From NCBI GenBank assembly GCA_030148425.1, contig JASBTM010000003.1, positions 124,001 through 188,000 on the forward strand: a stretch of 64,000 bases of DNA, in the 5' to 3' direction. The first letter of the stretch is position 1. Every line of letters starts with the position of its first letter. This DNA is from Hyphomicrobium sp. (GTDB lineage Bacteria; Pseudomonadota; Alphaproteobacteria; Rhizobiales; Hyphomicrobiaceae). This document shows positions 1-64,000 of this stretch, piece by piece. The notes beneath the pieces were generated by a model. The model ran no database searches. It saw nothing but the letters and a program-made list of their open reading frames with translations, and was not told where the DNA came from. The position numbers and the translations under genes are program-made.

Positions 1-1
1 T

Positions 2-97
2 GCCGGGATGGAAAGATCTCCGGCTGAAGAAGATGCTTCACCCGCTGAGGAGCAGTCGTCTCCGGCGCAGGAACAGAAGTCTCCCGCCGAAGAGTAA
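2..97 (+). CDS. C-terminal tail of an unknown protein (5' end outside window)
   Basis: The frame is open from the window edge to a TAA at 95-97 and encodes about 31 residues rich in Ala, Pro, Glu, Gln and Ser, with a recurring SPAEE-like pattern. This looks like an acidic, disordered C-terminal tail. No fold or function can be assigned from it. The next gene on this strand is dxs, and a hopanoid-associated gene follows on the opposite strand, so an envelope or hopanoid context is possible but unproven. Confidence 0.45.
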   Translation, partial: AGMERSPAEEDASPAEEQSSPAQEQKSPAEE

Positions 98-224
98 AGT
101 TCGGTATTGCCGTCGGATTAGCGCTCTTGCCGGTCGCCCTTGCGGCGCCCGAAGGTGTGCGTCGGCGAGGCTTCGTCGGACGCGCCGTTCTGGCTTTGCG
201 TTCTTGCGGATCAATGTTCTCGAC

Positions 225-258
225 AAAAAAGCGCGGGCCGAATTCGACCCGCGCCTTT
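225..258 (-). terminator. Rho-independent terminator downstream of hpnM
   Basis: A 7-bp GC stem (231-237 with 248-254) surrounds a self-complementary CGAATTCG core. On the minus strand it is followed by six T residues, and on the plus strand by CTTTT. It lies 30 bp beyond the hpnM stop and can also serve the partial gene on the left, so it may act in both directions. Confidence 0.75.
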
Positions 259-284
259 TGCAATCAATAAGGTGATCGAAGGTG

Positions 285-923
285 TCAGCTACCCGATAGA
301 AGCTTATCGCCCTGCTTCTTGAGCGAGGCGATCAGGGCATCGGGGCCACCCGCTTGCAGGATGGTGGAGAACTCGGCGCGGCGGCTCGCAAGCTCGCTGA
401 TGGTGCCGTCGAGATAGACGTCGACGATCTTCCACTCTGGACCGGATTTGCGCATCAGATAGTTGATCGCGACGGGTTTGCCGTTGCTTTGGATGATCTG
501 TGTCTTGACCATCTTGTCGGCGGTTCCGCGATTGGAAATCTCGACAATTTGGAAAGTCTCGCCGGAGAAACCGTCGAAGCGCTTTGCATAGGTGGCAATC
601 ATCATGCGCCGGAAGCTGTCGGTAATCGCCGCTTGCTGCGCAGGCTGCAGAGTACTCCAGGTCTGACCGACTGCGAGACGTGCCATCAGCGGCGTGTCGT
701 AGGTCTTTGTCAGGACCGGAAGAAGGGCCTGATAGCGGCCGTTGACGCCCAACGATTGCGCCTGCTTCATTGTGCTCAACAGCGTTGTGTTCAGGCTGCT
801 AATGGTGGTCTCTGGCGAATCTGCCGCCTGTGCGTGCGCCGCCAACGGCGGCATCGCAATCGAGACAAACACAAACGCTGCGACCGAAGCTCCAAACGCG
901 CGAAATTTCGTGATCGGGACCAT
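285..923 (-). CDS. hpnM: Hopanoid-associated MlaC/Ttg2-family periplasmic protein (HpnM-like)
   Basis: This 212-residue protein has an N-terminal signal peptide (hydrophobic core about residues 12-30, ending near AHAQA) followed by an MlaC/toluene-tolerance fold, with the typical LARLAVGQTWSTL, YAKRFDGFSGE and YLMRKSGPEWKIVDVYLDG segments. Family members bind phospholipids or related lipids in the periplasm; HpnM is the version found in hopanoid clusters. A longer reading from 986 is possible, but the ATG at 923 is preceded by an excellent GGGGAGGGG ribosome-binding site and gives a clean signal peptide. It is divergent from dxs, whose product feeds isoprenoid and hence hopanoid synthesis. 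The assignment to HpnM rather than a generic MlaC rests partly on that context. Confidence 0.75.
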   Translation of the reverse strand: MVPITKFRAFGASVAAFVFVSIAMPPLAAHAQAADSPETTISSLNTTLLSTMKQAQSLGVNGRYQALLPVLTKTYDTPLMARLAVGQTWSTLQPAQQAAITDSFRRMMIATYAKRFDGFSGETFQIVEISNRGTADKMVKTQIIQSNGKPVAINYLMRKSGPEWKIVDVYLDGTISELASRRAEFSTILQAGGPDALIASLKKQGDKLLSGS

Positions 924-1165
924 TGCCCCTCCCCTGACTGTTCGAAAATACATGTATGCCCCCGCCGATATCAGCGTTTCGGCCAAAAGGTGTTAGGCAC
1001 GCACGATGGCGGTATTTAGCCAAGCTCCTCTCTCATTTGTGATGCTTGAATGCAACATATCCCCGCAGAGTCCGCCCCGCGTCCTAAGTTCCATTTTTTG
1101 CGACGTATCATAGGTTCATAGTTTAACGTCGAGAGGGACTCGAGCGGCAGTTGGGGGAGTCGATC

Positions 1166-3100
1166 ATGGATGCAATTGTAACTCGGCAGTCCAAAACTCC
1201 GCTTTTGGATCAAGTTAATACGCCCGACGACCTCAAGCAGCTCGCGGAAAGCGAACTGCCGCAACTGGCGGCAGAGCTTCGCACGGAGCTCATCGACGCG
1301 GTCTCGCAAACAGGTGGACATCTCGGGGCCGGCCTTGGCGTGGTCGAGCTGACCGTCGCTCTACACTATCTGTTCGATACGCCGCGCGATCGACTGATCT
1401 GGGACGTCAGCCATCAGTGCTATCCGCACAAGATTTTGACCGGACGCCGCGACCGCATTCGCACCCTGCGGCAGCCCGGTGGCCTTTCCGGTTTCACGAA
1501 GCGCACCGAAAGCGAATACGATCCGTTCGGCGCGGCGCACTCTTCGACATCGATTTCCGCCGGTCTCGGCATGGCAGTCGCGCGCGACATGTCGGGTGGC
1601 TCGAATAATGTCGTCTGCGTTATCGGCGACGGCGCGATGAGCGCAGGCATGGCCTACGAAGCCATGAACAATGCGGGTGCGCGCAACGAACGGCTGATCG
1701 TCATTCTCAACGATAACGATATGTCGATTGCGCCGCCGACGGGTGCGCTGTCGTCCTATCTCGCGCGTCTCACATCGAGCGATTCCTATCTCTACGTGCG
1801 GGATCTCGCGAAGCAACTTGCGAAGCGTCTGCCGAAGAGCTGGGAAGAGCGGGCTGCGCGCGTCGAAGAATACACGCGCAATCTCTGGCACGGGGGCGCC
1901 TGGTTCGAGGAACTCGGCTTCTATTACATCGGGCCAATCGACGGACATGATCTGAGCCAGCTCGTTCCGGTTTTGAAGAACGTGCGCGACGCGGGAGAAG
2001 GTCCAATCCTGGTTCACGTCGTGACGCAGAAGGGCAAGGGTTACGCCCCGGCCGAAGCCTCTCCCGACAAGTATCACGGCGTCGCGAAGTTCAATGTCGT
2101 GACCGGCGTGCAGGCGAAGGCGCAAGCCTCGGCGCCGTCGTATACGCGCGTGTTCGCTGACAGCCTGATCGCAGAGGCCAAGAAGGACGAAAAGATCGTA
2201 GCCATCACTGCGGCGATGCCGGACGGCACGGGCCTCGATGTATTCGGACGTGCATTTCCTGAGCGGACATTCGATGTCGGAATTGCCGAGCAGCACGCGG
2301 TGACATTCGCTGCGGGCCTTGCGACGGAGGGCATGAAGCCGTTCTGCGCGCTCTATTCAACGTTCCTGCAGCGTGGCTACGATCAAGTCGTTCACGACGT
2401 CGCGCTGCAAAATCTACCAGTGCGTTTTGCGATCGATCGCGCGGGTTTTGTCGGTGCCGACGGCGCTACGCACGCGGGCTCGTTCGATCTCGCCTATCTC
2501 GGATGCCTGCCGAACATGGTCATCATGGCGCCAGCAGACGAAGCTGAGTTGAAGCACATGGTTGCGACGGCGGCTTCGATCGACGACAGGCCGAGCGCAT
2601 TCCGCTTTCCGCGTGGCGAAGGCACCGGCGCGGCGCTGCCGACAGAGGGCGTTCCGCTCGAAATCGGTAAGGGGCGTATCGTTCGCGAGGGATCGACGAT
2701 TGCGATTTTGTCGCTCGGTACGCGCTTGCAGGAAGCAATGAAGGCGGCTGATCAGCTCGCAGCGCTGGGCCTGTCTGCGACGGTCGCGGATGCCCGCTTC
2801 ATGAAACCGCTCGACACGGATCTCATCCGGCGGCTCGCTGAGAACCATGATGTTCTGGTGACGGTCGAGGAAGGTACAGTCGGTGGCTTCGGCAGCCACG
2901 TGCTGCACTATCTCGCGGAGAACGGGCTGCTCGATCGCGGCCTGAAGGTGCGTTCGAAAGTCATGCCGGATGTCTTCGTCGATCAGGACAAGCCGGAGGT
3001 CATGAACCAGCGCGCCGGGCTTTCGGCGCAAGGCATCGTCGAGACGGTATGCAAGGCGTTGCAGCTCGACGTCGCGAGACCTGCGCGCGGACGCGCCTGA
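1166..3100 (+). CDS. dxs: 1-deoxy-D-xylulose-5-phosphate synthase
   Basis: Dxs is the thiamine-diphosphate enzyme that condenses pyruvate and glyceraldehyde-3-phosphate, the first step of the MEP isoprenoid pathway in the cytoplasm. The 644-residue product has the usual length. The ThDP/Mg motif (GDGAMSAG, then MNNAG) lies near residues 153-175, the catalytic-Glu segment GIAEQHA near 370, the pyrimidine-binding [15 protein letters not shown] near 425, and a C-terminal transketolase domain follows. A TTG at 1151 is in frame, but ATG 1166 sits a few bases after GGGGGAG and is preferred. It is divergent from hpnM, so this copy may supply hopanoid precursors. It is apparently monocistronic, because the next genes are on the other strand. 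Confidence 0.95.
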
Positions 3101-3153
3101 TCTCAAGGAAATAAGCCGCCGGTTTTGACGACGTCACATCGGCGGCACTTCGC

Positions 3154-3432
3154 CTACTTCTTCGAACCTTTGCCGGTTTTGCTGTCGTCGTCTCCCGCGA
3201 TCACCTTGCGGCACTCGGGGCTCAGGCGGTTGAGGTTCTTGTTGAGGCAAGCGACGATCTTATCTTCGTTGGGAATTTGCCAGAAACAGAGGCTCAAAAC
3301 GTCCGGCGTGCACGCGGACTGCTCGTCCGCGGTTCCGCTGTGAGCGAAAGAAACGGCGGTTCCTGAAACCGTCATAGCTGCCGCGGCCGCGCAAACGGCC
3401 AACACTTGCCAGAGTTGAATTCGTCGTCGCAC
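3154..3432 (-). CDS. Small secreted Cys-rich (GLG1-type repeat) protein, copy B
   Basis: This 92-residue protein starts at GTG (GAGG upstream) and has a signal peptide ending about residue 31 (SFA-HSG). The mature part carries four cysteines spaced as in the Cys_rich_FGFR/GLG1 repeat: CTPDVLSLC, then IVACLNKNLNRLSPEC. A Lys/Ser/Asp-rich tail follows. The role is unknown; the pattern suggests two disulphides and export to the periplasm. It is a tandem paralogue of the gene at 3471-3725 and lies 38 bp downstream of it on the same strand, so the two are probably co-transcribed. Divergence is greatest in the signal peptide and tail, while the Cys core is nearly identical. Confidence 0.75.
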   Translation of the reverse strand: MRRRIQLWQVLAVCAAAAAMTVSGTAVSFAHSGTADEQSACTPDVLSLCFWQIPNEDKIVACLNKNLNRLSPECRKVIAGDDDSKTGKGSKK

Positions 3433-3470
3433 GGTCTAACCTCGCAAGGATGTTTTCAGAAAAGGCCGCC

Positions 3471-3725
3471 TCAGCGCTTTTCTCGTGATTTCGATTTCGG
3501 TGCATCCCCCTTCATCACGGCGCGGCAGGCAGGGCTGAGCTTGGCCATGTTTTTGTTCAAGCAGGCAACGATGCGCTCTTCGCTGGGGATCTGAGCCGAG
3601 CACAATCGGAAGACGTCGGGCGTGCAAGCTTGTTGCTCTTCCTCCGTGCCGCTATGAGCGAAACTACCTGTCGCGCCCGCCATCATGAAGGCCGCAAAAA
3701 GCGCGCTCGTGCGCATCCATTGCAT
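3471..3725 (-). CDS. Small secreted Cys-rich (GLG1-type repeat) protein, copy A
   Basis: This 84-residue product from ATG 3725 (a second ATG at 3716 is equally possible) has a short signal peptide and the same four-Cys core as its neighbour: CTPDVFRLC, QIPSEERIVACLNKN, LSPACRAVM. A basic, KSKSREKR-like end follows. Family knowledge: this spacing resembles a single Cys_rich_FGFR/GLG1 repeat, found in many rhizobial and methylotroph periplasmic proteins of unknown role. It is the first gene of a two-gene tandem duplication. Reading further upstream to 3854 would put 43 non-secretory residues before the signal peptide, so the shorter start is chosen. Confidence 0.72.
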   Translation of the reverse strand: MQWMRTSALFAAFMMAGATGSFAHSGTEEEQQACTPDVFRLCSAQIPSEERIVACLNKNMAKLSPACRAVMKGDAPKSKSREKR

Positions 3726-3917
3726 TATTTTTGTCGTTTCGATTTTCACGTTCGCTCGCTGCAAAATGTGATGAACCAATAGAAACTCGCTCGGGGATAT
3801 GACTATACGCGGTGGTGAGACTAAGGCAGGCTTGAGAGCAATCCGTCGCGCCATGGGCGTGCTCGCGACTCAATCACAAAGCGAATTTAAGTTAACGCCC
3901 GCTACCTTCACCGAGGC

Positions 3918-3949
3918 AATCGCCGTCATCGTGGGTGACGACGGCGATT
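3918..3949 (-). terminator. Strong hairpin after the CMD-domain gene
   Basis: A perfect 10-bp inverted repeat (3918-3927 with 3940-3949, AATCGCCGTC arms) lies 7 bp beyond the stop of the minus-strand gene ending at 3956. There is no clear T tract, so it may be an mRNA 3'-end stabiliser or a weak terminator. Confidence 0.5.
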
Positions 3950-3955
3950 TGCCGT

Positions 3956-4507
3956 TTACGCAGCGCGACTCGGTGTGACAACCGGAAAGTCGATGTCGGT
4001 CTTTACCGTTTCGTTGAAGAAGTTCGTCCACACGTTGAGCGCCACGTGCTGGACAATCTCGATAATCTGTCCGTCGTCGTATCCCGCCGCTTTTACCGCC
4101 GCAAAATCGGCGTCGCTAATGTGTCCGCGATTTTCCGCTATTGCCTTTGCGAAGCGTACGGCTGCGTCAGCTTTCGGATCGTTGGACGCACCATTGCGAT
4201 TTGCCGTGATTTCAGCGTCGTCGAGCTTGGCGAGATTTCGCGCAAGATAGGTGTGAGCAGAAAGGCAATAGCTGCAGCCATTGATCTCAGCCACGGTAAG
4301 GGCGATGCGCTCGCGGGTCTGCGGAGGGAGTTTTCCCTTCGATAAAGCGCCGGAAAGACTGAGGTAACCCTCGAGTGCTGCCGGGCTGTTGGCGATCAGC
4401 CGGAACATGTTAGGCACGGTGCCGAGTTGCTTTTTCACGGCCTCTAGCAAGGGTTGAGCGGCGGCGGGGGCGTCTGCGATTGTTTCGGGAGTCGGGATGC
4501 GCGACAT
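3956..4507 (-). CDS. Carboxymuconolactone decarboxylase / AhpD-like peroxidase-related protein
   Basis: This 183-residue protein of the CMD/AhpD fold has its redox motif at C78-S-Y-C81 and a partnering His at 85 (CSYCLSAHT), followed by helices typical of alkylhydroperoxidase-like proteins. AhpD-type proteins use the Cys pair to reduce peroxides or pass electrons; the substrate here is unknown. ATG 4507 has a GAGGAGAG ribosome-binding site. It is divergently paired with a LysR regulator whose start is 122 bp away, and LysR proteins commonly control their divergent neighbour, so it is probably induced by that regulator's ligand or by oxidative conditions. Confidence 0.85.
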   Translation of the reverse strand: MSRIPTPETIADAPAAAQPLLEAVKKQLGTVPNMFRLIANSPAALEGYLSLSGALSKGKLPPQTRERIALTVAEINGCSYCLSAHTYLARNLAKLDDAEITANRNGASNDPKADAAVRFAKAIAENRGHISDADFAAVKAAGYDDGQIIEIVQHVALNVWTNFFNETVKTDIDFPVVTPSRAA

Positions 4508-4607
4508 GGACGTCTCTCCTCTTTGAAGTCCGGTCAATGATCGGCCGGCGGCGAGAGGCGTAACCCCTTTCAAATTTATCAAATAGACAGCACTATCGGC
4601 AATCTTC

Positions 4608-4624
4608 CTTCCAATAATCGGAAG
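4608..4624. promoter_or_regulatory. Candidate LysR operator overlapping the regulator's ribosome-binding site
   Basis: The palindrome CTTCC-N7-GGAAG lies in the divergent intergenic region. Its right arm GGAAG also serves as the Shine-Dalgarno of the LysR gene starting at 4629. The geometry (short arms, AT-rich spacer) fits a LysR-type T-N11-A site and would permit autorepression. This is inference from symmetry and position. Confidence 0.4.
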
Positions 4625-4628
4625 TATC

Positions 4629-5546
4629 ATGGATCGCTTCGACGCTATGTCGGTTCTGCTCGCCGTTGCTGATGCGGGGAGCCTTTCAGCGGGTGCCCGT
4701 AAGCTTGGGATGCCGCTCGCCACGGTGAGCCGCAAGGTTTCCGAACTCGAAGCGCATCTGCATACGCGGCTTTTGAATCGCGGAAGCCGACGGTTGGAAT
4801 TGACCGACGCCGGGCAATCCTACGTCGCGGCATGCCGCAGAATTCTAGAGGATGTCGTCGAAGCGGAGCGCGTTGCGTCCGGCGAATACCGAGCGCCGCG
4901 GGGCGATCTCGTGATGACGGCGCCGATCGTTTTCGGGCGGCTGCATGTGCTGCCCATCGTCGGCGCTTTTCTGAAGGCTTATCCCGACGTCGATGTGCGG
5001 CTCACGCTTGCCGATAGCGTCGTCAACCTTCTTGAAGAGCACGTGGATGTGGCGTTGCGGATTGGCGAACTTCCGGACAGCAGCCTTGTCGCCATGCGAA
5101 TTGGAACGATCCGGCGAATTGTTTGCGCGAGTCCGGAGTATCTTGAAGCGCGCGGCCTGCCCTTAAAGCCGAGCGACCTCGCAACGCATGACTGCATTAC
5201 GTTCGTGGGTTTGACGTCACCGAGCCTGTGGAGCTTTTCGGGCAAGGGAGCGCCGCAGGATGTTGCTATCCATTCGCGCCTGTCGGTGAACACTGCTGAA
5301 GCCGCCCTCGATATGGCCGTTGCGGGCTTGGGCGTGACGCGCGTGCTCTCATATCAAGCGGCGCGTCACCTTGCCGATGGCAAGCTCGCAGTCGTCCTCG
5401 AACCGTTCGAGCCTGGACCAATTCCCGTGAGCTTCGTCTACACAGGGCATGGTCTTCTGCCACTCAAACTGAGGGCGTTTCTTGATTTCGCGGCGCCGCG
5501 CCTTAAGGCAGTTCTTGCCGAGAGTAATGAACTCGCGGCTCGATAG
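4629..5546 (+). CDS. LysR-family transcriptional regulator
   Basis: This 305-residue protein has an N-terminal winged HTH (residues 1-60, with AGARKLGMPLATVSRKVSELEAHLHTRLL) and a periplasmic-binding-protein-like effector domain (about 90-300), the standard LysR layout and length. The SVVNLLEEHVDVALRIGELPDSSLVAMRIG segment is typical of the subgroup acting on oxidoreductase or quinone-related genes. It is divergent from the CMD/AhpD-like gene and is inferred to regulate it. The ATG at 4629 follows GGAAG at 4620-4624, which is part of a palindrome and a potential autoregulatory site. Confidence 0.92.
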   Translation: MDRFDAMSVLLAVADAGSLSAGARKLGMPLATVSRKVSELEAHLHTRLLNRGSRRLELTDAGQSYVAACRRILEDVVEAERVASGEYRAPRGDLVMTAPIVFGRLHVLPIVGAFLKAYPDVDVRLTLADSVVNLLEEHVDVALRIGELPDSSLVAMRIGTIRRIVCASPEYLEARGLPLKPSDLATHDCITFVGLTSPSLWSFSGKGAPQDVAIHSRLSVNTAEAALDMAVAGLGVTRVLSYQAARHLADGKLAVVLEPFEPGPIPVSFVYTGHGLLPLKLRAFLDFAAPRLKAVLAESNELAAR

Positions 5547-5554
5547 CCCGGTTC

Positions 5555-6004
5555 TTATGGGTTGGACGACGGAGGGCTCGGGGGCGATTCGGGAGCGGGT
5601 TCCGCGGGAGCCGGCGTAGCGTGCGGCGCTTCTGCAGGTGGCGCTTCAGTGGTCGGTGCTGGGGTCGGCGGAGTGGCGACCTCTGCGGCAGCCAACGACG
5701 AGCGCACTTCACAGAGCGTCGGGGAATCGAGCGACGCCTTGTTCATGAAGGCCCAGTTAGCGAAGGCGACGTAGCATACTGCGGCGGCCTCTTCCTTTTG
5801 GAGCGTCACGATAACATTGTCGGTCCGGACTTTATCGGTCACCCTCTTGGCGACTTCGAGGGGAATGAGCGTAACGGATTTAATTTGAAATCCGCGGGCC
5901 AACAGGTTCGTAAACGAGGATTGAAGCCGATCGTCTGCTGAAGCCGAGGTGGAAATGAAGGCCGCGGCGGTCGCGAACAGGAGTCCAAGTTTGAGGCTGC
6001 GCAT
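5555..6004 (-). CDS. Secreted protein of unknown function with Pro/Ala-rich tail
   Basis: This 149-residue product has a clear signal peptide (residues 1-23, ending STSASA-DD), a small core of about 75 residues containing two cysteines (AAAVCYVAFANWAF and SPTLCEVRSSL), and a C-terminal tail of about 45 residues dominated by Pro, Ala, Glu and Thr. The tail looks like a flexible periplasmic linker or cell-wall-spanning region. I do not recognise the core. The ATG at 6004 is chosen because it opens the signal peptide. It is convergent with the LysR gene, only 8 bp away. Confidence 0.7.
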   Translation of the reverse strand: MRSLKLGLLFATAAAFISTSASADDRLQSSFTNLLARGFQIKSVTLIPLEVAKRVTDKVRTDNVIVTLQKEEAAAVCYVAFANWAFMNKASLDSPTLCEVRSSLAAAEVATPPTPAPTTEAPPAEAPHATPAPAEPAPESPPSPPSSNP

Positions 6005-6143
6005 CCGATCCACTCTCCGAATTGCCGAGGTCTCACTTTGATCAATAAAAACGTCACTACTACGGCGCGCGCGGCCTCTCAATAGCCAACGACCAGCAGA
6101 GCCTGAGACCTGGGGACAAGCGGTCATTTCAATGGGCAATAGG

Positions 6144-7031
6144 CTAATTCGCGTTGGATTTACTGGGATAAAATATCGCTACGGGAGCAGCGTAGTCCGG
6201 CGGCGCCAAGCTCGGCGGAATTTCGTCTCCAGACTTTAGAAAATCGGCCAAGAAGTGCGTGTGAGCGCCGTTCGGAGACGACTCGCCCGGCCCTGGGATT
6301 TTCGCGAAGATCTCTATCCGGGCAGCGGCTGTTTCGACCACACGATGCGGACTGACCGCGATGAACTGGCTCAACATGATCGGCATGAAGTTCGACCAAT
6401 GCTGGCCGCCAATCTTCGAAAGCGAGGAAAGAAGCTCCTCGTTGTTGGAGCGTACGCAGAAGCGTGTGTAGCGACGACCGATTCCGATATCGAACAGCAT
6501 GTCGTTGCGATGCGCTTCGCCGATGGCTCCGGCATCGGGGCCGAGGGGCTTCAATTCTGAAGCGGAGGAAGGAAAAGCTGCGCGGCCGCGCGGAAGACCG
6601 AGAACGATCGGCCCACCATCGGTGAATGCAAAGGCGCGGACCTTCTCAGTGATGGCGAGGCGAAATGCGGCGTCGGGCCGTTCGGCGGTTATCACCCCGG
6701 CTTCGACGCTGACGTTGACCGGAGCGCCGTCAAAACTCGGAAACTCGGCAACGGCACCCGGCGCCCCGACCACCCAGGTTCCCTGGCCGGCAACGATGGT
6801 ATCTCGGACCCAATCGACGAGTTCTTCGCGGATCCACGGCAACAACCGGACCCGCACAGAAAGCGATGCGAGACGCTCAGGCAGTTTGGCCCAGATCGCG
6901 TCGCGCTGACTTTCGCTCATCGCCATCCAGTCGCCGATCTCGGGACCCGTTCGGGCGCATCCAAGACAGTATCCGGTGGCGTCGTCGAGTTTGCATATAC
7001 CTATGCAAGGCGAATGGCGTGCCACCTGCAA
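6144..7031 (-). CDS. DUF1289-containing protein with long uncharacterised C-terminal domain
   Basis: The 295-residue product begins with a DUF1289 Cys cluster (SPCIGICKLDDATGYCLGC, residues 8-26), a four-Cys putative metal site usually found in stand-alone proteins of 60-90 residues. It is followed by about 200 residues that I do not recognise, with a FxTDGGPIVLGLPRGRAAF segment and an all-alpha/beta look. The start is uncertain: TTG 7031 or GTG 7025 are the only candidates before the Cys cluster, both behind AAAAGG. No operon partner is evident. The role is unknown; metal binding is inferred from the Cys pattern alone. Confidence 0.7.
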   Translation of the reverse strand: MQVARHSPCIGICKLDDATGYCLGCARTGPEIGDWMAMSESQRDAIWAKLPERLASLSVRVRLLPWIREELVDWVRDTIVAGQGTWVVGAPGAVAEFPSFDGAPVNVSVEAGVITAERPDAAFRLAITEKVRAFAFTDGGPIVLGLPRGRAAFPSSASELKPLGPDAGAIGEAHRNDMLFDIGIGRRYTRFCVRSNNEELLSSLSKIGGQHWSNFMPIMLSQFIAVSPHRVVETAAARIEIFAKIPGPGESSPNGAHTHFLADFLKSGDEIPPSLAPPDYAAPVAIFYPSKSNAN

Positions 7032-7110
7032 AAGGCCTTTTCCAGATTGCTATTGATGGACGAGGCCGGACCACGCGTGCGGTCCGGCCATAACGGGCTT
7101 GTGCCGGTCT

Positions 7111-7824
7111 TCAGCGCGCGGGCTTGGCGCTCATTCTTTCGAGAAGCATCCCGAAGATGATCGCGATTCCCGTCCATAGGATGGCCTGGATGCCCAACGA
7201 CGCCACTCGGAATTTCCAGAGCAGGTCGGCGGGGAACCCTTCCGGGACCTCGTTGATCGACGGCAACATATAGCCAGCGAGCGATGTCAGCACGATGTAG
7301 ACGCCGGCGCCGATCAACGCAGCGTTCCAAGCGCCGAAGCTTGCAACGAACTGCCGCGCAGCACTGATGGCGATCGCCAACGCGGCGAGCGAAAAGGCAA
7401 TCATTCCGAAGTAGAGCTGTGTTCGGTACCCGATTGTCTCCGGCGATCCGACGGAAGGTGGGTTCGCAGGATATTTGAGATCAGGCACGATGTAGATCGC
7501 GATGAAGCCCAACAGTGCGATGACGACGGCCGTGACGCGAGGCGAAAAGCTGGTGAGGCGACCGTTGACGAATGCAAAGGCCAACGCAAAAAGGCCGCCC
7601 ATAGCGGTGCCAACGACGGCGACGCCTGTGAACAGTCCGATGCTTGCCTGCACTTCGCGGCTTACGATTTCCGGTTCTTCCGGCTCGCCCTTGGCCTTCG
7701 ACATCTGCTCTTCGAAGCCGATGGCGCGATCAACCTGCGGCTCTCCGAAAACCTTGGCGAAGCCGAACGCTATAATACCCGCGAGAAGCCCGGCAATCAT
7801 GCCGCGCACGAGCAAAGATCCCAT
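7111..7824 (-). CDS. cbtA: Cobalt transporter subunit CbtA
   Basis: This 237-residue integral membrane protein has about five to six hydrophobic segments and the CbtA signature: a G-rich first helix (GMIAGLLAGIIAFGFAKVFGEPQV) and a polar FEEQMSKAKGEPEEPEIVSREVQ loop. CbtAB is a cobalt uptake system inferred from B12-riboswitch genomics. It lies 21 bp downstream of cbtB in the same transcript, behind the cobalamin riboswitch at about 8075-8235, so it should be shut off when cobalamin is plentiful. ATG 7824 has GGAGA upstream. Confidence 0.92.
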   Translation of the reverse strand: MGSLLVRGMIAGLLAGIIAFGFAKVFGEPQVDRAIGFEEQMSKAKGEPEEPEIVSREVQASIGLFTGVAVVGTAMGGLFALAFAFVNGRLTSFSPRVTAVVIALLGFIAIYIVPDLKYPANPPSVGSPETIGYRTQLYFGMIAFSLAALAIAISAARQFVASFGAWNAALIGAGVYIVLTSLAGYMLPSINEVPEGFPADLLWKFRVASLGIQAILWTGIAIIFGMLLERMSAKPAR

Positions 7825-7845
7825 ATCTGAAAATCTCCGCAGGGC

Positions 7846-8055
7846 TTAGTGGCACGGAAAGCCGAGGAGATGGCGGCCGTCATGCACGAACTCGTGTACG
7901 TACATGCCGTTAAAGAGTGCCATTGCTCCTTCTTCGACGCCGATGAAATACATGGCGAGAAGGAACAGCAGTCCGCCGAATACCGCCCAGGGCAGAATTT
8001 CGCGGACGGGGACAGGGGCGAGAACGCCGCCGTGGACGACGGAAGAAGAAGTCAT
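7846..8055 (-). CDS. cbtB: Cobalt transporter subunit CbtB
   Basis: This 69-residue single-span membrane protein has the diagnostic His-rich C-terminus (HEFVHDGRHLLGFPCH), which is thought to bind cobalt. The helix covers about residues 20-40. It starts at ATG 8055 after AAGGAGG and lies directly downstream of a cobalamin riboswitch, the classic arrangement for cbtB-cbtA. Its partner CbtA follows. The C-terminal Cys-His pair is the end of the protein, so the metal-binding tail is intact. Confidence 0.93.
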   Translation of the reverse strand: MTSSSVVHGGVLAPVPVREILPWAVFGGLLFLLAMYFIGVEEGAMALFNGMYVHEFVHDGRHLLGFPCH

Positions 8056-8074
8056 GAGGTGAGCCTCCTTGGGA

Positions 8075-8240
8075 TTACGCGTCCCGTTTCAAAGCGTGCT
8101 TTGGTCTTGAATTGGGTCTGACTTTCGATGGACGCCATGAGCGTCCCGCGATTACAGTGGCGCGACCGTACCGGATTTTCACCGGCTTCCAATCCCTGAC
8201 GATGCACGGCTCACCATAGGACTGGCCGGAAGTTTGTCAA
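8075..8240 (-). promoter_or_regulatory. Cobalamin (AdoCbl) riboswitch
   Basis: Read on the minus strand, the leader contains the hallmark B12-box elements: GCCGGTGAAAATCCGG, then GCGCCACTGTAA, followed by the conserved AGTCAGACCC-like segment. It lies just upstream of cbtB. In this family ligand binding closes the ribosome-binding site or triggers termination, so cbtBA should be expressed under cobalamin limitation. The exact ends are approximate. Confidence 0.92.
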
Positions 8241-8258
8241 TGTGAGCGATATTCCAAG

Positions 8259-8819
8259 ATGCCGCCCCGTCTCACTTTTGTGGCCAATGCCTCCACACCT
8301 GCCATCCGGACGGCCACGTTTCCATTGGACGAGGGGCTCGACGAAATAGGCAAACGCGACGCAACGGCGAGGGCCGGCGAATTCCGGTTTGCGCCGTCAG
8401 CGTTAACGAGCCCGGCTCAACGCGCCATTCAGACGGCGGGGCTGCTTGGTCTCGACGCGACCATCGAACCGGCATTGCGCGATCTGGATGTCGGAAGGTG
8501 GGCGGGATGTTCGCTGAGCGGGTTGGCCGCAGCGGAGCCGGATGGTCTGGCAAGCTGGCTTTCTGACCCGGATGCGGCTCCACACGGGGGCGAATCGATC
8601 GTGGCTCTTTTTGCCCGGACCTCGATCTGGCTGCAGGCCATGACGGTGCAAAGCGGTCCTTTCGTCGTCGTCACGCATCCGTCTGTCATTCGCGCTGCAA
8701 TTTTGGCGGCGATCCACGCGAGTCCCAGCTCGTTTTGGAATCTCGATATCGCGCCTCTCAGCGTCGTCGAGCTGACCTCAAACGGCAGGCGCTGGGCACT
8801 AAAGTCGCTAACAAGCTGA
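8259..8819 (+). CDS. Histidine-phosphatase-fold protein lacking the RHG motif
   Basis: This 186-residue protein has the histidine phosphatase (phosphoglycerate mutase-like) layout: a first strand at residues 4-9, SPAQRAIQTAGLLG (the usual SxLxRAxQTA helix), an HGGES-like segment, and VVVTHPSVIRAAI carrying the second catalytic His. The first motif, normally RHGE, reads ANAS here, so the phosphate-accepting His and its Arg are missing. The gene is divergent from cbtBA. CobC/PhpB-like phosphatases of this superfamily act in cobamide synthesis, but with the nucleophile gone this one may bind rather than hydrolyse its ligand. The start at ATG 8259 lacks a strong ribosome-binding site. Confidence 0.8.
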   Translation: MPPRLTFVANASTPAIRTATFPLDEGLDEIGKRDATARAGEFRFAPSALTSPAQRAIQTAGLLGLDATIEPALRDLDVGRWAGCSLSGLAAAEPDGLASWLSDPDAAPHGGESIVALFARTSIWLQAMTVQSGPFVVVTHPSVIRAAILAAIHASPSSFWNLDIAPLSVVELTSNGRRWALKSLTS

Positions 8820-9060
8820 AAGCCTGGACAGATCGGTTCCGTATCAGCGGATGGCCGTCGGTCCTGTGCGTTGGTGCGATGCGGTCAAGTGTCTCGAAAT
8901 GCGAAGCGGAGCAACCTGTCTCATACTTTGGAATATTTCACCCTATTGTCGGGATAAATAGGCAGGTGCAGTATGGAATTGTGGAAGTACTACTCTCGCC
9001 CCCCAAATAAGGCATCCGGCGTCGGCGGCCGGGTCGCTCCACTAAGTCAGTGAGGACAAC
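8820..9060. other. Intergenic region upstream of the quinoprotein dehydrogenase
   Basis: These 241 bp contain no convincing gene. They are more AT-rich towards 8920-8990 and must hold the promoter of the dehydrogenase at 9061. I could not identify a specific operator. Confidence 0.4.
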
Positions 9061-10782
9061 ATGGTCGGTATAAGAAGCAGCCACGCTCATGCGGCGGCAG
9101 TCGGGACGCTGCTCGCCTTTTCGATATTCACAGCTGCGAGCGCTCAGGAAATCGAGCACAAATCGAAAGAAGCCGTCAAAGGCGCTCCATCGCCAACGGT
9201 TACGCAAGACGAGCTGACGAAGGCAGCGCAGGACACCAAGCAATTCCTGCACACCAACGGAAACTATGAGCAGACCCGCTATTATCTCGGCAAGCAGATC
9301 AATACTGCGAACGTCGCGAAGCTTCGTCCGGCCTGGATTTTCCAGATGGATGTGCGGGAATCTCTCGAGACGACGCCGATCATCGTCGGCGACGTCATGT
9401 ACGTCACGACGTCGTTCGATCATGTGTACGCGCTCAATGCCAAGACGGGCGAACAGTACTGGCACTACAAGCACAAGATGGGTCCGATCACGACCTATTG
9501 CTGCGGCCCCAATAACCGCGGTGTCGCGGTCTACGACGATAAGGTCTATCTCGCGACGCTGGACGCGAAGCTGATCGCGCTCGACGCAAAAACCGGCAGC
9601 CTCGTATGGGAGACGGAGCTGGCCGATCCTGAGTCTGGCTATAGCGAAACGATGGCGCCGACCGCCGTCAACGGTAAGATCATCATAGGCACGAACGGCG
9701 GCGAATACGGCATCCGCGGTTTCGTTCGCGCATATGATGCCAAGACCGGCAAGCTGGTTTGGAATTTCGACACGGTGCCGGAGAACTCCGTCGGCGTGTG
9801 GGCGACGAAAGACGCCACCGGCAAGGATTTGCATCGCGATATCGAAGCTGAGAAAGCTCAGTTCGCCAAGACTGGCGATCCTTACAAGACGTTGGGCGGC
9901 GGCGTTTGGCAGAACCCCGCAGTCGATCTCAAGCTCAATCGCATCTTCTTCGTTGTTGGCAATCCGTCGCCGGATCTCGATGGGTCGCAGCGCCCGGGTG
10001 ACAATCTCTACACCGACTCGCTCGTCTCGCTCGACCTCGATACGGGCAAGTACGTTTGCCATCTGCAATATATCCCGCACGATGTCTGGGATTTCGATGC
10101 CGTTAGCCCGCCGATCCTGGTGGACGTCAAAGACAAGGATGGGAAAGTCATCCCCGGCGTCATTCATGGCGGCAAGACAGGTTTCGTCTACGTTCATGAC
10201 CGCAAGGACTGCAGTCTGATCCGCTTCTCCGAGCCGATGGTTGCGCAGGAGAACATGTGGTCGCTGCCGACGGCGGATGGCGTGCGCATGCTGCCTGGTG
10301 CCAACGGCGGCGTGGAATGGTCGCCGATGGCGGTCAATCCGAAGCACTCTCTCGCGTATGCGATCAACCTGCATCAGCCGATGACCTATCAGGTGCAGTC
10401 TAACCCTTATCCGGACGGCAAGCTCTGGCTTGGCGGTGCGTTCAAGGTGATCCCGAGCGAAGAGTCCTTCGGTAATGTCACCGCGGTGAACTACGACACC
10501 GGCAAGATCAAGTGGCAGGTGAAGACACCGGAGCCGATGATGGGCGGTGCGCTCGCAACGGCTGGCGATCTCGTCTTTACGGGTGAGGCAAACGGCTGGT
10601 TCCGCGCTTACAACGCCGAAAGTGGTAAGGTCCTGTGGTCATTCCAGTGTGGCGCGGGCGTTAACGCTCCTCCGTCAGCCTATTCGCTGGACGGCAAGGA
10701 ATACATCGTCGTGGGCGCCGGCGGAAATACGCAGATCGACTTCAAGCGCGGCAACAATATCATTGCCTTCACGCTCGATTGA
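9061..10782 (+). CDS. PQQ-dependent (lanthanide-type) periplasmic alcohol dehydrogenase
   Basis: The 573-residue product has a signal peptide (cleavage near AASAQE) and an eight-bladed beta-propeller with repeated W-docking motifs ([31 protein letters not shown]). The vicinal Cys pair C147-C148 next to PQQ is present. The catalytic-base region reads VWDFDAVS: D344 is the catalytic Asp and D346 is the extra Asp that in XoxF/PedH-type enzymes coordinates a lanthanide. No haem domain is present, and the dihaem cytochrome 89 bp downstream is the likely electron acceptor. It should oxidise methanol or another short alcohol in the periplasm. Ln dependence is inferred from the D-x-D residue; the substrate is not determined by sequence. 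Confidence 0.92.
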
Positions 10783-10804
10783 TCGCGTATTTGAAACTCG
10801 AATT

Positions 10805-10830
10805 GGAAGGAGCGCGAACGTGCTCCTTCC
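10805..10830 (+). terminator. Intercistronic hairpin between dehydrogenase and cytochrome
   Basis: A perfect 9-bp stem (GGAAGGAGC at 10805-10813 with GCTCCTTCC at 10822-10830) encloses an 8-base loop and is followed by TTATCTTC. It could partly terminate transcription or stabilise the upstream mRNA, setting a higher dehydrogenase:cytochrome ratio. Confidence 0.55.
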
Positions 10831-10870
10831 TTATCTTCGCGCGCAGAAAGAAATACCGGGAGTATTCGGA

Positions 10871-11467
10871 ATGCGGCACATCGCAATTTCCCTTGGTTTG
10901 ATCGCCGCTGTTACGGCATTCACAGCGAAATCCTCGTTCGCTGATGGCATTGATGACAAAGTGCAGCTTTGCTCGGGGTGCCACGGCGAGAATGGCATTC
11001 CGCAGGAGAAAAGCACGCCGATCATCTGGGGCCAAAACGAAGGCTACCTCTATATCGAGCTTCGCGACTTCAAGAGCGGAGCGCGCAAGAACGATCAGAT
11101 GTCGGCCATCGTTGCCGATCTCAGCAAGCAGGATATGAAAGCGCTTGCTGCGCACTTCGCTGGATTGAAGTGGCCGAACACAGCGCAGCCTTCGCCGTCG
11201 AAAGACATCACGAAGCAAGCTCTTACGGTGATCGGGTCAATTGGCTGCACGTCCTGCCATCTCGATCAGTATCAGGGTGACGGCTCGACGCCGCGTCTCG
11301 CGGGGCAGCAGAGTGGCTATCTCCAAAAGACGATGGCTGATTTTCGCGATCGCAGCAGGGGCAACAATCCGGGCATGTCGGATCTGTTGAATGCGGCGCA
11401 ACCTGCGGATCTCGATCCGATTGCGCAGTATCTCGCAAGCTTGACGGTGATCGGCGGCGGCCAATAA
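10871..11467 (+). CDS. Dihaem c-type cytochrome (cytochrome c4-like), partner of the PQQ dehydrogenase
   Basis: This 198-residue periplasmic protein has a signal peptide (about residues 1-24, SSFA-DG) and two haem-binding motifs, C34-S-G-C37-H38 and C126-T-S-C129-H130, each in a cytochrome-c lobe with downstream Met candidates (MSAI, GMSDLL). The two-lobe arrangement and YLYIELRDFKSGARKN / YLQKTMADFRDRSRGNNPGM segments are typical of cytochrome c4/c553 family proteins. It lies immediately downstream of the quinoprotein dehydrogenase in the same direction and is the obvious electron acceptor feeding a terminal oxidase. The start at ATG 10871 gives a standard leader. Confidence 0.9.
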   Translation: MRHIAISLGLIAAVTAFTAKSSFADGIDDKVQLCSGCHGENGIPQEKSTPIIWGQNEGYLYIELRDFKSGARKNDQMSAIVADLSKQDMKALAAHFAGLKWPNTAQPSPSKDITKQALTVIGSIGCTSCHLDQYQGDGSTPRLAGQQSGYLQKTMADFRDRSRGNNPGMSDLLNAAQPADLDPIAQYLASLTVIGGGQ

Positions 11468-11483
11468 TCCTGCGTGACTTTCG

Positions 11484-12413
11484 TCAACCGATAGCGAGCT
11501 TCTTCTTCAGCTCTTCGTTTGGTGCGAGATCGGCTGCCGTCTTGCCGGTCTTGTCCTTGATGTTTCGCTCGGCGCCGTGAGCGAGCAGAACATCCACTGC
11601 CTTTTCATGCCCTAGCGACGCGGCGATCATGAGCGCCGTGCGTCCGCGATTGTCCTGATCGTCGAGATGCGCACCGCGATCGATAAGAAGGCTCAATGCG
11701 TCGGCGATATCGCTCGAACCGGCGGCATCCTCATGTCCCGCCGCCCACATCAATGCGGTCAGATCATTGCCGTAGCGGGCATTGACGTCGACAGAACGGT
11801 CAAGAAGCACTGCGACGACTTTCGTAAAGCCGCGCGCGACGGCATAACAGATGGGGCCTTTGCCCGTCGCGTCGGCGCGCTTTGGATCTGCGCCCTTGTC
11901 GATCAGTAATTTCACTAAAGCTTCGTTGCCCATGTATGCCGCCGCGTCCATAGCGGTGAGGCCGCTGCGGCCCGGCAGATTGACGTTGGCGCCTTTAGCG
12001 ACAAGCGCTTCAACGACAGGCTGATTGTCCTGTTCGGCCGCGACGAACAGAGCGGAGGAACCATCGAGATTGCGCGCGTCGATCGCTGCGCCGCGCGAGA
12101 GGAACAACTCCAGAATATCTATTTCGCCTGCTTTCGCAGCGTGAGTTAGCGGCATCGCTCCAAAGCGATCGCGCGAACCGAGGGATGCGCCGTCATCGAG
12201 AAGACGGCGCGCGAGGTTCAGGCAGCCTTTATCAGCGGCGGCGGAGAGCGCTGCGTTGAGTTCCAGCGGACCAGCACCCGGCTTTATTTCCTGGTAACGC
12301 TGATCCTGCTCCTGACAGACACGAACCTTCGCCGCGTCGCTTTTCGAAGATGCGATGGACAAAAGGACGAGGCTGAAAGCGATCGCGACGGGTAAGCGGA
12401 AGATGGCGGTCAC
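11484..12413 (-). CDS. Secreted ankyrin-repeat protein
   Basis: The 309-residue product starts at GTG 12413, directly after AGGAG, and has a signal peptide ending near SSKSDA-AK. At least seven ankyrin repeats follow from about residue 60, recognisable by the periodic G-x-TALM-AA-x-x-GH...VxxLLxxGA pattern (for example NRGRTALMIAASLGHEKAVDVLLAHGA). Ankyrin arrays mediate protein-protein binding; periplasmic ones in proteobacteria sometimes protect or inhibit partner enzymes, such as ankyrin proteins linked to catalases. It is convergent with the cytochrome gene and divergent from efeU. The partner is unknown. Confidence 0.85.
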   Translation of the reverse strand: MTAIFRLPVAIAFSLVLLSIASSKSDAAKVRVCQEQDQRYQEIKPGAGPLELNAALSAAADKGCLNLARRLLDDGASLGSRDRFGAMPLTHAAKAGEIDILELFLSRGAAIDARNLDGSSALFVAAEQDNQPVVEALVAKGANVNLPGRSGLTAMDAAAYMGNEALVKLLIDKGADPKRADATGKGPICYAVARGFTKVVAVLLDRSVDVNARYGNDLTALMWAAGHEDAAGSSDIADALSLLIDRGAHLDDQDNRGRTALMIAASLGHEKAVDVLLAHGAERNIKDKTGKTAADLAPNEELKKKLAIG

Positions 12414-12600
12414 GAGAAGGCTCCTATGCGGGATCCTCTGTACCTCGAGTGTCGAGGAAACTTCCACTCGTAAGTGCGCCAGCGCGCTTCGCCGATAGGC
12501 AAATGGTGAGGTGGAAAAAACGTTAGGGATTGTCCTCGTCCCATCAATCGTTAAGGCGGTGCCGGACCATTGTCGGAACCATTCTAAACATTGCGAAAAA

Positions 12601-12614
12601 TTGATTTTGATCAA
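12601..12614. promoter_or_regulatory. Perfect FNR/FixK-type anaerobox upstream of efeU
   Basis: TTGAT-TTTG-ATCAA matches the FNR/FixK consensus TTGAT-N4-ATCAA exactly. Its centre is about 97 bp before the efeU GTG. For a class II promoter this would put a start site near 12649. It could also act on the divergent ankyrin gene. Confidence 0.65.
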
Positions 12615-12704
12615 GTGCGATTGCGACATATGGAAACTTGATTACAGAAGTCAAGTTTCCTATCTCGACGCAAACCCTTGGACAAAAAGTGAGGGGAAGA
12701 GAGC

Positions 12705-13556
12705 GTGCTCGCCCCATTTCTCATTATGCTTCGAGAAGGCATCGAAGCTGCGCTCATTACCGGAATCGTCGCCACCTATCTCGCGCAGACAGGCCGTTCG
12801 CAATGGATGCCGGCTGTATGGGTAGGCGTGCTTCTGGCTGTAGCGGTTTCTCTTTTCGCAGGCGCGGCGCTGCTGTTCGTCAGCGCCGAGTTTCCGCAGA
12901 AGGCGCAGGAGCTCTTCGAGGCGCTTGTCGGATTCATCGCCGTCGCGGTCCTGATCTCCATGGTCTTCTGGATGCGCAGGGCGGCACGTTCGATCAAGTC
13001 TGAGCTGCAACATTCCGTCGACGCGGCATTCTCCTCATCGCACGGCGGGACGTGGGGTTTGATCGGCCTCGTCTTCTTCGCGGTCGCACGCGAGGGGCTT
13101 GAATCAGTCTTTTTCTTACTTGCGATCTTTCAGCAGAGCGAGGGCATTGCCGCGCCTCTCGGTGCGCTGGCAGGCATCGCGGTTGCGGTGATCATCGGCC
13201 TGACGATCTATGTCGGTGGTGTCCGGCTCGATCTGCGCCGTTTCTTCCAGTGGACCGGCGTGTTCATCATCTTCGTTGCCGCGGGCATTCTTGCTGCCTC
13301 GGTCGGCGCACTGCATGAGGCCGGTATTTGGAATGGCCTGCAGACGCACGCCTACGACTTGAGCGCCGTGCTTCCAATTTCGAGCGTGCTTGGGACCATC
13401 CTTTCCGGCGTCTTTAGCTATCAAGAGAATCCGACTGTCGGCGAGGTGATCGTCTACCTCGGGTTCCTCGCGATCGTGCTCTATCTCTATCTTCGTCCTC
13501 ATCGCCCAAGCGCCGAGACCGAAGCTTATCGGGGAAATTCAAATGTCAGCGCCTGA
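12705..13556 (+). CDS. efeU: FTR1-family ferrous/ferric iron permease EfeU
   Basis: This 283-residue polytopic inner-membrane protein has seven predicted helices and the two Fe-binding REGxE motifs of the FTR1/EfeU family, REGIE at residues 10-14 and REGLE in the fourth helix (FFAVAREGLESVFF). It starts at GTG 12705 after GGGGAAGAG. EfeU imports iron delivered by EfeO/EfeB. It overlaps efeO by 14 bp, so the two are translationally coupled. The operon continues efeO-efeB-efeM. An FNR/FixK-type box at 12601-12614 suggests induction under low oxygen, where ferrous iron is stable. Confidence 0.93.
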   Translation: MLAPFLIMLREGIEAALITGIVATYLAQTGRSQWMPAVWVGVLLAVAVSLFAGAALLFVSAEFPQKAQELFEALVGFIAVAVLISMVFWMRRAARSIKSELQHSVDAAFSSSHGGTWGLIGLVFFAVAREGLESVFFLLAIFQQSEGIAAPLGALAGIAVAVIIGLTIYVGGVRLDLRRFFQWTGVFIIFVAAGILAASVGALHEAGIWNGLQTHAYDLSAVLPISSVLGTILSGVFSYQENPTVGEVIVYLGFLAIVLYLYLRPHRPSAETEAYRGNSNVSA

Positions 13557-14748
13557 TGCCGGCAAAGGGAAACCTTCCGCCCCTTCGTCTCGTCTGATGT
13601 ATCTCGGCGTGGCCGCCGCTGGCGGTCTCGTCGTTCTTGCGGGCGCTGCGTTTTATTTGGCTACTCTGAAGACGCGTCACGAGAAGGCGGAAAACCTGAT
13701 CGCGGTCGCCGTGACCTCGAAGGCTTGCGAACCGAATGCAATCTCTGTTTCCGCGGGCGAGCGGACGTTCGAGATCACCAACAAGTCCGAGCGCTCCGTC
13801 GAATGGGAGATTCTTGAAGGTGTGATGGTTGTCGCAGAGCGCGAAAATATTGCGCCGAACTTCAAGCAAACACTCAAGGTCCGTCTTTCGCCAGGGACTT
13901 ACGAAGTCACTTGCGGGTTGCTTTCGAACCCGCGTGGAACGCTGACGGTTACGCCATCGCTTGAGGCGAATGCAACGCCCGCACGAGCAACGATGCGCAA
14001 CTTTCTTGGCCCGCTCGGGGAATATAAATTCTATCTCGACCGACAAAGCGGCGCCGCTGTCCGTGCAGCCAAGGATCTTGCCGACGCCATCAAGTCCGGC
14101 AATCTCACAAAAGCACAGTCGCTTTATGTGATCGCGCGCCAGCCATACAAGCGCATCGAGCCCGTCGTTTATCGCTTTTCAGATCTTCAGAACAAGATCG
14201 ATCCGGTTGCGGACTATTTCGAGAAGCGCGAAGAGGATCCGGCGTTCATCGGATATCACCGTATCGAGCGCGGGCTTTTTGTGACCAAGAGCCTGGATGG
14301 ATTGAGCCCAGTTGCGGATGGTCTTGTCGCCGATCTCACGACGCTCAACGAGCGTCTGAAGGCGATGAAAATGACTCCGGAGCTGCTCATCGACAGCGTC
14401 GGAAATTTCGCGACGCAGCTTTCGAGGGACCGGCTACCGTCAGGTGCCGATTGGCGTGCGACAACCGATTTGCCGGACCTCGAAGCCAATCTCGACGGCA
14501 TCGGCAAGATCGTGGGCTTACTCAAGCCAATCGTGAAGCCCGTCAATCCGGATTTGGCGCTGAAGATCGATGGAGCCTTCAGCGCCACTCAAACAGAAGT
14601 CGCCAAGCAGAAGAGCGATGCGGGCGGAGAGGCAAATGCCTCTTCCGGTTCGAGCCAACGTAAGGATCTTGCCCAGGCTTTCACAAATCTGGCGGAAGCC
14701 CTCGGCGAGTTGCCTTCCGCAATCGGGATCAATGCCAATGGTACATAA
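13543..14748 (+). CDS. efeO: EfeO: cupredoxin-imelysin iron-uptake protein, membrane-anchored
   Basis: The 401-residue product begins with a cytoplasmic stretch and one transmembrane helix (about residues 18-42) rather than a cleavable signal peptide. A cupredoxin-like domain follows (about 50-145, with Cys in SKACEPN and TCGLLSNPRG), then an imelysin/M75 domain (about 150-345) with its metal motif GYHRIERG (HxxE). EfeO captures periplasmic Fe and passes it to EfeU. The last 50 residues are a Ser/Ala-rich coil. It overlaps efeU by 14 bp and efeB by about 11 bp, so translation is coupled. Confidence 0.9.
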   Translation: MSAPDAGKGKPSAPSSRLMYLGVAAAGGLVVLAGAAFYLATLKTRHEKAENLIAVAVTSKACEPNAISVSAGERTFEITNKSERSVEWEILEGVMVVAERENIAPNFKQTLKVRLSPGTYEVTCGLLSNPRGTLTVTPSLEANATPARATMRNFLGPLGEYKFYLDRQSGAAVRAAKDLADAIKSGNLTKAQSLYVIARQPYKRIEPVVYRFSDLQNKIDPVADYFEKREEDPAFIGYHRIERGLFVTKSLDGLSPVADGLVADLTTLNERLKAMKMTPELLIDSVGNFATQLSRDRLPSGADWRATTDLPDLEANLDGIGKIVGLLKPIVKPVNPDLALKIDGAFSATQTEVAKQKSDAGGEANASSGSSQRKDLAQAFTNLAEALGELPSAIGINANGT

Positions 14749-16072
14749 ACGAGAGATGGCGACGGAACGAGAAGATCACCTGATCGCGGACCGGCGCAAG
14801 CTTCTGCTTGGCCTCGGTGTCGCTGCGGGCAGCGCGCTCGCGACAGGTATCGTCACGGATCGCGCTTTGGCGGCGGACGATACCCAGGTCACCGACGCGC
14901 CGGCAAGCCATAAGGCCGATGTCGAGCAGCGCGTGCCGTTTTATGGCGTGCATCAGGCGGGCATCGTCACGCCGCGACCCGCAAACGGAATGTTCGTCTC
15001 GTTGGACGTCATCGCGGATACGCCCGCCGACTTCGAGAAGATGCTGCGGCTGCTGACCGCGCGAGTCGTGTTTCTAACGCAGGGTGGCACGCCGCCGGAG
15101 CGCGATGCCAAACTTCCGCCTGCCGATTCCGGCATCCTCGGGCCGGAGATTCATCCCGACAACCTGACGATTACTGTCGGTCTCGGAGATTCGTTGTTCG
15201 AGACGCGTCCGTGGCTCAAATCGCTGAAGCCGCGGCATCTCCAGCGCATGACGCAATTCAAGAACGATGCGCTTGTCGGTGAACTCTGCCACGGCGATAT
15301 TTCGCTACAGTTTTGCTCCAACACCGCGGATACGAACATCCACGCTCTGCGCGATATTCTGGCGAACATGCCGGAATATCTCGTGCCGCGCTGGAAGCAG
15401 GAGGGGAACGTTCCGACCATTCTGCCGAAGCCGGACGGCACGCTCGAGAGCGCGCGTAACTTCCTCGGCTTTCGTGACGGCTCGGCCAATCCGCATTCAG
15501 GCGACAATGCCCTAATGGATAAAGTCGTCTGGGTCGGAGACGACCACGACGAGCCGAAGTGGGCAGTGGGCGGTACCTATCAAGCCGTTCGCATCGTCCG
15601 CAACTTCGTCGAACGGTGGGATCGGACGCCACTCGGCGAGCAAGAGCGGATCATGGGCCGCAAGAAAATGTCCGGTGCGCCGATGGATGGCAAGACGGAA
15701 GCCGATGTGCCCGACTATGCAAAAGATCCGGACGGCAAGATAACCCGGCTCGATGCACACATCAGGCTTGCCAATCCCCGTACGGTTGAAAGTCAGAAGA
15801 ACCTTATATTGCGTCGTCCATTCAACTATTCGAATGGCGTCACGAAGAACGGACAGCTCGATCAAGGGCTGCTTTTCATTGCGTATCAATCAGACCTCGA
15901 ACGAGGCTTTATTACCGTGCAGAAGCGGCTCGATGGCGAGCCATTAGAGGAATACATCAAGCCGGTTGGCGGCGGTTATTTCTTCGTCCTTCCAGGGGCG
16001 CGGGATTCTGGTGACTATCTGGGCCGTGAATTGGCCGAGGCCGTGGCGGCGGTTCCGCCTACACGATCCTGA
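14738..16072 (+). CDS. efeB: EfeB: Tat-exported DyP-type haem peroxidase
   Basis: This protein has 444 residues from ATG 14738, or 438 from ATG 14756, which has a slightly better upstream GAGA. A twin-arginine signal (ADRRKLLLGLGVAAGSALATG) directs folded export. The DyP haem-peroxidase domain has the GFRDGSANP motif (catalytic Asp of GxxDG) and the late His/Arg region near YSNGVTKNGQLDQGLLF. EfeB oxidises ferrous iron or releases iron from haem for the EfeUO importer. It overlaps efeO. Its neighbours confirm the assignment over other DyP peroxidases. Confidence 0.92.
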   Translation: MVHKREMATEREDHLIADRRKLLLGLGVAAGSALATGIVTDRALAADDTQVTDAPASHKADVEQRVPFYGVHQAGIVTPRPANGMFVSLDVIADTPADFEKMLRLLTARVVFLTQGGTPPERDAKLPPADSGILGPEIHPDNLTITVGLGDSLFETRPWLKSLKPRHLQRMTQFKNDALVGELCHGDISLQFCSNTADTNIHALRDILANMPEYLVPRWKQEGNVPTILPKPDGTLESARNFLGFRDGSANPHSGDNALMDKVVWVGDDHDEPKWAVGGTYQAVRIVRNFVERWDRTPLGEQERIMGRKKMSGAPMDGKTEADVPDYAKDPDGKITRLDAHIRLANPRTVESQKNLILRRPFNYSNGVTKNGQLDQGLLFIAYQSDLERGFITVQKRLDGEPLEEYIKPVGGGYFFVLPGARDSGDYLGRELAEAVAAVPPTRS

Positions 16073-16097
16073 AACCCAAAAATGGAGGGGACAGACC

Positions 16098-16916
16098 ATG
16101 AGGCGCTACTTCTTCGCCGCGACGGCGCTCGCGGGCATGCTCGGCTATTCTGGTGCGGCAAGCGCAGAAGAGGATTCGAAGCTCGTCGAACCGCTTGCGG
16201 CGTACAAGAGCTATGTCGCCGATAACACCGAAAAGCTTCTCGACAATACGACGAAGTTTACGGACGCGATCAAGGCTGGCGACGTCGCGAAGGCGAAAGC
16301 TCTCTTCGCTCCAACGCGCATGAATTACGAAGCGATCGAGCCGATTGCAGAGCTTTTTTCTGACCTCGATCATACGATCGACGCGCGCGCCGACGACTTC
16401 GAAGGGAAGGAAAAGGATCCGAAGTTTTCCGGGTTTCATCGCATCGAGTACACCCTCTGGACCGATAACAGCACAAAGGGTCTCGAGCCGTTCGCGGATA
16501 AGCTTCTCGCCGATGTGAAGGATCTCAACCACCGCATCGAAAATCTGACGTTCCCGCCGGAGACGGTTGTCGGCGGCGCGGCGGCATTGATGGAAGAAGT
16601 TGCTGCGACGAAGATTTCCGGAGAAGAAGATCGTTACAGCCATACCGATCTCTGGGACTTCAAGGCGAACTTCGACGGATCGCAGAAGATCTATGTGCTC
16701 GTGAAGCCGCTGATCGAGAAGGACCACGTGGACTTCGTGAAGAAGGTCGACGAGAACTTCAAGGTCGTCGACGATACCTTGGCTAAGTACAAGACGGCCG
16801 ACGGCTACGAACTTTACGACAAGCTGTCGGAAGACGATCGGAAGGTATTGGCTGCCAAGGTCAATGCTTTGGCGACCGACCTTTCAACGCTGCGCGGCAA
16901 GCTCGGCTTGAACTGA
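16098..16916 (+). CDS. efeM: EfeM: periplasmic imelysin-family iron-binding lipoprotein-like protein
   Basis: This 272-residue protein has a signal peptide (cleavage near AASA-EE) and a single imelysin/M75 domain containing GFHRIEYTLW (HxxE metal motif) and the conserved RYSHTDLWDFKANFDGSQK segment. It resembles the C-terminal half of EfeO without the cupredoxin part, which is what defines EfeM. It is the last gene of efeUOBM, 25 bp after efeB, with GGAGGGGACAG before ATG 16098. It probably binds periplasmic iron together with EfeO. Confidence 0.9.
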   Translation: MRRYFFAATALAGMLGYSGAASAEEDSKLVEPLAAYKSYVADNTEKLLDNTTKFTDAIKAGDVAKAKALFAPTRMNYEAIEPIAELFSDLDHTIDARADDFEGKEKDPKFSGFHRIEYTLWTDNSTKGLEPFADKLLADVKDLNHRIENLTFPPETVVGGAAALMEEVAATKISGEEDRYSHTDLWDFKANFDGSQKIYVLVKPLIEKDHVDFVKKVDENFKVVDDTLAKYKTADGYELYDKLSEDDRKVLAAKVNALATDLSTLRGKLGLN

Positions 16917-17243
16917 ACCAGCGCTGTTTTGCGGCCCTCGGCCATCGGCTTCGCTTCAGGCGGGCAGGTGCCAGGGCCGTAATTGTATTTGCGGTGCTGT
17001 TACGAAGATGCCGCCTGCTCAGGAATGTTCGCGATTGTCTCCATAATAGCACAAAATACTGACCTCTTATTGTTGACTCCTAAGGTAGACTTTTCTATGT
17101 TTTTCTCAGCCTGACGACGCGTCGGGATCTTCATCGTGAACGCCTCCGGGGGAGGTTGTGCGGTGAAGAGGCAAGCCCGCCATTGTGCGCTTAAGCGCTC
17201 AGCCAGCCAGCCCCTATCAACATGGAATAACGGGGGATGAGGT
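16917..17243. other. Intergenic region before the TonB-dependent receptor
   Basis: These 327 bp hold no convincing gene. They contain an AT-rich patch (about 17040-17105) with the direct repeat TGACCTCTTATTGTTGAC-like, plausible as promoter territory. I could not match a Fur, RirA or Irr box with confidence. Confidence 0.4.
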
Positions 17244-19553
17244 ATGGCTGTGCGCGGCGTCGGTGATTTTATCAGTTCCAGTTCTGAGGTCTGTTCTGGG
17301 GGGGGCGGGTCGAGGCGGATTTCGGTTCGCAGCGGCTTGAGCAAGGTTGCGCTGGCGTTCTCGGTATCGACGGCTGCTCTCACGTTGGCCGGTGGCGCTT
17401 TCGCGCAAGAGACGCAATTGCCGGGCATCGACGTTCAAGGTGCGCAGGCAAAAAAGGCCAGCGCCCCCAAAGCGAAACCGAAGCCTAAGCCGGTACAGGC
17501 GAGTGAACCGCAAACGGCGCCGCCTGCAATCAACACCAATGAAGTCAGCGCGACCTCCGCAGATGCTCCCTATAATACGCCTGCCGGAATAAGTGTGGTT
17601 ACGGGAAGCGATCTCAGCACTTACGGGGGCACCAATCTCGACGACGCGTTGCGTTCGCAGCCGGGCACCTTCACGCGCATCAGTCCGCAAAACGCGGGTA
17701 TTGCGGTCAACATCCGCGGCTTCGAAGGTTCGGGGCGGGTCAATATGCTGATCGACGGCGTGCCCCAGAATTTCGGGTTCACGGGCCACGAAGCACAAGG
17801 TTTCACGTATCTCGATCCGTCTCTTGTTGCGGGCGTCGATATTGCTCGCGGCGCCGTGACGACAGCTGGCGGCACGGGAGCGCTTGCGGGCGTCGCGAAC
17901 TTCCGCACACTCGATGTCGACGACATCCTGCGGCCGGGTCAAAACTTTGGTGCGATGACGTCGAGCACGTGGGGAAGCAACGGCGTAGGCTTCTCGGAAA
18001 TGGGCGCGGCTGCGGCAAGATCGGGCGGTATCAGCATCGCTGGTGCGGTCAGCCATCGTGAGCCCGACAACTACGAGAATGCCAAAGGCGTCGAAGTTCC
18101 GGGCACGTTCCAGAACCTCACCTCAGGCTTGTACAAGGTCAATCTGCAGCTCGACCAAGAGCAGACGTTGCGGTTCGGCGGCGTGTTCTACAACAACGAT
18201 TTCTTCGCGAACTCCTACAATCAGAACGTCTCTACGCAAACCTACACGGCAAAGTATGCATACAAGCCTATCGACAACGACCTGATCGATTTCAGGCTGA
18301 ACGGCTACTACAACGACGCCACGATGAAGTACGGGACGGACGCGACGCCGACGGTCGGTAATCCGCCGAAGGGAAGCGCGTGGGGCCGCGTGATTGATGA
18401 CACGGGCCTCGGCTTCGATATCTCCAATATCTCGCGCTTTTCTCTTGGCGGGATCGGGGTGAAGTCAGAATACGGTTATGAATTCTTCGGCGACGATGTC
18501 GATGCGTTCAACCGATACCAGCCGAACGTTGCGGGCGGCGTGAACCCCTCGGGGTGGAAATCGAAAAGCGCGGTCTTCTCAGAGACGACCTTCTCAAAAG
18601 GTATTTTTGATCTCATCGTTGGCCTTAAGTACGACATGTACAGCATCAACGGTAGCGGCAATGCCAATCCGCTTTTGGGCCTGCCGCCTGGCGTTCCCTC
18701 CGGCCCCTTCAAATTGGATAAGGATGGTGGTGCGTTCGATCCGAAGGTTACATTGGCGGCGCAAGTCACCGACTGGTTTCAGCCTTACATCACCTATTCG
18801 GAAACCCAACGTTCGCCGTCTGTGGCAGAGTTGTTCACCGGAGGCAATCATCCTGGGGCGTCCAATATCGGCTTCCTGCCCAATCCCTTGTTGGATCCTG
18901 AAAGCCAGCAGGGACTCGAAGTTGGCGCGAATTTCAAGAAGGACGGCCTTTTCACTCGCGATGACTCGTTCCGGTTAAAGGCTGACTATTATCATCAAGA
19001 TGTAGCCGATTATATCGCGGCATGTACGACCCCGCGGGGCGCTGTCTACTTCTGCAATACACCCGGCGACTCAAAGGTCGAGGGTGTCGAACTGCAGGGC
19101 ATGTACGACGCTGGCTATTTCTTCGCGGGCTTGAGCTACACCTATACGCACACAGATCTACCATCGCAGGTCGATGGTTTCGGTGCGCACAGCTATCTGC
19201 CGGATAACACCGTGGTCACATCTGCCGGTGTCCGGTTGCTCGACCGCAAGATGACGTTGGGAGGCCGCCTCTCGTATTTCGGTGAGAGCGATGTCGGAGC
19301 CGTCAACGTCGGTGGCTTCTACGCGAGCCGCTTCATGCCCTCCTACACGCTCGTCGATTTCTTCTCGAGTTACAAGGTGACCGAGAACTTCGAGGTCGGC
19401 TTCAACATCAACAACCTGTTCGACAAAGACTACACCGATGCGCTGACCACTGCTTTCTTCGATGGGGCGAAGTGCTTCGGTTCGAACCTTCCCGGCTGCA
19501 ACGATACCGGAATGGGACGGACGTTCTTCGTGACGGCGAAGGCGCAATTCTGA
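17244..19553 (+). CDS. TonB-dependent outer-membrane receptor, haem-receptor type
   Basis: This 769-residue receptor has a long leader with cleavage near GGAFA-QE, a Lys/Pro-rich linker, an N-terminal plug domain (about 105-225, with GISVVTGSDLSTYGGTNLDDALRSQPG and INIRGFEG-like IRGFEGSGRVNMLIDGVPQ), and a 22-strand barrel ending in F. The sequence RSPSVAELF...NPLLDPESQQGLEVG corresponds to the FRAP/NPNL-box region of haem and haemoglobin receptors. A tonB gene follows, and iron-uptake genes precede it. Ligand assignment to haem is family-level inference; a siderophore remains possible. Confidence 0.88.
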   Translation: MAVRGVGDFISSSSEVCSGGGGSRRISVRSGLSKVALAFSVSTAALTLAGGAFAQETQLPGIDVQGAQAKKASAPKAKPKPKPVQASEPQTAPPAINTNEVSATSADAPYNTPAGISVVTGSDLSTYGGTNLDDALRSQPGTFTRISPQNAGIAVNIRGFEGSGRVNMLIDGVPQNFGFTGHEAQGFTYLDPSLVAGVDIARGAVTTAGGTGALAGVANFRTLDVDDILRPGQNFGAMTSSTWGSNGVGFSEMGAAAARSGGISIAGAVSHREPDNYENAKGVEVPGTFQNLTSGLYKVNLQLDQEQTLRFGGVFYNNDFFANSYNQNVSTQTYTAKYAYKPIDNDLIDFRLNGYYNDATMKYGTDATPTVGNPPKGSAWGRVIDDTGLGFDISNISRFSLGGIGVKSEYGYEFFGDDVDAFNRYQPNVAGGVNPSGWKSKSAVFSETTFSKGIFDLIVGLKYDMYSINGSGNANPLLGLPPGVPSGPFKLDKDGGAFDPKVTLAAQVTDWFQPYITYSETQRSPSVAELFTGGNHPGASNIGFLPNPLLDPESQQGLEVGANFKKDGLFTRDDSFRLKADYYHQDVADYIAACTTPRGAVYFCNTPGDSKVEGVELQGMYDAGYFFAGLSYTYTHTDLPSQVDGFGAHSYLPDNTVVTSAGVRLLDRKMTLGGRLSYFGESDVGAVNVGGFYASRFMPSYTLVDFFSSYKVTENFEVGFNINNLFDKDYTDALTTAFFDGAKCFGSNLPGCNDTGMGRTFFVTAKAQF

Positions 19554-19658
19554 GCCGTGCGCTATCGCGGCTTTGTGTGACGAAACTTCAGGCGTCGGCG
19601 GAGAAATCTGCCGATGCATTTGCGTAGAAGACCGTTGACGTGATGGAGACGAGGAGCC

Positions 19659-20720
19659 GTGACGCTCATCGAAAACAAAAATCTCCAGTCGCGCGCTTTG
19701 CGCGGCGCAAATTCGAAACTTCGCGCGTTCGAAAGGCGCAGCGCGCATAGCAACGTCGTGTCATTTGGCGAAGCAAAGGCCACTCGTCAGCAGGCCTTCA
19801 CGATCGCGAGGGCGGAAAGTGTCGACAAACCGACGTCTCGGAAGCTTCTCATCGCCGCTATCATCTTGTCTGCGGCTGTCCATGGCGGTTTGATTGCCAC
19901 GACATTGATGGGTGACGCGGGCGAACAGTTCGGAACCCTTGCCGACAAATCCGAAACCTTCAGTGTGTCGATGGAACAGTCGGTCGTTCTGGAATCGATT
20001 GCGACCGAAAGAGTGCAAGCGGCTTCCGCGGCGGCAGCGGCATCGCAAGCCGGCAGCATTCAGGCGGTGGAATCCAAGCCGCAGGAGCTGGCCGAGGCGG
20101 AAACCGATCCTCTTTCCGATGAGCCGCCACCGAAGCCGATTGACGTTGCAGATGTGACGCCGACTGCCTTGGCCTCGACGGACGATCCTCTGCCGGTCAT
20201 TCGCGGCGGCGGGGATGCTCAGGCCGTCAGCGAAATAAAGGCCGAGCAGATTGCCGAAGTGGAAGTGAAGGAGATGCCGGAGGCCGTCGAGACGAAGGAA
20301 GATTCGGTCGCGAAGCCGGAGCGGAAAAAGGAAGACGAAAAAGAAAAAAAGACGCCGCAGAAGGAATCCCATCAGCAAGTTGCTGGAAGCGCCACGTCGC
20401 GGTCGAACGCATCGCAGGCGACCGTGAGTGGCAAAGTTTCAGCCAGTAGCGGCAATGCTTTGAGTTATGGGGCGATGGTGCGAGCGCAACTTGCGCGTAA
20501 CAAGCCGCCGAGCAACGGCCTTCGGGGCACCGTCCGTGTGTCGTTCGGTATCGCGATAGACGGCAACCTGAGCTATTTGCGTTTGTCGGAGTCTTCGGGC
20601 AGCGCGGCGCTCGATAGCGTCGCGCTGGCCGTCATCAAGAATTCTGCGCCTTTCGGCGAGCCGCCAGCCGGCCTAACAGCCAGCCAGCTTTCCTACGTCA
20701 TACCGTTTTATTTTCGCTGA
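19659..20720 (+). CDS. tonB: Energy transducer TonB
   Basis: This 353-residue protein starts at GTG 19659 (GAGGAG six bases upstream). It has an N-terminal cytoplasmic segment of about 60 residues, one transmembrane helix (about 61-82, LLIAAIILSAAVHGGLIATTL, containing the functional His), a long Ala/Glu/Lys/Pro-rich periplasmic spacer (85-255) and a C-terminal TonB fold (about 262-353, ending VIPFYFR). It transmits proton-motive force to outer-membrane receptors, here the receptor 105 bp upstream. ExbB and ExbD are not in this window. The unusually long basic N-terminus is notable. Confidence 0.9.
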   Translation: MTLIENKNLQSRALRGANSKLRAFERRSAHSNVVSFGEAKATRQQAFTIARAESVDKPTSRKLLIAAIILSAAVHGGLIATTLMGDAGEQFGTLADKSETFSVSMEQSVVLESIATERVQAASAAAAASQAGSIQAVESKPQELAEAETDPLSDEPPPKPIDVADVTPTALASTDDPLPVIRGGGDAQAVSEIKAEQIAEVEVKEMPEAVETKEDSVAKPERKKEDEKEKKTPQKESHQQVAGSATSRSNASQATVSGKVSASSGNALSYGAMVRAQLARNKPPSNGLRGTVRVSFGIAIDGNLSYLRLSESSGSAALDSVALAVIKNSAPFGEPPAGLTASQLSYVIPFYFR

Positions 20721-20851
20721 GGCCCGCCAGCCGGAGGCGCGCCTTTCGTGCTCCCGGCAGCTGCATCCTCCATGAGTTCAAACCACATGGCGTTGAGCAC
20801 CGCGAAAGCGGCAGCGAGGGGAAGGCCGAGCAGCCAAGCAAAGTACCACAT
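20708..20851 (-). CDS. cydX: Cytochrome bd oxidase small subunit CydX/CbdX
   Basis: This 47-residue single-helix protein begins MWYFAWLLGLPLAAAFAVLNAMWFE, the typical CydX helix with a conserved Trp-Glu edge, followed by a short Gly/Pro/Lys tail. ATG 20851 follows GGAGA. CydX stabilises the haem centres of the CydAB oxidase. It is the last gene of the cyd operon, 23 bp after cydB, and overlaps the end of tonB by 13 bp on the opposite strand. Confidence 0.88.
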   Translation of the reverse strand: MWYFAWLLGLPLAAAFAVLNAMWFELMEDAAAGSTKGAPPAGGPQRK

Positions 20852-20874
20852 GACGATATCTCCTTTCCGATGTC

Positions 20875-22032
20875 TCAGTACGCGTGGCCGTGCTCTTCGC
20901 GGATCGCCTTCTCGTCCACCTTGCCCCACATGACGTGATAGACCCATGACGTGTAGGCGATGATGATCGGCACGAAGATCGCAGCGGCGACGAGCATGAT
21001 GAAGAGGGTCATATGGCTCGACGAGGAATCCCAAACTGTCAGGCTGGAATTCGCGTCGACCGACGATGGTAGGATGAACGGAAACATCGATAGGCCGACG
21101 GTCGCGATTATGCCGGCTATCGATAGTGAAGATGCGAGGAGCGTAGATATTTCACGTTTTGCGCTCATGAAGATGAAGGCAACCGTCGCTCCCACCAGAC
21201 CGAGCAAGGGTGCGAGCGCGGTCAAGGGATACTTACTGTAGTTTTCAAACCAAGCGCCGGGCGCCTTCACGACGGTCTTTGCCAAGGGGTTTGACGGTCC
21301 CATCGCATTGATTGTGCTTGTGATGTGGAACCCATCAATGCCGATCCACAGCACGATGCCTCCAAGAAGGAAGAGTACCACTGTGGCGATCGCCGCGATC
21401 CTTCCGTAAGCGCGCGCACGATCGGCGACGGGTCCATCCGTCTTTAGGCATATCCATGCAGCGCCGTGCATGACGAGCATCGTCACGGATACCAATCCAC
21501 AGAGTAAGGCAAAAGGATTGAGCAACTCGAACAGCGTCGTGCCGTCGTAGAAAATACGGAGTTCGCTGTTGAAGTGAAATGGCACTCCTTGGAGCACGTT
21601 GCCGACCGCGACGCCAAAGATCAGCGCCGGTACGGCGCCGCCGACGAAAAGTGCCCAATCCCATGCGTTGCGCCACGTCGGATTATCGCGCTTCGAGCGA
21701 TATTTGAAGCCGACAGGGCGTAGGATCAGCGCGAAGAGGATTGCGAACATCGCGAGATAAAAGCCCGAGAAAGACACGGCATAGAGGGGTGGCCACGCAG
21801 CGAAGATCGCGCCGCCGCCGAGGATCAGCCAGACTTGGTTTCCCTCCCACGTCGGTCCAACGCTGTTGATGACGACGCGGCGCTCGACGTCGGTCTTTGC
21901 AACAAAGGGAAGCAGTGTGGCAGCGCCGAGATCGAAGCCGTCCATGATCGCAAATCCGATCAGAAGGACGCCCAGAAGTACCCACCAGATGATGCGGAGG
22001 GTTTCGTAGTCGATGAGTTGATGAAGGATCAT
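20875..22032 (-). CDS. cydB: Cytochrome bd ubiquinol oxidase subunit II
   Basis: The 385-residue polytopic membrane protein starts MILHQLIDYETLRIIWWVLLG and contains the CydB hallmarks GFAIMDGFDLGAATLLPF, GPTWEGNQVWLILGGGAIFAAWP and a terminal SWVYHVMWGKV. CydB partners with CydA in a high-affinity quinol oxidase that works at low oxygen and is resistant to inhibitors. It lies 4 bp after cydA. An earlier start at 22086 would add residues lacking family support and overlap cydA, so ATG 22032 is chosen. Confidence 0.96.
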   Translation of the reverse strand: MILHQLIDYETLRIIWWVLLGVLLIGFAIMDGFDLGAATLLPFVAKTDVERRVVINSVGPTWEGNQVWLILGGGAIFAAWPPLYAVSFSGFYLAMFAILFALILRPVGFKYRSKRDNPTWRNAWDWALFVGGAVPALIFGVAVGNVLQGVPFHFNSELRIFYDGTTLFELLNPFALLCGLVSVTMLVMHGAAWICLKTDGPVADRARAYGRIAAIATVVLFLLGGIVLWIGIDGFHITSTINAMGPSNPLAKTVVKAPGAWFENYSKYPLTALAPLLGLVGATVAFIFMSAKREISTLLASSLSIAGIIATVGLSMFPFILPSSVDANSSLTVWDSSSSHMTLFIMLVAAAIFVPIIIAYTSWVYHVMWGKVDEKAIREEHGHAY

Positions 22033-22036
22033 TGCT

Positions 22037-23614
22037 TTACTCCGCAGCAACGAGAGTTTGGGAAACGAGGATGGCTTCCGGCGCATTGTCCGGTTGCGGA
22101 CCTGAGCGAATGGCGCGGATCATGAGGCCCATTTCGATGATGAAGAGGATCGAGTAGAGCACGATGAAGCCCAAGAGGGTCAGAAGCACTGTGAATGCGC
22201 CGAGGCTCGAGACGCCGGCTGCGGTCGGCAAGATGCCTTCAATAATCCAAGGCTGACGTCCGAACTCAGCGACGACCCATCCGAACTCCGCAGCGATCCA
22301 GGGAAGCGGTATGGCGAAGGTCGCGACGCGCAAGAGCCAAGGATACTGATCAAGTCGCCGCCGCGCCGACAGGTAGAAGAAGGTTGCCATCAGCGCGATG
22401 AAGAAGAAGCCCAGGCCAACCATGATGCGGAACGACCAGAAGAGTGACGGAACGTCGGGAACCGTGTCCCACGCCGCCTGTTCGATCTGAGCGTCTGTTG
22501 CCTTGCGCGGATCGTCGATATAACGCTTGAGCAGCAACGCATAGCCGAGATCGTTGCCGTTTTTCTCTAGTGCCTCTCTCGCGGCTTGCGGAATGGCGGA
22601 CGGATCGTTGACTGCGCGGATCTGCTGGACGGCGTCGTAGGCCAAGATGCCGTTGTGAATGCGATCCTTGGCGCGGACGACAAGCTCTTCGATGCCCGGA
22701 ATTTCTGTTGTCAGCGAACGCGTGCCGATAAGGCCCATGGCCCATGGAATATGGACGGCGAAGTGCGTCTCGCGGGCCTTTTGATCTGGGAAACCGAACA
22801 GGGTGAATGCAGCGGGAGCAGGTTCCGTCTTCCACATTGCTTCGATCGACGCGAGCTTCATCTTCTGATGTTCGGTCGAGAGGTAGCCGCTCTCGTCGCC
22901 TAGAACGACGACGGAGAGAGCCGAGGCGAGGCCGAACGAAGCCGCGACCGTCATCGATCGCTTGGCAAGAGCGGTGTGGCGATGATTGTACAAGTACCAA
23001 GCCGATACGCCGAGGACGAAGACCGACGCCGTAACGTATCCGGCGGATACCGTATGAACGAATTTCGCCTGTGCGACGGGATTGAATACGACGTCGAAAA
23101 AGTTGGTGACTTCCATCCGCATCGTCTGAGGATTGAAGGCCGAGCCGACAGGATTTTGCATCCAGCCGTTGGCGATCAAAATCCAGAGGGCGGAGAAATT
23201 CGATCCGATCGCTACGCACCACGTCGCAATGAGGTGGCCGACTTTCGACATTCGGTCCCAGCCAAAAAAGAACAGGCCGACGAAGGTCGCTTCGAGAAAG
23301 AACGCCATCAGCCCTTCAATGGCGAGTGGGGCGCCGAAGATGTCTCCGACGTAATGGCTGTAGTAGCTCCAGTTCATTCCGAACTGGAATTCCATCACTA
23401 GCCCTGTTGCGACGCCGATCACAAAGTTGATGCCAAACAGTGTGCCCCAGAATTTCGTCATCTGTCGCCAGATTTGGCGTCCGGTCATCACGTAGACCGT
23501 TTCCATGATGGCGACGATGATCGAAAGTCCAAGCGTCAGCGGTACGAATAAGAAGTGATATAGCGCTGTTGTTGCGAATTGCAGGCGCGATAGCGCCACG
23601 ATGTCCAGTTCCAT
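22037..23614 (-). CDS. cydA: Cytochrome bd ubiquinol oxidase subunit I
   Basis: The 525-residue haem subunit starts MELDIVALSRLQFATTALYHFLFVPLTLGLS, containing His19-type haem b595 ligand territory. GMNWSYYSHYVGDIFGAPLAIEGLMAFFLE and the Q-loop region before the long periplasmic segment are typical. The Q-loop is of moderate length. It carries haems b558, b595 and d and oxidises ubiquinol. ATG 23614 has GAAAGAGG upstream. It follows cydC by 69 bp in the operon cydDCABX. Confidence 0.96.
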   Translation of the reverse strand: MELDIVALSRLQFATTALYHFLFVPLTLGLSIIVAIMETVYVMTGRQIWRQMTKFWGTLFGINFVIGVATGLVMEFQFGMNWSYYSHYVGDIFGAPLAIEGLMAFFLEATFVGLFFFGWDRMSKVGHLIATWCVAIGSNFSALWILIANGWMQNPVGSAFNPQTMRMEVTNFFDVVFNPVAQAKFVHTVSAGYVTASVFVLGVSAWYLYNHRHTALAKRSMTVAASFGLASALSVVVLGDESGYLSTEHQKMKLASIEAMWKTEPAPAAFTLFGFPDQKARETHFAVHIPWAMGLIGTRSLTTEIPGIEELVVRAKDRIHNGILAYDAVQQIRAVNDPSAIPQAAREALEKNGNDLGYALLLKRYIDDPRKATDAQIEQAAWDTVPDVPSLFWSFRIMVGLGFFFIALMATFFYLSARRRLDQYPWLLRVATFAIPLPWIAAEFGWVVAEFGRQPWIIEGILPTAAGVSSLGAFTVLLTLLGFIVLYSILFIIEMGLMIRAIRSGPQPDNAPEAILVSQTLVAAE

Positions 23615-23683
23615 TTTGCCTCTTTCCGCCTTTCGGTCGGCCTCCTTCCTGAGTGGCCGCCTAGGCGCCACCGGATTTCTGTT

Positions 23684-25372
23684 TCAATCTTGTCTCAAAG
23701 CCGCGAGCATGGCTCCGAACTGTGGATCGCCTCGCGATGCGTTGGCGATAATTCGTCCTCGATCCATCATCAGTATGCGGTCCGCTATCTCGGCTTCGCG
23801 CCGGATGTGAGTGGCGATAATGATCGTGCGGTCTTTGATCTGGGCTGCGAGCCGACCGATGACGTCGCGCGCTGTTCTGTCGTCCAATCCTTCAGTCGGC
23901 TCGTCGAGAAGCCAAAGCTGGGTGTCACAGAGAAACAGGCGCGCCAACGCGAGGCGGCGCGCTTCCCCGCCCGAGAGGCCCATTCCACCTTCGCCGAGGC
24001 GCGTATCGAGGCCCGAAGGTAGTCCGTTCAGATATGCCCCTAATCCAGCGGCCGTGATTGCCTGTGAAAGTCTGTCATCGGTGGCTGAAGGGTCGGCGAG
24101 CCGAAGGTTGTCGCGGAGGGTGTCTGCAAAAAGCTCGGTGCGTTGCGTTAGGAGCGTCGCAGGAATGCTCCGCGCTTTGCCTTGGGCGGGAGTTAGATCG
24201 CCGACAATCACCGAAAGCAATGTCGATTTCCCAGCTCCGCTCGGGCCGATCAGGGCGACGCGTTCGCCTTTGGAAATGGTGAGGGAGACACCGGAAATCG
24301 AAGCCGCATGTGCATCGTGATAAAAAGCGGTGATGTCGCGCGCCTGGACAGCAAAGTTTGCTTCAGGCAATTGCAGCTGCGGCGTCGCGATTTGGTCGAG
24401 GCGGGGGGTTACTCGTCTTGCAGCGATGAGCGTGCGCCCCAATTCGATCGCGCCACGACGCAGAGCGGCGAACGGATCAAGGGCCGCGATGGCGACGAGC
24501 ACGACAAGCGCGGCAACAGGTGCGCTGACGTCGCCCGCGCGCGCAAGCGACACGGAAATATAGAGCGCGGCCGCGATCAGTATCGAGCTGGCTATCGAGA
24601 TCGCCGCGCCAGCCGCAGTCTCGATGCGATTGAGTTTGTCGTCTGCATTTACGAGGTCGCGATCCGCATCCGCAATGGTTTGGCATTGCGCGCCTGTTCT
24701 TCCGGCCATTATGAGTTCGGTTTGACCAGATACGAGATCGATGACGCGCGACCGCAGATTTTCGAGAGCGGATGTCCGCCGCCGCATCGGAATCTCCGCG
24801 CGGTGGGCGCAAATCGACGGAATGCCGAGGCCGACGAGCAAGAGAAAGAGTACTGCCGCCAAACCTGTGGCAGGCGCGAACAATCCGAATGTGATGCTCG
24901 CAACCAACGCGGAAGCGACGGCTGCGACGACCGGGACGATCACGCGCAGATAGAGAGAGTCGAGAGCGTCAATGTCCTGCGTCATGCGGAAGAGAAGCGT
25001 CGCGGGGCGCATGCGGAGCTCTTCGGCCTCGCGCATGGCTGCAGAGCCTCGAAATAGCCTCTCTCGCAACTCTGCAAGGACTCCGAGCGTCGCGTCGTGC
25101 GTCGCGAGGCGTTCGCCATATCGTCCTGCGGTACGGACAAGCGCAAAGAAGCGAATGCCAGCCGACGGGGAAAAAACGTCGAAAGCGAGTGCGGTTGCCG
25201 TGCTTAATCCAGCGATGGCGGTGGCGGTGATGAACCAGCCTGAGAGACCGAGCAACGCCAGGCCGGAGAGAACCGTGAGGACGGCCAGCATGAGGCCGCC
25301 AATAAGTTTCGCGCGCGGGCCATCCCAGAAGATCATGAGGATGGGCTTCAGATCTTTAAATGTCGCTGTCAT
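23684..25372 (-). CDS. cydC: Heterodimeric thiol-reductant ABC exporter subunit CydC
   Basis: This 562-residue half-transporter has six transmembrane helices (residues 20-300; GLALLGLSGWFITATAIAGLS is typical of CydC) and an ABC ATPase with Walker A GPSGAGKS, signature LSGGEARRLALARL, and Walker B WLLDEPTEGLD. With CydD it exports cysteine/glutathione-like thiols or haem precursors to the periplasm, which is needed for cytochrome bd and c assembly. It overlaps cydD by 4 bp (ATGA). Both nucleotide-binding motifs appear complete. Confidence 0.94.
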   Translation of the reverse strand: MTATFKDLKPILMIFWDGPRAKLIGGLMLAVLTVLSGLALLGLSGWFITATAIAGLSTATALAFDVFSPSAGIRFFALVRTAGRYGERLATHDATLGVLAELRERLFRGSAAMREAEELRMRPATLLFRMTQDIDALDSLYLRVIVPVVAAVASALVASITFGLFAPATGLAAVLFLLLVGLGIPSICAHRAEIPMRRRTSALENLRSRVIDLVSGQTELIMAGRTGAQCQTIADADRDLVNADDKLNRIETAAGAAISIASSILIAAALYISVSLARAGDVSAPVAALVVLVAIAALDPFAALRRGAIELGRTLIAARRVTPRLDQIATPQLQLPEANFAVQARDITAFYHDAHAASISGVSLTISKGERVALIGPSGAGKSTLLSVIVGDLTPAQGKARSIPATLLTQRTELFADTLRDNLRLADPSATDDRLSQAITAAGLGAYLNGLPSGLDTRLGEGGMGLSGGEARRLALARLFLCDTQLWLLDEPTEGLDDRTARDVIGRLAAQIKDRTIIIATHIRREAEIADRILMMDRGRIIANASRGDPQFGAMLAALRQD

Positions 25373-27081
25373 GCCGCAGCCTCCATGCGGCGATCCGGGA
25401 TGTGGACGATACGGTCCATTCGGCGCGCAAGCGTAAGGTCGTGGGTCGTGACGATCAGCGTCTTGCCGCGTGCGAGTGCAAGAAGATTGCCGGTGATATC
25501 GTATGCTGTCTCGGCATCAAGATGCGCTGTAGGCTCGTCGGCGAGGATGAGGCCAATATGAGGCTGGGCGGCAATGCGGGCGATGGCTAGGCGAAGCGTC
25601 TCGCCTCCTGACAAGCCTTCGCCGCCTTCGCCGACTGCGGCGAGGCCGCGCATTTCGGCGATGTCGGTGAGTTTCGCAAATTTCAGCGCTTCGATGATGC
25701 GCTCGCGCGGGATGTCTCGCCCAAGCGCGATGTTGCTTGCGAGCGTGCCAGCGAAGATATGCGGACGCTGACCGATCCAAGCGATTTGGCTTCGTATCTC
25801 GGCGGCGGACTTTTCTGACAAAGTGCGCCCACCGATTGTTATGGAGCCGGAGGTCGCTGGAGCGAGTCCCGCGAGAAGCGCGAGAAGGGTCGATTTCCCG
25901 GAGCCGCTCGGCCCCAGGATTGCGATGTGCTCGCCCGGAGCGACGGCGAGATCGAATGGGTTGATCGCATCGGCGAGTGTCTCGCCGTACTGGAAGGAGA
26001 GCTTGTCGATCAGGATGGCAGGGAGGGGGAGAGTGGCCGCACTCCGCGGTGCGCGGTCCTGCGCTCCGTCAACTATGCTTTGGCCCTGGATGGCAAGCCG
26101 TTTCAGGCCGTCTATTGCAGCTAGCCCCGATGCTCGGTCGTGCCAGACTGACGAGAGATCGCGCAGCGGCTCAAAAAACGCGGGAGCCAACAGGAGAATA
26201 AACAGGCCCTGGGCCAGACCCAACGAGCCAGTCCAAGCGCCGAAATTCAATTGGCCGAGAAGATGAAATCCGACGTACACCGCGACCATGGCGACGCCGA
26301 GCGCCGAGAAGAGTTCGAGCGCAGCGGAGGATAGAAACGCAATTCGAAGCACGGCCATTGTCCGCGTGCGAAGGCTTTCCGCGTTTGTCCGGAGCCGGAG
26401 TGCCGTTTGGTCGATAGCGCCCAGAGACCGGATCGTTTTAATTCCGCGCAGCCGGTCGAGAAGAAACGCATTCATATCCCCGGCTCGGACAAGCTGCGCT
26501 TCGCTTTCTTTTTGAGCGTTCCAGCCGATCAAGATCATGAAGACAGGAATGAGCGGCGCTGCAAAAAAGAGGACAACAGCGGCGACCCATGACTGCATCA
26601 GGATAAAGAGCAGAATGACGAGGGGTACGACGGCTGCCTTCGCTTTGGCGATTTCGAAGCGCGCAACGTAGGGTACGACCATCTCCGCTTGTTCGGCAAT
26701 GATCGCGGCGGCTCGTCCCGACTCCGTGCGGCTGACGTCAAGCGGCGAGCGCTGTGCGATGGCTTCGACGGCTTCGTGTCGCAGTTTCGTCGCCTCGTGA
26801 CGTCCGGCGCGAAATGCGCCGCGGCTCGCTGCGGCTTCGAGAACGGCCCTTACGATTCCGACGATCAGCACGCCAAGGCAAAGCCATGGAAGACGGTCTG
26901 CGTTGACGTTTCCTACGAGATCGCCGATCGCCAGGGCGATGAAAGCCGCTTGGGGCACCCAAAGCAGCGACGCTCCAATTTGAAGTGTGGCGCTTGCCCG
27001 GTTGACTGCGGGACGCTGTGTCTGGACCGTCCGCGCTGACGGACGCGGATCGTCGACAGTCATGGCGGCAAGCGACGCCAT
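25369..27081 (-). CDS. cydD: Heterodimeric thiol-reductant ABC exporter subunit CydD
   Basis: This 570-residue half-transporter starts the operon. Six transmembrane segments precede an ABC ATPase with Walker A GPSGSGKS, signature LSGGETLRLAIARI and Walker B GLILADEPTAHLD. It pairs with CydC, whose gene overlaps by 4 bp. Starts at 27081 (ATG) and 27063 (ATG) are both possible. An FNR/FixK-type site about 71 bp upstream indicates low-oxygen induction of the whole cydDCABX operon, in line with the use of bd oxidase under microaerobic conditions. Confidence 0.94.
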   Translation of the reverse strand: MASLAAMTVDDPRPSARTVQTQRPAVNRASATLQIGASLLWVPQAAFIALAIGDLVGNVNADRLPWLCLGVLIVGIVRAVLEAAASRGAFRAGRHEATKLRHEAVEAIAQRSPLDVSRTESGRAAAIIAEQAEMVVPYVARFEIAKAKAAVVPLVILLFILMQSWVAAVVLFFAAPLIPVFMILIGWNAQKESEAQLVRAGDMNAFLLDRLRGIKTIRSLGAIDQTALRLRTNAESLRTRTMAVLRIAFLSSAALELFSALGVAMVAVYVGFHLLGQLNFGAWTGSLGLAQGLFILLLAPAFFEPLRDLSSVWHDRASGLAAIDGLKRLAIQGQSIVDGAQDRAPRSAATLPLPAILIDKLSFQYGETLADAINPFDLAVAPGEHIAILGPSGSGKSTLLALLAGLAPATSGSITIGGRTLSEKSAAEIRSQIAWIGQRPHIFAGTLASNIALGRDIPRERIIEALKFAKLTDIAEMRGLAAVGEGGEGLSGGETLRLAIARIAAQPHIGLILADEPTAHLDAETAYDITGNLLALARGKTLIVTTHDLTLARRMDRIVHIPDRRMEAAA

Positions 27082-27145
27082 TTCATCTGGCCCTTTCCCC
27101 GGCTTTCATTGCGCAGATCATTGGTTCGCGAGTGCCGCGCGAACA

Positions 27146-27159
27146 TTGATCGACGTCAA
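27146..27159. promoter_or_regulatory. FNR/FixK-type anaerobox upstream of cydD
   Basis: TTGAT-CGAC-GTCAA is one base from the perfect FNR consensus and matches FixK-type sites. It is centred about 71 bp upstream of the cydD ATG, a distance compatible with a class II promoter and a 30-nt leader. Confidence 0.65.
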
Positions 27160-27375
27160 CGTTTGGGACCTCTCCTCACAATCCGGAATGGACATTTTGC
27201 CCAAGAGCGGTGCTTGGCGCGCGCGACGCTCCAGGTGTGTTCCGGGCGTCTCCTGCAATTGTCCTAAAATTTATCCGTCGTTAGGAGGCGGACTTTTATG
27301 ATCTGAGCTGATGATGTGTCAGGTTTAACCGGTTCCATTTCGGTTCAAGATGCCAACGTAGCGAGGAGCAGAGAC

Positions 27376-27885
27376 GTGAAGAATATGTGGCAGGGCGTTT
27401 GTCCCGTTGCTTTATTGATTTCGGCATCTCTTTCGGATGCTGCGTTGGCGGACCCAAGTCACGTTCTCAAGTCATGGCGTACGGAGCAAGGCTGGCTGAC
27501 CGAGCTTCGCCAGCACGATAACGGCGCTCGCGTATGCGCCACCGGAAAGGCCTTCAGCGAGGGGCGCCCCTTCGGGTTGTCAATCGTCAAAAGCGGAGAC
27601 GTTACACTCGTCACGCTGGTCGACGAGGGACAGCCGCCGGAACATGGCGGGAAGATGGAGCTATCGGCGTCGGGTCAGCCGGTAGGAAGTCTCGCGGTAA
27701 CCGTCGAGGGGCCGGCTTTCGCCACTTCGGAAGGGGAGAGCCGCAAGACCTGGGACCTTGTGAGGGATTTGCCCGCCGCACCGCTTTCGATCCAAGTTGA
27801 AGGTCGGCAGTATGTCGCCGACCTCGCGGGTATCGGGCTTGCGCGCAAACAGCTCAAATCATGCGAGGAGGAGGCGGCGAGTTGA
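27376..27885 (+). CDS. Secreted protein of unknown function (IalB-like architecture)
   Basis: This 169-residue product begins at GTG 27376 behind GAGGAG, or ATG 27385, and has a signal peptide ending ALA-DP. The mature domain of about 140 residues has two cysteines (ARVCATGKAF and LKSCEEE), an early Trp (SWRTEQGW), and alternating beta-strand segments. This resembles the invasion-associated locus B family layout, in which a Cys pair links the ends of a beta-sandwich, but similarity is only general. The gene stands alone between cydD and a convergent dienelactone hydrolase gene. No function is claimed. Confidence 0.68.
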   Translation: MKNMWQGVCPVALLISASLSDAALADPSHVLKSWRTEQGWLTELRQHDNGARVCATGKAFSEGRPFGLSIVKSGDVTLVTLVDEGQPPEHGGKMELSASGQPVGSLAVTVEGPAFATSEGESRKTWDLVRDLPAAPLSIQVEGRQYVADLAGIGLARKQLKSCEEEAAS

Positions 27886-27905
27886 TCGCCGCCGCTCGAG
27901 TGCGT

Positions 27906-28796
27906 TCACGGTAGAACCGACCAGCGCTTGAACCACGCATGCATTTGCTCCCATGCATCGCGCGCCGCGTCTGCGTTATAGCTTGGCCGGTAATCGGCGT
28001 GAAATCCGTGCGGCGCCCCGGGATAGATCTTGAATTCGGCCGTCTTGCCGGCGGCGGCGAGGGCGGCTTTCATCGTTTCAACTTGCGCCGGCGGGATACC
28101 TTGATCCGCCTCGCCGTAGAGCCCGAGCACAGGTGCCTTCATGTAGGGAGCCAACTCAATCGGGCTTTTTGGCCAGAGAGATTTTTGCGTGTCGGGATCG
28201 ACGAGTGAGCCGTAAAAAGATACCCCTGCTTTCACGGATCGATTGGCGGCGCAGTAGACCCAAACTGTCCGGCCTCCGCGGCAAAAACCCATGATGCCGA
28301 GACGCGAGATGTCGCCTCCTTGGGTTTTGGCCCAAGCCACGGTGGCATCAAGGTCGGCGATCAGCTCGGCGTCTGCCTTGGAGTTCACGAGCGGCATCAG
28401 TTTCTGGATCTCGGTGATCTTCGTCAAATCGCCCTGGCGAAAATAGTAATCGGGAGCGATTGCGAATGCTCCGAGCTTTGCTAAGCGCCGTGTGACATCC
28501 TTGATGTATTCGTGCAGGCCAAACACTTCCATCGCGACGAGGACGACGGGTGGATTGGCGACTCCTGCCGGTTTTGCGAAGTAGACCGGCATGTCGCCTT
28601 CAGTCGTCTGGACTTGAGCTGTCCCGGTGTCGAGCCCGGTGGAGGCGGTGACGATCGGATTCGCGCGGACTGGTCCAGCTGCAAGCGTATAACCAGCAGC
28701 GGCGGCAGCAGATGCCGTCATAAACCTCCGTCTTGAAAGACGGGCGCGGCGAACCAGACCGACAATGTCGGATGGGACTTGTTCTCGGGTAGACAT
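27906..28796 (-). CDS. Tat-exported dienelactone hydrolase family protein
   Basis: This 295-residue protein has a twin-arginine signal (SRRRFMTASAAAAAGYTLAAG, near residues 21-41) and an alpha/beta-hydrolase domain of the dienelactone hydrolase family. The catalytic triad is visible: C172 in GFCRGG, D231 in GEADQGIP, H263 in PHGFHADYR. Family members hydrolyse dienelactones or related esters; the periplasmic location implies an uptake-side or detoxifying role, and the substrate is unknown. ATG 28796 follows AGGAGG. It is near, but separated by about 110 bp from, the aromatic-acid-type efflux genes on the same strand. Confidence 0.9.
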   Translation of the reverse strand: MSTREQVPSDIVGLVRRARLSRRRFMTASAAAAAGYTLAAGPVRANPIVTASTGLDTGTAQVQTTEGDMPVYFAKPAGVANPPVVLVAMEVFGLHEYIKDVTRRLAKLGAFAIAPDYYFRQGDLTKITEIQKLMPLVNSKADAELIADLDATVAWAKTQGGDISRLGIMGFCRGGRTVWVYCAANRSVKAGVSFYGSLVDPDTQKSLWPKSPIELAPYMKAPVLGLYGEADQGIPPAQVETMKAALAAAGKTAEFKIYPGAPHGFHADYRPSYNADAARDAWEQMHAWFKRWSVLP

Positions 28797-28904
28797 CGCG
28801 GCCTCCTGTCGATTTCGAGCGGCCAACCTGGAACGGCTGACGCTCGAGGGTATATCGGCGCGGGGGGGCGGTAAAATGACGACCGGATACGTCGTTCGTC
28901 TTCG

Positions 28905-29813
28905 CTATTTTTCGGCCGTTTTCGGCGTCCCTGGCAAGTCTTGGCGGCCCGGCTCGATGATGACGGTCGAGGTGCGGCCAGCGACGAGGCGCACGCTTTC
29001 CGGGACGTGGTCGAGGGCTATACGGACCGGGATACGCTGAGCAAGTCGCACCCAGCTGAATGTGGGGTTGACGTCTGCGAGCAGATTAGAGCCGGCGCTC
29101 CGGTCGCGATCCGCGATGCCGTTCGCGATGCTTTCGACATGTCCCTCCAACTGCTTATCCTCGCCCATCAAGTGCACGATGGCTTTGTTGCCGATGTGAA
29201 TGTAGGGCAGCTTGGTTTCCTCGAAGTAGCCCTCGACGCGCAGAGAGTCGTTGTCGATCAGGGCTGCGACGCCCTTGCCGGCGGTCACGTAGTTACCCGG
29301 ACGGAGATCGAAGTTCGTGATCGGACCATTGACCGAGGCCCGGACCTCTGAACGCTCAAGATTGAGCTTTGCGAGGTCACGGTCGGCCTCGGCGCGGTGC
29401 AAATCTGCCTGCGCCTGGGCGGCCGTAGCGGTGACCTGCTCGACTTTCTGCTCGCTGACCGCGATAGCAGTCATATTTTTATAGCGCACGAGGTCTTTTT
29501 GAGCGGCATCGAGAACGGCGACGCGGCCTTCAAGATTAGCTTCCGCTTGACGGAGAGCGAGGAGAAAGCGATCGCGATCGATGCGAAACAGCACGTCGCC
29601 TTTGTGCACGATCTGGTTGTCATGCACGAGGACGTCCGTCACGAGGCCGGAAACGTCCGGCGCGATTTCAACGATGTCGGCGCGAACGCGGCCGTCCCGA
29701 GTCCAGGGCTCCAGCTCATAGTGAGCCCAGAGGCGCCAGCCGGCGAATATCGCAAACGCGGTCAAAGCCAGGGTCGTCGCATAGCGGATTATGATCTTGA
29801 GCCGGGGATTCAT
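28905..29813 (-). CDS. HlyD/AaeA-like membrane-fusion subunit of an efflux system
   Basis: This 302-residue protein has an N-terminal transmembrane anchor (residues 8-28), a biotinyl-lipoyl-like domain split by an alpha-helical hairpin (about 75-155, coiled coil), and beta-barrel segments (RVEGYFEETKLPYIHIGNKAIVHL). This is the periplasmic adaptor layout of EmrA/AaeA proteins. It links the FUSC-family inner-membrane protein encoded upstream to an outer-membrane channel, probably TolC-like. It overlaps the DUF1656 gene by 4 bp, so the three genes are one operon. Confidence 0.9.
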   Translation of the reverse strand: MNPRLKIIIRYATTLALTAFAIFAGWRLWAHYELEPWTRDGRVRADIVEIAPDVSGLVTDVLVHDNQIVHKGDVLFRIDRDRFLLALRQAEANLEGRVAVLDAAQKDLVRYKNMTAIAVSEQKVEQVTATAAQAQADLHRAEADRDLAKLNLERSEVRASVNGPITNFDLRPGNYVTAGKGVAALIDNDSLRVEGYFEETKLPYIHIGNKAIVHLMGEDKQLEGHVESIANGIADRDRSAGSNLLADVNPTFSWVRLAQRIPVRIALDHVPESVRLVAGRTSTVIIEPGRQDLPGTPKTAEK

Positions 29814-30019
29814 GGATGGGCCTTGGAGAAGAGGAGGACGATCGTCCCTAGGAGGCAGACGAATATCGAAAGGTTGAACAGGGATCTGTGCCAGACAAAT
29901 TCATACGCGCCGACGGCTCGAAGTCCGCGCGCAAGCACGACCATGATCACATACGCGAGAATGGAGCATGCCAATATCGAGGGCACGAACACGCCAAATA
30001 TGCTGATTTCCTCGTTCAT
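29810..30019 (-). CDS. DUF1656 small membrane protein (AaeX-like)
   Basis: This 69-residue protein has two transmembrane helices (about 10-32 and 45-64) and the DUF1656 pattern, including E4-like acidic start, LLGTIVLL and a central ARGLRAVGAYEFVWHRSLF loop. AaeX-type proteins sit between the FUSC-family permease and the HlyD-type adaptor in aae operons. It overlaps both neighbours by 4 bp (ATGA), so it is translationally coupled. The exact role is unknown. Confidence 0.88.
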   Translation of the reverse strand: MNEEISIFGVFVPSILACSILAYVIMVVLARGLRAVGAYEFVWHRSLFNLSIFVCLLGTIVLLFSKAHP

Positions 30020-32049
30020 TGTGCGGCCTCAAGGTATTCCGGGGCGTGAGGAAGTTGCGGCGGCGTGCGATCGGGGAAAAGGCTGCGCCTCAGGCCTACC
30101 AGGCCAAGCAGGGCATTCCGCGCTGCAGTGCTCTGCTCGTTGCGAACGACTGCCAGCGCCCGATTGATTGCCGGCAGAATAAGATCGAGCGCCGATTGGC
30201 CTGAGCCCTTCTGATAGTAACGCTTCAACATCATCAGTACGGCGTCGATACGGCGTCTGGAATAGGGTGTGAGCCCCTCGCGAGAGCGTCTGAGATCAAG
30301 GATGTTGAAGCCCTCGCGCAGTTCTCCGATGGCTCCCGGAATCCGGTGGCCTGCGGCTTTCGCGCGGGGCGCAAGGAGAATGAGGCGATCAAGCATGACG
30401 CCGGTTAACCGGGCATCATCGCGCGCGCTTTGAGCATTCGCAATTTCAGCGAGCGTCTCGCGGTTGGCCTGTGCGAGCCGGTGGATGCTCCATTCGGCGC
30501 CGAGTGTGCGCAGCAACGAAGCCGTCGTCGCGGCGAGAATCACGCCGGCGGACATGGCGATCGCATTGTTCAAAAAGGCTGCGGTATCGACGTTGAACTT
30601 TACCTGAAACCCAATCATGGCCGCGACGTTGATCGCGAGGGAAAGGCCGATCAGCAGCGTTTCCGGCTTCGATACGCACAATCCGAACAGCAAGAGTGCC
30701 GGCGTTAGGACGAGGGCTAGTGTTTCGTAGTTGTGGACGTGGGGAAGCACGAGGAACACATAGATCGACGAAATGAAGATCGAGACGACCGCCCATTTCG
30801 CGAACACAACAATCGATGGCACGGGGTTATCCTGTGCCGAGAAAAGATTGCCCGCCACGGCGGCCATCATCACGGCAACACCCCCTTCCGGCCAAGACAA
30901 TTGAATCCAGAACGTGCAGACGATCGAAATCGTCGCGAAGCTAACGAGGGCGGAAAGAAGCGCGATGCCGTGGTCTCGGTGGTGTGTCGCTGCCGCACTG
31001 TCCGCGAACGTATAGGATAGAGAGCGTAGAGGGCTCGTGGTTCCAACGTCGATGCTTCGAGTGACTTCGAGGCAGTCTGCGCGGATCGCGGCAAGGTCTC
31101 TCAGGCGCATCAGCAAGCTGAGTTCCACCAGATCGTGCCATGATCGACGAATGCGGTTTGCATTGATTGCAGTGTTGAGATCATCGCGAAGGGCATCGAG
31201 CGCTTCGACGTTCTTTCCGCCGTCATTCGGCTGCAGCCATATCGCGAGCCGATCGACCAACTGCTGAGCGGAACTGGACGGGCCGCCCAGCAGTGACAGC
31301 TCGAGAAGACGATCCGAAATCGATGAAAGAATCGGAATTAACATCAGCATTCGCGGACGAACCTCACGAATACGACGCATGAGTTCAGGATGCCCGCCAG
31401 CATCATAAACGAGATGGGTCGCGAGATTTTCGATCTCGCCGGTATCGGCAGCAAGACGAAGCCGGTGCGCGTCGGCCTCAGCTCCCGTTTTCATCTGAAG
31501 GGCGTCGCGCGCGCTGATGTCGGCATTTGCGAGCCATGCCTTTAATCGCTGAGATATCACGGGTGCGACGAGGCGGGGGAAAACGATGCTCGATACGACC
31601 GCAGCGCAAAGAATGCCAACTATGATCTCTTCGGTTCGCGCGAGCGCGACATCGAAAATCGTGCCCGGTACGTTCACGGTCGGAAAGCCGATTAGAGCTG
31701 CGGTGTATCCGGCAAGCATAAAGATATAACTGCGCGGCGTGCGGTCGAGCATCGCCATATAGAGACAAATCGAGGACCAGAGCGCCAAGGCGATGACGAG
31801 CAGCACCGGCGCATTCGAAAGATTGGGCACCATTACGATTGCTGCCGATGCGCCGAGCAGAGTGCCGATGACGCGAAAAATTGCCTTCGATCGGGTCGCG
31901 CCGGAGAGCGGGTTGGATGCGATGTAAACGGTGGCAACCGACCAATACGGATTTGCCAGCGGGATCCAGAGACTGATCAGCAGAGCCAATAAGGCTGCGA
32001 TGAGCGTCTTAATCGAAAAAATCCACTGATGTAGAGCGGGAAAGGCCAT
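30016..32049 (-). CDS. FUSC-family inner-membrane efflux protein (AaeB-like)
   Basis: This 677-residue protein has two sets of about five to six transmembrane helices (25-200 and 350-520) separated by a cytoplasmic domain, with the FUSC segment SLWIPLANPYWSVATVYI near residue 30. AaeB/FUSC proteins export aromatic carboxylic acids such as p-hydroxybenzoate. ATG 32049 follows GGAAG; an earlier frame from 32190 lacks family support. It is the first gene of the three-gene efflux operon and is divergent from a TetR regulator with an intervening palindromic operator. Confidence 0.9.
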   Translation of the reverse strand: MAFPALHQWIFSIKTLIAALLALLISLWIPLANPYWSVATVYIASNPLSGATRSKAIFRVIGTLLGASAAIVMVPNLSNAPVLLVIALALWSSICLYMAMLDRTPRSYIFMLAGYTAALIGFPTVNVPGTIFDVALARTEEIIVGILCAAVVSSIVFPRLVAPVISQRLKAWLANADISARDALQMKTGAEADAHRLRLAADTGEIENLATHLVYDAGGHPELMRRIREVRPRMLMLIPILSSISDRLLELSLLGGPSSSAQQLVDRLAIWLQPNDGGKNVEALDALRDDLNTAINANRIRRSWHDLVELSLLMRLRDLAAIRADCLEVTRSIDVGTTSPLRSLSYTFADSAAATHHRDHGIALLSALVSFATISIVCTFWIQLSWPEGGVAVMMAAVAGNLFSAQDNPVPSIVVFAKWAVVSIFISSIYVFLVLPHVHNYETLALVLTPALLLFGLCVSKPETLLIGLSLAINVAAMIGFQVKFNVDTAAFLNNAIAMSAGVILAATTASLLRTLGAEWSIHRLAQANRETLAEIANAQSARDDARLTGVMLDRLILLAPRAKAAGHRIPGAIGELREGFNILDLRRSREGLTPYSRRRIDAVLMMLKRYYQKGSGQSALDLILPAINRALAVVRNEQSTAARNALLGLVGLRRSLFPDRTPPQLPHAPEYLEAAQ

Positions 32050-32129
32050 CGCACTTCCAGGGAAAATCGGCACTTGGGATTGGAGGTCAGCGATTTCGAT
32101 CTTGAATATTGTCGCTAGATCAGTATAAA

Positions 32130-32143
32130 TGACTTTGCGGTCA
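32130..32143. promoter_or_regulatory. Candidate TetR operator, TGAC-N6-GTCA
   Basis: TGACTTTGCGGTCA is a perfect TGAC inverted repeat in the 200-bp divergent region between the efflux operon and the tetR gene, followed by a further TTTTGTCA half-like element. This is typical of AcrR/TetR-type operators for FUSC efflux systems. The regulator probably represses both promoters from here. Confidence 0.5.
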
Positions 32144-32249
32144 CTTTTGTCAAGACCAAACGCTCGTGGCGAAGAATGCGTGGAGCGCATGGGTCACCAT
32201 CCGAAAAAGAAGGTGTGAACCGCGAACTGCCCGATTCTAGTGAGGCGAT

Positions 32250-32918
32250 ATGCAGAAGAGCTCACCGTCCGCCGTCGCGCCAATCTCTCGGAATGATACG
32301 CCCGCCATTCGCAGGCGTGGCGCCAGCCCGGAAAAGACGGCCACGACGCGGCAATCGATCGTCGATGCCGCGTTGGCTGAATTTCTCGAAAAAGGCTTTG
32401 CGAATACCACCATCGAGACCGTCGCAAAGCGCGCGGGCGTCGCGAAGGGTCTCATTTATCGCTATTTTGTTGCGAAGGAGGCTCTTTTCACCGCCGTCGT
32501 CCAGCAGGAGATCGTGAACGCGCACATTGATGTCGACGATGCCAAGCGTAAGCCGGGAGAGAAGGTCGAGGACTTTCTGCGGCGAACGCTCGTCGTTTCT
32601 ATCTATGCTATCGAAAAGAAAAGCCGGGCCGATATCGCGCGAATGGTTATCGCGGAAGGCGCGCGGTTTCCGGCTCTGGCGGAGATTTATCGCCGCGACG
32701 TGATCGACCCACTGATGCAGAAGGTCAAGCGTCTCGCGACGGCGGCACGGCAATCAGGCGAATTGACCGACGACCGGCTCGTGAAAAACCCGCATTTGCT
32801 GTTGGCGCCCATCTGGGCTGGCATCGTCATCAATAAGTTTTTGGATAGAGCGCATCCGGTCAACATCGGCGAACTGTTCGAAAGCCAACTCGATGTGATC
32901 TTCGCCAAAGCGGCTTAA
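32250..32918 (+). CDS. TetR/AcrR-family regulator of the efflux operon
   Basis: This 222-residue protein has a 30-residue variable lead, a TetR HTH at residues about 35-80 (TTIETVAKRAGVAKGLIYRYFVAKEALF) and a C-terminal ligand domain with the TetR_C-type EKKSRADIARMVIAEGARFPALAEIYRR segment found in AcrR-like efflux repressors. Length and layout are normal. It is divergent from the FUSC/DUF1656/HlyD operon, so it most likely represses it until an aromatic or toxic ligand binds. Confidence 0.92.
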   Translation: MQKSSPSAVAPISRNDTPAIRRRGASPEKTATTRQSIVDAALAEFLEKGFANTTIETVAKRAGVAKGLIYRYFVAKEALFTAVVQQEIVNAHIDVDDAKRKPGEKVEDFLRRTLVVSIYAIEKKSRADIARMVIAEGARFPALAEIYRRDVIDPLMQKVKRLATAARQSGELTDDRLVKNPHLLLAPIWAGIVINKFLDRAHPVNIGELFESQLDVIFAKAA

Positions 32919-32919
32919 T

Positions 32920-32943
32920 TGACGATACGCTTCGTAGTTTTTT
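32920..32943 (+). terminator. Weak terminator between tetR and the exosortase gene
   Basis: TACG-CTT-CGTA forms a short stem followed by a run of seven T residues just after the TetR stop (32918) and before the convergent exosortase stop. The stem is weak, so efficiency is doubtful. Confidence 0.4.
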
Positions 32944-34596
32944 TCATAGAAGCGACCATTGTCCTGCGGCGATTGCCCAAGCGAAGATGACGGCGTTCGT
33001 CGTCATGTGCGCGGCGACGGCGTCCTCGATCTTACCGCGACGGATCATGATGAGAGCATAGAGCGCTCCGGCAAGAGCTGCCGCGAGCCAACGGTCATGC
33101 ATGAGACCGAAAAGGCTTGACGAGACGATCAGCGAGACAATCCGGAACGCCCGAAAATCGACCGCTTCAAATCGTGAGGAGATCAGCACACGATAGAGAT
33201 AGCCTCGGAACGCAAGCTCCTCGGCGATCGGAACTGTGACGATGGTGCCTATTCCTCGGAAAATGATCCATGCAACCAGTGCGGCTGGCGTGAATTCCGA
33301 CAAGGATACAGCGAGGGCCGATTGTCCGCCGACACCGGGATCGGTCGCGATCCACGCGATGCCCGCCAATCCTCCAAGCAAAATCGAGCTCGTGGAGGGC
33401 GACCAAGAAAAGCGCGCATAAAGATCGCGGAGCACGAACAGCACGCTCAGCACGGCAAACACTTTGAGCGGATAGAGCAGATAATCCTGCGGGGCCGCAA
33501 CTTGCGTCGCTATCTGGGCAGCCATCAGGGCGATGAACGGCGCGAGATAGAGCACGGTTGGATTGCTCTCGGAACTCCGCTGCACGGGCTTTGCCGCACC
33601 CTTGCCCGAAGATGCCAGCGCGGTCGTGCTGAAGAACGAGATCCTCTGGGCGAAGGTCATGATTGTTATCGCGACCAGGAGGAAGCTGATCCAACCAAAT
33701 TGCGAGTGGAACCCTCCGAGCGCGATGTCAGGCGAAAGATGTGCGCCGATCAAAACAAGGAGCGCAATCCGGACGCTATTGAGGATCCATATCGCAGCCA
33801 TCGCCAACGGAAAGAGAACGAGAATGTTTGGGAATCTCAGCGATTTGCGAAAGAGCAAGATGTATCCGGCCAGAAAGGCCGCGATTAATATCATGCCTTC
33901 ATAGCCAGAGCATGCGGCGAAGATCCGGACGCTGAAATTACCAGCACCCAACACGCGCGTGCTCGCGTCGATAAACGTGCCGCTATCGAGCGATTTGGCG
34001 ATCCAATATGAAAGTTGCAGCGTTGCGTCTGAAAGCTCGGCCCAGGTTTCTTCCGAGAGAAAGCTGCCGCCTGCGCGATTGAGGAGTTCGCCAACAAGGA
34101 AGCCGAACAATCCAAAGACCAGCGAAAGGATAAATTCCAAACGGCAATTGCGCGTAACGAAACGCCAGAACGCGACCGGCGCTGCGACGAGAACGAGGCT
34201 TACCACGCCGGTGAGAAGAGCTGCCGCGTAGGCATAGCTCGCGAGTACCAGATTTGGATCGGCGGGATCATGAGCGAGGTGGACGCGAATGACGAGAGCC
34301 GCGAGAATGGCCGAGATGCTCGCGGTCGCAGCCACGACCGCATGAGAGTCATCCGCGGCCTTGCTCAGCTCTTTCGAAATTTCCGCGCGCTTCGGCCAGC
34401 TGATGAGCGCAAAGATCACCAGGAATAGTATGAGTATTTTTATGCTGGCGTGAGCGACACCGACAACGGGCCAGATGTCCCACACGTCGGGCAGGTGGGC
34501 AAAAAACTGCGATGCGAGGAGTTCGGCGGCGGCGAGAACGCCCCATGCTCCCATTCGCAGCCAGGCACCTGAAGCTTTGGACGCTGATTTCAGCAT
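32944..34596 (-). CDS. Exosortase E / CPBP protease fusion (VPEID-CTERM system)
   Basis: This 550-residue polytopic membrane protein has an N-terminal exosortase domain with the catalytic C229 (FAACSGYEG), Arg in LNSVRIALLV, and His in GGFHSQFGW. It is fused to a C-terminal CPBP/Abi-type intramembrane protease domain with EELAFRGYLYR, FGLMHDRW and HMTTNAV motifs. This two-domain layout is that of exosortase E, which sorts VPEID-CTERM proteins. A 59-residue protein with such a sorting tail is encoded 39 bp upstream on the same strand. The enzyme should cleave the substrate at the inner-membrane surface and transfer it onward; the final destination is unknown. Confidence 0.93.
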   Translation of the reverse strand: MLKSASKASGAWLRMGAWGVLAAAELLASQFFAHLPDVWDIWPVVGVAHASIKILILFLVIFALISWPKRAEISKELSKAADDSHAVVAATASISAILAALVIRVHLAHDPADPNLVLASYAYAAALLTGVVSLVLVAAPVAFWRFVTRNCRLEFILSLVFGLFGFLVGELLNRAGGSFLSEETWAELSDATLQLSYWIAKSLDSGTFIDASTRVLGAGNFSVRIFAACSGYEGMILIAAFLAGYILLFRKSLRFPNILVLFPLAMAAIWILNSVRIALLVLIGAHLSPDIALGGFHSQFGWISFLLVAITIMTFAQRISFFSTTALASSGKGAAKPVQRSSESNPTVLYLAPFIALMAAQIATQVAAPQDYLLYPLKVFAVLSVLFVLRDLYARFSWSPSTSSILLGGLAGIAWIATDPGVGGQSALAVSLSEFTPAALVAWIIFRGIGTIVTVPIAEELAFRGYLYRVLISSRFEAVDFRAFRIVSLIVSSSLFGLMHDRWLAAALAGALYALIMIRRGKIEDAVAAHMTTNAVIFAWAIAAGQWSLL

Positions 34597-34635
34597 GGCG
34601 TGGTGTTCCGAAGTTCGGTCCCCGCCCGGATCACC

Positions 34636-34815
34636 TTACTGCAGGTGTTCCTGCTGCCATTTCCGATAAATGACAGCGATGACGCTGAGGAGCAATGCGA
34701 TGACAGCGATGCTGCTCGTCGCGTCAATCTCAGGCGCGGGCTTCGGCCCTCCGGGATTGGAGGGGTCACCAACACAGTTCCACAGAACGATGAAGCAATC
34801 GATGATGTAACGCAC
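34636..34815 (-). CDS. Small VPEID-CTERM protein, likely exosortase E substrate
   Basis: This 59-residue product starts at GTG 34815 (AGGAGAG 5-6 bases upstream; a TTG at 34836 gives a longer reading). It has a short hydrophobic N-terminus with two cysteines (residues about 6-16), a Gly/Pro linker GDPSNPGGPKP, then APEID, a transmembrane helix of about 20 residues and a basic end YRKWQQEHLQ. This is the tripartite VPEID-CTERM sorting signal: motif, helix, positive cluster. It lies directly upstream of exosortase E on the same strand. Because almost nothing but the sorting signal remains, the mature part would be only about 35 residues. Confidence 0.85.
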   Translation of the reverse strand: MRYIIDCFIVLWNCVGDPSNPGGPKPAPEIDATSSIAVIALLLSVIAVIYRKWQQEHLQ

Positions 34816-35055
34816 CCGTCTCTCCTGGGCATACAAAACAATTGGGACCTAGTTTGATCGGGGGCCGTCTTCAAGATTATCGTAAACGATTGGTAAATAT
34901 CGTGCGGTCTTTGTCTCATAATGAGACCGCCGAGAGCTTTACCGCGTCGTCCTATCGACTTTTCTGACGCGCGAAGACCACCCATCTTGCAGGCCTTAGA
35001 GGCCAGAACTGGATACGGTCGGCGCACGGCAGCAAATCCTAAAGAAGGAGCCCCA

Positions 35056-36093
35056 ATGGAACTTGGTGTGGACAGTTTTGCAGCAATTGTGCCAGCGAGC
35101 GGCGGGGCGACGGCGGCGGCCGATCGGCTCGCGAATTTGCTGGATGAAGTAGAGATAGCGGACCGCGCGGGGCTCGATGTGTTCGGGATTGGCGAACACC
35201 ATCGTCCCGAATTTCTGGATTCGGCGCCGGCAGTTATCCTAGCGGCGGCCGCGGCGCGTACCAAATCGATACGCCTGACTAGTGCTGTTACAGTTTTGAG
35301 CGCGGCCGATCCTGTTCGCGTGTTCCAGGAATTCGCTACGCTCGACCTCTTGTCGAAAGGGCGCGCGGAACTGGTGGTCGGGAGGGGTTCATTCGGCGAG
35401 GCCTATCCGCTTTTCGGTATGCGCTTTGAAGACTACGACGCGCTCTTCGCCGAAAAGCTCGATCTGCTCTTGCAAATCCGAGCCAACACCGAAGTCCATT
35501 GGTCAGGCAAATTTCGCCCTTCTCTGTCCGGCCAGGGAGTTTATCCGCGTCCATTACAGAGCAAGTTGCCGGTCTGGCTCGGGGTTGGTGGGACGCCGCG
35601 ATCTTTTGCGCGTGCGGGCGAACTCGGATTGCCTTTGATGGTGGCGATCATCGGCGGGGAATTCCGCAGGTTTCGCCCGCTCGTTGACCTCTATCGCGAG
35701 ACGTACCGGCGAGCGGGACATCCTCCGGAGGGAGAGAGGGTCGGGGTCCACGCCCTCGGTTTTGTCGCGGACACCGTCGAAGATGCCAAAAATGTCTTCT
35801 TTCCGGGTTGGGCGCGAATGTTCACGGACATAGGCAAGGAGCGTGGATGGTCGCCGGTGTCGCGGGCTCAATTCGAAGCGATGTGCGGTCCTGGAGGCGC
35901 ATTTCTGGTGGGCGATCCTAAAGCCGTTGCGCGCAAAGTGCTCGAGGCGAGCGATGCGTTGGGCGGGATTTCGCGCATGACTTTCCAGATGAGTTCGGCA
36001 TCCGGCGAGACCGTAGCCATGCGGAGGTCGATAGAACTGCTTGGAACCGAGGTGGCTCCGGCCGTGCGTTCCCGTACCGCTGTGCGCGTGTGA
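35056..36093 (+). CDS. LLM-class flavin-dependent oxidoreductase (luciferase-like monooxygenase)
   Basis: This 345-residue protein starts at ATG 35056 after GAAGGAG. It shows the bacterial luciferase TIM-barrel pattern: FGIGEHHRPEF, AAAAARTKSIRLTSAVTVLSAADPVRVFQEFATLDLLSKGRAELVVGRG, then PVWLGVGGTPRSFARAGELGLPL. This is the subgroup annotated as probable LLM-family oxidoreductases, which use F420 or FMN. The substrate is unknown. It stands alone between the exosortase pair and a convergent membrane protein gene. Confidence 0.88.
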   Translation: MELGVDSFAAIVPASGGATAAADRLANLLDEVEIADRAGLDVFGIGEHHRPEFLDSAPAVILAAAAARTKSIRLTSAVTVLSAADPVRVFQEFATLDLLSKGRAELVVGRGSFGEAYPLFGMRFEDYDALFAEKLDLLLQIRANTEVHWSGKFRPSLSGQGVYPRPLQSKLPVWLGVGGTPRSFARAGELGLPLMVAIIGGEFRRFRPLVDLYRETYRRAGHPPEGERVGVHALGFVADTVEDAKNVFFPGWARMFTDIGKERGWSPVSRAQFEAMCGPGGAFLVGDPKAVARKVLEASDALGGISRMTFQMSSASGETVAMRRSIELLGTEVAPAVRSRTAVRV

Positions 36094-36118
36094 GAGAAGG
36101 CCTCGAGGCGCGGATCTC

Positions 36119-37147
36119 TTACTGCGGGGTTTGCGCCGGTTGTGGCGGCGGCGCGCCGAGGAAGAATAGTATCGGCGGCGGCGGCAGGTTCGGCTGTTGG
36201 GGCGCGGCCACCGGCGGTGTTGCCGCGGAGGCCGTCATCTGGCTGGGGGATTGAGGACGCCGTTTTTGCGCAATCGCTTTTTTCCGCTTTTGAACCGTGC
36301 GCTTCATCACCGGGGGAGGCGCGTCGTCTGAGATATTATTCGCAGCGACGCGTATTCTTTCGTTCATCAATTCGGACATAGCGATTTCCGCGCGAAACGA
36401 TCCCTCTGCTGTCGTCGGCAGTGCACTTGGGACATAGGTCTTGCTATCGAACGGAAGGCGCCACTGCCGGTCATCCGTGGCGGTTGGAGCGGGAGCATCT
36501 GACGAAGGCATGAGCGCGTCTAAATTGGCATCCGTTTTGGATGGCCGCTGTTGTGTGGTGGTTTGCTCAATTGGGGCGGCGCGCTGATTGTTTTCAGAAT
36601 TTTGAGAGGGTGCGTTCTCGAAGCTCGATGCAATTCCTCGAGAGACGAATTGATCCCGGAGATTTTCAGCAAACGCCAGGCGATCGTCGATCTCGAATTT
36701 TGGAATGGATTGGGGCGCTGAAGTCGTCACCGTCTTTTTTTCCGGACGGAGAGAGCGGTCGGACATGAAGAGGAGCACGAGAGGCAAAACGAGCATGATG
36801 AGGCCAAATCGGGCCAGTTCGCCTTGAAACTTCGCATTTGCAAAGTTCACTGAGGAGAGACGGGCTCGTTGCCGGAGCGCCGTCATTCGCTCTTTTGAGG
36901 CGACGTACCGCGCATGCAGCTCCAGTTGAAGCTGGCGGGGCGCGAGTGCGAAACTCTTTCGTCGGTTAGCATGGACGTATTCGGCGTCCTTTCCCGAAAA
37001 CATAGGCTGATCTGGATTAACTAAGAATACCGGCAGATCGCCTTCGGCGTGTTGGTCCGCACGCCAAGTCCACGAGGGGCGTCGCGCTTTTCGCAAACGC
37101 CATGTGGGCCGTTTGCTGTCGTCGTGATCATCTTTAATCGGGATCAC
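36119..37147 (-). CDS. Bitopic membrane protein with Pro-rich tail, unknown
   Basis: This 342-residue product has a basic cytoplasmic N-terminus (about 110 residues, with coiled-coil potential around 70-95), one transmembrane helix (about 112-130, FGLIMLVLPLVLLFM), and a low-complexity periplasmic region rich in Gln, Ser and Thr. A KR-rich stretch (about 280-300) and a C-terminal Pro/Gln tail containing PPPPILFFLGAPPP follow. I do not recognise a domain. It is convergent with the LLM gene. Codon use fits the genome, and the frame is intact. Confidence 0.65.
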   Translation of the reverse strand: MIPIKDDHDDSKRPTWRLRKARRPSWTWRADQHAEGDLPVFLVNPDQPMFSGKDAEYVHANRRKSFALAPRQLQLELHARYVASKERMTALRQRARLSSVNFANAKFQGELARFGLIMLVLPLVLLFMSDRSLRPEKKTVTTSAPQSIPKFEIDDRLAFAENLRDQFVSRGIASSFENAPSQNSENNQRAAPIEQTTTQQRPSKTDANLDALMPSSDAPAPTATDDRQWRLPFDSKTYVPSALPTTAEGSFRAEIAMSELMNERIRVAANNISDDAPPPVMKRTVQKRKKAIAQKRRPQSPSQMTASAATPPVAAPQQPNLPPPPILFFLGAPPPQPAQTPQ

Positions 37148-37648
37148 AGCGCTTCCACTTATGAAAAATGCTCAATTCGTGAGTAAATTAGGAGAAAATT
37201 CGAACGTCTCGTGATGCCTTACCTTGACCATGAGCTCCGCACAGACGAATCGCCCAGCAGAGTTGACGATTTCTTTCCTCGTGTCCCTCGGACGAGCAGA
37301 ATCCGTAAGGCTAATGTGCCGTATACAGATAGTATGTATCGGGATGTATCCGCGTGCGAGTTGGGAGTGGTCCGTTGGTTAAACGGCGACTTCGATAGGA
37401 AGTCGGGAAGGCAGCGCGGCCTTTGCTTCCGTGTTCTCCCCACGTGATGGAGAGAGCGGTACATCGATGCCGCAAAAAATCGTTTGACGCTTTGGGCGAA
37501 CATCTGCAACAAGTGCAACCACTGGATGTGGCTGGGGGATGTTTCACCCGGCGTTCGGTAGATTTTCCATTCTTTGCGAGACGCGATTTCGGTCGCCGCA
37601 TAGCGCAACTTACCGCGCTCACCGCGCCTCTCCGATCCGCCACGCTCG
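37148..37648. other. Intergenic region preceding the polysaccharide-export locus
   Basis: These 500 bp contain only short, unsupported reading frames on both strands. No promoter or tRNA can be identified. Given the damaged genes that follow, this may be remnant sequence. Confidence 0.4.
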
Positions 37649-38509
37649 ATCAGCGAGACCCCGCCAATTAGCGCCACCGATCGCTTTTCGCGCCAGCTTA
37701 TTCTTGAGCCCGGAAGGGCAGAGCGTAACTACTGGTTTGACCTTTGGCATTATCGCGAACTGTTCGCCATTCTTGCGTGGCGCGATATTTCGGTCAGGTA
37801 CAAACAGACTGTCATTGGCGTTGCTTGGGCAGTTATCCGCCCATTGTTGACCATGGTGGTTTTCACCATCGTTTTCGAGAGACTCGCCAAGCTGCCGAGT
37901 GAGGGAAGGGCGCCGTATCCCATCTTGGTGTTTGCGGGCTTGCTGCCGTGGTTTCTGTTCTCCGCCATTCTCAGCGAGGCATCGAGCAGCCTCATCGCCA
38001 ATGCGAACCTGATCAGTAAAGTTTACTTTCCGCGCCTGATCGTGCCGGTGTCTGCAGGAGTCGTCGCGCTGGTCGATTTTGCGGCGAACTTGATGATCTT
38101 CTTTGGTCTGATGGCTTGGTACGGATACGCGCCGAGTTCGCATATCCTTCTGCTGCCGTTCTTCATTCTCTTCGGAGTCGCGGCGAGCTTAGGACCGGCG
38201 CTTATGATCACTGCGCTCAACGTGAAATACCGTGATGTCCGATACATCGTCCCGTTCATCATTCAATTCGGGCTTTATGTGTCGCCGGTAGGTTTTTCGA
38301 GCGAGATTATCCCTGGCGATATTCGCATTTGGTACAGCCTCAATCCCGTAGTCGGAGTCATCGATGGATTTCGCTGGTGCCTGCTTGGGGGCGCCAGCGA
38401 GCTCTACATTCCCGGCCTGCTGATAGGGGCAGGTACAAGCCTTTTCATGCTTTGGCTTGGCGCACGCTATTTTCGCCGAACCGAACGCTCGTTCGCCGAT
38501 ATCATTTAA
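37649..38509 (+). CDS. Polysaccharide ABC exporter permease (Wzm/KpsM-like) without a canonical start codon
   Basis: This 286-residue reading starts at an ATC codon. Six transmembrane helices and the ABC2 polysaccharide-export signature are present: YWFDLWHYRELFAILAWRDISVRYKQTVIGVAWAVIRP, then YFPRLIVPVSAGVVALVDF and SLNPVVGVIDGFRWCLLG. The N-terminal 65 residues are conserved in the family, yet the frame has no ATG, GTG or TTG between the upstream stop at 37601 and 37844. The reading from ATC 37649 begins ISETPPIS, suggesting an original ATG changed to ATC. It would export O-antigen or capsule with an ATPase; the next gene is a truncated ATPase. Confidence 0.75.
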   Translation: MSETPPISATDRFSRQLILEPGRAERNYWFDLWHYRELFAILAWRDISVRYKQTVIGVAWAVIRPLLTMVVFTIVFERLAKLPSEGRAPYPILVFAGLLPWFLFSAILSEASSSLIANANLISKVYFPRLIVPVSAGVVALVDFAANLMIFFGLMAWYGYAPSSHILLLPFFILFGVAASLGPALMITALNVKYRDVRYIVPFIIQFGLYVSPVGFSSEIIPGDIRIWYSLNPVVGVIDGFRWCLLGGASELYIPGLLIGAGTSLFMLWLGARYFRRTERSFADII

Positions 38510-38529
38510 TCGCTCGGAAAAAACTTAGA

Positions 38530-39843
38530 ATGAGCGAAACCGTTATTCGCGTCGATCGACTCTCTAAGTCCTACGTCATCGCTCACCAACGAAAGCGAGA
38601 GCGCTATCTCGCATTAAGAGATGTTCTCTCGAGGACGGCGAAGAGTTCGGTGACGGCAGGACTCAATGCCTTGCGGGGGCGGCGCGTTATCTTCGAGAAT
38701 ACGGCCGAGGAATTTCTGGCTTTGAGCAACGTCTCGTTCGATGTCTCGCGCGGGGACGTGATCGGAATCGTTGGACGTAACGGCGCGGGGAAATCGACAC
38801 TTCTAAAAGTCTTGTCGCGAATTACAGAACCAAGCAGCGGACGAATTGAAATTTCTGGACGGGTCGCGAGCCTTCTTGAGGTAGGCACGGGCTTTCATCC
38901 CGAGCTTACGGGGCGAGAGAACATTTATCTCAACGGCGCGATACTCGGCATGCGGCATGCGGAGATCTGGAAGGCGGTGGGAAACTCCTCTTTCGCCTTC
39001 TCTGTCGTGCGGGAGGCTCACGCCGGCTTGGCTTACGCTCGCAGGGCGGGAACACGGGCCGCTTCTCACGATGTCATTGTTTTCTGCGACGATGATAATT
39101 GGCTGGATGAAGACTACCTTATACAGGCGCGGCGGATCATGGCGGATCGATCCATTGGCGCAGCAGGCGGTTGCTCGACTCCGACGAACCCGGGACGTCT
39201 TCCGCCATGGTTCTACACTTTCTCCTGGGGCTATGCGGTCGGCGTGCCGTTCAACAAGATCGATGTCTTGCCGGGCGATTCCAATACGGAGCTACCGATT
39301 TCAGCGGTGTGGGGGGCCGGTGTTGTCGTGCGACGAGAAGTACTCGAGTTTCTGTTTGCGCTTCCCGGATTTCCGGCATTGAGCGGCAGGCAGGGCGCAG
39401 CGCTGCTGTCGGGAGAAGATCTCGAGATGTGTGCTTGTCTTGCGTGCGCTGGATACAAGTTGGTTTTCAGCACCGCGTTGAGATTTCGGCACGATATTTC
39501 TGCGGAGCGCATCGATCCCGCTTATGCGAAAAAGCTTTTAGCGAATTTCTCGTCCGGATTCGAAATTACAGGCTATTATAGCATTATCGCGGAGGCGCTC
39601 GACCGTCCTTGGCGAGTATCGATCGTGGGCTTCGGGCGTATTGCGACGCACGCTCTGTCGGGAAAGTTGAATCGCGGTTCGTTTCTCTCACTTGTCGCGG
39701 CACTTAGACTGCCGGTGCTGCTGACGAACGATCAGCGCCGCGTCTATCATATCGTGCAACGCCTTCGTTTTGAACGTTCGAAGTCTGAGTATTCCAGACT
39801 TCACGGCAAATTTCCGCGATATCTATATGCGCAGCCGAAGTGA
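38530..39843 (+). pseudogene. Chimeric ORF: N-terminal Wzt-type ABC ATPase fused to C-terminal glycosyltransferase 2
   Basis: This 437-residue frame starts MSETVIRVDRLSKSYVIAH and has Walker A (GRNGAGKST, residues 82-90) and the region LLEVGTGFHPELTGRENIYLNGAILGMRHAEI (115-146) of polysaccharide-export ATPases. At about residue 147 (nt 38968) it switches to a GT2 glycosyltransferase entering just before GLAYARRAG and DVIVFCDDDNW (DxD, 187-189). The ATPase lacks its LSGGQ signature, Walker B and H-loop, and the GT lacks its N-terminal nucleotide-binding strand-loop. It looks like the scar of a deletion joining two genes in frame, rather than a functional fusion. It follows the permease by 20 bp and overlaps the next gene by 4 bp. 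Confidence 0.75.
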
Positions 39844-41255
39844 TATCAGCGGATGAAATCTTGGCGTCTTCATCGCAGCGGCCCGTGTGTTTTCACTTGG
39901 TCGGCGCGTCGAGCATCGCGGGTGGTGGCGGATCGAATACGTTCATTCGAGGATTAGCGCTGCGCCAGCGGGCGTTGGGGTGGGATCCAGTCGTCGTGCT
40001 GAGCGAGATTGAGGGGGATAAGTCTTCAACGCGTTCGAGCCGCAGAGAGGCCGCAGTCGGCGGCGAGCCCTTCGATATCCGGATGCTGCCAGCCGTCCAA
40101 GGTGCGGATCGGAGGGCCTATTATGCACGCCGTCCCGCGGCTGCTCCGGGAGTCGTCGCGTTATTTGACGAGTTGCGGCCTTCGGTGGTGCATTTTCATA
40201 CGCTCAATTCGTCGGCGGGGTTACTTCATCTCCGAGCCGCGAAAGCTGCGAATGCACGAACCGTCGTGACCTACCACACCGGCGGGATTTCCTGCCCACA
40301 AACGGGGTTGCTTGAGAACGGGAAGACTCCGTGCGACGGCCGACTGGAGGTCTCGCGCTGCACACGTTGCCGTTTTGTCAATCGTGGCATGCCGTCGGCG
40401 CTCGCCCAATTTTTGGCGCGCATCGGTATCGCACGCGACGATGACGTAGGTGACTCGCTGTTCGGGCGAATGATGTCGTCGCGATCCATGACGCGCGTCT
40501 TCCTGAATTCATTTCATGAGACCATAGATTTGATCGATGTTTTTCATATCCAATCGCAATGGATTCGAGATGTGTTGCGTGCGAACGGCGTCCCCGATGC
40601 GAAGTTGGCATTTGTAGAGATGGGCGTTTCCCAAGCGGCAATCGCGATTGCGGAACGGAGCTCGGTGTCATTCAGTGACGAGCTCCGGCTTCGGCTAGTG
40701 TTTGCCGGGCGCTGTATCGATGTAAAGGGCATCGAGACGATCCTCGCCGCTTTGAAAATTCTTCCGCGCTCGGCTCCTGTGCAAGTCTCGCTCATCGGAT
40801 CGGGCTGGGATACGGCGTACGGCAGTGATCTACTTCGACCGTTCGCTAATGATACTCGCCTTCTTCCTCCGCGTTCGGTTGCAAATGAGAACATGCTGCA
40901 TGAGCTAGCCCAGCATGACGCTTGTCTGGTCCCGTCTATATGGCTTGAGACGGGGCCGCTGGCTGTTTATGAAGCGATGGCGGCGGGAGTGCCAGTTATC
41001 GGAAGTCGTCTCGGTGGCATCGCAGAGCGCATCCAGCACGATGTCGACGGACTGTTGTTTCGCCCAGGTGACGCTTCGGAACTCGCGGCTATCGTAAGAC
41101 GGCTTCTCGACGATCCCGGCCAACTCGCAAGGCTTCGCCGAAACATCAAACCGCAGCGCACCTTTGATGACATGGCGCGGGATCTCGATGAGGTCTATCG
41201 GCAGCCCCGCGTGGGGCACCGTTTGTCATGTGCTATATCTTCAGAGGTTTGGTGA
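39840..41255 (+). CDS. Glycosyltransferase family 4 (GT-B)
   Basis: This 471-residue protein has an N-terminal acceptor domain (GGGGSNTFIRGLALRQRALGW; VVHFHTLNSSAG) and a C-terminal Glycos_transf_1 domain with RLVFAGRCIDVKGIETILAAL and the E-x7-E motif ETGPLAVYE followed by AMAAGVPVIGSRLGG. GT4 enzymes use retaining chemistry to build surface polysaccharide. A Cys-rich CPQTG...CRCTRCRF-like loop near residues 150-180 is typical of a subgroup of capsule glycosyltransferases. GTG 39840 overlaps the preceding stop by 4 bp. It probably belonged to the same polysaccharide operon. Confidence 0.87.
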   Translation: MISADEILASSSQRPVCFHLVGASSIAGGGGSNTFIRGLALRQRALGWDPVVVLSEIEGDKSSTRSSRREAAVGGEPFDIRMLPAVQGADRRAYYARRPAAAPGVVALFDELRPSVVHFHTLNSSAGLLHLRAAKAANARTVVTYHTGGISCPQTGLLENGKTPCDGRLEVSRCTRCRFVNRGMPSALAQFLARIGIARDDDVGDSLFGRMMSSRSMTRVFLNSFHETIDLIDVFHIQSQWIRDVLRANGVPDAKLAFVEMGVSQAAIAIAERSSVSFSDELRLRLVFAGRCIDVKGIETILAALKILPRSAPVQVSLIGSGWDTAYGSDLLRPFANDTRLLPPRSVANENMLHELAQHDACLVPSIWLETGPLAVYEAMAAGVPVIGSRLGGIAERIQHDVDGLLFRPGDASELAAIVRRLLDDPGQLARLRRNIKPQRTFDDMARDLDEVYRQPRVGHRLSCAISSEVW

Positions 41256-42354
41256 GATGCAGCGTCACGCGAAGCCCGCCGTGAGAGACCGGCCCCTTCG
41301 CGGCGACGAATGGTAATCCCGTAGCTGATGCGAGGGAGGTCTCATTTGTTATGAGGCCCACGCGCCAACCGCCGAAGCGCGTTTGCAACGTGTGTCCCAA
41401 GGCGCGGTAGAGCGAACCGAGCTGCTTCTTGTCGCCGATTCTGTCTCCGTAGGGCGGATTGACGATCACTAAGCCCGGAGGCCCTTCGGGCGGTGCAAGA
41501 TCGCTGATCGCTCGTTGCTCGGAATCGGTGAAGTCTGTGACGCCAGCGCGCGCAGCATTGGCGCGGCTCATCGCGATGGCACCCGCGTCGCGATCGCTGC
41601 CGTGGAAGCGCACGTCGGGCTTTCGCGTGTTGCCGCTGTTTAGAAGCTGCGCCCATGCCGCGGGGTCGAAGCTCGCAAGCTGTTCGAAAGCGAAGTTTCG
41701 CGCGCGACCAGGCTTCAGTCCGGCGGCTATTTCAGCGGCTTCGATGACGAACGTACCTGATCCGCACATTGGATCGAGGACCGGTTCGTTGCCGCTATAT
41801 CCGGACATGCGCAGAAAGAGCGCGGCAAGCGTCTCACGCATGGGCGCTTTGTTGACTGCTTGCTTATGGCCGCGCTTATGCAACAGGTCACCGGAGGTAT
41901 CGATGCCGATGGTGCAGACGTCGTTCTCGATGCGTGCGCGAACGCAAACTTCGGCATCGGCATCGAGCGGAGCGCCAAGCTCCTCGCGAATTGCTCTTTC
42001 TATGCGCTGCTCGGCTGCGCCCGAGTGATAGATCTTCGACTTCTTGCATGATGCTTCGACGCGGAACGGCCGGTCGCGCCTCAGGACACTGCTCCACTCC
42101 ACTTTCCGCGCGCGCTTATCGAGTTCGGAAAGGTGCGATGCCCTGAACGATGCGACGCGTGCGATGACACGGCTCGCACCACGCAATTCGAGATTTGCGC
42201 GCCATACGTCAGGCCATCCGCCCTTCACCGTGACGCCGCCATCAGCGATCGCCGGTTTCTTGAACCCGCAGGCGCGCGCCTCATCGCAAAGTGCGGTTTC
42301 GAGTCCTGGCGGAACAATGAGGAAGATTTCGAATTCGTCAGATTTGGGCGTCAT
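41233..42354 (-). CDS. THUMP-domain class I SAM-dependent RNA methyltransferase (RlmL-like)
   Basis: This 373-residue protein has an N-terminal THUMP/ferredoxin-like domain (about 1-170) and a Rossmann methyltransferase domain with SAM motif DPMCGSGTFVIEAAEIA and catalytic NPPYGDRIG, typical of guanine-N2 methyltransferases such as RlmL/YcbY N-terminal half or TrmN-like. It modifies 23S rRNA or tRNA. Start choice between ATG 42354 and ATG 42366 is open; neither has a strong ribosome-binding site. It is convergent with the GT4 gene and overlaps it by 23 bp. Confidence 0.9.
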   Translation of the reverse strand: MTPKSDEFEIFLIVPPGLETALCDEARACGFKKPAIADGGVTVKGGWPDVWRANLELRGASRVIARVASFRASHLSELDKRARKVEWSSVLRRDRPFRVEASCKKSKIYHSGAAEQRIERAIREELGAPLDADAEVCVRARIENDVCTIGIDTSGDLLHKRGHKQAVNKAPMRETLAALFLRMSGYSGNEPVLDPMCGSGTFVIEAAEIAAGLKPGRARNFAFEQLASFDPAAWAQLLNSGNTRKPDVRFHGSDRDAGAIAMSRANAARAGVTDFTDSEQRAISDLAPPEGPPGLVIVNPPYGDRIGDKKQLGSLYRALGHTLQTRFGGWRVGLITNETSLASATGLPFVAAKGPVSHGGLRVTLHLTKPLKI

Positions 42355-42519
42355 GCCGGACTGCATATCGAGAAGGTGACTGCACCGCGACACCTTTTTT
42401 CGGTATCGGCCGGTTTTATTCGGATGGCTCGGATCTACCCCTACCGGACTGGAAAAATGTAGCGCGGCCACTTAGAGTCATTCTGGAGCCGACTGAACGT
42501 ACGACAGGGAGATGCTTCT

Positions 42520-42969
42520 GTGGGAGAGTTTTCGGAATCGACGTGCCGCCTCGTTCGTCCTGACGATACTTACGATGGCAAGCAAGGCTTGACCTATTTT
42601 TGCGGTATTGCTGCCGAGACGGTTGGATCGAAGGGCATTTGCATGCATCTTTTGACGATCCCGCCGGGTGGTCGAGCCAAAGCGCATATGCATGAAAATC
42701 ATGAGACCGCGATCTATGTTCTAGAAGGTCAAGCGATCGCTCTTTATGGCGAGAGACTTCAGCATCACGCCATCACGAAAGCCGGAGACTTATTTTATAT
42801 TCCGGCGGGTGTCCCGCATTTGCCGATCAATATAAGCGATAAGCCTATCTCGGCTATCATTGCGCGCACCGATCCCAACGAACAGGAGAGCGTCGTGCTG
42901 CTGCCTGCACTTGAAGTCTATGCCGACGAAGCCATCGCCCGTCTCATTTCATCGGCCGCTGTTACGTAA
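42520..42969 (+). CDS. Small cupin-domain protein
   Basis: This 149-residue protein starts at GTG 42520 (CAGGGAGATG upstream). A single cupin barrel is evident: GGRAKAHMHENHETAIYVLEGQ (motif 1 with His-His-Glu-type ligands) and AGDLFYIPAGVPHLPIN (motif 2 with His). The metal site looks complete. Cupins of this size are sugar-binding, dioxygenase or isomerase-like, and no substrate can be read from the sequence. It stands between a divergent methyltransferase gene and a convergent small membrane protein. Confidence 0.85.
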   Translation: MGEFSESTCRLVRPDDTYDGKQGLTYFCGIAAETVGSKGICMHLLTIPPGGRAKAHMHENHETAIYVLEGQAIALYGERLQHHAITKAGDLFYIPAGVPHLPINISDKPISAIIARTDPNEQESVVLLPALEVYADEAIARLISSAAVT

Positions 42970-42990
42970 TCTGGGAACCTGCCCGTCCAA

Positions 42991-43278
42991 TCAGGCCTCC
43001 GGCTTTAAGGGGGCGGGGGGATGGGCTGGTTCTTTGTGGAAGTATTTGAGCGTCACATACGCGCCGATCCACGAGCCAACAATCGCAAATGCGACGTACA
43101 GCCAGTTGTTCGTGTAGCTAATCACCGCGAACGACGAAAGCATGTACCAGACGCCGCTCCAGTTAGCTGCGGAAAGAGGGCGTCTTGCCACAACGGACGC
43201 CGTGAACTTGACGTAAGCTGCGTCGGTTGCGGCTGTAGCTACCAAAACTCCCGCACCGATCAATGGATCAAAATTCAT
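42991..43278 (-). CDS. Small integral membrane protein, unknown
   Basis: This 95-residue product starts MNFDPLIGAGVLVATAATDAAYVKF (ATG 43278, GGGAGG upstream). It has three hydrophobic segments (about 5-22, 38-58, 60-80) and a Pro/His/Lys-rich cytoplasmic tail. The first segment, with its D and Y residues, is similar in flavour to small multidrug or DUF-type membrane proteins, but I do not recognise a family with confidence. Confidence 0.65.
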   Translation of the reverse strand: MNFDPLIGAGVLVATAATDAAYVKFTASVVARRPLSAANWSGVWYMLSSFAVISYTNNWLYVAFAIVGSWIGAYVTLKYFHKEPAHPPAPLKPEA

Positions 43279-43624
43279 CAAATGCCTCCCTGTGGGCTCG
43301 TCGCGCGTTGCGATGGACATTTATCGCTAAACTTGGGACGTATCTCGCACTGAAATTTCAAGCTCAAAATGACAGGGGCCGGGATCAAGCTTAACTTCGC
43401 GGACTTCGCGGTCATAAATCGTGCGGCTTACGGATTGTTTTCTTGTTTGGGCGCCGGAGTTTATTTTCGAAATTCCAGCTTCTTCATTTGGCCAGTATCG
43501 AGGAGCCAGAGCTGCGTGCCTTTTTGAGGCGTTGCCGGTTTCGATACCTTTGATTCAGCTCAAGCACGCGGGCCACACTTCGTATATACGGTGAACACTT
43601 TAGGGATGTGGCGCCTTATGAGTC
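43279..43624. other. Intergenic region before the APH/kinase gene
   Basis: About 345 bp with only short unsupported frames. The part 43480-43624 is likely promoter territory for the gene at 43628; no specific motif is identifiable. Confidence 0.4.
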
Positions 43625-43627
43625 GTG

Positions 43628-45232
43628 ATGCACACATCAGCGGATGAAGAGGCCGAGATCGGCGCATTTCTCGCCAATCCGGAAACGCATAGCCTGCGCG
43701 GTGAGCGCGTCCATGCGATCGAGGTGATCGAGACGCATTGTGCCCGCGTTTTTCTCGCGGGAGACGACGTCTACAAGATCAAGAAGAGGGTGAAGTTTTC
43801 GTTTCTCGATTTCACAACGCTCGAAAAGCGCTTTGCCGCGTGCCAGCGGGAAATCGATCTCAACAAGCCCTACGCTCCTTCCATTTATCTCGGACTTATC
43901 CGCTTATCGCGAAGCGCGGATGGGCATCTGAATCTTACTGGCGACGGTGAGACGGTAGATTGGGCCGTGCACATGCGGCGCTTCGATCAAGCTTCTGTGC
44001 TCGATCGCATGGCCGATGCAAGAGCGTTACCTGAAGCGCTTCCGAGGAAGCTTGCGAGAATGGTTGCCGAATATCACCGCAGATCTAACGTTCACGCGAC
44101 TACGGACGGGGCCAATCGTGTACGCAAGGTCGTCGAGGGCTTAACGGCCGGGCTATTATCAACCGGCGGCGCGACTGCCATGGAAGCGGCTCGGACGTTC
44201 AGCGTTCTCGCCGATTGCCATCTCAGCGGACAGACGAAATTGCTCGATGTTCGAGCTGCGTCTGGTGCCATCAGGCGGTGTCACGGTGATCTCCATCTCG
44301 GCAACATCGTATTGATGGGCGATGAACCGGTGCCCTTCGATGCGCTGGAGTTCAGCGAAGATTTGGCGACGGTCGACGTTCTCTACGATCTTGCTTTTCT
44401 TTTGATGGATCTGGATCATCGAGGATTGCGCCCTGAAGCCAACGCTGTTCTCAATGGATATGTCGTAGCGGCGCCGCTCGGTTCGGAAATTGGCGGGCTC
44501 GCGTGCCTCCCACTTTTTTTGGCATGTCGTGCGGCAGTCAGAGCGGTCGTAACGTTCGAATTGGCGACGCAGAAGCACCCGTCCGACTCACACGAGATTC
44601 TTGCTAAGGCGACGTCGTTTCTTTCTTCTGCCGTCGGCTTTATGGAGCGCTCGTCGCCAGTCGCGATCGCGATAGGTGGGTTGTCCGGCTCGGGGAAGTC
44701 AACCTTGGGGCGCTCGCTTGCGCCCTCCATTGGCCGGGCGCCTGGCGCTGTCCACTTGCGCAGCGACGTCGAGCGAAAGCGCCTTGCCGGCCGTGACGAA
44801 CTCGAACGCTTGGGACCCGAACACTACACGATTGAAGCTTCACGGTCGATTTACGCGCATCTCGAGAAAACGGCTCAAGCAATCTTGTCCACCGGACACT
44901 CGGTCGTGATTGATGCAGTCTTTGCGCGCCCTGAAGAGCGGATCTCCATCGCGGACGCGGCGTCGCGTGCCGGGGCAGAATTTATTGGTTTTTGGCTCGA
45001 TGCCTCCGAGGAGCAATTGATTGCGCGTGTGGAGGCGAGACAAGGTGATGCTTCGGACGCGACCTCCAATGTCGTTCGCTCTCAGATGAACTTTGATCTC
45101 GGAGAGATCGCGTGGCGACGTCTCGATGCAACACGCGGTCAGCGCAACGTCTTCGACGCTGCACTCGGCGATCTCATGACTTTAATGGAGCGCGGTGACG
45201 CTGAGTCAAAATTCCTTATTAAAATGGTATAA
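43628..45232 (+). CDS. Bifunctional APH-like / AAA_33 P-loop kinase protein
   Basis: This 534-residue protein (ATG 43628; a GTG at 43625 adds one residue) has an N-terminal aminoglycoside-phosphotransferase-like domain (about 1-330) with the catalytic loop RCHGDLHLGNIVL and DALEFSEDLATVDVLYDLAFLLMDLDHRG. A C-terminal AAA_33/zeta-toxin-like P-loop kinase domain (about 335-510) with GGLSGSGKST follows. This fusion is widespread in proteobacteria, often annotated as a bifunctional aminoglycoside phosphotransferase/ATP-binding protein. Its substrate is not established and resistance should not be assumed. Confidence 0.88.
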   Translation: MHTSADEEAEIGAFLANPETHSLRGERVHAIEVIETHCARVFLAGDDVYKIKKRVKFSFLDFTTLEKRFAACQREIDLNKPYAPSIYLGLIRLSRSADGHLNLTGDGETVDWAVHMRRFDQASVLDRMADARALPEALPRKLARMVAEYHRRSNVHATTDGANRVRKVVEGLTAGLLSTGGATAMEAARTFSVLADCHLSGQTKLLDVRAASGAIRRCHGDLHLGNIVLMGDEPVPFDALEFSEDLATVDVLYDLAFLLMDLDHRGLRPEANAVLNGYVVAAPLGSEIGGLACLPLFLACRAAVRAVVTFELATQKHPSDSHEILAKATSFLSSAVGFMERSSPVAIAIGGLSGSGKSTLGRSLAPSIGRAPGAVHLRSDVERKRLAGRDELERLGPEHYTIEASRSIYAHLEKTAQAILSTGHSVVIDAVFARPEERISIADAASRAGAEFIGFWLDASEEQLIARVEARQGDASDATSNVVRSQMNFDLGEIAWRRLDATRGQRNVFDAALGDLMTLMERGDAESKFLIKMV

Positions 45233-45566
45233 AATCGGCCCTCCCGGCATTCGATTTTGCGAGAAAACAATGCACGTCGCCGCGACATCGATCTTGGACT
45301 TTAGTCGGATTGATCTCGGAGGTTTGCTCTACTGATGCTCTTTCTGTGCTGAAGGAGCGACTTTTCAGAAGCTCTGGAAAGTATAGTGCGTTGCGAGCTC
45401 TTCGCTCGGCGCGGTGCAGTTAGCGTTTTCGGTGGTCGAGAAAGGCACGCCGGAGTCCTGAGATCCTTGAAAGTTCCGCTTCGTTTTTCAGTCGAGCACT
45501 TCCGCTCGTCGAGAACGATACGTGTTTTCCCAGTGCCGACGAATTGAGCAGTTATTAGGAGCAAGC
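45233..45566. other. Intergenic region upstream of the second alcohol-dehydrogenase cluster
   Basis: These 334 bp have no supported gene. They must contain the promoter of the cytochrome/quinohaemoprotein pair. I see no FNR-like box here. Confidence 0.4.
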
Positions 45567-46286
45567 ATGACGTGCGAACAGGAGCGCGCGGCCGACGGGA
45601 TACTCCGGCGGAGTGCCAGACGTGTGTCAACTATCGCGGTCATCGCAATTGCGATCGGAACATCAATATCCCTGGGTTCCAACACGTCGCGTGCCGAAGA
45701 AGTGGCATCTACCGTTACATGGGACGATCAAACGCTCGCGCTTGTTAAGAGCGGAGATGCAACTCGCGGCTCCGCGCTCGCAACTCAGTGCAAGGCTTGC
45801 CACGGCCGGGTTGGTTTAAGCGATGCAGGCTTGATGCCTACGCTCGCAGGCATGAACCCGCTGACGACATACAAGCAGCTTCAAGATTTCCACGGCTACC
45901 GGCGGCCTTGGAAAGATATGAATCAGATTTCGCGTTTGCTTTCGCCGCAGGACATGGCCGATCTCGCGGCCTACTGGGCTTCCCTTCCCGGACTGGGAAA
46001 AGAGCCATCCGGTGATCCCGCGAGCCCGGCCGGAAAGCTCGCCCTGGAAGGCAACGCCGACAAAGGCATTCCGCCGTGCACCTCCTGCCATACGGCGAAA
46101 GGGAACGAGATGGGTGCGCCGCCGCTCGCCGGACAGAATGCCGCTTACATCGAGCAACAGCTCGTCGCGTTCGCTACCGGCTTGAGGCACAACGACCTCG
46201 ACGGACAGATGCGTGACATCGCGGGAAATCTCACACCCGAAGATCGGCATGCGATCGCCATCTATTTTAGCGCGACCAAGCCGTGA
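45567..46286 (+). CDS. Dihaem c-type cytochrome, partner of quinohaemoprotein dehydrogenase
   Basis: This 239-residue protein starts at ATG 45567 (GGAGC 5 bases upstream; a GTG at 45522 is less supported). A signal/anchor segment lies at about residues 18-43 after an Arg-rich start. Two haem motifs are visible, C75-K-A-C78-H79 and CTSCH near residue 171, in two cytochrome-c lobes, as in cytochrome c4 or the cytochrome subunit of alcohol dehydrogenase. It overlaps the next long frame and lies directly upstream of the dehydrogenase, so it probably accepts its electrons. Confidence 0.9.
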   Translation: MTCEQERAADGILRRSARRVSTIAVIAIAIGTSISLGSNTSRAEEVASTVTWDDQTLALVKSGDATRGSALATQCKACHGRVGLSDAGLMPTLAGMNPLTTYKQLQDFHGYRRPWKDMNQISRLLSPQDMADLAAYWASLPGLGKEPSGDPASPAGKLALEGNADKGIPPCTSCHTAKGNEMGAPPLAGQNAAYIEQQLVAFATGLRHNDLDGQMRDIAGNLTPEDRHAIAIYFSATKP

Positions 46287-46414
46287 ATGCAGACGGATGC
46301 ACGACGAAAGTACCGCTGCAGACCTATTCGCCCCGTGTGGGGAAGTTCGCAACGTCCCGCATATGGGACCTATCGCACCGGCATGCCACGAGGTACCGGG
46401 CAGGAGAGACCTTG

Positions 46415-48535
46415 ATGCCTGAGATACGATCTTTCTCTTACTTCCGCGCGGCACGGAAGAGCTTTCGCTGGTTCGCAGTGCTGGCTGCGTGCGCTGCATC
46501 GGCTTCGCTTTTGGCAGGAGCAGTCTCGGCGGTTGCCGCCGAAGTTGATGCTGCGCGTATTCTCAATGCCGACAAAACGCCGGGTGATTGGCTGACGTAC
46601 GGCCGCACCTATAGCGAACAGCGCTTCAGCCCGTTGACCAGCATCAACGATAAGAATGCGAAGGACATGGGCCTCGCGTGGTTCGCAAACCTCGAGACCA
46701 ATCGTGGCCAGGAAGGAACGCCGCTCGCGCTCGACGGCAAGCTTTTTGTCTCTACAGCCTGGAGCATCGTGAAAGCGTATGACGGTAAGACCGGCGCGCT
46801 GCTCTGGTCATTCGATCCTCTGGTGCCGCGCGAAAAAGGAGTCGATGGATGTTGCGACTTCGTGAATCGCGGCGTCGCTGCCTGGAAAGGTAAAATTTAT
46901 ATCGCGACCTTCGATGGCCGTCTCATTGCGCTCGATGAAAAGACGGGCAAGCCGGTCTGGAGCGTATTGACGGTCGACCCGAAGGCTCCAATGACGCTGA
47001 CGCAAGCGCCTCGCGTAGCGAACGGTAAGGTCTTCCTCGGCGTCAGCGGCGCGGAATATCACATCCGCGGTTACATCTCGGCCTATGACGCCGAGACGGG
47101 AAAACTCGATTGGCGTTTCTATACGATCCCCGGCGATCCCTCGAAGCCGTTCGAAAACAAAGCCATGGAAATGGCCGCCAAGACTTGGAGCGGCGAGTGG
47201 TGGAAAGTCGGCGGCGGCGGCTCCGTGTGGGATGCGATTTCCTACGATCCCGAGCTGAATTACGTCTACTTCGGCACAGGCAACGGACTTGAGTGGAACC
47301 ATCAGACGCGCAGCAAAGGCGAGGGCGACAATCTCTTCGTATCGTCGATCATAGCGCTGAAAGCCGACACCGGCGAATATGTCTGGCACTATCAGGTGAC
47401 GCCAGGCGAAGAGTGGGATTACGACGCCGTTCAGCAATTGATGCAAGCCGATCTCAAGATTGGCGGCCGGCACCGCAAGGTGCTCATGCAGGCGAACAAG
47501 AACGGCTTCTTCTACGTCCTGGACCGCAAAACCGGCAAACTGATCTCCGCCCATAACTTCATTCCACAGACGTGGGCGAAGGGGATCGACATACGCACTG
47601 GCCGCCCGATCGAAAACCCGGAAATCCGCTACGACCAGACCGGCAAGCAAGTGACGATTTTGCCCGGACCACTCGGCGGCCATAGCTGGCAGGCGATGTC
47701 GTTCAGCCCGAAGACGGGATTCGTCTATATCCCAACGCAAGAAATTCCGTGGTTCTACGGCCCGGACAAGGGCTACAAAACGCAAGTACAGGGCTGGAAT
47801 CTCGCGACCGCGTCCGGTGCGTCGCCTGACGAGCCTGTGAAAGGCTATCTGCAAGCGTGGGATCCGGTGAAGCAGAAAGAAGCCTGGCGCGTACCTCACA
47901 AGGGTCCGTGGAACGGCGGAACGCTGGCGACGGCCGGAAACGTCGTTTTCCAGGGCACCGCGGCAGGAGACGTGAATGCCTATCGCGCCGATAACGGTCA
48001 GCAACTCTGGACGTTCGATACGCAGTCGCCGGTGATCGCACCGCCGATGACTTATGCAGTCGATGGAGTGCAGTACGTCGCCGTGCTTGTTGGTTGGGGC
48101 GGTGCTTACCCGCTGATGGAAGGCGTCAATTCAGCCGCTTCGGGCAATCTGCGTAATATCAGCCGCTTGATGGTATTCAAAGTCGGTGGAACCGGCAGGC
48201 TGCCGCCGCTTCCACCGGAAGCACAATTCGTGCTCGATCCTCCGGCCGACACTGCAAGTCGCGAGACGGTTGCGAAGGGCGAAGCATTGTTCGATCAGTT
48301 CTGTGCGGTGTGTCATGGCGGCGGCGTCGTCAGCGGGCGAGTCAATCCGGATCTCCGCGCATCGCGTTTTCTGAAGGATGATGCCTGGTATGACATCCTG
48401 CTTAAGGGCGGCTTGAAGAACGCCGGGATGGCGTCGTTCGCCAGCGTTCTCAATCGGGACGATGCGACCGCTATCCGCGCTTACGTCATTCATCGCGCGA
48501 ATATCGACAAGCAGACCGGCACCGCCGCTCAATAG
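46415..48535 (+). CDS. Quinohaemoprotein alcohol dehydrogenase (type II, PQQ + haem c), lanthanide-type residue
   Basis: This 706-residue protein starts at ATG 46415 (AGGAGAG upstream), with a signal peptide (cleavage near AVAA-EV). The PQQ propeller has vicinal C146-C147 (DGCCDFVNRG) and W-docking repeats, and the C-terminal cytochrome c domain has C630-A-V-C633-H634. The catalytic region reads EEWDYDAVQQ: D335 is the catalytic Asp and D337 occupies the position where calcium enzymes of this type carry Thr, Ser or Ala. This implies lanthanide binding. It oxidises alcohols in the periplasm. A dihaem cytochrome gene precedes it and a MoxYX-like pair follows. Confidence 0.92.
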   Translation: MPEIRSFSYFRAARKSFRWFAVLAACAASASLLAGAVSAVAAEVDAARILNADKTPGDWLTYGRTYSEQRFSPLTSINDKNAKDMGLAWFANLETNRGQEGTPLALDGKLFVSTAWSIVKAYDGKTGALLWSFDPLVPREKGVDGCCDFVNRGVAAWKGKIYIATFDGRLIALDEKTGKPVWSVLTVDPKAPMTLTQAPRVANGKVFLGVSGAEYHIRGYISAYDAETGKLDWRFYTIPGDPSKPFENKAMEMAAKTWSGEWWKVGGGGSVWDAISYDPELNYVYFGTGNGLEWNHQTRSKGEGDNLFVSSIIALKADTGEYVWHYQVTPGEEWDYDAVQQLMQADLKIGGRHRKVLMQANKNGFFYVLDRKTGKLISAHNFIPQTWAKGIDIRTGRPIENPEIRYDQTGKQVTILPGPLGGHSWQAMSFSPKTGFVYIPTQEIPWFYGPDKGYKTQVQGWNLATASGASPDEPVKGYLQAWDPVKQKEAWRVPHKGPWNGGTLATAGNVVFQGTAAGDVNAYRADNGQQLWTFDTQSPVIAPPMTYAVDGVQYVAVLVGWGGAYPLMEGVNSAASGNLRNISRLMVFKVGGTGRLPPLPPEAQFVLDPPADTASRETVAKGEALFDQFCAVCHGGGVVSGRVNPDLRASRFLKDDAWYDILLKGGLKNAGMASFASVLNRDDATAIRAYVIHRANIDKQTGTAAQ

Positions 48536-48550
48536 TTGGCGTGATCGGAA

Positions 48551-48588
48551 AAAAGCCCGGAGCCAGTACGCTGTCTCCGGGCTTTTTG
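48551..48588 (+). terminator. Rho-independent terminator after the quinohaemoprotein gene
   Basis: An 8-bp stem (GCCCGGAG at 48555-48562 with CTCCGGGC at 48575-48582) is followed by five T residues, and preceded by A residues. It ends the cytochrome/dehydrogenase transcript before the two-component genes. Confidence 0.88.
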
Positions 48589-48787
48589 TTGTGGCCGGTT
48601 CCTACCCGGCAATTTGCGGAAGCGAATGGCGCGCACGCTGGCTGAGGGCGGTTGGGGACTATTTGCCGTCGCAATAATACCTTGCGCGACGTGCCGCCAA
48701 TTTCGGGCATTTTGCCCGCGTAAGAGAAACGGCTCTTCAATTTCTGACCAGAAGGATGCACACTCTCGGAAAAAAGGGGAGGAAACC

Positions 48788-50167
48788 ATGCGGCTGCTGA
48801 CGTTGCTGATCATGCGGCTCATGTTGGTCGTGCTGTTTTGCTTGGCCGCGGCTGTCGGCTGCCTCGTCTGGGACGCGCACCGATCCATCGAAGCGGACGT
48901 TTCTTCGACGGCCACACGCGTCAATCAGCGGCTGCAAGCGCTTTACTGGCAACATTTGCTGTGGCGCAACGGGATGCAGCGCGGTGCTCTTGTTCCTCTG
49001 CCCGATTGGGACACGGTCGAGACGCAAAGCATCATATCTCCAGGCGTCTGCGTCGCGTTCGGCCTTCCGGGTATGGAGCGCCGTACGCTTTGCAGTCAAG
49101 TCGAAGCGCTGGGACCGCCGGCGCCTGCATGGTTTTCGACGACTTATCTCGCTTTCTTCGGAAACTATGTTCCCATTGTGCGATCACTCTCTATTCGCGA
49201 TCAGAGCGCGGGAGAGGTGGTTACGAGCGTGGAGCCAGACGCGGCGCTGCGGCGCGCATGGCGCGAAATATCCACCGTCGTTGACGTTGCGATTATGTTG
49301 GCAGCAGGAATTGCTGTTCTAGCGGCCCTGATGATCGGCCACGCTCTGCTTCCGGCGCGGGCGATTATCGTCGCGCTGAAAAAGCTCGAGGACGGCCAAC
49401 TCGGTCTGCAGCTCGGCAAATTCAAGAGCACCGAATTCAATCACATTGCGACCGCCGTCAACAGGCTGGCCGCGACGCTCCGGCAAACGAACTCGGAACG
49501 CTTGGCGCTCACTGCGCGGCTCTTTCAGGTGCAAGAGGAGGAGCGAAAATCCATTGCGCGAGACCTTCACGATGAGTTCGGTCAAGCTCTGACCGCGACG
49601 ACCGCTCTTGCGACAATCATAGAAGCCAACGCGATGCCGGATCGGCCGGACATCGTCAAAGATGCTCGCGCTATTGCCCATGCTCAGGAGCGCATGATGG
49701 GCGCACTGCGGACGACGCTGGTTCGATTGCGATCTCAGAGCATCGAGGAGATCGGGCTTGAGGCAAGTCTCCGCCAGCTCATCACTGACTTTAACGCCCA
49801 ATCGAAGACAGGCACCGTCTATCGGCTGCAAATGGCGGGACGGTTGGCCGAACTGCAAGAGCGGATCGCGGTGGATGTCTACCGGATCGTTCAGGAGTGT
49901 CTGACGAATGCGACGAAGCACGGGCGCCCAACCGAAGTGAGCGTGCAGTTGGAGCATCGCGCCACGAGAGATCCGCATGTCGCTTTGACCATTGAGGACG
50001 ACGGCGGCGGCAGCATCAGCCGTGTTCACACGAGCTCGGGTCACGGCATTCTCGGCATTCGCGAGCGACTGGCCGGGCTAGGCGGATCACTATCGATTGC
50101 GGATGCGCCTAAAGGCGTTCGCATCCTCGCGCTTGTGCCGCTCGGCGGCGAAGGCATTGCGGCATGA
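48788..50167 (+). CDS. NarL-type sensor histidine kinase, MoxY-like
   Basis: This 459-residue kinase starts at ATG 48788 (GGGGAGGAAA upstream). It has a first helix (about 5-27), a periplasmic domain of about 135 residues of the LapD/MoxY N-terminal type (STATRVNQRLQALYWQHLLWRN), a second helix (about 163-185), a HAMP segment, and a HisKA_3 domain with EERKSIARDLHDEFGQ carrying the phosphorylated His. An HATPase with QECLTNATKHG and GHGILGIRERL ends it. It overlaps the regulator gene by 4 bp. MoxYX pairs regulate methanol oxidation in Paracoccus, so the adjacent dehydrogenase is the probable target. Confidence 0.85.
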   Translation: MRLLTLLIMRLMLVVLFCLAAAVGCLVWDAHRSIEADVSSTATRVNQRLQALYWQHLLWRNGMQRGALVPLPDWDTVETQSIISPGVCVAFGLPGMERRTLCSQVEALGPPAPAWFSTTYLAFFGNYVPIVRSLSIRDQSAGEVVTSVEPDAALRRAWREISTVVDVAIMLAAGIAVLAALMIGHALLPARAIIVALKKLEDGQLGLQLGKFKSTEFNHIATAVNRLAATLRQTNSERLALTARLFQVQEEERKSIARDLHDEFGQALTATTALATIIEANAMPDRPDIVKDARAIAHAQERMMGALRTTLVRLRSQSIEEIGLEASLRQLITDFNAQSKTGTVYRLQMAGRLAELQERIAVDVYRIVQECLTNATKHGRPTEVSVQLEHRATRDPHVALTIEDDGGGSISRVHTSSGHGILGIRERLAGLGGSLSIADAPKGVRILALVPLGGEGIAA

Positions 50168-50826
50168 ACGGTATTTCCATTTTGCTCGTCGATGATCATC
50201 CGATCGTGCGGGAGGGATATCGCAGGCTTCTGGAAATGCGGCCTCGGTTTACCGTCTGCGGAGAAGCGGAGGACTCCAACCAAGCGTACGCGGCCTACAA
50301 AGCGAATAGGCCGTCCGTCGTCATCATGGATTTGTCCCTTGTCGGTGTGAGCGGAATCGAAACTTTGCGCCGCATACGCGAGTTTGACAAGGACGCGAAG
50401 ATTCTGATCTTCAGCATGCATTCGGGAAGCGCGTTCGCGTTGAAGGCATTCGAGGCCGGTGCGCGCGGCTACGTCACAAAAAGCAGCCCGCCGAGCGAAC
50501 TCATTCGCGCGGTTGAGGTTATTGCCGAAGGCGGCCGCGCCATGAGCGAAGATATATCGCGTGCGCTTGCCGCCGATCGCCTAAGTGGAGGCCGTCCGGC
50601 GATCGACGAACTATCGCCGCGCGAGATGGAAGTCTTGAGATTGGTGGCGACGGGGCTCAGCAGCGACGCGATCGCGAATCTGCTCAATCTCAGCCTCAAG
50701 ACCGTGCGCAATATCCATTATGCGGTGAAGGCAAAAATCGGCGCCGAGAATGACGCTCATCTCGTTTGGCTCGCTTTGGCCGCGGGGCTCATTCCAACTG
50801 ACCATATCGTCTCCCATAGCGGCTGA
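50164..50826 (+). CDS. LuxR/NarL-family response regulator, MoxX-like
   Basis: This 220-residue regulator has a receiver domain with acidic D10-D11, phosphoacceptor D56 (VVIMDLSL) and Lys near 106 (YVTKSS). A C-terminal LuxR HTH follows (about 150-210, LSPREMEVLRLVATGLSSDAIANLLNLSLKTVRN). It overlaps the kinase gene by 4 bp (ATGA), marking a cognate pair. It is likely to control the quinohaemoprotein dehydrogenase immediately upstream. Confidence 0.92.
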   Translation: MNGISILLVDDHPIVREGYRRLLEMRPRFTVCGEAEDSNQAYAAYKANRPSVVIMDLSLVGVSGIETLRRIREFDKDAKILIFSMHSGSAFALKAFEAGARGYVTKSSPPSELIRAVEVIAEGGRAMSEDISRALAADRLSGGRPAIDELSPREMEVLRLVATGLSSDAIANLLNLSLKTVRNIHYAVKAKIGAENDAHLVWLALAAGLIPTDHIVSHSG

Positions 50827-51001
50827 GCGGGCATTTTGCCCGGGATCGCAAGGGCACCGTGCTCTGGTTGTCCAGCCTGTGCGGCAGTAGTCCTTGCAAA
50901 GATCTGCATCCGGAAGCTAGTCCCGCTCTTTTGTGACGTTCTGCGGATCGGTGCGGTCGACGCTGTTATGCAGCCAATCATAAAACCGGGAGGAAGACGT
51001 C

Positions 51002-52054
51002 ATGCCATTGGATTCATCGATTCCCAGCCATTTGCGTTGTCCGCGCACGAGAACGCGGCAGGTCAGCGACAAGTGGAATCCCCCGATTAGTGCCTTCTCT
51101 GCACGCGGGTCTGAATCCATAGAAAATCTCGTCATGTCGTACTTCGGAGTCCAGTCGAAGGGTGATGAGAACAAAGGCGCCGCGTGTGCGGCGTTTCAAA
51201 AAATCCTGGCGAGCTTCAAGCAACCGGATGGTCCCGCGCGTCACGACCTCGTTCAGTTTGTCGACGGCGAAGGCTATCTCAATCTCATCGCTGTCGGATA
51301 TTGGATCGATCCAGTCCAATATGAAAATTGGAGCAAAAATCCAATCGTCGCGGATTGGTGGGCATCGGATGATCGGCTGAACGAGGGTGTTGGCTATTTC
51401 CGTGAGATCCTGCGTCCGCGCATAGAGCAATTCGAAACCATTTTTACGCATGCGCATGGTCCGCTCGAGGGCGTCAGCATTTTGATGGGTTCGATGAGCG
51501 AGCCCATCATCGAGCATGGCTACTGGGGCTCGATGCGCGATCGTCTGCCCTTGTCGCAAACGAGCGTAATGGATCCCGAGGGAGAGCTTTCAGTCCAGCA
51601 GGGAACACCTGCGCTCGGTGGGCGCGTCATCGTCAAGGGACACGACAATCTCGCGCTCATTCGCTCCGGCGAGGATTGGAGCCTGACGGAAGGGGAGGAG
51701 CGCCGTACCTGGTTCGAAGAAATAGAGCCTGTGCTGCATGAAGGCATGAACTATCTGCGTGACGACGGTCTGGAAGTCGGCTGTTACTGCAATCGCTATG
51801 TCCATCACATGGACGAAAACGGAAACCTGCAGGAAAAGGGCTTCGGGTACAGCTTGTGGCGATCGATTTCCAATCTTGAGACCTGGGCAGCGTCGCATCA
51901 TACGCACCTGCAGATCTTCGTGACGTTCAACCGACTTGCGAAGAAGTTCAAGGAATTGACGCTTTATCACGAAGTGTCGGTGTTCGACGCTTCAAATCAG
52001 TATTTCGAGTACATCAATTGCCATCCGAAGACAGGCGTTTTGCGCGCGGTCTAG
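51002..52054 (+). CDS. Aldoxime dehydratase family haem enzyme (OxdA-like)
   Basis: This 350-residue protein matches the length and C-terminal haem-binding pattern of phenylacetaldoxime/aldoxime dehydratases: H299 in ASHHTHLQIF corresponds to the proximal haem His known at 299 in OxdA, and H323 in TLYHEVSVF to the distal His. These enzymes dehydrate aldoximes to nitriles using ferrous haem b. Starts at ATG 51002 after GGGAGGAAG. No nitrile hydratase, nitrilase or amidase is next to it, so the pathway is incomplete in this window. The nearest gene is an alpha/beta hydrolase on the other strand. Confidence 0.82.
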   Translation: MPLDSSIPSHLRCPRTRTRQVSDKWNPPISAFSARGSESIENLVMSYFGVQSKGDENKGAACAAFQKILASFKQPDGPARHDLVQFVDGEGYLNLIAVGYWIDPVQYENWSKNPIVADWWASDDRLNEGVGYFREILRPRIEQFETIFTHAHGPLEGVSILMGSMSEPIIEHGYWGSMRDRLPLSQTSVMDPEGELSVQQGTPALGGRVIVKGHDNLALIRSGEDWSLTEGEERRTWFEEIEPVLHEGMNYLRDDGLEVGCYCNRYVHHMDENGNLQEKGFGYSLWRSISNLETWAASHHTHLQIFVTFNRLAKKFKELTLYHEVSVFDASNQYFEYINCHPKTGVLRAV

Positions 52055-52149
52055 AAGGTATAGGAACCGGGGCTTTGGCTGCTGCAAGCGGAGGATAACC
52101 TGCGCTTACGCTGGTCAAAGCCCTTGCGGCAACATCATCAAGACTAGAT

Positions 52150-52929
52150 TCAATCTTGAAGAGTGAGAAAGCGCGAGATCATTGCGTTGATCTGATCGGG
52201 CACCTCGAGTTGACAGAAATGACCTGAGCCAACCGTTTGCCCGAATAATGTCTGGGGCGCGAGCGAACGCAAATGTTCCCAGTCGGACAACGGCCGATCA
52301 TTAGCCGCAATATATAGGCTTGGAGAACGTACAAAATTCCGAGCGATGACCGGGTCGAAATCTTGCATCCCTCGAAAGGCGGCGACCATTACGTGGCGTT
52401 CTGCTCCTGACATTTGTGCAAGTATGCGTGCTTTTCGCCTGGCATCGTCGGAGGGTAAAAATAATGCTTCTTCGATGTACTTCGAAAGCGCGGAGCGATA
52501 GTTGGGGCCCTGGAGCTCTTCGAGGAATGCTGGCATGGCCGCTCGAGACGCAGCAGGTCTGGCTACGGGCGAGTCTATCATGACAATCGCCTTTGCGAGA
52601 TCGGGATGACGAACTGCGAAATCGAAAGCGACAACGCCTCCCATGCTGTGACCTACCAATATAAGCCGCTCAAGCTTTAGTTGGCCCGCAATCCAGGCGA
52701 GGTCGTCGGAAAACACGGCAACTGAATATTCCTGCCGAGGTTTGCCGCTCTCTCCGTGTCCGCGAAGATCGACGGTAAGGACGGTGTGCCCGCAGGCCGC
52801 AAAATGATCGAACTGCGGTGCGAAGTATGTGTGGTCGCAACACCAGCCGTGTACAAACAGTATTGGCGTGAGAGGGCCCGTCGCAATTTCGAAGCAAAGA
52901 TTGACCCCGTCGCGGTTGAGCGCCTTCAT
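52150..52929 (-). CDS. Alpha/beta hydrolase
   Basis: This 259-residue protein is a canonical alpha/beta hydrolase: oxyanion region LFVHGWCCDHTYF, nucleophile elbow GHSMGG (residue about 95), acid in the late core, and His in GSGHFCQLEVP. It lies convergent with the aldoxime dehydratase gene, 95 bp away. The close spacing is suggestive of a shared pathway (ester or nitrile-derived products), but no substrate can be read. Confidence 0.88.
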   Translation of the reverse strand: MKALNRDGVNLCFEIATGPLTPILFVHGWCCDHTYFAPQFDHFAACGHTVLTVDLRGHGESGKPRQEYSVAVFSDDLAWIAGQLKLERLILVGHSMGGVVAFDFAVRHPDLAKAIVMIDSPVARPAASRAAMPAFLEELQGPNYRSALSKYIEEALFLPSDDARRKARILAQMSGAERHVMVAAFRGMQDFDPVIARNFVRSPSLYIAANDRPLSDWEHLRSLAPQTLFGQTVGSGHFCQLEVPDQINAMISRFLTLQD

Positions 52930-53035
52930 TTTGGGAATCCAAGTTTTTTATAGGTCTGCCGTCCGCGATAATTTCGGTGGGTGTCGTCTTCCGGAAAATT
53001 GCAAAGGAGGCGCGCGATATTCCACCCGCCATAGG

Positions 53036-53494
53036 CTACCCGCGCGGCAGCGAAGTGATGTTGGCGAGATTTCTTAGCACATAATCGTGAGGCGTCGCCG
53101 TCGTCGGGCGCGACTTCGTTCTTTTCGTCTTTGGGCGCGCGGAGGAATGCAACGTGAAGCTTAAGGGAGATTGGCTCGGACGAGGCTTGACCAACCGGCG
53201 TGGAAGGGACGGCAACGTGGCGTCCTCCGATTCATCCAAGGCGACTGCGAGACGCGCCAAAGAAAGCTCAGAGGTTTGCGGGAGGGATGGAACGTAGGCG
53301 GCCTGTTTCACTGCACGCGGTGTGGTCCCACTCTTTTGAAGAGCGAGTTCCACGCGCGATGGGCCAGAGGTCCCAGGCGCGAACGTGAGGAACGGAACCG
53401 CGCGACGCATCGCATATTCGGCGGCGGCGGCTACCCCTGTCATGAGAAGAAAGAGAAAAGCGAGGTAAAGCCAAAGCCCATAAAGACTTTTCAT
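53036..53494 (-). CDS. Small membrane-anchored protein of unknown function
   Basis: This 152-residue product starts MKSLYGLWLYLAFLFLLMTGVAAAAEYAMRRA (ATG 53494), a signal-anchor helix, followed by a long Ser/Pro/Arg/Lys-rich region without a recognisable fold. The tail is very basic (KPRPSQSP, RPKTKRTKSRPTT), which would suit interaction with an anionic envelope component or nucleic acid. Start selection is by hydrophobic leader. No operon partner. Confidence 0.55.
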   Translation of the reverse strand: MKSLYGLWLYLAFLFLLMTGVAAAAEYAMRRAVPFLTFAPGTSGPSRVELALQKSGTTPRAVKQAAYVPSLPQTSELSLARLAVALDESEDATLPSLPRRLVKPRPSQSPLSFTLHSSARPKTKRTKSRPTTATPHDYVLRNLANITSLPRG

Positions 53495-53784
53495 CACCGT
53501 TATGCCTCGTTTCCTCGGCAGCGCCCGCCCGGTGAGGCTTATAGGTAATATTCGTGGACAACGCTTTTGCCCATCCGGATCAAGTTTAATCCGGTGTTGG
53601 CATGACGTTTCCAAAGTCTGCCAATATCATTTGAAAATCAGTGCAACGTTTGCGGAAAGCAGAGTGACCTCGATTTCAGGCTGAGAGGCGCTCCACGTAG
53701 GGCTCCCCAAAAACTTTGTAAAAGTTCCATCGGTGTGTCGTTGCTTGGTGCTAGGCTGTCGATAGATCGTACGGGGGGATTATT

Positions 53785-55335
53785 GTGAACATCGGCATCG
53801 TGTTGAGGGCCGTCGGCCAAGTCGCAAGCTGTTTATTATTGCTTTGCCTCCCGTTTTCGGCCGCTGGCGCCAAGTCGCGCGGCACGGTGGTGAGTACTGA
53901 CGCCGGTTTAGTCCAAGGCGTCCAGAGCCGCGGAGTCACGTCATTTAAAGGAATTCCTTACGCAGCTCCGCCAGTCGGGGAGTTCAGATGGCGCGAGCCG
54001 CAGCCTGTTGCGAAGTGGTCCGGAACGCGCCGGGCTGACACATTCGGCAAAGCCTGCATGCAAAAACCCGGCCTGTCGGCAGAGAATGGTGGCGATCCGG
54101 GAGAACTAAGTGAGGATTGTCTTACCCTCAATATCTGGACGCCAACACTGTCGTCATCGGCGAAGCTGTCCGTTGTCGTGTGGATTCACGGCGGCGCTTA
54201 CGTCTTCGGGGCGGGGAGCGTTCCGATCTATGATGGAACCGCCATTGCGCAAAAAGGCACGGTCTTCGTATCCATCAACTATCGGCTCGGGCCGCTTGGC
54301 TTCTTTGCTCATCCAGGGCTCGATAGTGGCACATCTGGTGGACCGTATAATTTTGGCATGCTCGACCAGGTCGCGGCGTTGAAATGGGTGAAAGCGAACA
54401 TTGCTAAGTTCGGGGGCGACCCAGCCGACGTCACGCTCATGGGGCAGTCTGCCGGCGGCAAGAGCGTACTCTGGCATTTCGCATCGCCTCTGTCGCGCGG
54501 ACTGTTTCACAGAGGCATCGCGGAAAGCGTGTACATTCTGCCCGATGCGACCCTCACCAAAGCTCGCGACGTTTCCGTCAAGATTGCGAACGCGGTCGGC
54601 CTCGACGGCGGGAATGCTTCGCTGAACGATCTGCGCAAGGTCCCTCCTGAAAGGTTCTTTGACATCGCCGACAAGGATGCTGCGCTTGGCCCGGTTGGCA
54701 TCGTCGGAGATGCGATGCTTCCGCGTTCGATCGCTGACACCTTTCAGGCAGGTGGCGAGGCGCGCCTACCGCTTATAATTGGCAACACAAGCGACGATGC
54801 CAGCGTCATCGCGGCATTCGGGGTTTCGCCAGACGAGATAATGAAAAAGCTTGGCGCGGCGGGCATAGCGTTGAAACTGCTCTACCCAGGCGTGCCCGCC
54901 GACAAGATCGCCAGTCAGGCATTGCGCGATATCGTATTCACGATGAACACGCGTTGGGTTGCTGATCGGCATTCCAAACGTGCGCCAACATGGCGTTACT
55001 ATTTCGACTATGTCGCGGCCAAGGATAAACCGAATTGGAAGGATGGCGTCCCGCACGGCGGCGAAGTCATCTATTTCCTCGACACCGTCGATAGCACTTA
55101 TGCCGAGCGCGACCGAGAGTTTGCTCGCAGAGTATCGAATTACATGGTTGAGTTTGCCAGCAGCGGTAAGCCAGCTCTTGCCGGTGGCCCGGTCTGGCAA
55201 GACGACCGGTTGTTCAGGGACCGCACGCTCGTCTTTGGACCCGACGGGATCGAGCAACGACGCAATTTCATGAAGACGCGGCTCGACGTGCTGATGGGCG
55301 CTACGAAGATCGTGGATTCCCTGTTTAAGCGATAG
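53785..55335 (+). CDS. Type-B carboxylesterase
   Basis: This 516-residue secreted esterase starts at GTG 53785 (GGGGGG upstream), with a signal peptide ending SAAGA-KS. It has the carboxylesterase type-B hallmarks SEDCLTLNIWTP, oxyanion WIHGGAYVFG, and nucleophile GQSAGGKSVLW (Ser about residue 224). The acid and His lie in the C-terminal third (HGGEVIYFL). It hydrolyses esters in the periplasm. It is the last native gene before the tRNA-like fragment and integrated element. Confidence 0.93.
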   Translation: MNIGIVLRAVGQVASCLLLLCLPFSAAGAKSRGTVVSTDAGLVQGVQSRGVTSFKGIPYAAPPVGEFRWREPQPVAKWSGTRRADTFGKACMQKPGLSAENGGDPGELSEDCLTLNIWTPTLSSSAKLSVVVWIHGGAYVFGAGSVPIYDGTAIAQKGTVFVSINYRLGPLGFFAHPGLDSGTSGGPYNFGMLDQVAALKWVKANIAKFGGDPADVTLMGQSAGGKSVLWHFASPLSRGLFHRGIAESVYILPDATLTKARDVSVKIANAVGLDGGNASLNDLRKVPPERFFDIADKDAALGPVGIVGDAMLPRSIADTFQAGGEARLPLIIGNTSDDASVIAAFGVSPDEIMKKLGAAGIALKLLYPGVPADKIASQALRDIVFTMNTRWVADRHSKRAPTWRYYFDYVAAKDKPNWKDGVPHGGEVIYFLDTVDSTYAERDREFARRVSNYMVEFASSGKPALAGGPVWQDDRLFRDRTLVFGPDGIEQRRNFMKTRLDVLMGATKIVDSLFKR

Positions 55336-55612
55336 GCGAGCCTTTCGTGGCTCGCTCATGTACTCGGCCAGCCGTCTTAGCCGGAACTCGCCGTACGGCG
55401 TTCGCTCACGCAACGCCGCGCGAGTTCATGGCGTGGTTCGATTGGAGATCTAATAAACAAGCGGATGTCTACACGTGCGAGGCAGAGCGGAATAGCTTGC
55501 TGGTGGCTTGGCAAGGATGGGCTAATGCGTGAGCATAGAAGTCCCACCCTGATCCCAGGTGGGACACTCTCCACCGATCGAAGCCTTATTTATCTTAGGC
55601 TTAGCAAGTGGG
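55336..55612. other. Region between carboxylesterase and element boundary
   Basis: A GCGAGCC/GGCTCGC hairpin follows the carboxylesterase stop, and a perfect 8-bp hairpin GTCCCACC/GGTGGGAC lies at 55541-55565. No supported gene. The second hairpin lies where a terminator for the tRNA on the minus strand would be expected. Confidence 0.5.
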
Positions 55613-55636
55613 TGGTGCCAGAAGAGGACTCGAACT
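55613..55636 (-). repeat. tRNA 3'-end fragment: probable attachment site (attL or attR)
   Basis: On the minus strand, positions 55636 down to 55613 read as a T-loop (TTCGAGT) followed by an acceptor 3' strand and ACCA, closely resembling the 3' end of a tRNA-Leu (one base shorter than the usual form). There is no matching T-stem 5' half upstream, so the tRNA is not intact here. Sequence beyond it (from about 55637) is abruptly AT-rich. Integrases commonly duplicate such tRNA ends, so this marks the left edge of the integrated element. Confidence 0.65.
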
Positions 55637-56044
55637 TCAATTTAATAACTTTATGAAATTAAATGAAAATATCATAATTTTTATGACAAAGAAATTTCCA
55701 TCCCCACAATTTCCCAACCTATACCGTAATGGCTGGAAAAATTCCGCCTATTAAGGGGGCGCTCTTCCAACTCCCTTGTAGCGCGATCTAGTCTTGGCCA
55801 TTGCTGGCGCGCGGGCAAGTGGCAGCGACTCGGGTTTGCTGTTGGCGAGTCGCCGGATGTAAAGGCGCAAGCAGATCGGACGCATGAAACTTTCATGCGC
55901 AACGACTCCGCACCGTTGAAATTATCTTGTTTGTCAATTGGCGTTATTTGCAGCGGAGGGCGCCGACGCCACCGAACCCGCCCCCAAACCTGATCCGTTC
56001 CACCCCATAGTTCTCTCCGTCCTCAATTCCATTCGGAGTGAACT
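55637..56044. other. AT-rich left end of the integrated element
   Basis: The first 60 bp (about 55637-55700) are strikingly AT-rich compared with the GC-rich surroundings. The remainder contains the perfect palindrome at 55881-55899 and no supported gene. It likely houses the early promoter region of the element. Confidence 0.55.
55881..55899. promoter_or_regulatory. Perfect 19-bp palindrome CGCATGAAACTTTCATGCG
   Basis: Perfect inverted repeat with a single central C, 146 bp upstream of the HTH gene at 56045. Such symmetry is typical of a repressor or excisionase operator in an integrated element. Confidence 0.5.
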
Positions 56045-56209
56045 ATGGAAGCTCATCGACTCGCGGCCGATCTCGGTATCGGCCGCACCACATTATGGCG
56101 CTGGATGCGCGCCGGACTATTGCCTGAACCTGAACGGCAAGGGCGCTGTGCCCTATACAGCCCCGCCGCCGTTCGCATGGCCCGCTCGCTCGCGGAGGCT
56201 GCGCGATGA
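56045..56209 (+). CDS. Short AlpA/MerR-like HTH protein (excisionase-like)
   Basis: This 54-residue protein consists of one helix-turn-helix: MEAHRLAADLGIGRTTLWRWMRAGLLPEPE, then a short basic/Arg-rich wing ending AVRMARSLAEAAR. The pattern matches AlpA/excisionase-type HTH_17 regulators that drive integration or excision in satellites. ATG 56045 follows GGAGTGA. It overlaps the next gene by 4 bp (ATGA). No integrase is visible in the window. Confidence 0.72.
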   Translation: MEAHRLAADLGIGRTTLWRWMRAGLLPEPERQGRCALYSPAAVRMARSLAEAAR

Positions 56210-56895
56210 TCGGCGTGCAATCTTATGCGCAGAAGGCCGCCGCAGCGGTCGAACGCAACCGCGTCGCTCTTGGGCGTTCGGAACGTCGCCTTGCCGAGCA
56301 TGACGCCGCGCGACCGGACAATGGCGATGCCGACAAATTGTTCGCGTGGAAGCGTGAGCGGCGCGACCTCGAAGATCGCGTTGAAAGCGACCGCGAGGCC
56401 TTTGCGTGGGCAGAGGTGAAGGCGACTGAAGCCGCAGAGGCGCAGCGGACTGCGGATGAAGACGCCCGGCGCGCTGCGGAGGAACGACAAGTCCGTGCCG
56501 ATGAGAAAATCGTCCGCGAAATGGACGCGCTGTCCCGCAAGCTGGCCGCCAAGCGCGATGAACTACGCGCGAGCCTTGAGCGGACGGCGCAAACAAACGC
56601 CAAGCGCGGCTCTCGCCTTTACATCCGGAACGCCGAGGAGCGTGTGCGTCAGTGCCCTGCGCGGACCATTCCGGCCGTCACTCAGCGCGCCACGGGGTGG
56701 TTCGATGAAAACGGCAATCGCCCTTCGCAGCTTCGTGACGACGGCACCGGCAGATTGGTTCCTTGCGATGGCGGCACATACCAATGGCGAGAGGTCGAGA
56801 TAGTCCAGCGGCCGGAAACGGTTGAGTCTGCGTCGATGCCCAAGAGCTTCGCAGAGGCCTTCACGCTGGTCGATTTGGAAGGGCGGGCGCTGTGA
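56206..56895 (+). CDS. Coiled-coil protein of the integrated element
   Basis: This 229-residue product is dominated by an acidic/basic alternating coiled coil (about residues 10-145, rich in Arg, Glu, Ala) and ends in a less regular region with two cysteines (RQCPART and LVPCDGG). It is a typical mobile-element protein without recognisable enzyme domain. It overlaps the HTH gene by 4 bp, so it is probably translated in concert with it. Confidence 0.62.
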   Translation: MIGVQSYAQKAAAAVERNRVALGRSERRLAEHDAARPDNGDADKLFAWKRERRDLEDRVESDREAFAWAEVKATEAAEAQRTADEDARRAAEERQVRADEKIVREMDALSRKLAAKRDELRASLERTAQTNAKRGSRLYIRNAEERVRQCPARTIPAVTQRATGWFDENGNRPSQLRDDGTGRLVPCDGGTYQWREVEIVQRPETVESASMPKSFAEAFTLVDLEGRAL

Positions 56896-56941
56896 CCGCG
56901 CTCCCGCTCCCCCGCCAATAATCCCCGTCTCCACACAAAAA

Positions 56942-56964
56942 GGGCGGCCCGGAAAGAGCCGCCC
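56942..56964 (+). terminator. Hairpin upstream of the 286-aa protein gene
   Basis: Perfect 7-bp stem GGGCGGC (56942-56948) with GCCGCCC (56958-56964), loop of 9, located between two element genes and just before the ribosome-binding site of the next one. It may be a partial terminator or an RNA stability element. Confidence 0.5.
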
Positions 56965-56979
56965 CAAGAGGAATTGCAT

Positions 56980-57840
56980 ATGAAGATTACCGCTGAACCG
57001 GCCCTGCCGCCAGCCGTTCGCGTGGCGGTCGAAATGACCGCTATGGACCTTCTATCCGCAACCGCGTCCGATGTTCCTGCCACCATGTTCCCAGTGCGCG
57101 AGGCATGGCTAGAAGCCGTTGAGGACGGAGAACAGGTTGACGGGTTTGCCGTGGCCGACGCCATAGCCCGCTTGCCCGATGCTGAGGCCGACGATGCGGT
57201 TGATCAATTTATTAGCGAAACATGGGGCGACGCGATCCGCTCAATGCCCATCCTGTTGACGTTTGTCGAGGCAGCGCCGCCCCGTGTGCTATCGGGAATT
57301 CGTGTGCTGTCTTTCGAAGAGGGCAAGGCGGGAAAAGATCGCGCTCTATGGCGGCACGACTGCGAGATGGCGCTGTGCCACTTCCTTGGCCTCACCGATG
57401 GGCCAGTGCCCCCAGTTCTTGAATGGCTGCTCCAGACGATGGAAAATGCCTTCAACGAGGGGCGGACGGCTTGTGGCATGGCCGACGATCCGCCGCGCCC
57501 CGCTCCGCATCCAGTCTATGCCGCTCGCGTGGCAGACGCCCGCGAGGCCGCCTCAATCCGGCTCGCCGCAACGGCCGACCTAGATAATCTCGCCGACGAA
57601 ATCCGCGCGGATTTTGGCATCCTCGACGGTGACGCGTGGCTCGCCGTCGAGGAAGTTTCTCGTGCCGCTGCGGTGGCCGGGGACATTCACGCCGCGCGTC
57701 TTCGCTCCGATCAGATTACCGGAGTCCATCGTTGGTTCGTTGAACACGCCGACGACCTCGCCGCGCGTGGCAAGCTTTTAATTGGCTCGATGATCGCAGC
57801 CGACAAGTCGCGCGAATATCTTCGGGGGGCAGCAGCATGA
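56980..57840 (+). CDS. Unknown 286-aa protein of the integrated element
   Basis: This 286-residue acidic protein starts at ATG 56980 after GAGGAA. It appears mostly helical, with several Trp and no recognisable motif. It overlaps the RepA-like gene by 4 bp (ATGA), so it is likely translated together with it. Given this position it may assist replication, but that is inference only. Confidence 0.6.
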   Translation: MKITAEPALPPAVRVAVEMTAMDLLSATASDVPATMFPVREAWLEAVEDGEQVDGFAVADAIARLPDAEADDAVDQFISETWGDAIRSMPILLTFVEAAPPRVLSGIRVLSFEEGKAGKDRALWRHDCEMALCHFLGLTDGPVPPVLEWLLQTMENAFNEGRTACGMADDPPRPAPHPVYAARVADAREAASIRLAATADLDNLADEIRADFGILDGDAWLAVEEVSRAAAVAGDIHAARLRSDQITGVHRWFVEHADDLAARGKLLIGSMIAADKSREYLRGAAA

Positions 57841-59309
57841 GCGTGGAACGCGCAGCGGCCCGCGCCGCAGAAATTATCGCGACGTCGCGCGTCAAGCTCG
57901 GCCCGGAAATCGTCGCTGTCACAGCAATCGGGCCGGACGGCACGCAAGAGGATTACAGGGCCGCGCTCGCCGTGGCTCTGGCGGCAGGAGATTGGAAACC
58001 GCGCCCACTTTACGATCCTCCAAAATGGCGGCCCGTCCCCGGCGGCGCGATGAAGCGGGACGGCAATCTCATCCACTTGCGCGTTGGCGAGGAAGCCATG
58101 CCAACGGCCGAGCTTGCCGAGAGTCCCGCTAAGGATGTCAGCGAGGAAGAAACGCTCGCGCCCAAGCCTCGCTACCATCCAGTGAGCGGCACGCTGGATT
58201 TGGGCCGCCGACTCGCGACGATAGACTTTGACCCAACTGCCGAGTTCGTGCCGCCTTCGTGGCTAGCGAAGGGACTCTTGCCTCGCAAGGGCATCGGCCT
58301 GCTGTTCGGCGAAAGCGGGGCCGGTAAATCGTTTGCCGCGATCCATGCCGCGTTGTGCGTCGCTTGGGGCCAGCCCTTGTTTGAAAAGAAGGTGAAGCAG
58401 GGCGGCGTGCTGTATGTTGCCGCCGAGGGTGGAGCAAGCGTCGCCGGGCGCTTTCGTGCGGCCAACGATGCCATGGGTGCGGCAGTCGCGGCGGCACGGC
58501 TTTCGGGAGAGTGTCCCCGGCGCGCGCCGGTTCGCATCGTGACCGAAGCTCCCGACCTCTCGCGCGATGGTGACCCCAAAGCGTTGCTCCGCACTATCGC
58601 CGATGCTGCGCATGATTTTGAGGAAGCGGGCTATCCGTTGGCGCTTGTCGTCATCGACACATGGCACGCGACACTCGGTGGCGGCGATGAAAACTCCGCC
58701 GCAGATGCTGGCTCAGCCTTGAAGCCGCTGCGCGATGCAGCGGAATCCGGTGGCTTTCACTGTTTGATCGTCCACCATCCGGGGAAGGATTCGGAACGCG
58801 GCGCTCGCGGATCGAATGCCCTGCCTGCGGCTGCTGACGCAATCATCGCCGTCACGGTCCCCGGCTTCGAAGGGGCTAAGGGTAAGCCGTCCGACGCGAT
58901 GCGCCGCGCCACAATAACCAAGATGCGCGACGGAGAAGCTGGTGGCGAATTCTGCTACCGCCTCCCCGTGGTCGAAATGGGAATCGACGAGGACGGCGAC
59001 CTTATCACGACGTGCCGTGTCGAGCCGTGCCACGCGCCGAAGCTTGCCGATGATGGCCTCAGCAAGACCGACAAGGAATTGATGGCCGTCGTGCGAGCCG
59101 CGCTTGTCGAGAGCGGGGGCGACCGTGCGAAAGCCGAGGAAGTGCGGCTGCGCTTCTATGCGGGGCGACCGGATGCGAAAGAGAGCACGCGGCGCATGGC
59201 GTGGCAACGCACGTTGCGCCGCGCGATAGAAGACGGGCGCATCGAGACCGACGAACACAGCGTTTTTCTGTGGTTTTCCGAAACCTCTGATGAAGCGACG
59301 GGTCCATAA
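57837..59309 (+). CDS. RepA-like RecA-fold ATPase of the integrated element
   Basis: This 490-residue protein has a RecA-type ATPase domain with Walker A GESGAGKS (about residues 158-165), Walker B LALVVIDTWHATLGGGDEN, and motif HHPGKDSERGARGSNALPAAADAII typical of RepA/AAA_25 phage and plasmid helicases. A C-terminal domain of about 120 residues may bind DNA. Such proteins initiate or drive element replication. A cluster of inverted repeats lies just downstream (59308-59415) and may be the origin. Confidence 0.82.
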   Translation: MSVERAAARAAEIIATSRVKLGPEIVAVTAIGPDGTQEDYRAALAVALAAGDWKPRPLYDPPKWRPVPGGAMKRDGNLIHLRVGEEAMPTAELAESPAKDVSEEETLAPKPRYHPVSGTLDLGRRLATIDFDPTAEFVPPSWLAKGLLPRKGIGLLFGESGAGKSFAAIHAALCVAWGQPLFEKKVKQGGVLYVAAEGGASVAGRFRAANDAMGAAVAAARLSGECPRRAPVRIVTEAPDLSRDGDPKALLRTIADAAHDFEEAGYPLALVVIDTWHATLGGGDENSAADAGSALKPLRDAAESGGFHCLIVHHPGKDSERGARGSNALPAAADAIIAVTVPGFEGAKGKPSDAMRRATITKMRDGEAGGEFCYRLPVVEMGIDEDGDLITTCRVEPCHAPKLADDGLSKTDKELMAVVRAALVESGGDRAKAEEVRLRFYAGRPDAKESTRRMAWQRTLRRAIEDGRIETDEHSVFLWFSETSDEATGP

Positions 59310-59415
59310 CGCACATCATTCGCACATTGTGCGCACGTTGTGCGAGACCAATGTGCGAAGCGCACGCACAGCACACACCCCTTTAGGGGTGTGCGTGTGT
59401 GCGCCGGATGGTGTG
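59308..59415. repeat. Repeat-rich candidate origin next to the RepA-like gene
   Basis: A perfect 11-bp inverted repeat TTCGCACATTG (59319-59329) and CAATGTGCGAA (59349-59359) encloses further TGTGCG units. A perfect 8-bp hairpin CACACCCC-TTTA-GGGGTGTG lies at 59374-59393. Multiple GTGCG/GCGCAC words recur throughout. Such clusters beside a replication ATPase suggest an origin or iteron array. Confidence 0.6.
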
Positions 59416-59544
59416 CGGTGGTGGATGGGCGGACGAGACATGCTCTCCCTATTTCTCCAGCTAGCCCGGCCGCGTATTGCGAGGCGTTGCCCCTGCGCCT
59501 AGCCACGAGGCCCCGCCGCCCACGCCGCCCACTCCACACTAAAA

Positions 59545-59688
59545 TCAAATTTCACGCCCTACCTGACCCCGGCGGCCACGGCGCACCTTAAACGCCTTCT
59601 TGATCGCGTCCGGCATATCATCGCCATATTTGGCGCGGGCGAAGTCCGCCTTGGTCCATTTCGGGTTTTCGCTCTTAGTCTTGGGCAT
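59545..59688 (-). CDS. Small BrnA-like protein, N-terminal part only
   Basis: This 47-residue product starts MPKTKSENPKWTKADFARAKYGDD, resembling the N-terminal part of BrnA-type antitoxins, and ends in a basic RGRRGQVGREI tail without the usual DNA-binding C-terminus. No BrnT partner is adjacent. ATG 59688 lies within the last codons of the small ORF upstream, suggesting coupled translation. Function is not claimed. Confidence 0.55.
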   Translation of the reverse strand: MPKTKSENPKWTKADFARAKYGDDMPDAIKKAFKVRRGRRGQVGREI

Positions 59689-59758
59689 TGTCCATTTCCA
59701 TTGCTCCGCCCGCGCCGAAGGCGTCCATGGTTTCGATTTTTACAATTAGGTTGGTCAT
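59675..59758 (-). CDS. Tiny acidic ORF downstream of the reverse transcriptase
   Basis: A 27-residue reading MTNLIVKIETMDAFGAGG, acidic at the end, overlaps the start of the BrnA-like ORF. A longer form beginning at 59848 (57 residues) is also possible. It lacks a clear ribosome-binding site. It is included because it continues the minus-strand operon downstream of the RT. Confidence 0.35.
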   Translation of the reverse strand: MTNLIVKIETMDAFGAGGAMEMDNAQD

Positions 59759-59867
59759 TTTGCGAATGATCTGTGCCCGCTGGCCCGTCTGTCCCGGTCG
59801 ACCATGATAGGGCGGGGACGAAAGGGATTTGGGGCCTTCACTCTTCATCGGCCCGTGAAATGCCTTG

Positions 59868-60773
59868 TCACGGCAATGCTTCGCCAGCGCCGGGGCTGGC
59901 AGGACGGTTCGCCATTTCGATTTGCCCGAATTGCCCAGCAAGGCCCGCAAGCCTGCCCGTGACCTTTGCGTTTTCGCGCGGGTTGCGGTTCCGCGCTACA
60001 GCAAGCTTGGCGTCCCGGAGTTTCCTGTGCTGGCGATTGGGCGCGAGCAGCTTGCCGCCTTTCACGATCACGCCGGTAATCTCACAGGGGCGGTCCACGG
60101 AGCGCTTCTCTTTGTGATACCGCAGGCCGCCGCCGTGGATGGCGCGCTTCACCGACCATACCAACTCCTGCGGCACGCGTTTGCCGCTCATGGTAATGTC
60201 GTCGATGTAGATCGACAGCACGCAACCCGCTTCCTTCGCGAGCGCCGCGACCTTTCTCCACACATCGACATGGGCGTAATACGCCAATATCGGGCTGGCC
60301 GGACTCCCGGTAGCGAGATGCCCGTCACAGCACGCGAGATTGGCCAGTATCGCCGCCACGTCCTTGGGGCATCCCATGATGGTGTTGAAAAACCAATAGA
60401 CACGGCGGCGCGTCGTGCTCGGAAAATACTGCTTCACATCGAGCGAATGCACGACGCGGGCATGCCGATGCCGACTGGCGTTGTCTACATATGAGCGGCC
60501 CTTGACGGGGCAGAACAACACATCCGGCGGCAATATGCGGCCAAGCAGCTTTGCGATGCGTTTCTGCACTCTTTTTAGCTGTGCGTTCGGATTGTCGACG
60601 ATGCGGGTCGTCCCGTTCTTTTTCGGGACGGGGAAATGCGAATAGAGATTTTCCGACTCGCTCAGGTGATGAAGTTCTTTGAGCGTTATGCCGAGCAACT
60701 CGGCAAGCTTGCGCTTCGTCGGCATGCGGAACAACGATGATTGCTCCAGAGCATGATATTTTTGTGCCTTCAT
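59868..60773 (-). CDS. Retron-type reverse transcriptase
   Basis: This 301-residue RT has all catalytic blocks: FPVPKKNGTTRIVDNPNAQLKRVQ (residues 47-70), catalytic D112 in SLDVKQYFPST, ATGSPASPILAYYA (154-167), YIDD (189-192), and a late ITGVIVKGG (232-240). It carries the retron signature NAxxH (NASRH, 98-102) and a VTG-like ITG, which group II intron RTs lack. Length around 300 residues is typical of retron RTs. It overlaps the XRE gene by 4 bp (ATGA). Retron RTs make an RNA-DNA hybrid from a neighbouring structured RNA and act in phage defence; a candidate RNA lies at 61377-61559. Confidence 0.88.
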   Translation of the reverse strand: MKAQKYHALEQSSLFRMPTKRKLAELLGITLKELHHLSESENLYSHFPVPKKNGTTRIVDNPNAQLKRVQKRIAKLLGRILPPDVLFCPVKGRSYVDNASRHRHARVVHSLDVKQYFPSTTRRRVYWFFNTIMGCPKDVAAILANLACCDGHLATGSPASPILAYYAHVDVWRKVAALAKEAGCVLSIYIDDITMSGKRVPQELVWSVKRAIHGGGLRYHKEKRSVDRPCEITGVIVKGGKLLAPNRQHRKLRDAKLAVARNRNPRENAKVTGRLAGLAGQFGQIEMANRPASPGAGEALP

Positions 60774-61066
60774 GCGTCCTCGGCCCTCGCCTCCAAAAAT
60801 TGCATCAACGCCAATACCTTTCCGGCAACGAGCCTTTGGGCGCTGGCACGGCGGCCGGGAGCTTGGAAGTTCTCTGCAAAAAACAGGATTGACGACGCCG
60901 GTATCTTGAACGCTTCGGCATACTTCTGAACCAGTTGAAGCGTCGGTTCCTTTGAACCGCTCTCGATCTCGCTGAGATAGGATTTCGAAATTCCGAGCTT
61001 TTCCGCCGCTGCATTTTGATTGAGATCGTGAAACTTTCGAATACAGCGCAAGGCAGCGCCGATCAT
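60770..61066 (-). CDS. XRE-family HTH regulator coupled to the reverse transcriptase
   Basis: This 98-residue protein has an XRE/Cro HTH (about residues 1-60: MIGAALRCIRKFHDLNQNAAAEKLGISKSYLSEIESG) and an Ala/Arg-rich helical tail. ATG 61066 follows AAGGAGG. It overlaps the RT gene by 4 bp, so expression is tightly linked. It could be the operon's regulator, or the DNA-binding partner of the retron as in known HTH-associated retrons. Confidence 0.85.
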   Translation of the reverse strand: MIGAALRCIRKFHDLNQNAAAEKLGISKSYLSEIESGSKEPTLQLVQKYAEAFKIPASSILFFAENFQAPGRRASAQRLVAGKVLALMQFLEARAEDA

Positions 61067-61109
61067 TGTGGCCTCCTTAAAAAAGGGGGGATAGCGGTAG
61101 GGCGCGCGC

Positions 61110-61277
61110 CTAATGTTTGAACCACTTCGCGATCTCGATAACCGCATCCACAAACTTTGTGACGTACGGCACAACAATCAGAAGTTTGAGCATCATCCGT
61201 CCCAGCAATTGCCAGAACTTCTTCCGCCAATTAGACCGCTTACGTCCCCTGCCGAAGCTTTTCGTGCGCGTGCGCAT
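61110..61277 (-). CDS. Small basic/hydrophobic peptide upstream of the XRE-RT pair
   Basis: This 55-residue peptide starts MRTRTKSFGRGRKRSNWRKKF at ATG 61277 (GGGAGG 10 bases upstream; ATG 61286 is only one base after it). The first 20 residues are strongly basic. The rest is hydrophobic/amphipathic (LLGRMMLKLLIVVPYVTKFVDAVIEIAKWF), suitable for membrane insertion. It is 43 bp upstream of the XRE gene on the same strand. This profile is seen in membrane-active toxin peptides; that is an inference. Confidence 0.6.
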   Translation of the reverse strand: MRTRTKSFGRGRKRSNWRKKFWQLLGRMMLKLLIVVPYVTKFVDAVIEIAKWFKH

Positions 61278-61376
61278 GAATTGCATGCCTCCCGCTGCTG
61301 GATGCGCCACATGCGCAGCCATGTCGTCGTGCAACAGGAACGGAACGGGGGACGCTTTACCCTACTGATACCCTTT

Positions 61377-61559
61377 CCGCGCGCGCTGTCGTCGGCGCGC
61401 GCGGGGGCCGCGTACTGCGGCCTAATTTGGTGAGCTTTCGCCCACCGCAAGGTCACCGACCTCAGAGAATGACGACTTGTCGTTCTGCTACTTCGGCTGA
61501 GGACGTGATCTCGTGATTCGGGGTCCGCGAGCAACGACAAAAGTTCGCTGACAGCGAAC
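61377..61559 (-). ncRNA. Hairpin-dense non-coding stretch: candidate msr-msd RNA or structured leader
   Basis: Upstream of the peptide-XRE-RT genes, five stems can be seen: CCGCGCGCGC/GCGCGCGCGG (61377-61404), GGCCGC/GCGGCC (61406-61422), GGTG..GC with a GAAA loop on the minus strand (61429-61446), AGGTC/GACCT (61450-61462), ACGAC/GTCGT (61472-61483) and GTTCGCT/AGCGAAC (61543-61559). No convincing gene occupies it. Retrons need a structured RNA near the RT; flanking a1/a2 repeats were not identified, so this is a candidate only. Confidence 0.45.
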
Positions 61560-61625
61560 AAGCCTGTGGATTATTCGACGGGACTGCGACCTCCAGTCGG
61601 CCGCGCCAAGGACTTCCGCAACTGG

Positions 61626-62480
61626 TCAGTATCGCTTTTTGTAAATGCCGGGGATCGTGAAGCGCTGCACATACGGGCAACGCCGCGACCTATTCATCGC
61701 GTCCCAATACATCGCCACAGCGACCGGCTCCCTGATGGCGGCTGGAACCCGGTACGCATAATGTCGGAAGTCCTTCGTCGCGTGTTCGGTTAAATGCCAT
61801 GAACGACGAAACTCCGGTTGCAGGTAATCGTATATGGTCCAGCGAATATTGTTCAGATACTCGCAAATCTGGCTGGAATGATAAGAGAATATGCCATTCA
61901 AGAACCATTTTCCGAAATCGTCGACTGCTAGGTAGGCCTCCTGCTCACTAACCGGGTGGCCCGCCTTTTCCAGCAAAGCCCGAAGATGACCGACATTGGT
62001 CGAGAGCCTCGCAATGTTATGCTTGGCGATGTCGCCGCACATTTTGAGATAGCGCAAACGCGACACGGTGATGTCGGCGACCACATCGATTTCGCCCAGG
62101 TTGACGCCTTCGGCGATAAATTCCCCTTCAAGCCAATCTGCGAACGCCTCCGTCGCCGCGCTTAAAGGAACGGGATCGCCTCCGAGCATCGGATTCGAGC
62201 AAACCTGACGCAAATGATACAGCATCGTTAGATCGGATGGCCGGACACCACTAGGCACCGGCTTGAAACCCAATGGCGGGAGCGCCCCTTTGTAGGAACG
62301 GATTTCCGATAAGAAATCGCCAAGCAGGATCGCGAACAGCCGGGCGCTGTGAGATGTAACGAAAATCAAATTGGAAAGCTCGGCTTTGTCGGTCTTCACG
62401 AACATGGCCCAGTTCACCATGTCGTCGATCATCTCCCACGCGGTTTTGAGAGTGATGATTTCGCGCTCGGTATCATTCAT
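61626..62480 (-). CDS. Unknown 284-aa protein of the element cargo
   Basis: This 284-residue, mostly helical protein begins MNDTEREIITLKTAWEMIDDMVNWAMFV and has no recognisable motif; several His residues (SHSARLF, DIAKHNIARL) occur in helices. It is on the same strand as the abortive-infection-like gene (75 bp upstream) and the RT module. It may be a further defence component. No function is claimed. Confidence 0.6.
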   Translation of the reverse strand: MNDTEREIITLKTAWEMIDDMVNWAMFVKTDKAELSNLIFVTSHSARLFAILLGDFLSEIRSYKGALPPLGFKPVPSGVRPSDLTMLYHLRQVCSNPMLGGDPVPLSAATEAFADWLEGEFIAEGVNLGEIDVVADITVSRLRYLKMCGDIAKHNIARLSTNVGHLRALLEKAGHPVSEQEAYLAVDDFGKWFLNGIFSYHSSQICEYLNNIRWTIYDYLQPEFRRSWHLTEHATKDFRHYAYRVPAAIREPVAVAMYWDAMNRSRRCPYVQRFTIPGIYKKRY

Positions 62481-62555
62481 GCGTACCCGTCACCGTCTGA
62501 ACGGTCACAACAGTTCGGCGAGACTGTAGCGGGAAAAAGATTAGCATACCCTCAG

Positions 62556-63638
62556 CTAGAGTCTGCGCACGAGCGCCTTGATCCAGATCATGCTAAACTC
62601 GATGGCCCACTCCGTCTGCGGCCGGGTAAGAGACGGCATCTCCGCGCTGCCCGCGCCGTGCCCCAGCGGGTTGCGCACATCACTGAAGAACGACTTCAAC
62701 GACTGACCTTCCCATGGCGCAATGAACGCATTTTTCTTGGCAGCCAGATTGTCGATGAAGTTGCTAGCACCCCGTTCATTCCCGGTGGTCCAGCACTTCT
62801 TATCCGATATGATCTTGATAGTGCTCTCCAGCGCACGCGCCGCATAGAATGCAGGATCGCGACCGTCTGAGTCCCGCAAGTCCAGCGCCTCTTTCATATC
62901 GAGGTCGACGTTCTTCCAAATTGGATCGGACACGGCCGACCAGAAAGGACTCTCGACCTCCTGTTGCACGACATTATCCGTGGAAAATTGAATGAAGCCG
63001 TTGTGATAGTGGAGCGGATAGTCGGCTTGGAGGAAGCGGGTATTCAACTCGTCTACGGCAGCTTGAAACGCAGCAGTCTTCTGCTGTCTCCACGTCAGCC
63101 CGCCTTCGGTGGGATTACCCGATATACGTAAACTGCTCATGAGCGCATCCACGCTCGTTGATTCAGCGGCATTCATGGCGGCGGTTTTCTTTTCACGCTC
63201 CCTGAATCCCAACTCAATCAAGCTCAGCCGTTCCTTGACGTATTCGTCCACAGAACCAACGGCAGGCAGCATCAACCAGTTTTCACAAACCTGAACCAAT
63301 GTATGTTTGTGCGTTTGGATGTGATCGACCCCGTTCCATTTCTGCGTATAGGAAAACCATAACGGAGAAAGCTCTTTAAGCCCTAGCTCGCGCGACAAGC
63401 GGGAGTGGAGGTCGGTCCAGAACTGCACCGCCTGCATATCCTCCTTGCCGCCCTGATAGTAGGGGCAAAGGTCTTCTGCGAGAATTCGGAATGCTTGCGT
63501 CAGCAGCCTAATATCTCGCTGCTCGATGACCGCACGAAGCGGTACTTCCTGATAGCGTCGTGCAAAAATATCAACAAGCATGGGACGAGTGAGACCAGAA
63601 ATGTTGACGTCGTGCAAGCGGATGGGCGGCTTCTGCAT
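62556..63638 (-). CDS. Abortive-infection-like protein with HEPN-like C-terminus
   Basis: This 360-residue product starts at ATG 63638 (a longer start at 63731 would overlap the opposite gene). The C-terminal 100 residues have ALESTIKIISDKKCW and FFSDVRNPLGHGAGSAEM, an RN...GHG-type motif as in AbiJ/HEPN-related C-terminal domains. The N-terminal part is predicted helical and not recognised. Such proteins are common in defence islands. Assignment is by motif similarity from memory. Confidence 0.6.
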   Translation of the reverse strand: MQKPPIRLHDVNISGLTRPMLVDIFARRYQEVPLRAVIEQRDIRLLTQAFRILAEDLCPYYQGGKEDMQAVQFWTDLHSRLSRELGLKELSPLWFSYTQKWNGVDHIQTHKHTLVQVCENWLMLPAVGSVDEYVKERLSLIELGFREREKKTAAMNAAESTSVDALMSSLRISGNPTEGGLTWRQQKTAAFQAAVDELNTRFLQADYPLHYHNGFIQFSTDNVVQQEVESPFWSAVSDPIWKNVDLDMKEALDLRDSDGRDPAFYAARALESTIKIISDKKCWTTGNERGASNFIDNLAAKKNAFIAPWEGQSLKSFFSDVRNPLGHGAGSAEMPSLTRPQTEWAIEFSMIWIKALVRRL

Positions 63639-63713
63639 ATCTATTTGAGTGCCTGACAGAGCAAGCCACCGAAACAAGCCCGCGCCTCTATCTTTTATCT
63701 TTACGATTGGCCT

Positions 63714-64000
63714 ATGCAGTTTGCCAATCATCCGGCCCGCATCGCCGCCGTGGCATCCGGCGGCCTACGTTGGACAGGCCCGTCATGTCCTCATCACGGC
63801 GCGACAGAACGGTGGACCTCATCGGGTCGCTGTATCGAATGCAGCCGCGTTTCCGCGCGCGAGCACGAGCGCCGCAAGATACCGCCAGAGGTGCGCGCGG
63901 CGCGCATTGCCGCCCGCGAGGCCGCTGAAGCCGAGCGCCGGGCACGTCCCAACATTCCCGCTCATCCTGACCGCCTTGCGGCACTAATAGCCGGAGAGCG
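63714..64000 (+). CDS. Zn-ribbon protein, possibly HNH-endonuclease-like, cut by the window edge
   Basis: The frame is open from ATG 63714 to the end. It has a CPHH...CIEC metal-site pattern (SGGLRWTGPSCPHHGATERWTSSGRCIECSR), which resembles the Cys/His region found in phage HNH-type and recombination proteins, followed by an Arg/Ala-rich helix. Only 95 residues are in the window; the rest lies outside. It overlaps the far upstream alternative of the opposite gene, supporting the shorter start of that gene. Confidence 0.6.
   Translation, partial: MQFANHPARIAAVASGGLRWTGPSCPHHGATERWTSSGRCIECSRVSAREHERRKIPPEVRAARIAAREAAEAERRARPNIPAHPDRLAALIAGE

What the first reader, a model, noticed from the sequence alone, without database searches (positions are those of the whole stretch)
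59868..61277. Peptide + XRE + retron-type RT module inside an integrated element
Three minus-strand genes sit within 1.4 kb: a 55-aa basic/hydrophobic peptide, an XRE HTH protein, and an RT with NAxxH, YIDD and VTG-like motifs. XRE and RT overlap by 4 bp. RT plus HTH gene is a known kind of retron arrangement, but a membrane-active-looking peptide as third member is, to my knowledge, not a standard type. The location in a mobile element next to an Abi-like gene supports a defence role.
Basis: partly seen in the sequence, partly recalled or inferred. Interest (0 to 1): 0.85.

Follow-up and report, generated by a model that had tools for sequence, protein, structure and literature searches.

The report
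Type VI retron controlling a toxin-like peptide
This is a bacterial type VI retron, a reverse-transcriptase module thought to defend against phages; comparison with relatives indicates that the RNA its enzyme copies is folded together with the start of the messenger for a small, probably toxic peptide, which suggests a testable way for reverse transcription to control that peptide.

Summary
RT and HTH are type VI retron proteins (RT_VI 298 bits, next family 149.6; HTH_VI 109 bits); the RT groups with 39 other type VI RTs against 7 outside rows (100/100). The peptide is not a new component: type VI retrons were described as RT + DNA-binding protein + small auxiliary protein (passages of PMC8541194), and such an ORF precedes the HTH in 108 of 109 loci. 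A motif (M) just after a1 pairs with an element (T) near that site (98% of cells in 25 alphaproteobacterial leaders), and the msd hairpin loop (L) repeats T: mean shared run 5.79 nt against 4.15 when shuffled between loci, 0/5000. I infer that the peptide is the toxin and that its translation is coupled to the retron RNA or its msDNA. Direction of control, msDNA, toxicity and phage defence are untested. The carrier is a ~12.3-kb element in a tRNA-Leu gene.

The parts
61544..61558 (-). Operator-like palindrome TTCGCTgtcAGCGAA, proposed site of the XRE protein
   Evidence: Only 12/12 match in the window; 25 of 61 representative loci perfect and 44 of 61 at >=11/12 upstream of the peptide, against 0 and 1 of 1220 shuffles; 8 nt before a -35-like TTGA/TGGA/TTGC in 21 of those 44. 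The consensus was taken from these same loci. Binding not tested.
61529..61534 (-). -35-like TTGCTC; the -10 is weak in this copy
   Evidence: Position relative to the palindrome as in relatives; inferred
61481..61485 (-). a1 (GAACG), 5' arm of the msr-msd closing helix
   Evidence: a1:a2 complementarity is locus-specific (n=32: 5.12 against 4.36, 0/5000); only 5 bp in this copy
61471..61476 (-). M motif GTCGTC, starting at the putative branching G
   Evidence: Complementary to T and L; branch point inferred from the standard retron layout (recalled)
61449..61463 (-). msr stem I
   Evidence: Covariation; model R1 matches window 61489-61426, 43.3 bits, E 1.9e-9 (window is in the model)
61429..61446 (-). 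msr stem II
   Evidence: Covariation
61377..61404 (-). Long GC-rich hairpin, proposed msd stem-loop
61387..61394 (-). L: loop CGACGACA of the msd hairpin
   Evidence: Identical to T over 8 nt; locus-specific in relatives
61338..61347 (-). a2 region (two tandem CGTTC, either can pair with a1)
61331..61338 (-). 5' arm of the proposed ribosome-binding-site stem
   Evidence: By comparison with relatives; the window's own minimum-energy fold gives the Shine-Dalgarno another partner
61322..61329 (-). T: leader element CGACGACA, 45-52 nt before the peptide ATG
61288..61298 (-). 3' arm of that stem with Shine-Dalgarno GGGAGG (61293-61288)
   Evidence: Pairing probability 0.93 in the window; 52 of 61 loci above 0.6
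61110..61277 (-). 55-aa peptide gene: basic N-terminal half, hydrophobic C-terminal half; proposed toxin
   Evidence: no match in Pfam, PADLOC or PHROGs
60770..61066 (-). XRE/HTH protein, HTH_VI
   Evidence: 109.3 bits, E 2e-32
59868..60773 (-). Retron reverse transcriptase, RT_VI
   Evidence: 298 bits, E 1.5e-89; tree
55618..55635 (+). 18-bp copy of the tRNA-Leu end: left end of the carrying element; right end at G000:C7:191916-191933, beyond the window

Best explanation
A type VI retron whose ncRNA and toxin messenger are one folded unit. The XRE protein binds the palindrome 61544-61558 and sets transcription (inferred). The transcript holds a1, M, two msr stems, the msd hairpin (loop L), a2, a stem that covers the peptide's Shine-Dalgarno and carries T, then the peptide, XRE and RT genes (RNA anatomy supported by covariation; single transcript inferred from gene order). 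M pairs with T and L mimics T (shown as locus-specific complementarity and identity). The RT copies the msd from a branching G at the start of M (inferred from retrons in general). The RT-bound msr, through M, or the msDNA, whose loop is the complement of L and therefore of T, then keeps T occupied and the ribosome-binding site closed (inferred). A phage that attacks msDNA, RT or RNase H would free the leader; the basic, hydrophobic peptide is made, damages the membrane and stops the infected cell (inferred from retron and small-toxin biology, recalled).
For: RT_VI and HTH_VI by profile, tree. Peptide ORF in 108 of 109 loci, dN/dS below 0.5 in 16 of 18 pairs. msr stems: covariation score 0.709 against 0.274 shuffled (0/500), at most 0.254 when slid; the model finds 42 of 50 type VI loci not used to build it at E<=0.01, among them 8 of 8 cyanobacterial ones, and 0 of 8 non-type-VI controls. 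a1:a2. L=T: 5.79 against 4.15, n=61, 0/5000; n=23 representatives under 50% identity 5.65 against 4.12, 0/5000; within clades 5.79 against 4.58, 0/5000. M:L 4.91 against 3.46, 0/5000; M:T 5.31 against 4.77, 4/5000, n=32; M:T 98% of cells paired, with changes on both sides at 3 of 6 pairs, n=25. Shine-Dalgarno region paired 0.76 against 0.57 shuffled, p 8e-8, 52 of 61 loci above 0.6.
Against: No wet evidence of msDNA, toxicity or defence. The direction of control cannot be read from sequence: RNase H cutting at a DNA:T hybrid could remove the 5' arm and switch the peptide on instead. The window's leader is not more stable than its shuffles (z +0.73), and its own minimum-energy fold pairs the Shine-Dalgarno with an upstream C run and half of T with TGTTG. 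a1:a2 is only 5 bp in the window. L=T is not significant in the phage/gammaproteobacterial clade (4.91 against 4.70, 1034/5000). In one group the loop is only 4 nt, so L=T includes stem bases. In the shuffle test the number of pairs changed on both sides was not unusual (11 against 10.1, 178/500).
Confidence: 0.55

Rival explanations
1. Conventional retron toxin-antitoxin: the peptide is the toxin but is held at the protein level by the RT-msDNA-HTH complex; the M:T:a1:a2 pairing is part of the ncRNA scaffold needed to start reverse transcription, and closeness to the ribosome-binding site is incidental.
For: Protein-level sequestration is how retrons are usually described (abstract of PMC12548924). 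M begins at the putative branching G, and where T and L differ M follows T (L084, L017, L087, L096, the last three near-copies), as expected if M:T is a structural pseudoknot.
Against: Does not explain why the msd loop repeats T, nor why the Shine-Dalgarno is paired in 52 of 61 loci.
Confidence: 0.27
2. The peptide is a small accessory or antitoxin-like cofactor (for instance an RNA or DNA chaperone, being strongly basic), and the effector is elsewhere, such as the HTH protein or a neighbouring gene.
For: Basic N-terminal half (median +6); in 3 of the 15 named records inspected a TIR gene follows the RT (L018, L022, L023), and two of the three were scanned and match ThsB.
Against: TIR genes are absent from the window and from the other 12 named records inspected; the peptide is the only conserved third gene, with a hydrophobic stretch centred in the C-terminal half in 79 of 81 distinct peptides.
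Confidence: 0.15
3. Decayed or inactive copy in this genome.
For: Weak -10 and short a1:a2 in the window.
Against: All three frames intact; L, T and M match perfectly in the window; dN/dS 0.26 against L008.
Confidence: 0.05

Closest known systems
Type VI retrons (Mestre 2020 classification; PADLOC RT_VI and HTH_VI)
   Same: RT and HTH best matches by a wide margin, gene order peptide-HTH-RT, HTH/RT overlap, small auxiliary protein.
   Different: Nothing that I can show; the leader anatomy described here (operator, msr-msd, M-L-T) appears shared by type VI retrons in general. Mestre 2020 itself could not be read.
Type VI retrons of phages MuM16-1, ST147-VIM1phi7.1, P2_2H1 and KS5 (PMC8541194, passages)
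   Same: HTH/RT pair with overlapping ends and a short upstream ORF; RTs 31.7-36.1% identical to the window's RT.
   Different: Carried by prophages, not by a small tRNA-Leu element; peptides only remotely alike (13-16%). For MuM16-1 the paper compares p31, which the record puts on the other strand; I find an unannotated 48-aa ORF on the right strand (L029 1986-2132).
Type I toxin-antitoxin systems (Hok/Sok, TisB/IstR; recalled)
   Same: Small hydrophobic peptide whose ribosome-binding site is hidden in leader structure and controlled by base pairing.
   Different: Here the pairing partners would be retron msr RNA and/or reverse-transcribed DNA, with a dedicated RT and HTH regulator.
DRT2 (PMC12039810; search listing and start of abstract only)
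   Same: A reverse transcriptase acting on an adjacent structured ncRNA, linked to a toxic protein product.
   Different: DRT2 assembles a gene from the ncRNA; here the peptide gene is already encoded downstream of the ncRNA.

Membership tests
Type VI retron | RT of the type VI clade | tested here: met
   RT_VI 298 bits, next best 149.6; inside the 40-row type VI group, 100/100, against 7 other retron-like rows only
Type VI retron | Adjacent HTH protein of the type VI kind | tested here: met
   HTH_VI 109.3 bits, next 34 bits
Type VI retron | Small auxiliary protein gene | tested here: met
   55-aa ORF; counterpart in 108 of 109 loci; feature as described in PMC8541194
Retron (any type) | msr-msd ncRNA with stem-loops | tested here: met
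   Comparative: covarying stems, model matches; no Rfam family matched the region
Retron (any type) | a1/a2 closing repeats and branching G | tested here: inconclusive
   a1:a2 significant across loci but 5 bp in the window; branching G inferred from position only
Retron (any type) | msDNA is made | not testable with these tools
   Needs RNA/DNA work
Retron defence system | Protection against phage | not testable with these tools
   Needs plaque assays
Type I toxin-antitoxin (mode of action only) | Small hydrophobic toxin with structured, SD-sequestering leader | tested here: inconclusive
   Composition and leader agree; toxicity not tested
Type I toxin-antitoxin | Separate antisense RNA gene | not tested
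   No search for an antisense RNA promoter was made

The most novel reading that the evidence does not exclude
The msDNA itself is the antitoxin, acting as an antisense DNA: the loop of the reverse-transcribed hairpin is the complement of the toxin messenger's leader element T beside the ribosome-binding site, so that continual reverse transcription silences the toxin and loss of msDNA during phage attack releases it. Support beyond the M:T pairing: L=T identity runs on past the stretch that M can pair in 30 of 53 flanking positions (the alignment was chosen by the longest L=T run, which inflates this).
Probability: 0.3. Interest if true: 0.9.

Novelty: new member of a known kind. Interest (0 to 1): 0.6.

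Why it matters
Known retrons are usually explained as protein effectors held by an RT-msDNA complex. If type VI retrons instead control a tiny toxin at its messenger, through the retron RNA or through an antisense msDNA, that would be another way for reverse transcription to act in immunity, would give the small protein and the ncRNA of type VI retrons a joint role, and yields exact nucleotides (M, L, T) for compensatory tests. It also predicts the XRE operator and makes the unannotated peptide easy to find: 7 of the 15 named plasmid and phage records inspected had no gene call for it. I found no account of this in the held library, but that library lacks Mestre 2020 and most subscription papers, and I have an uncertain memory of a 2025 preprint on hybrid ncRNA/mRNA in type VI retrons, so novelty is provisional.

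Tried and rejected
Considered and dropped: (1) A long a1/a2 duplex with a2 inside the peptide gene (ATCCACA/TGTGGAT), suggested by the first fold; relatives do not share it and place a2 upstream of the ribosome-binding-site stem. (3) An Rfam-known RNA: no match up to E 1 in 55000-64000. (4) The hypothesis that L pairs directly with T: L:T complementarity is at or below chance (control; revcomp control). (5) A single-protein scan of genome contigs found no relative, and the 19-RT alignment had no usable stretch there; a 9-RT alignment worked. (6) The first operator count scored the three spacer positions as matches; one search repeats it correctly and is the one used. (7) MAFFT alignment of the 3' module was not good enough for pair counts and was not used.

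Limits of the tests: automatic msd hairpin picks look wrong in several loci (L103, L028, L030 and some cyanobacterial ones) and were left in; the M tests used 48 of 84 distinct leaders, 23 of them anchored by hand, none cyanobacterial; the L columns of L071 and L077 are misaligned and were left in. In one search the pair columns came from RNAalifold on the same alignment, which favours them. Many of the 42 model hits are close kin of training rows.

Full report
Observation. The three minus-strand genes are exactly as described: peptide 61110-61277, XRE 60770-61066, RT 59868-60773, XRE and RT overlapping by 4 bp. The RT motifs stand at columns that are invariant in 19 of 19 aligned relatives.

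Identity. Among PADLOC models the RT fits RT_VI best (298 bits; next RT-Protease_XI 149.6) and the XRE protein fits HTH_VI best (109.3; next 34.0). In a tree of 47 RTs (40 type VI representatives under 60% identity plus L008, 7 other retron-like RTs) the 40 form one side of a 100/100 branch and the window pairs with L008 (100/100, 70% identical). The peptide has no match in PADLOC, Pfam or PHROGs. [quoted passage not shown] so the three-gene set is a known kind. Mestre 2020 itself is not held.

Distribution. Two of 22 genomes of the genus, and 3 of 385 in a class-wide sample at E<=1e-40, carry a related RT, own genome counted in both. In the order-wide sample 13 of 397 match RT_VI at E<=1e-50; 6 of these, own included, score above 285 bits, and the other 7 score under 220 bits and have no HTH beside them. 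Named relatives come from 40 uncultivated viral contigs, 49 loci of named genomes, plasmids and phages.

Peptide. Of 120 loci scored, 109 have an HTH beside an RT of more than 250 bits; in 108 of these a 47-67 aa ORF with net positive charge ends 25-70 nt before the HTH (positive charge was a condition of the pick). The 11 without HTH are 7 other-type RTs, 3 RTs at a contig end or truncated (L033, L058, L115) and L038. The hydrophobic stretch is centred in the C-terminal half in 79 of 81 distinct peptides. dN/dS is below 0.5 in 16 of 18 pairs. It is annotated in 8 of the 15 named records inspected and missing in 7.

Operator. Upstream of the peptide lies TTCGCTnnnAGCGAA: 25 of 61 representatives perfect, 44 of 61 at 11 or more of 12, against 0 and 1 of 1220 shuffled regions; in 21 of the 44 a -35-like box begins 8 nt downstream. 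In the window it is at 61544-61558 and is the only perfect match in 64 kb. I take it as the XRE protein's site (inferred).

ncRNA. Between the operator and the peptide all aligned leaders share two msr-like stems: 92.0% of cells paired, covariation 0.709 against 0.274 shuffled (0/500) and at most 0.254 for slid partners; the count of pairs changed on both sides alone is not unusual (11 against 10.1, 178/500). A covariance model of this part (30 sequences) hits 42 of 50 type VI sources not used to build it at E<=0.01, 8 of 8 cyanobacterial ones among them at E<=2.7e-7, and none of 8 controls with other RTs; misses are L025, L028, L029 (0.045), L035, L059, L062, L104, L120. A long hairpin follows (msd), then a short a2 that is complementary to a1 (n=32: 5.12 against 4.36 nt, 0/5000; the same a1 against a downstream control region 4.00 against 4.05, 3366/5000).

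M, L and T. The msd hairpin loop (L) recurs on the same strand in the leader (T), in the window as CGACGACA at 61394-61387 and 61329-61322. Across loci the shared run averages 5.75-5.79 nt in 84, 61 and 44 loci (all, under 80%, under 65% RT identity) and 5.65 in 23 loci under 50%, against 4.12-4.21 when leaders are exchanged between loci (0/5000 each); coding 5' end 4.18-4.30, upstream 3.79-3.96, reverse complement 3.63-3.74, shuffled 3.94-3.98. Exchanging only within RT clades still gives 0/5000 overall (5.79 against 4.58, n=61), but the phage/gammaproteobacterial clade alone is not significant (1034/5000, n=11). A motif M just 3' of a1 is complementary to both: M:L 4.91 against 3.46 (0/5000), M:T 5.31 against 4.77 (4/5000), n=32; controls M=T identity, L:T complementarity and M against the coding start are not significant (1009, 4614 and 4851 of 5000). 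In 25 alphaproteobacterial leaders M:T is paired in 98% of cells, with changes on both sides at 3 of 6 pairs; cell counts M:T 146, M:L 138, L=T 136 of 150. Where T and L differ, M fits T better in L084, L017, L087 and L096 (the last three near-copies).

Ribosome-binding site. In 61 representatives the Shine-Dalgarno region is paired with mean probability 0.76 against 0.57 for shuffles (p 8e-8), above 0.6 in 52 of 61; mean energy z -2.19, below -2 in 37 of 61; the window's own z is +0.73 although its Shine-Dalgarno pairing is 0.93. In relatives such as L086 and L097 T lies in an unpaired bulge of the stem; the window's minimum-energy fold differs.

Mechanism. Shown by comparison: the RNA anatomy, M:T complementarity, L=T identity, Shine-Dalgarno pairing. 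Inferred: that the peptide is toxic; that RT action or msDNA keeps T occupied and the peptide off; that phage attack relieves this. M:T alone would make an RNA pseudoknot crossing a1:a2; the copy in L adds either a competitor for M or, once reverse transcribed, a DNA loop complementary to T. I cannot separate these: L=T extends past M:T in 30 of 53 flanking positions, but that count is biased upward.

Context. The module sits in an element of about 12.3 kb bounded by an 18-bp repeat (window 55618-55635 and G000:C7:191916-191933, inside tRNA-Leu), with integrase, an AAA_25 helicase/primase-like gene (57837-59309), an AbiJ_NTD4 gene (62556-63731) and a minor-tail-like gene. In the second genome of the genus that has it, the retron also lies near a tyrosine integrase and a similar tail-like ORF (homology of that ORF judged by eye).

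Verdict.

Noticed in passing
G000:C16:456446-457054 (L002 514-2196): The same genome carries a second retron-like gene, an RT-TIR fusion of 560 aa best matching PADLOC RT-TIR_XII at 521 bits.
   Followed up: partly
window 61626-62480 (-): 284-aa protein next to the module with no match in Pfam, PADLOC or PHROGs.
   Followed up: no
window 62556-63731 (-): AbiJ_NTD4 protein, a candidate second defence gene in the same element.
   Followed up: partly
L018 3968-4927, L022 3893-4858, L023 3896-4861: A TIR gene directly follows the type VI RT; the two scanned (L018, L022) match ThsB.
   Followed up: partly
window 59545-59688 (-): 47-aa ORF downstream of the RT, without a family match.
   Followed up: no
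L026 1750-2142: The annotated 'hypothetical protein' is an over-long call whose first part reads through the ncRNA leader; the peptide itself starts at 1987.
   Followed up: yes
L029 1986-2132 (Shewanella phage MuM16-1): Unannotated 48-aa peptide ORF before the HTH; the paper compared a different gene, p31, with the small proteins of other phages.
   Followed up: yes
window 3334-3348: Second-best match (11 of 12) to the operator palindrome, far from the retron.
   Followed up: no
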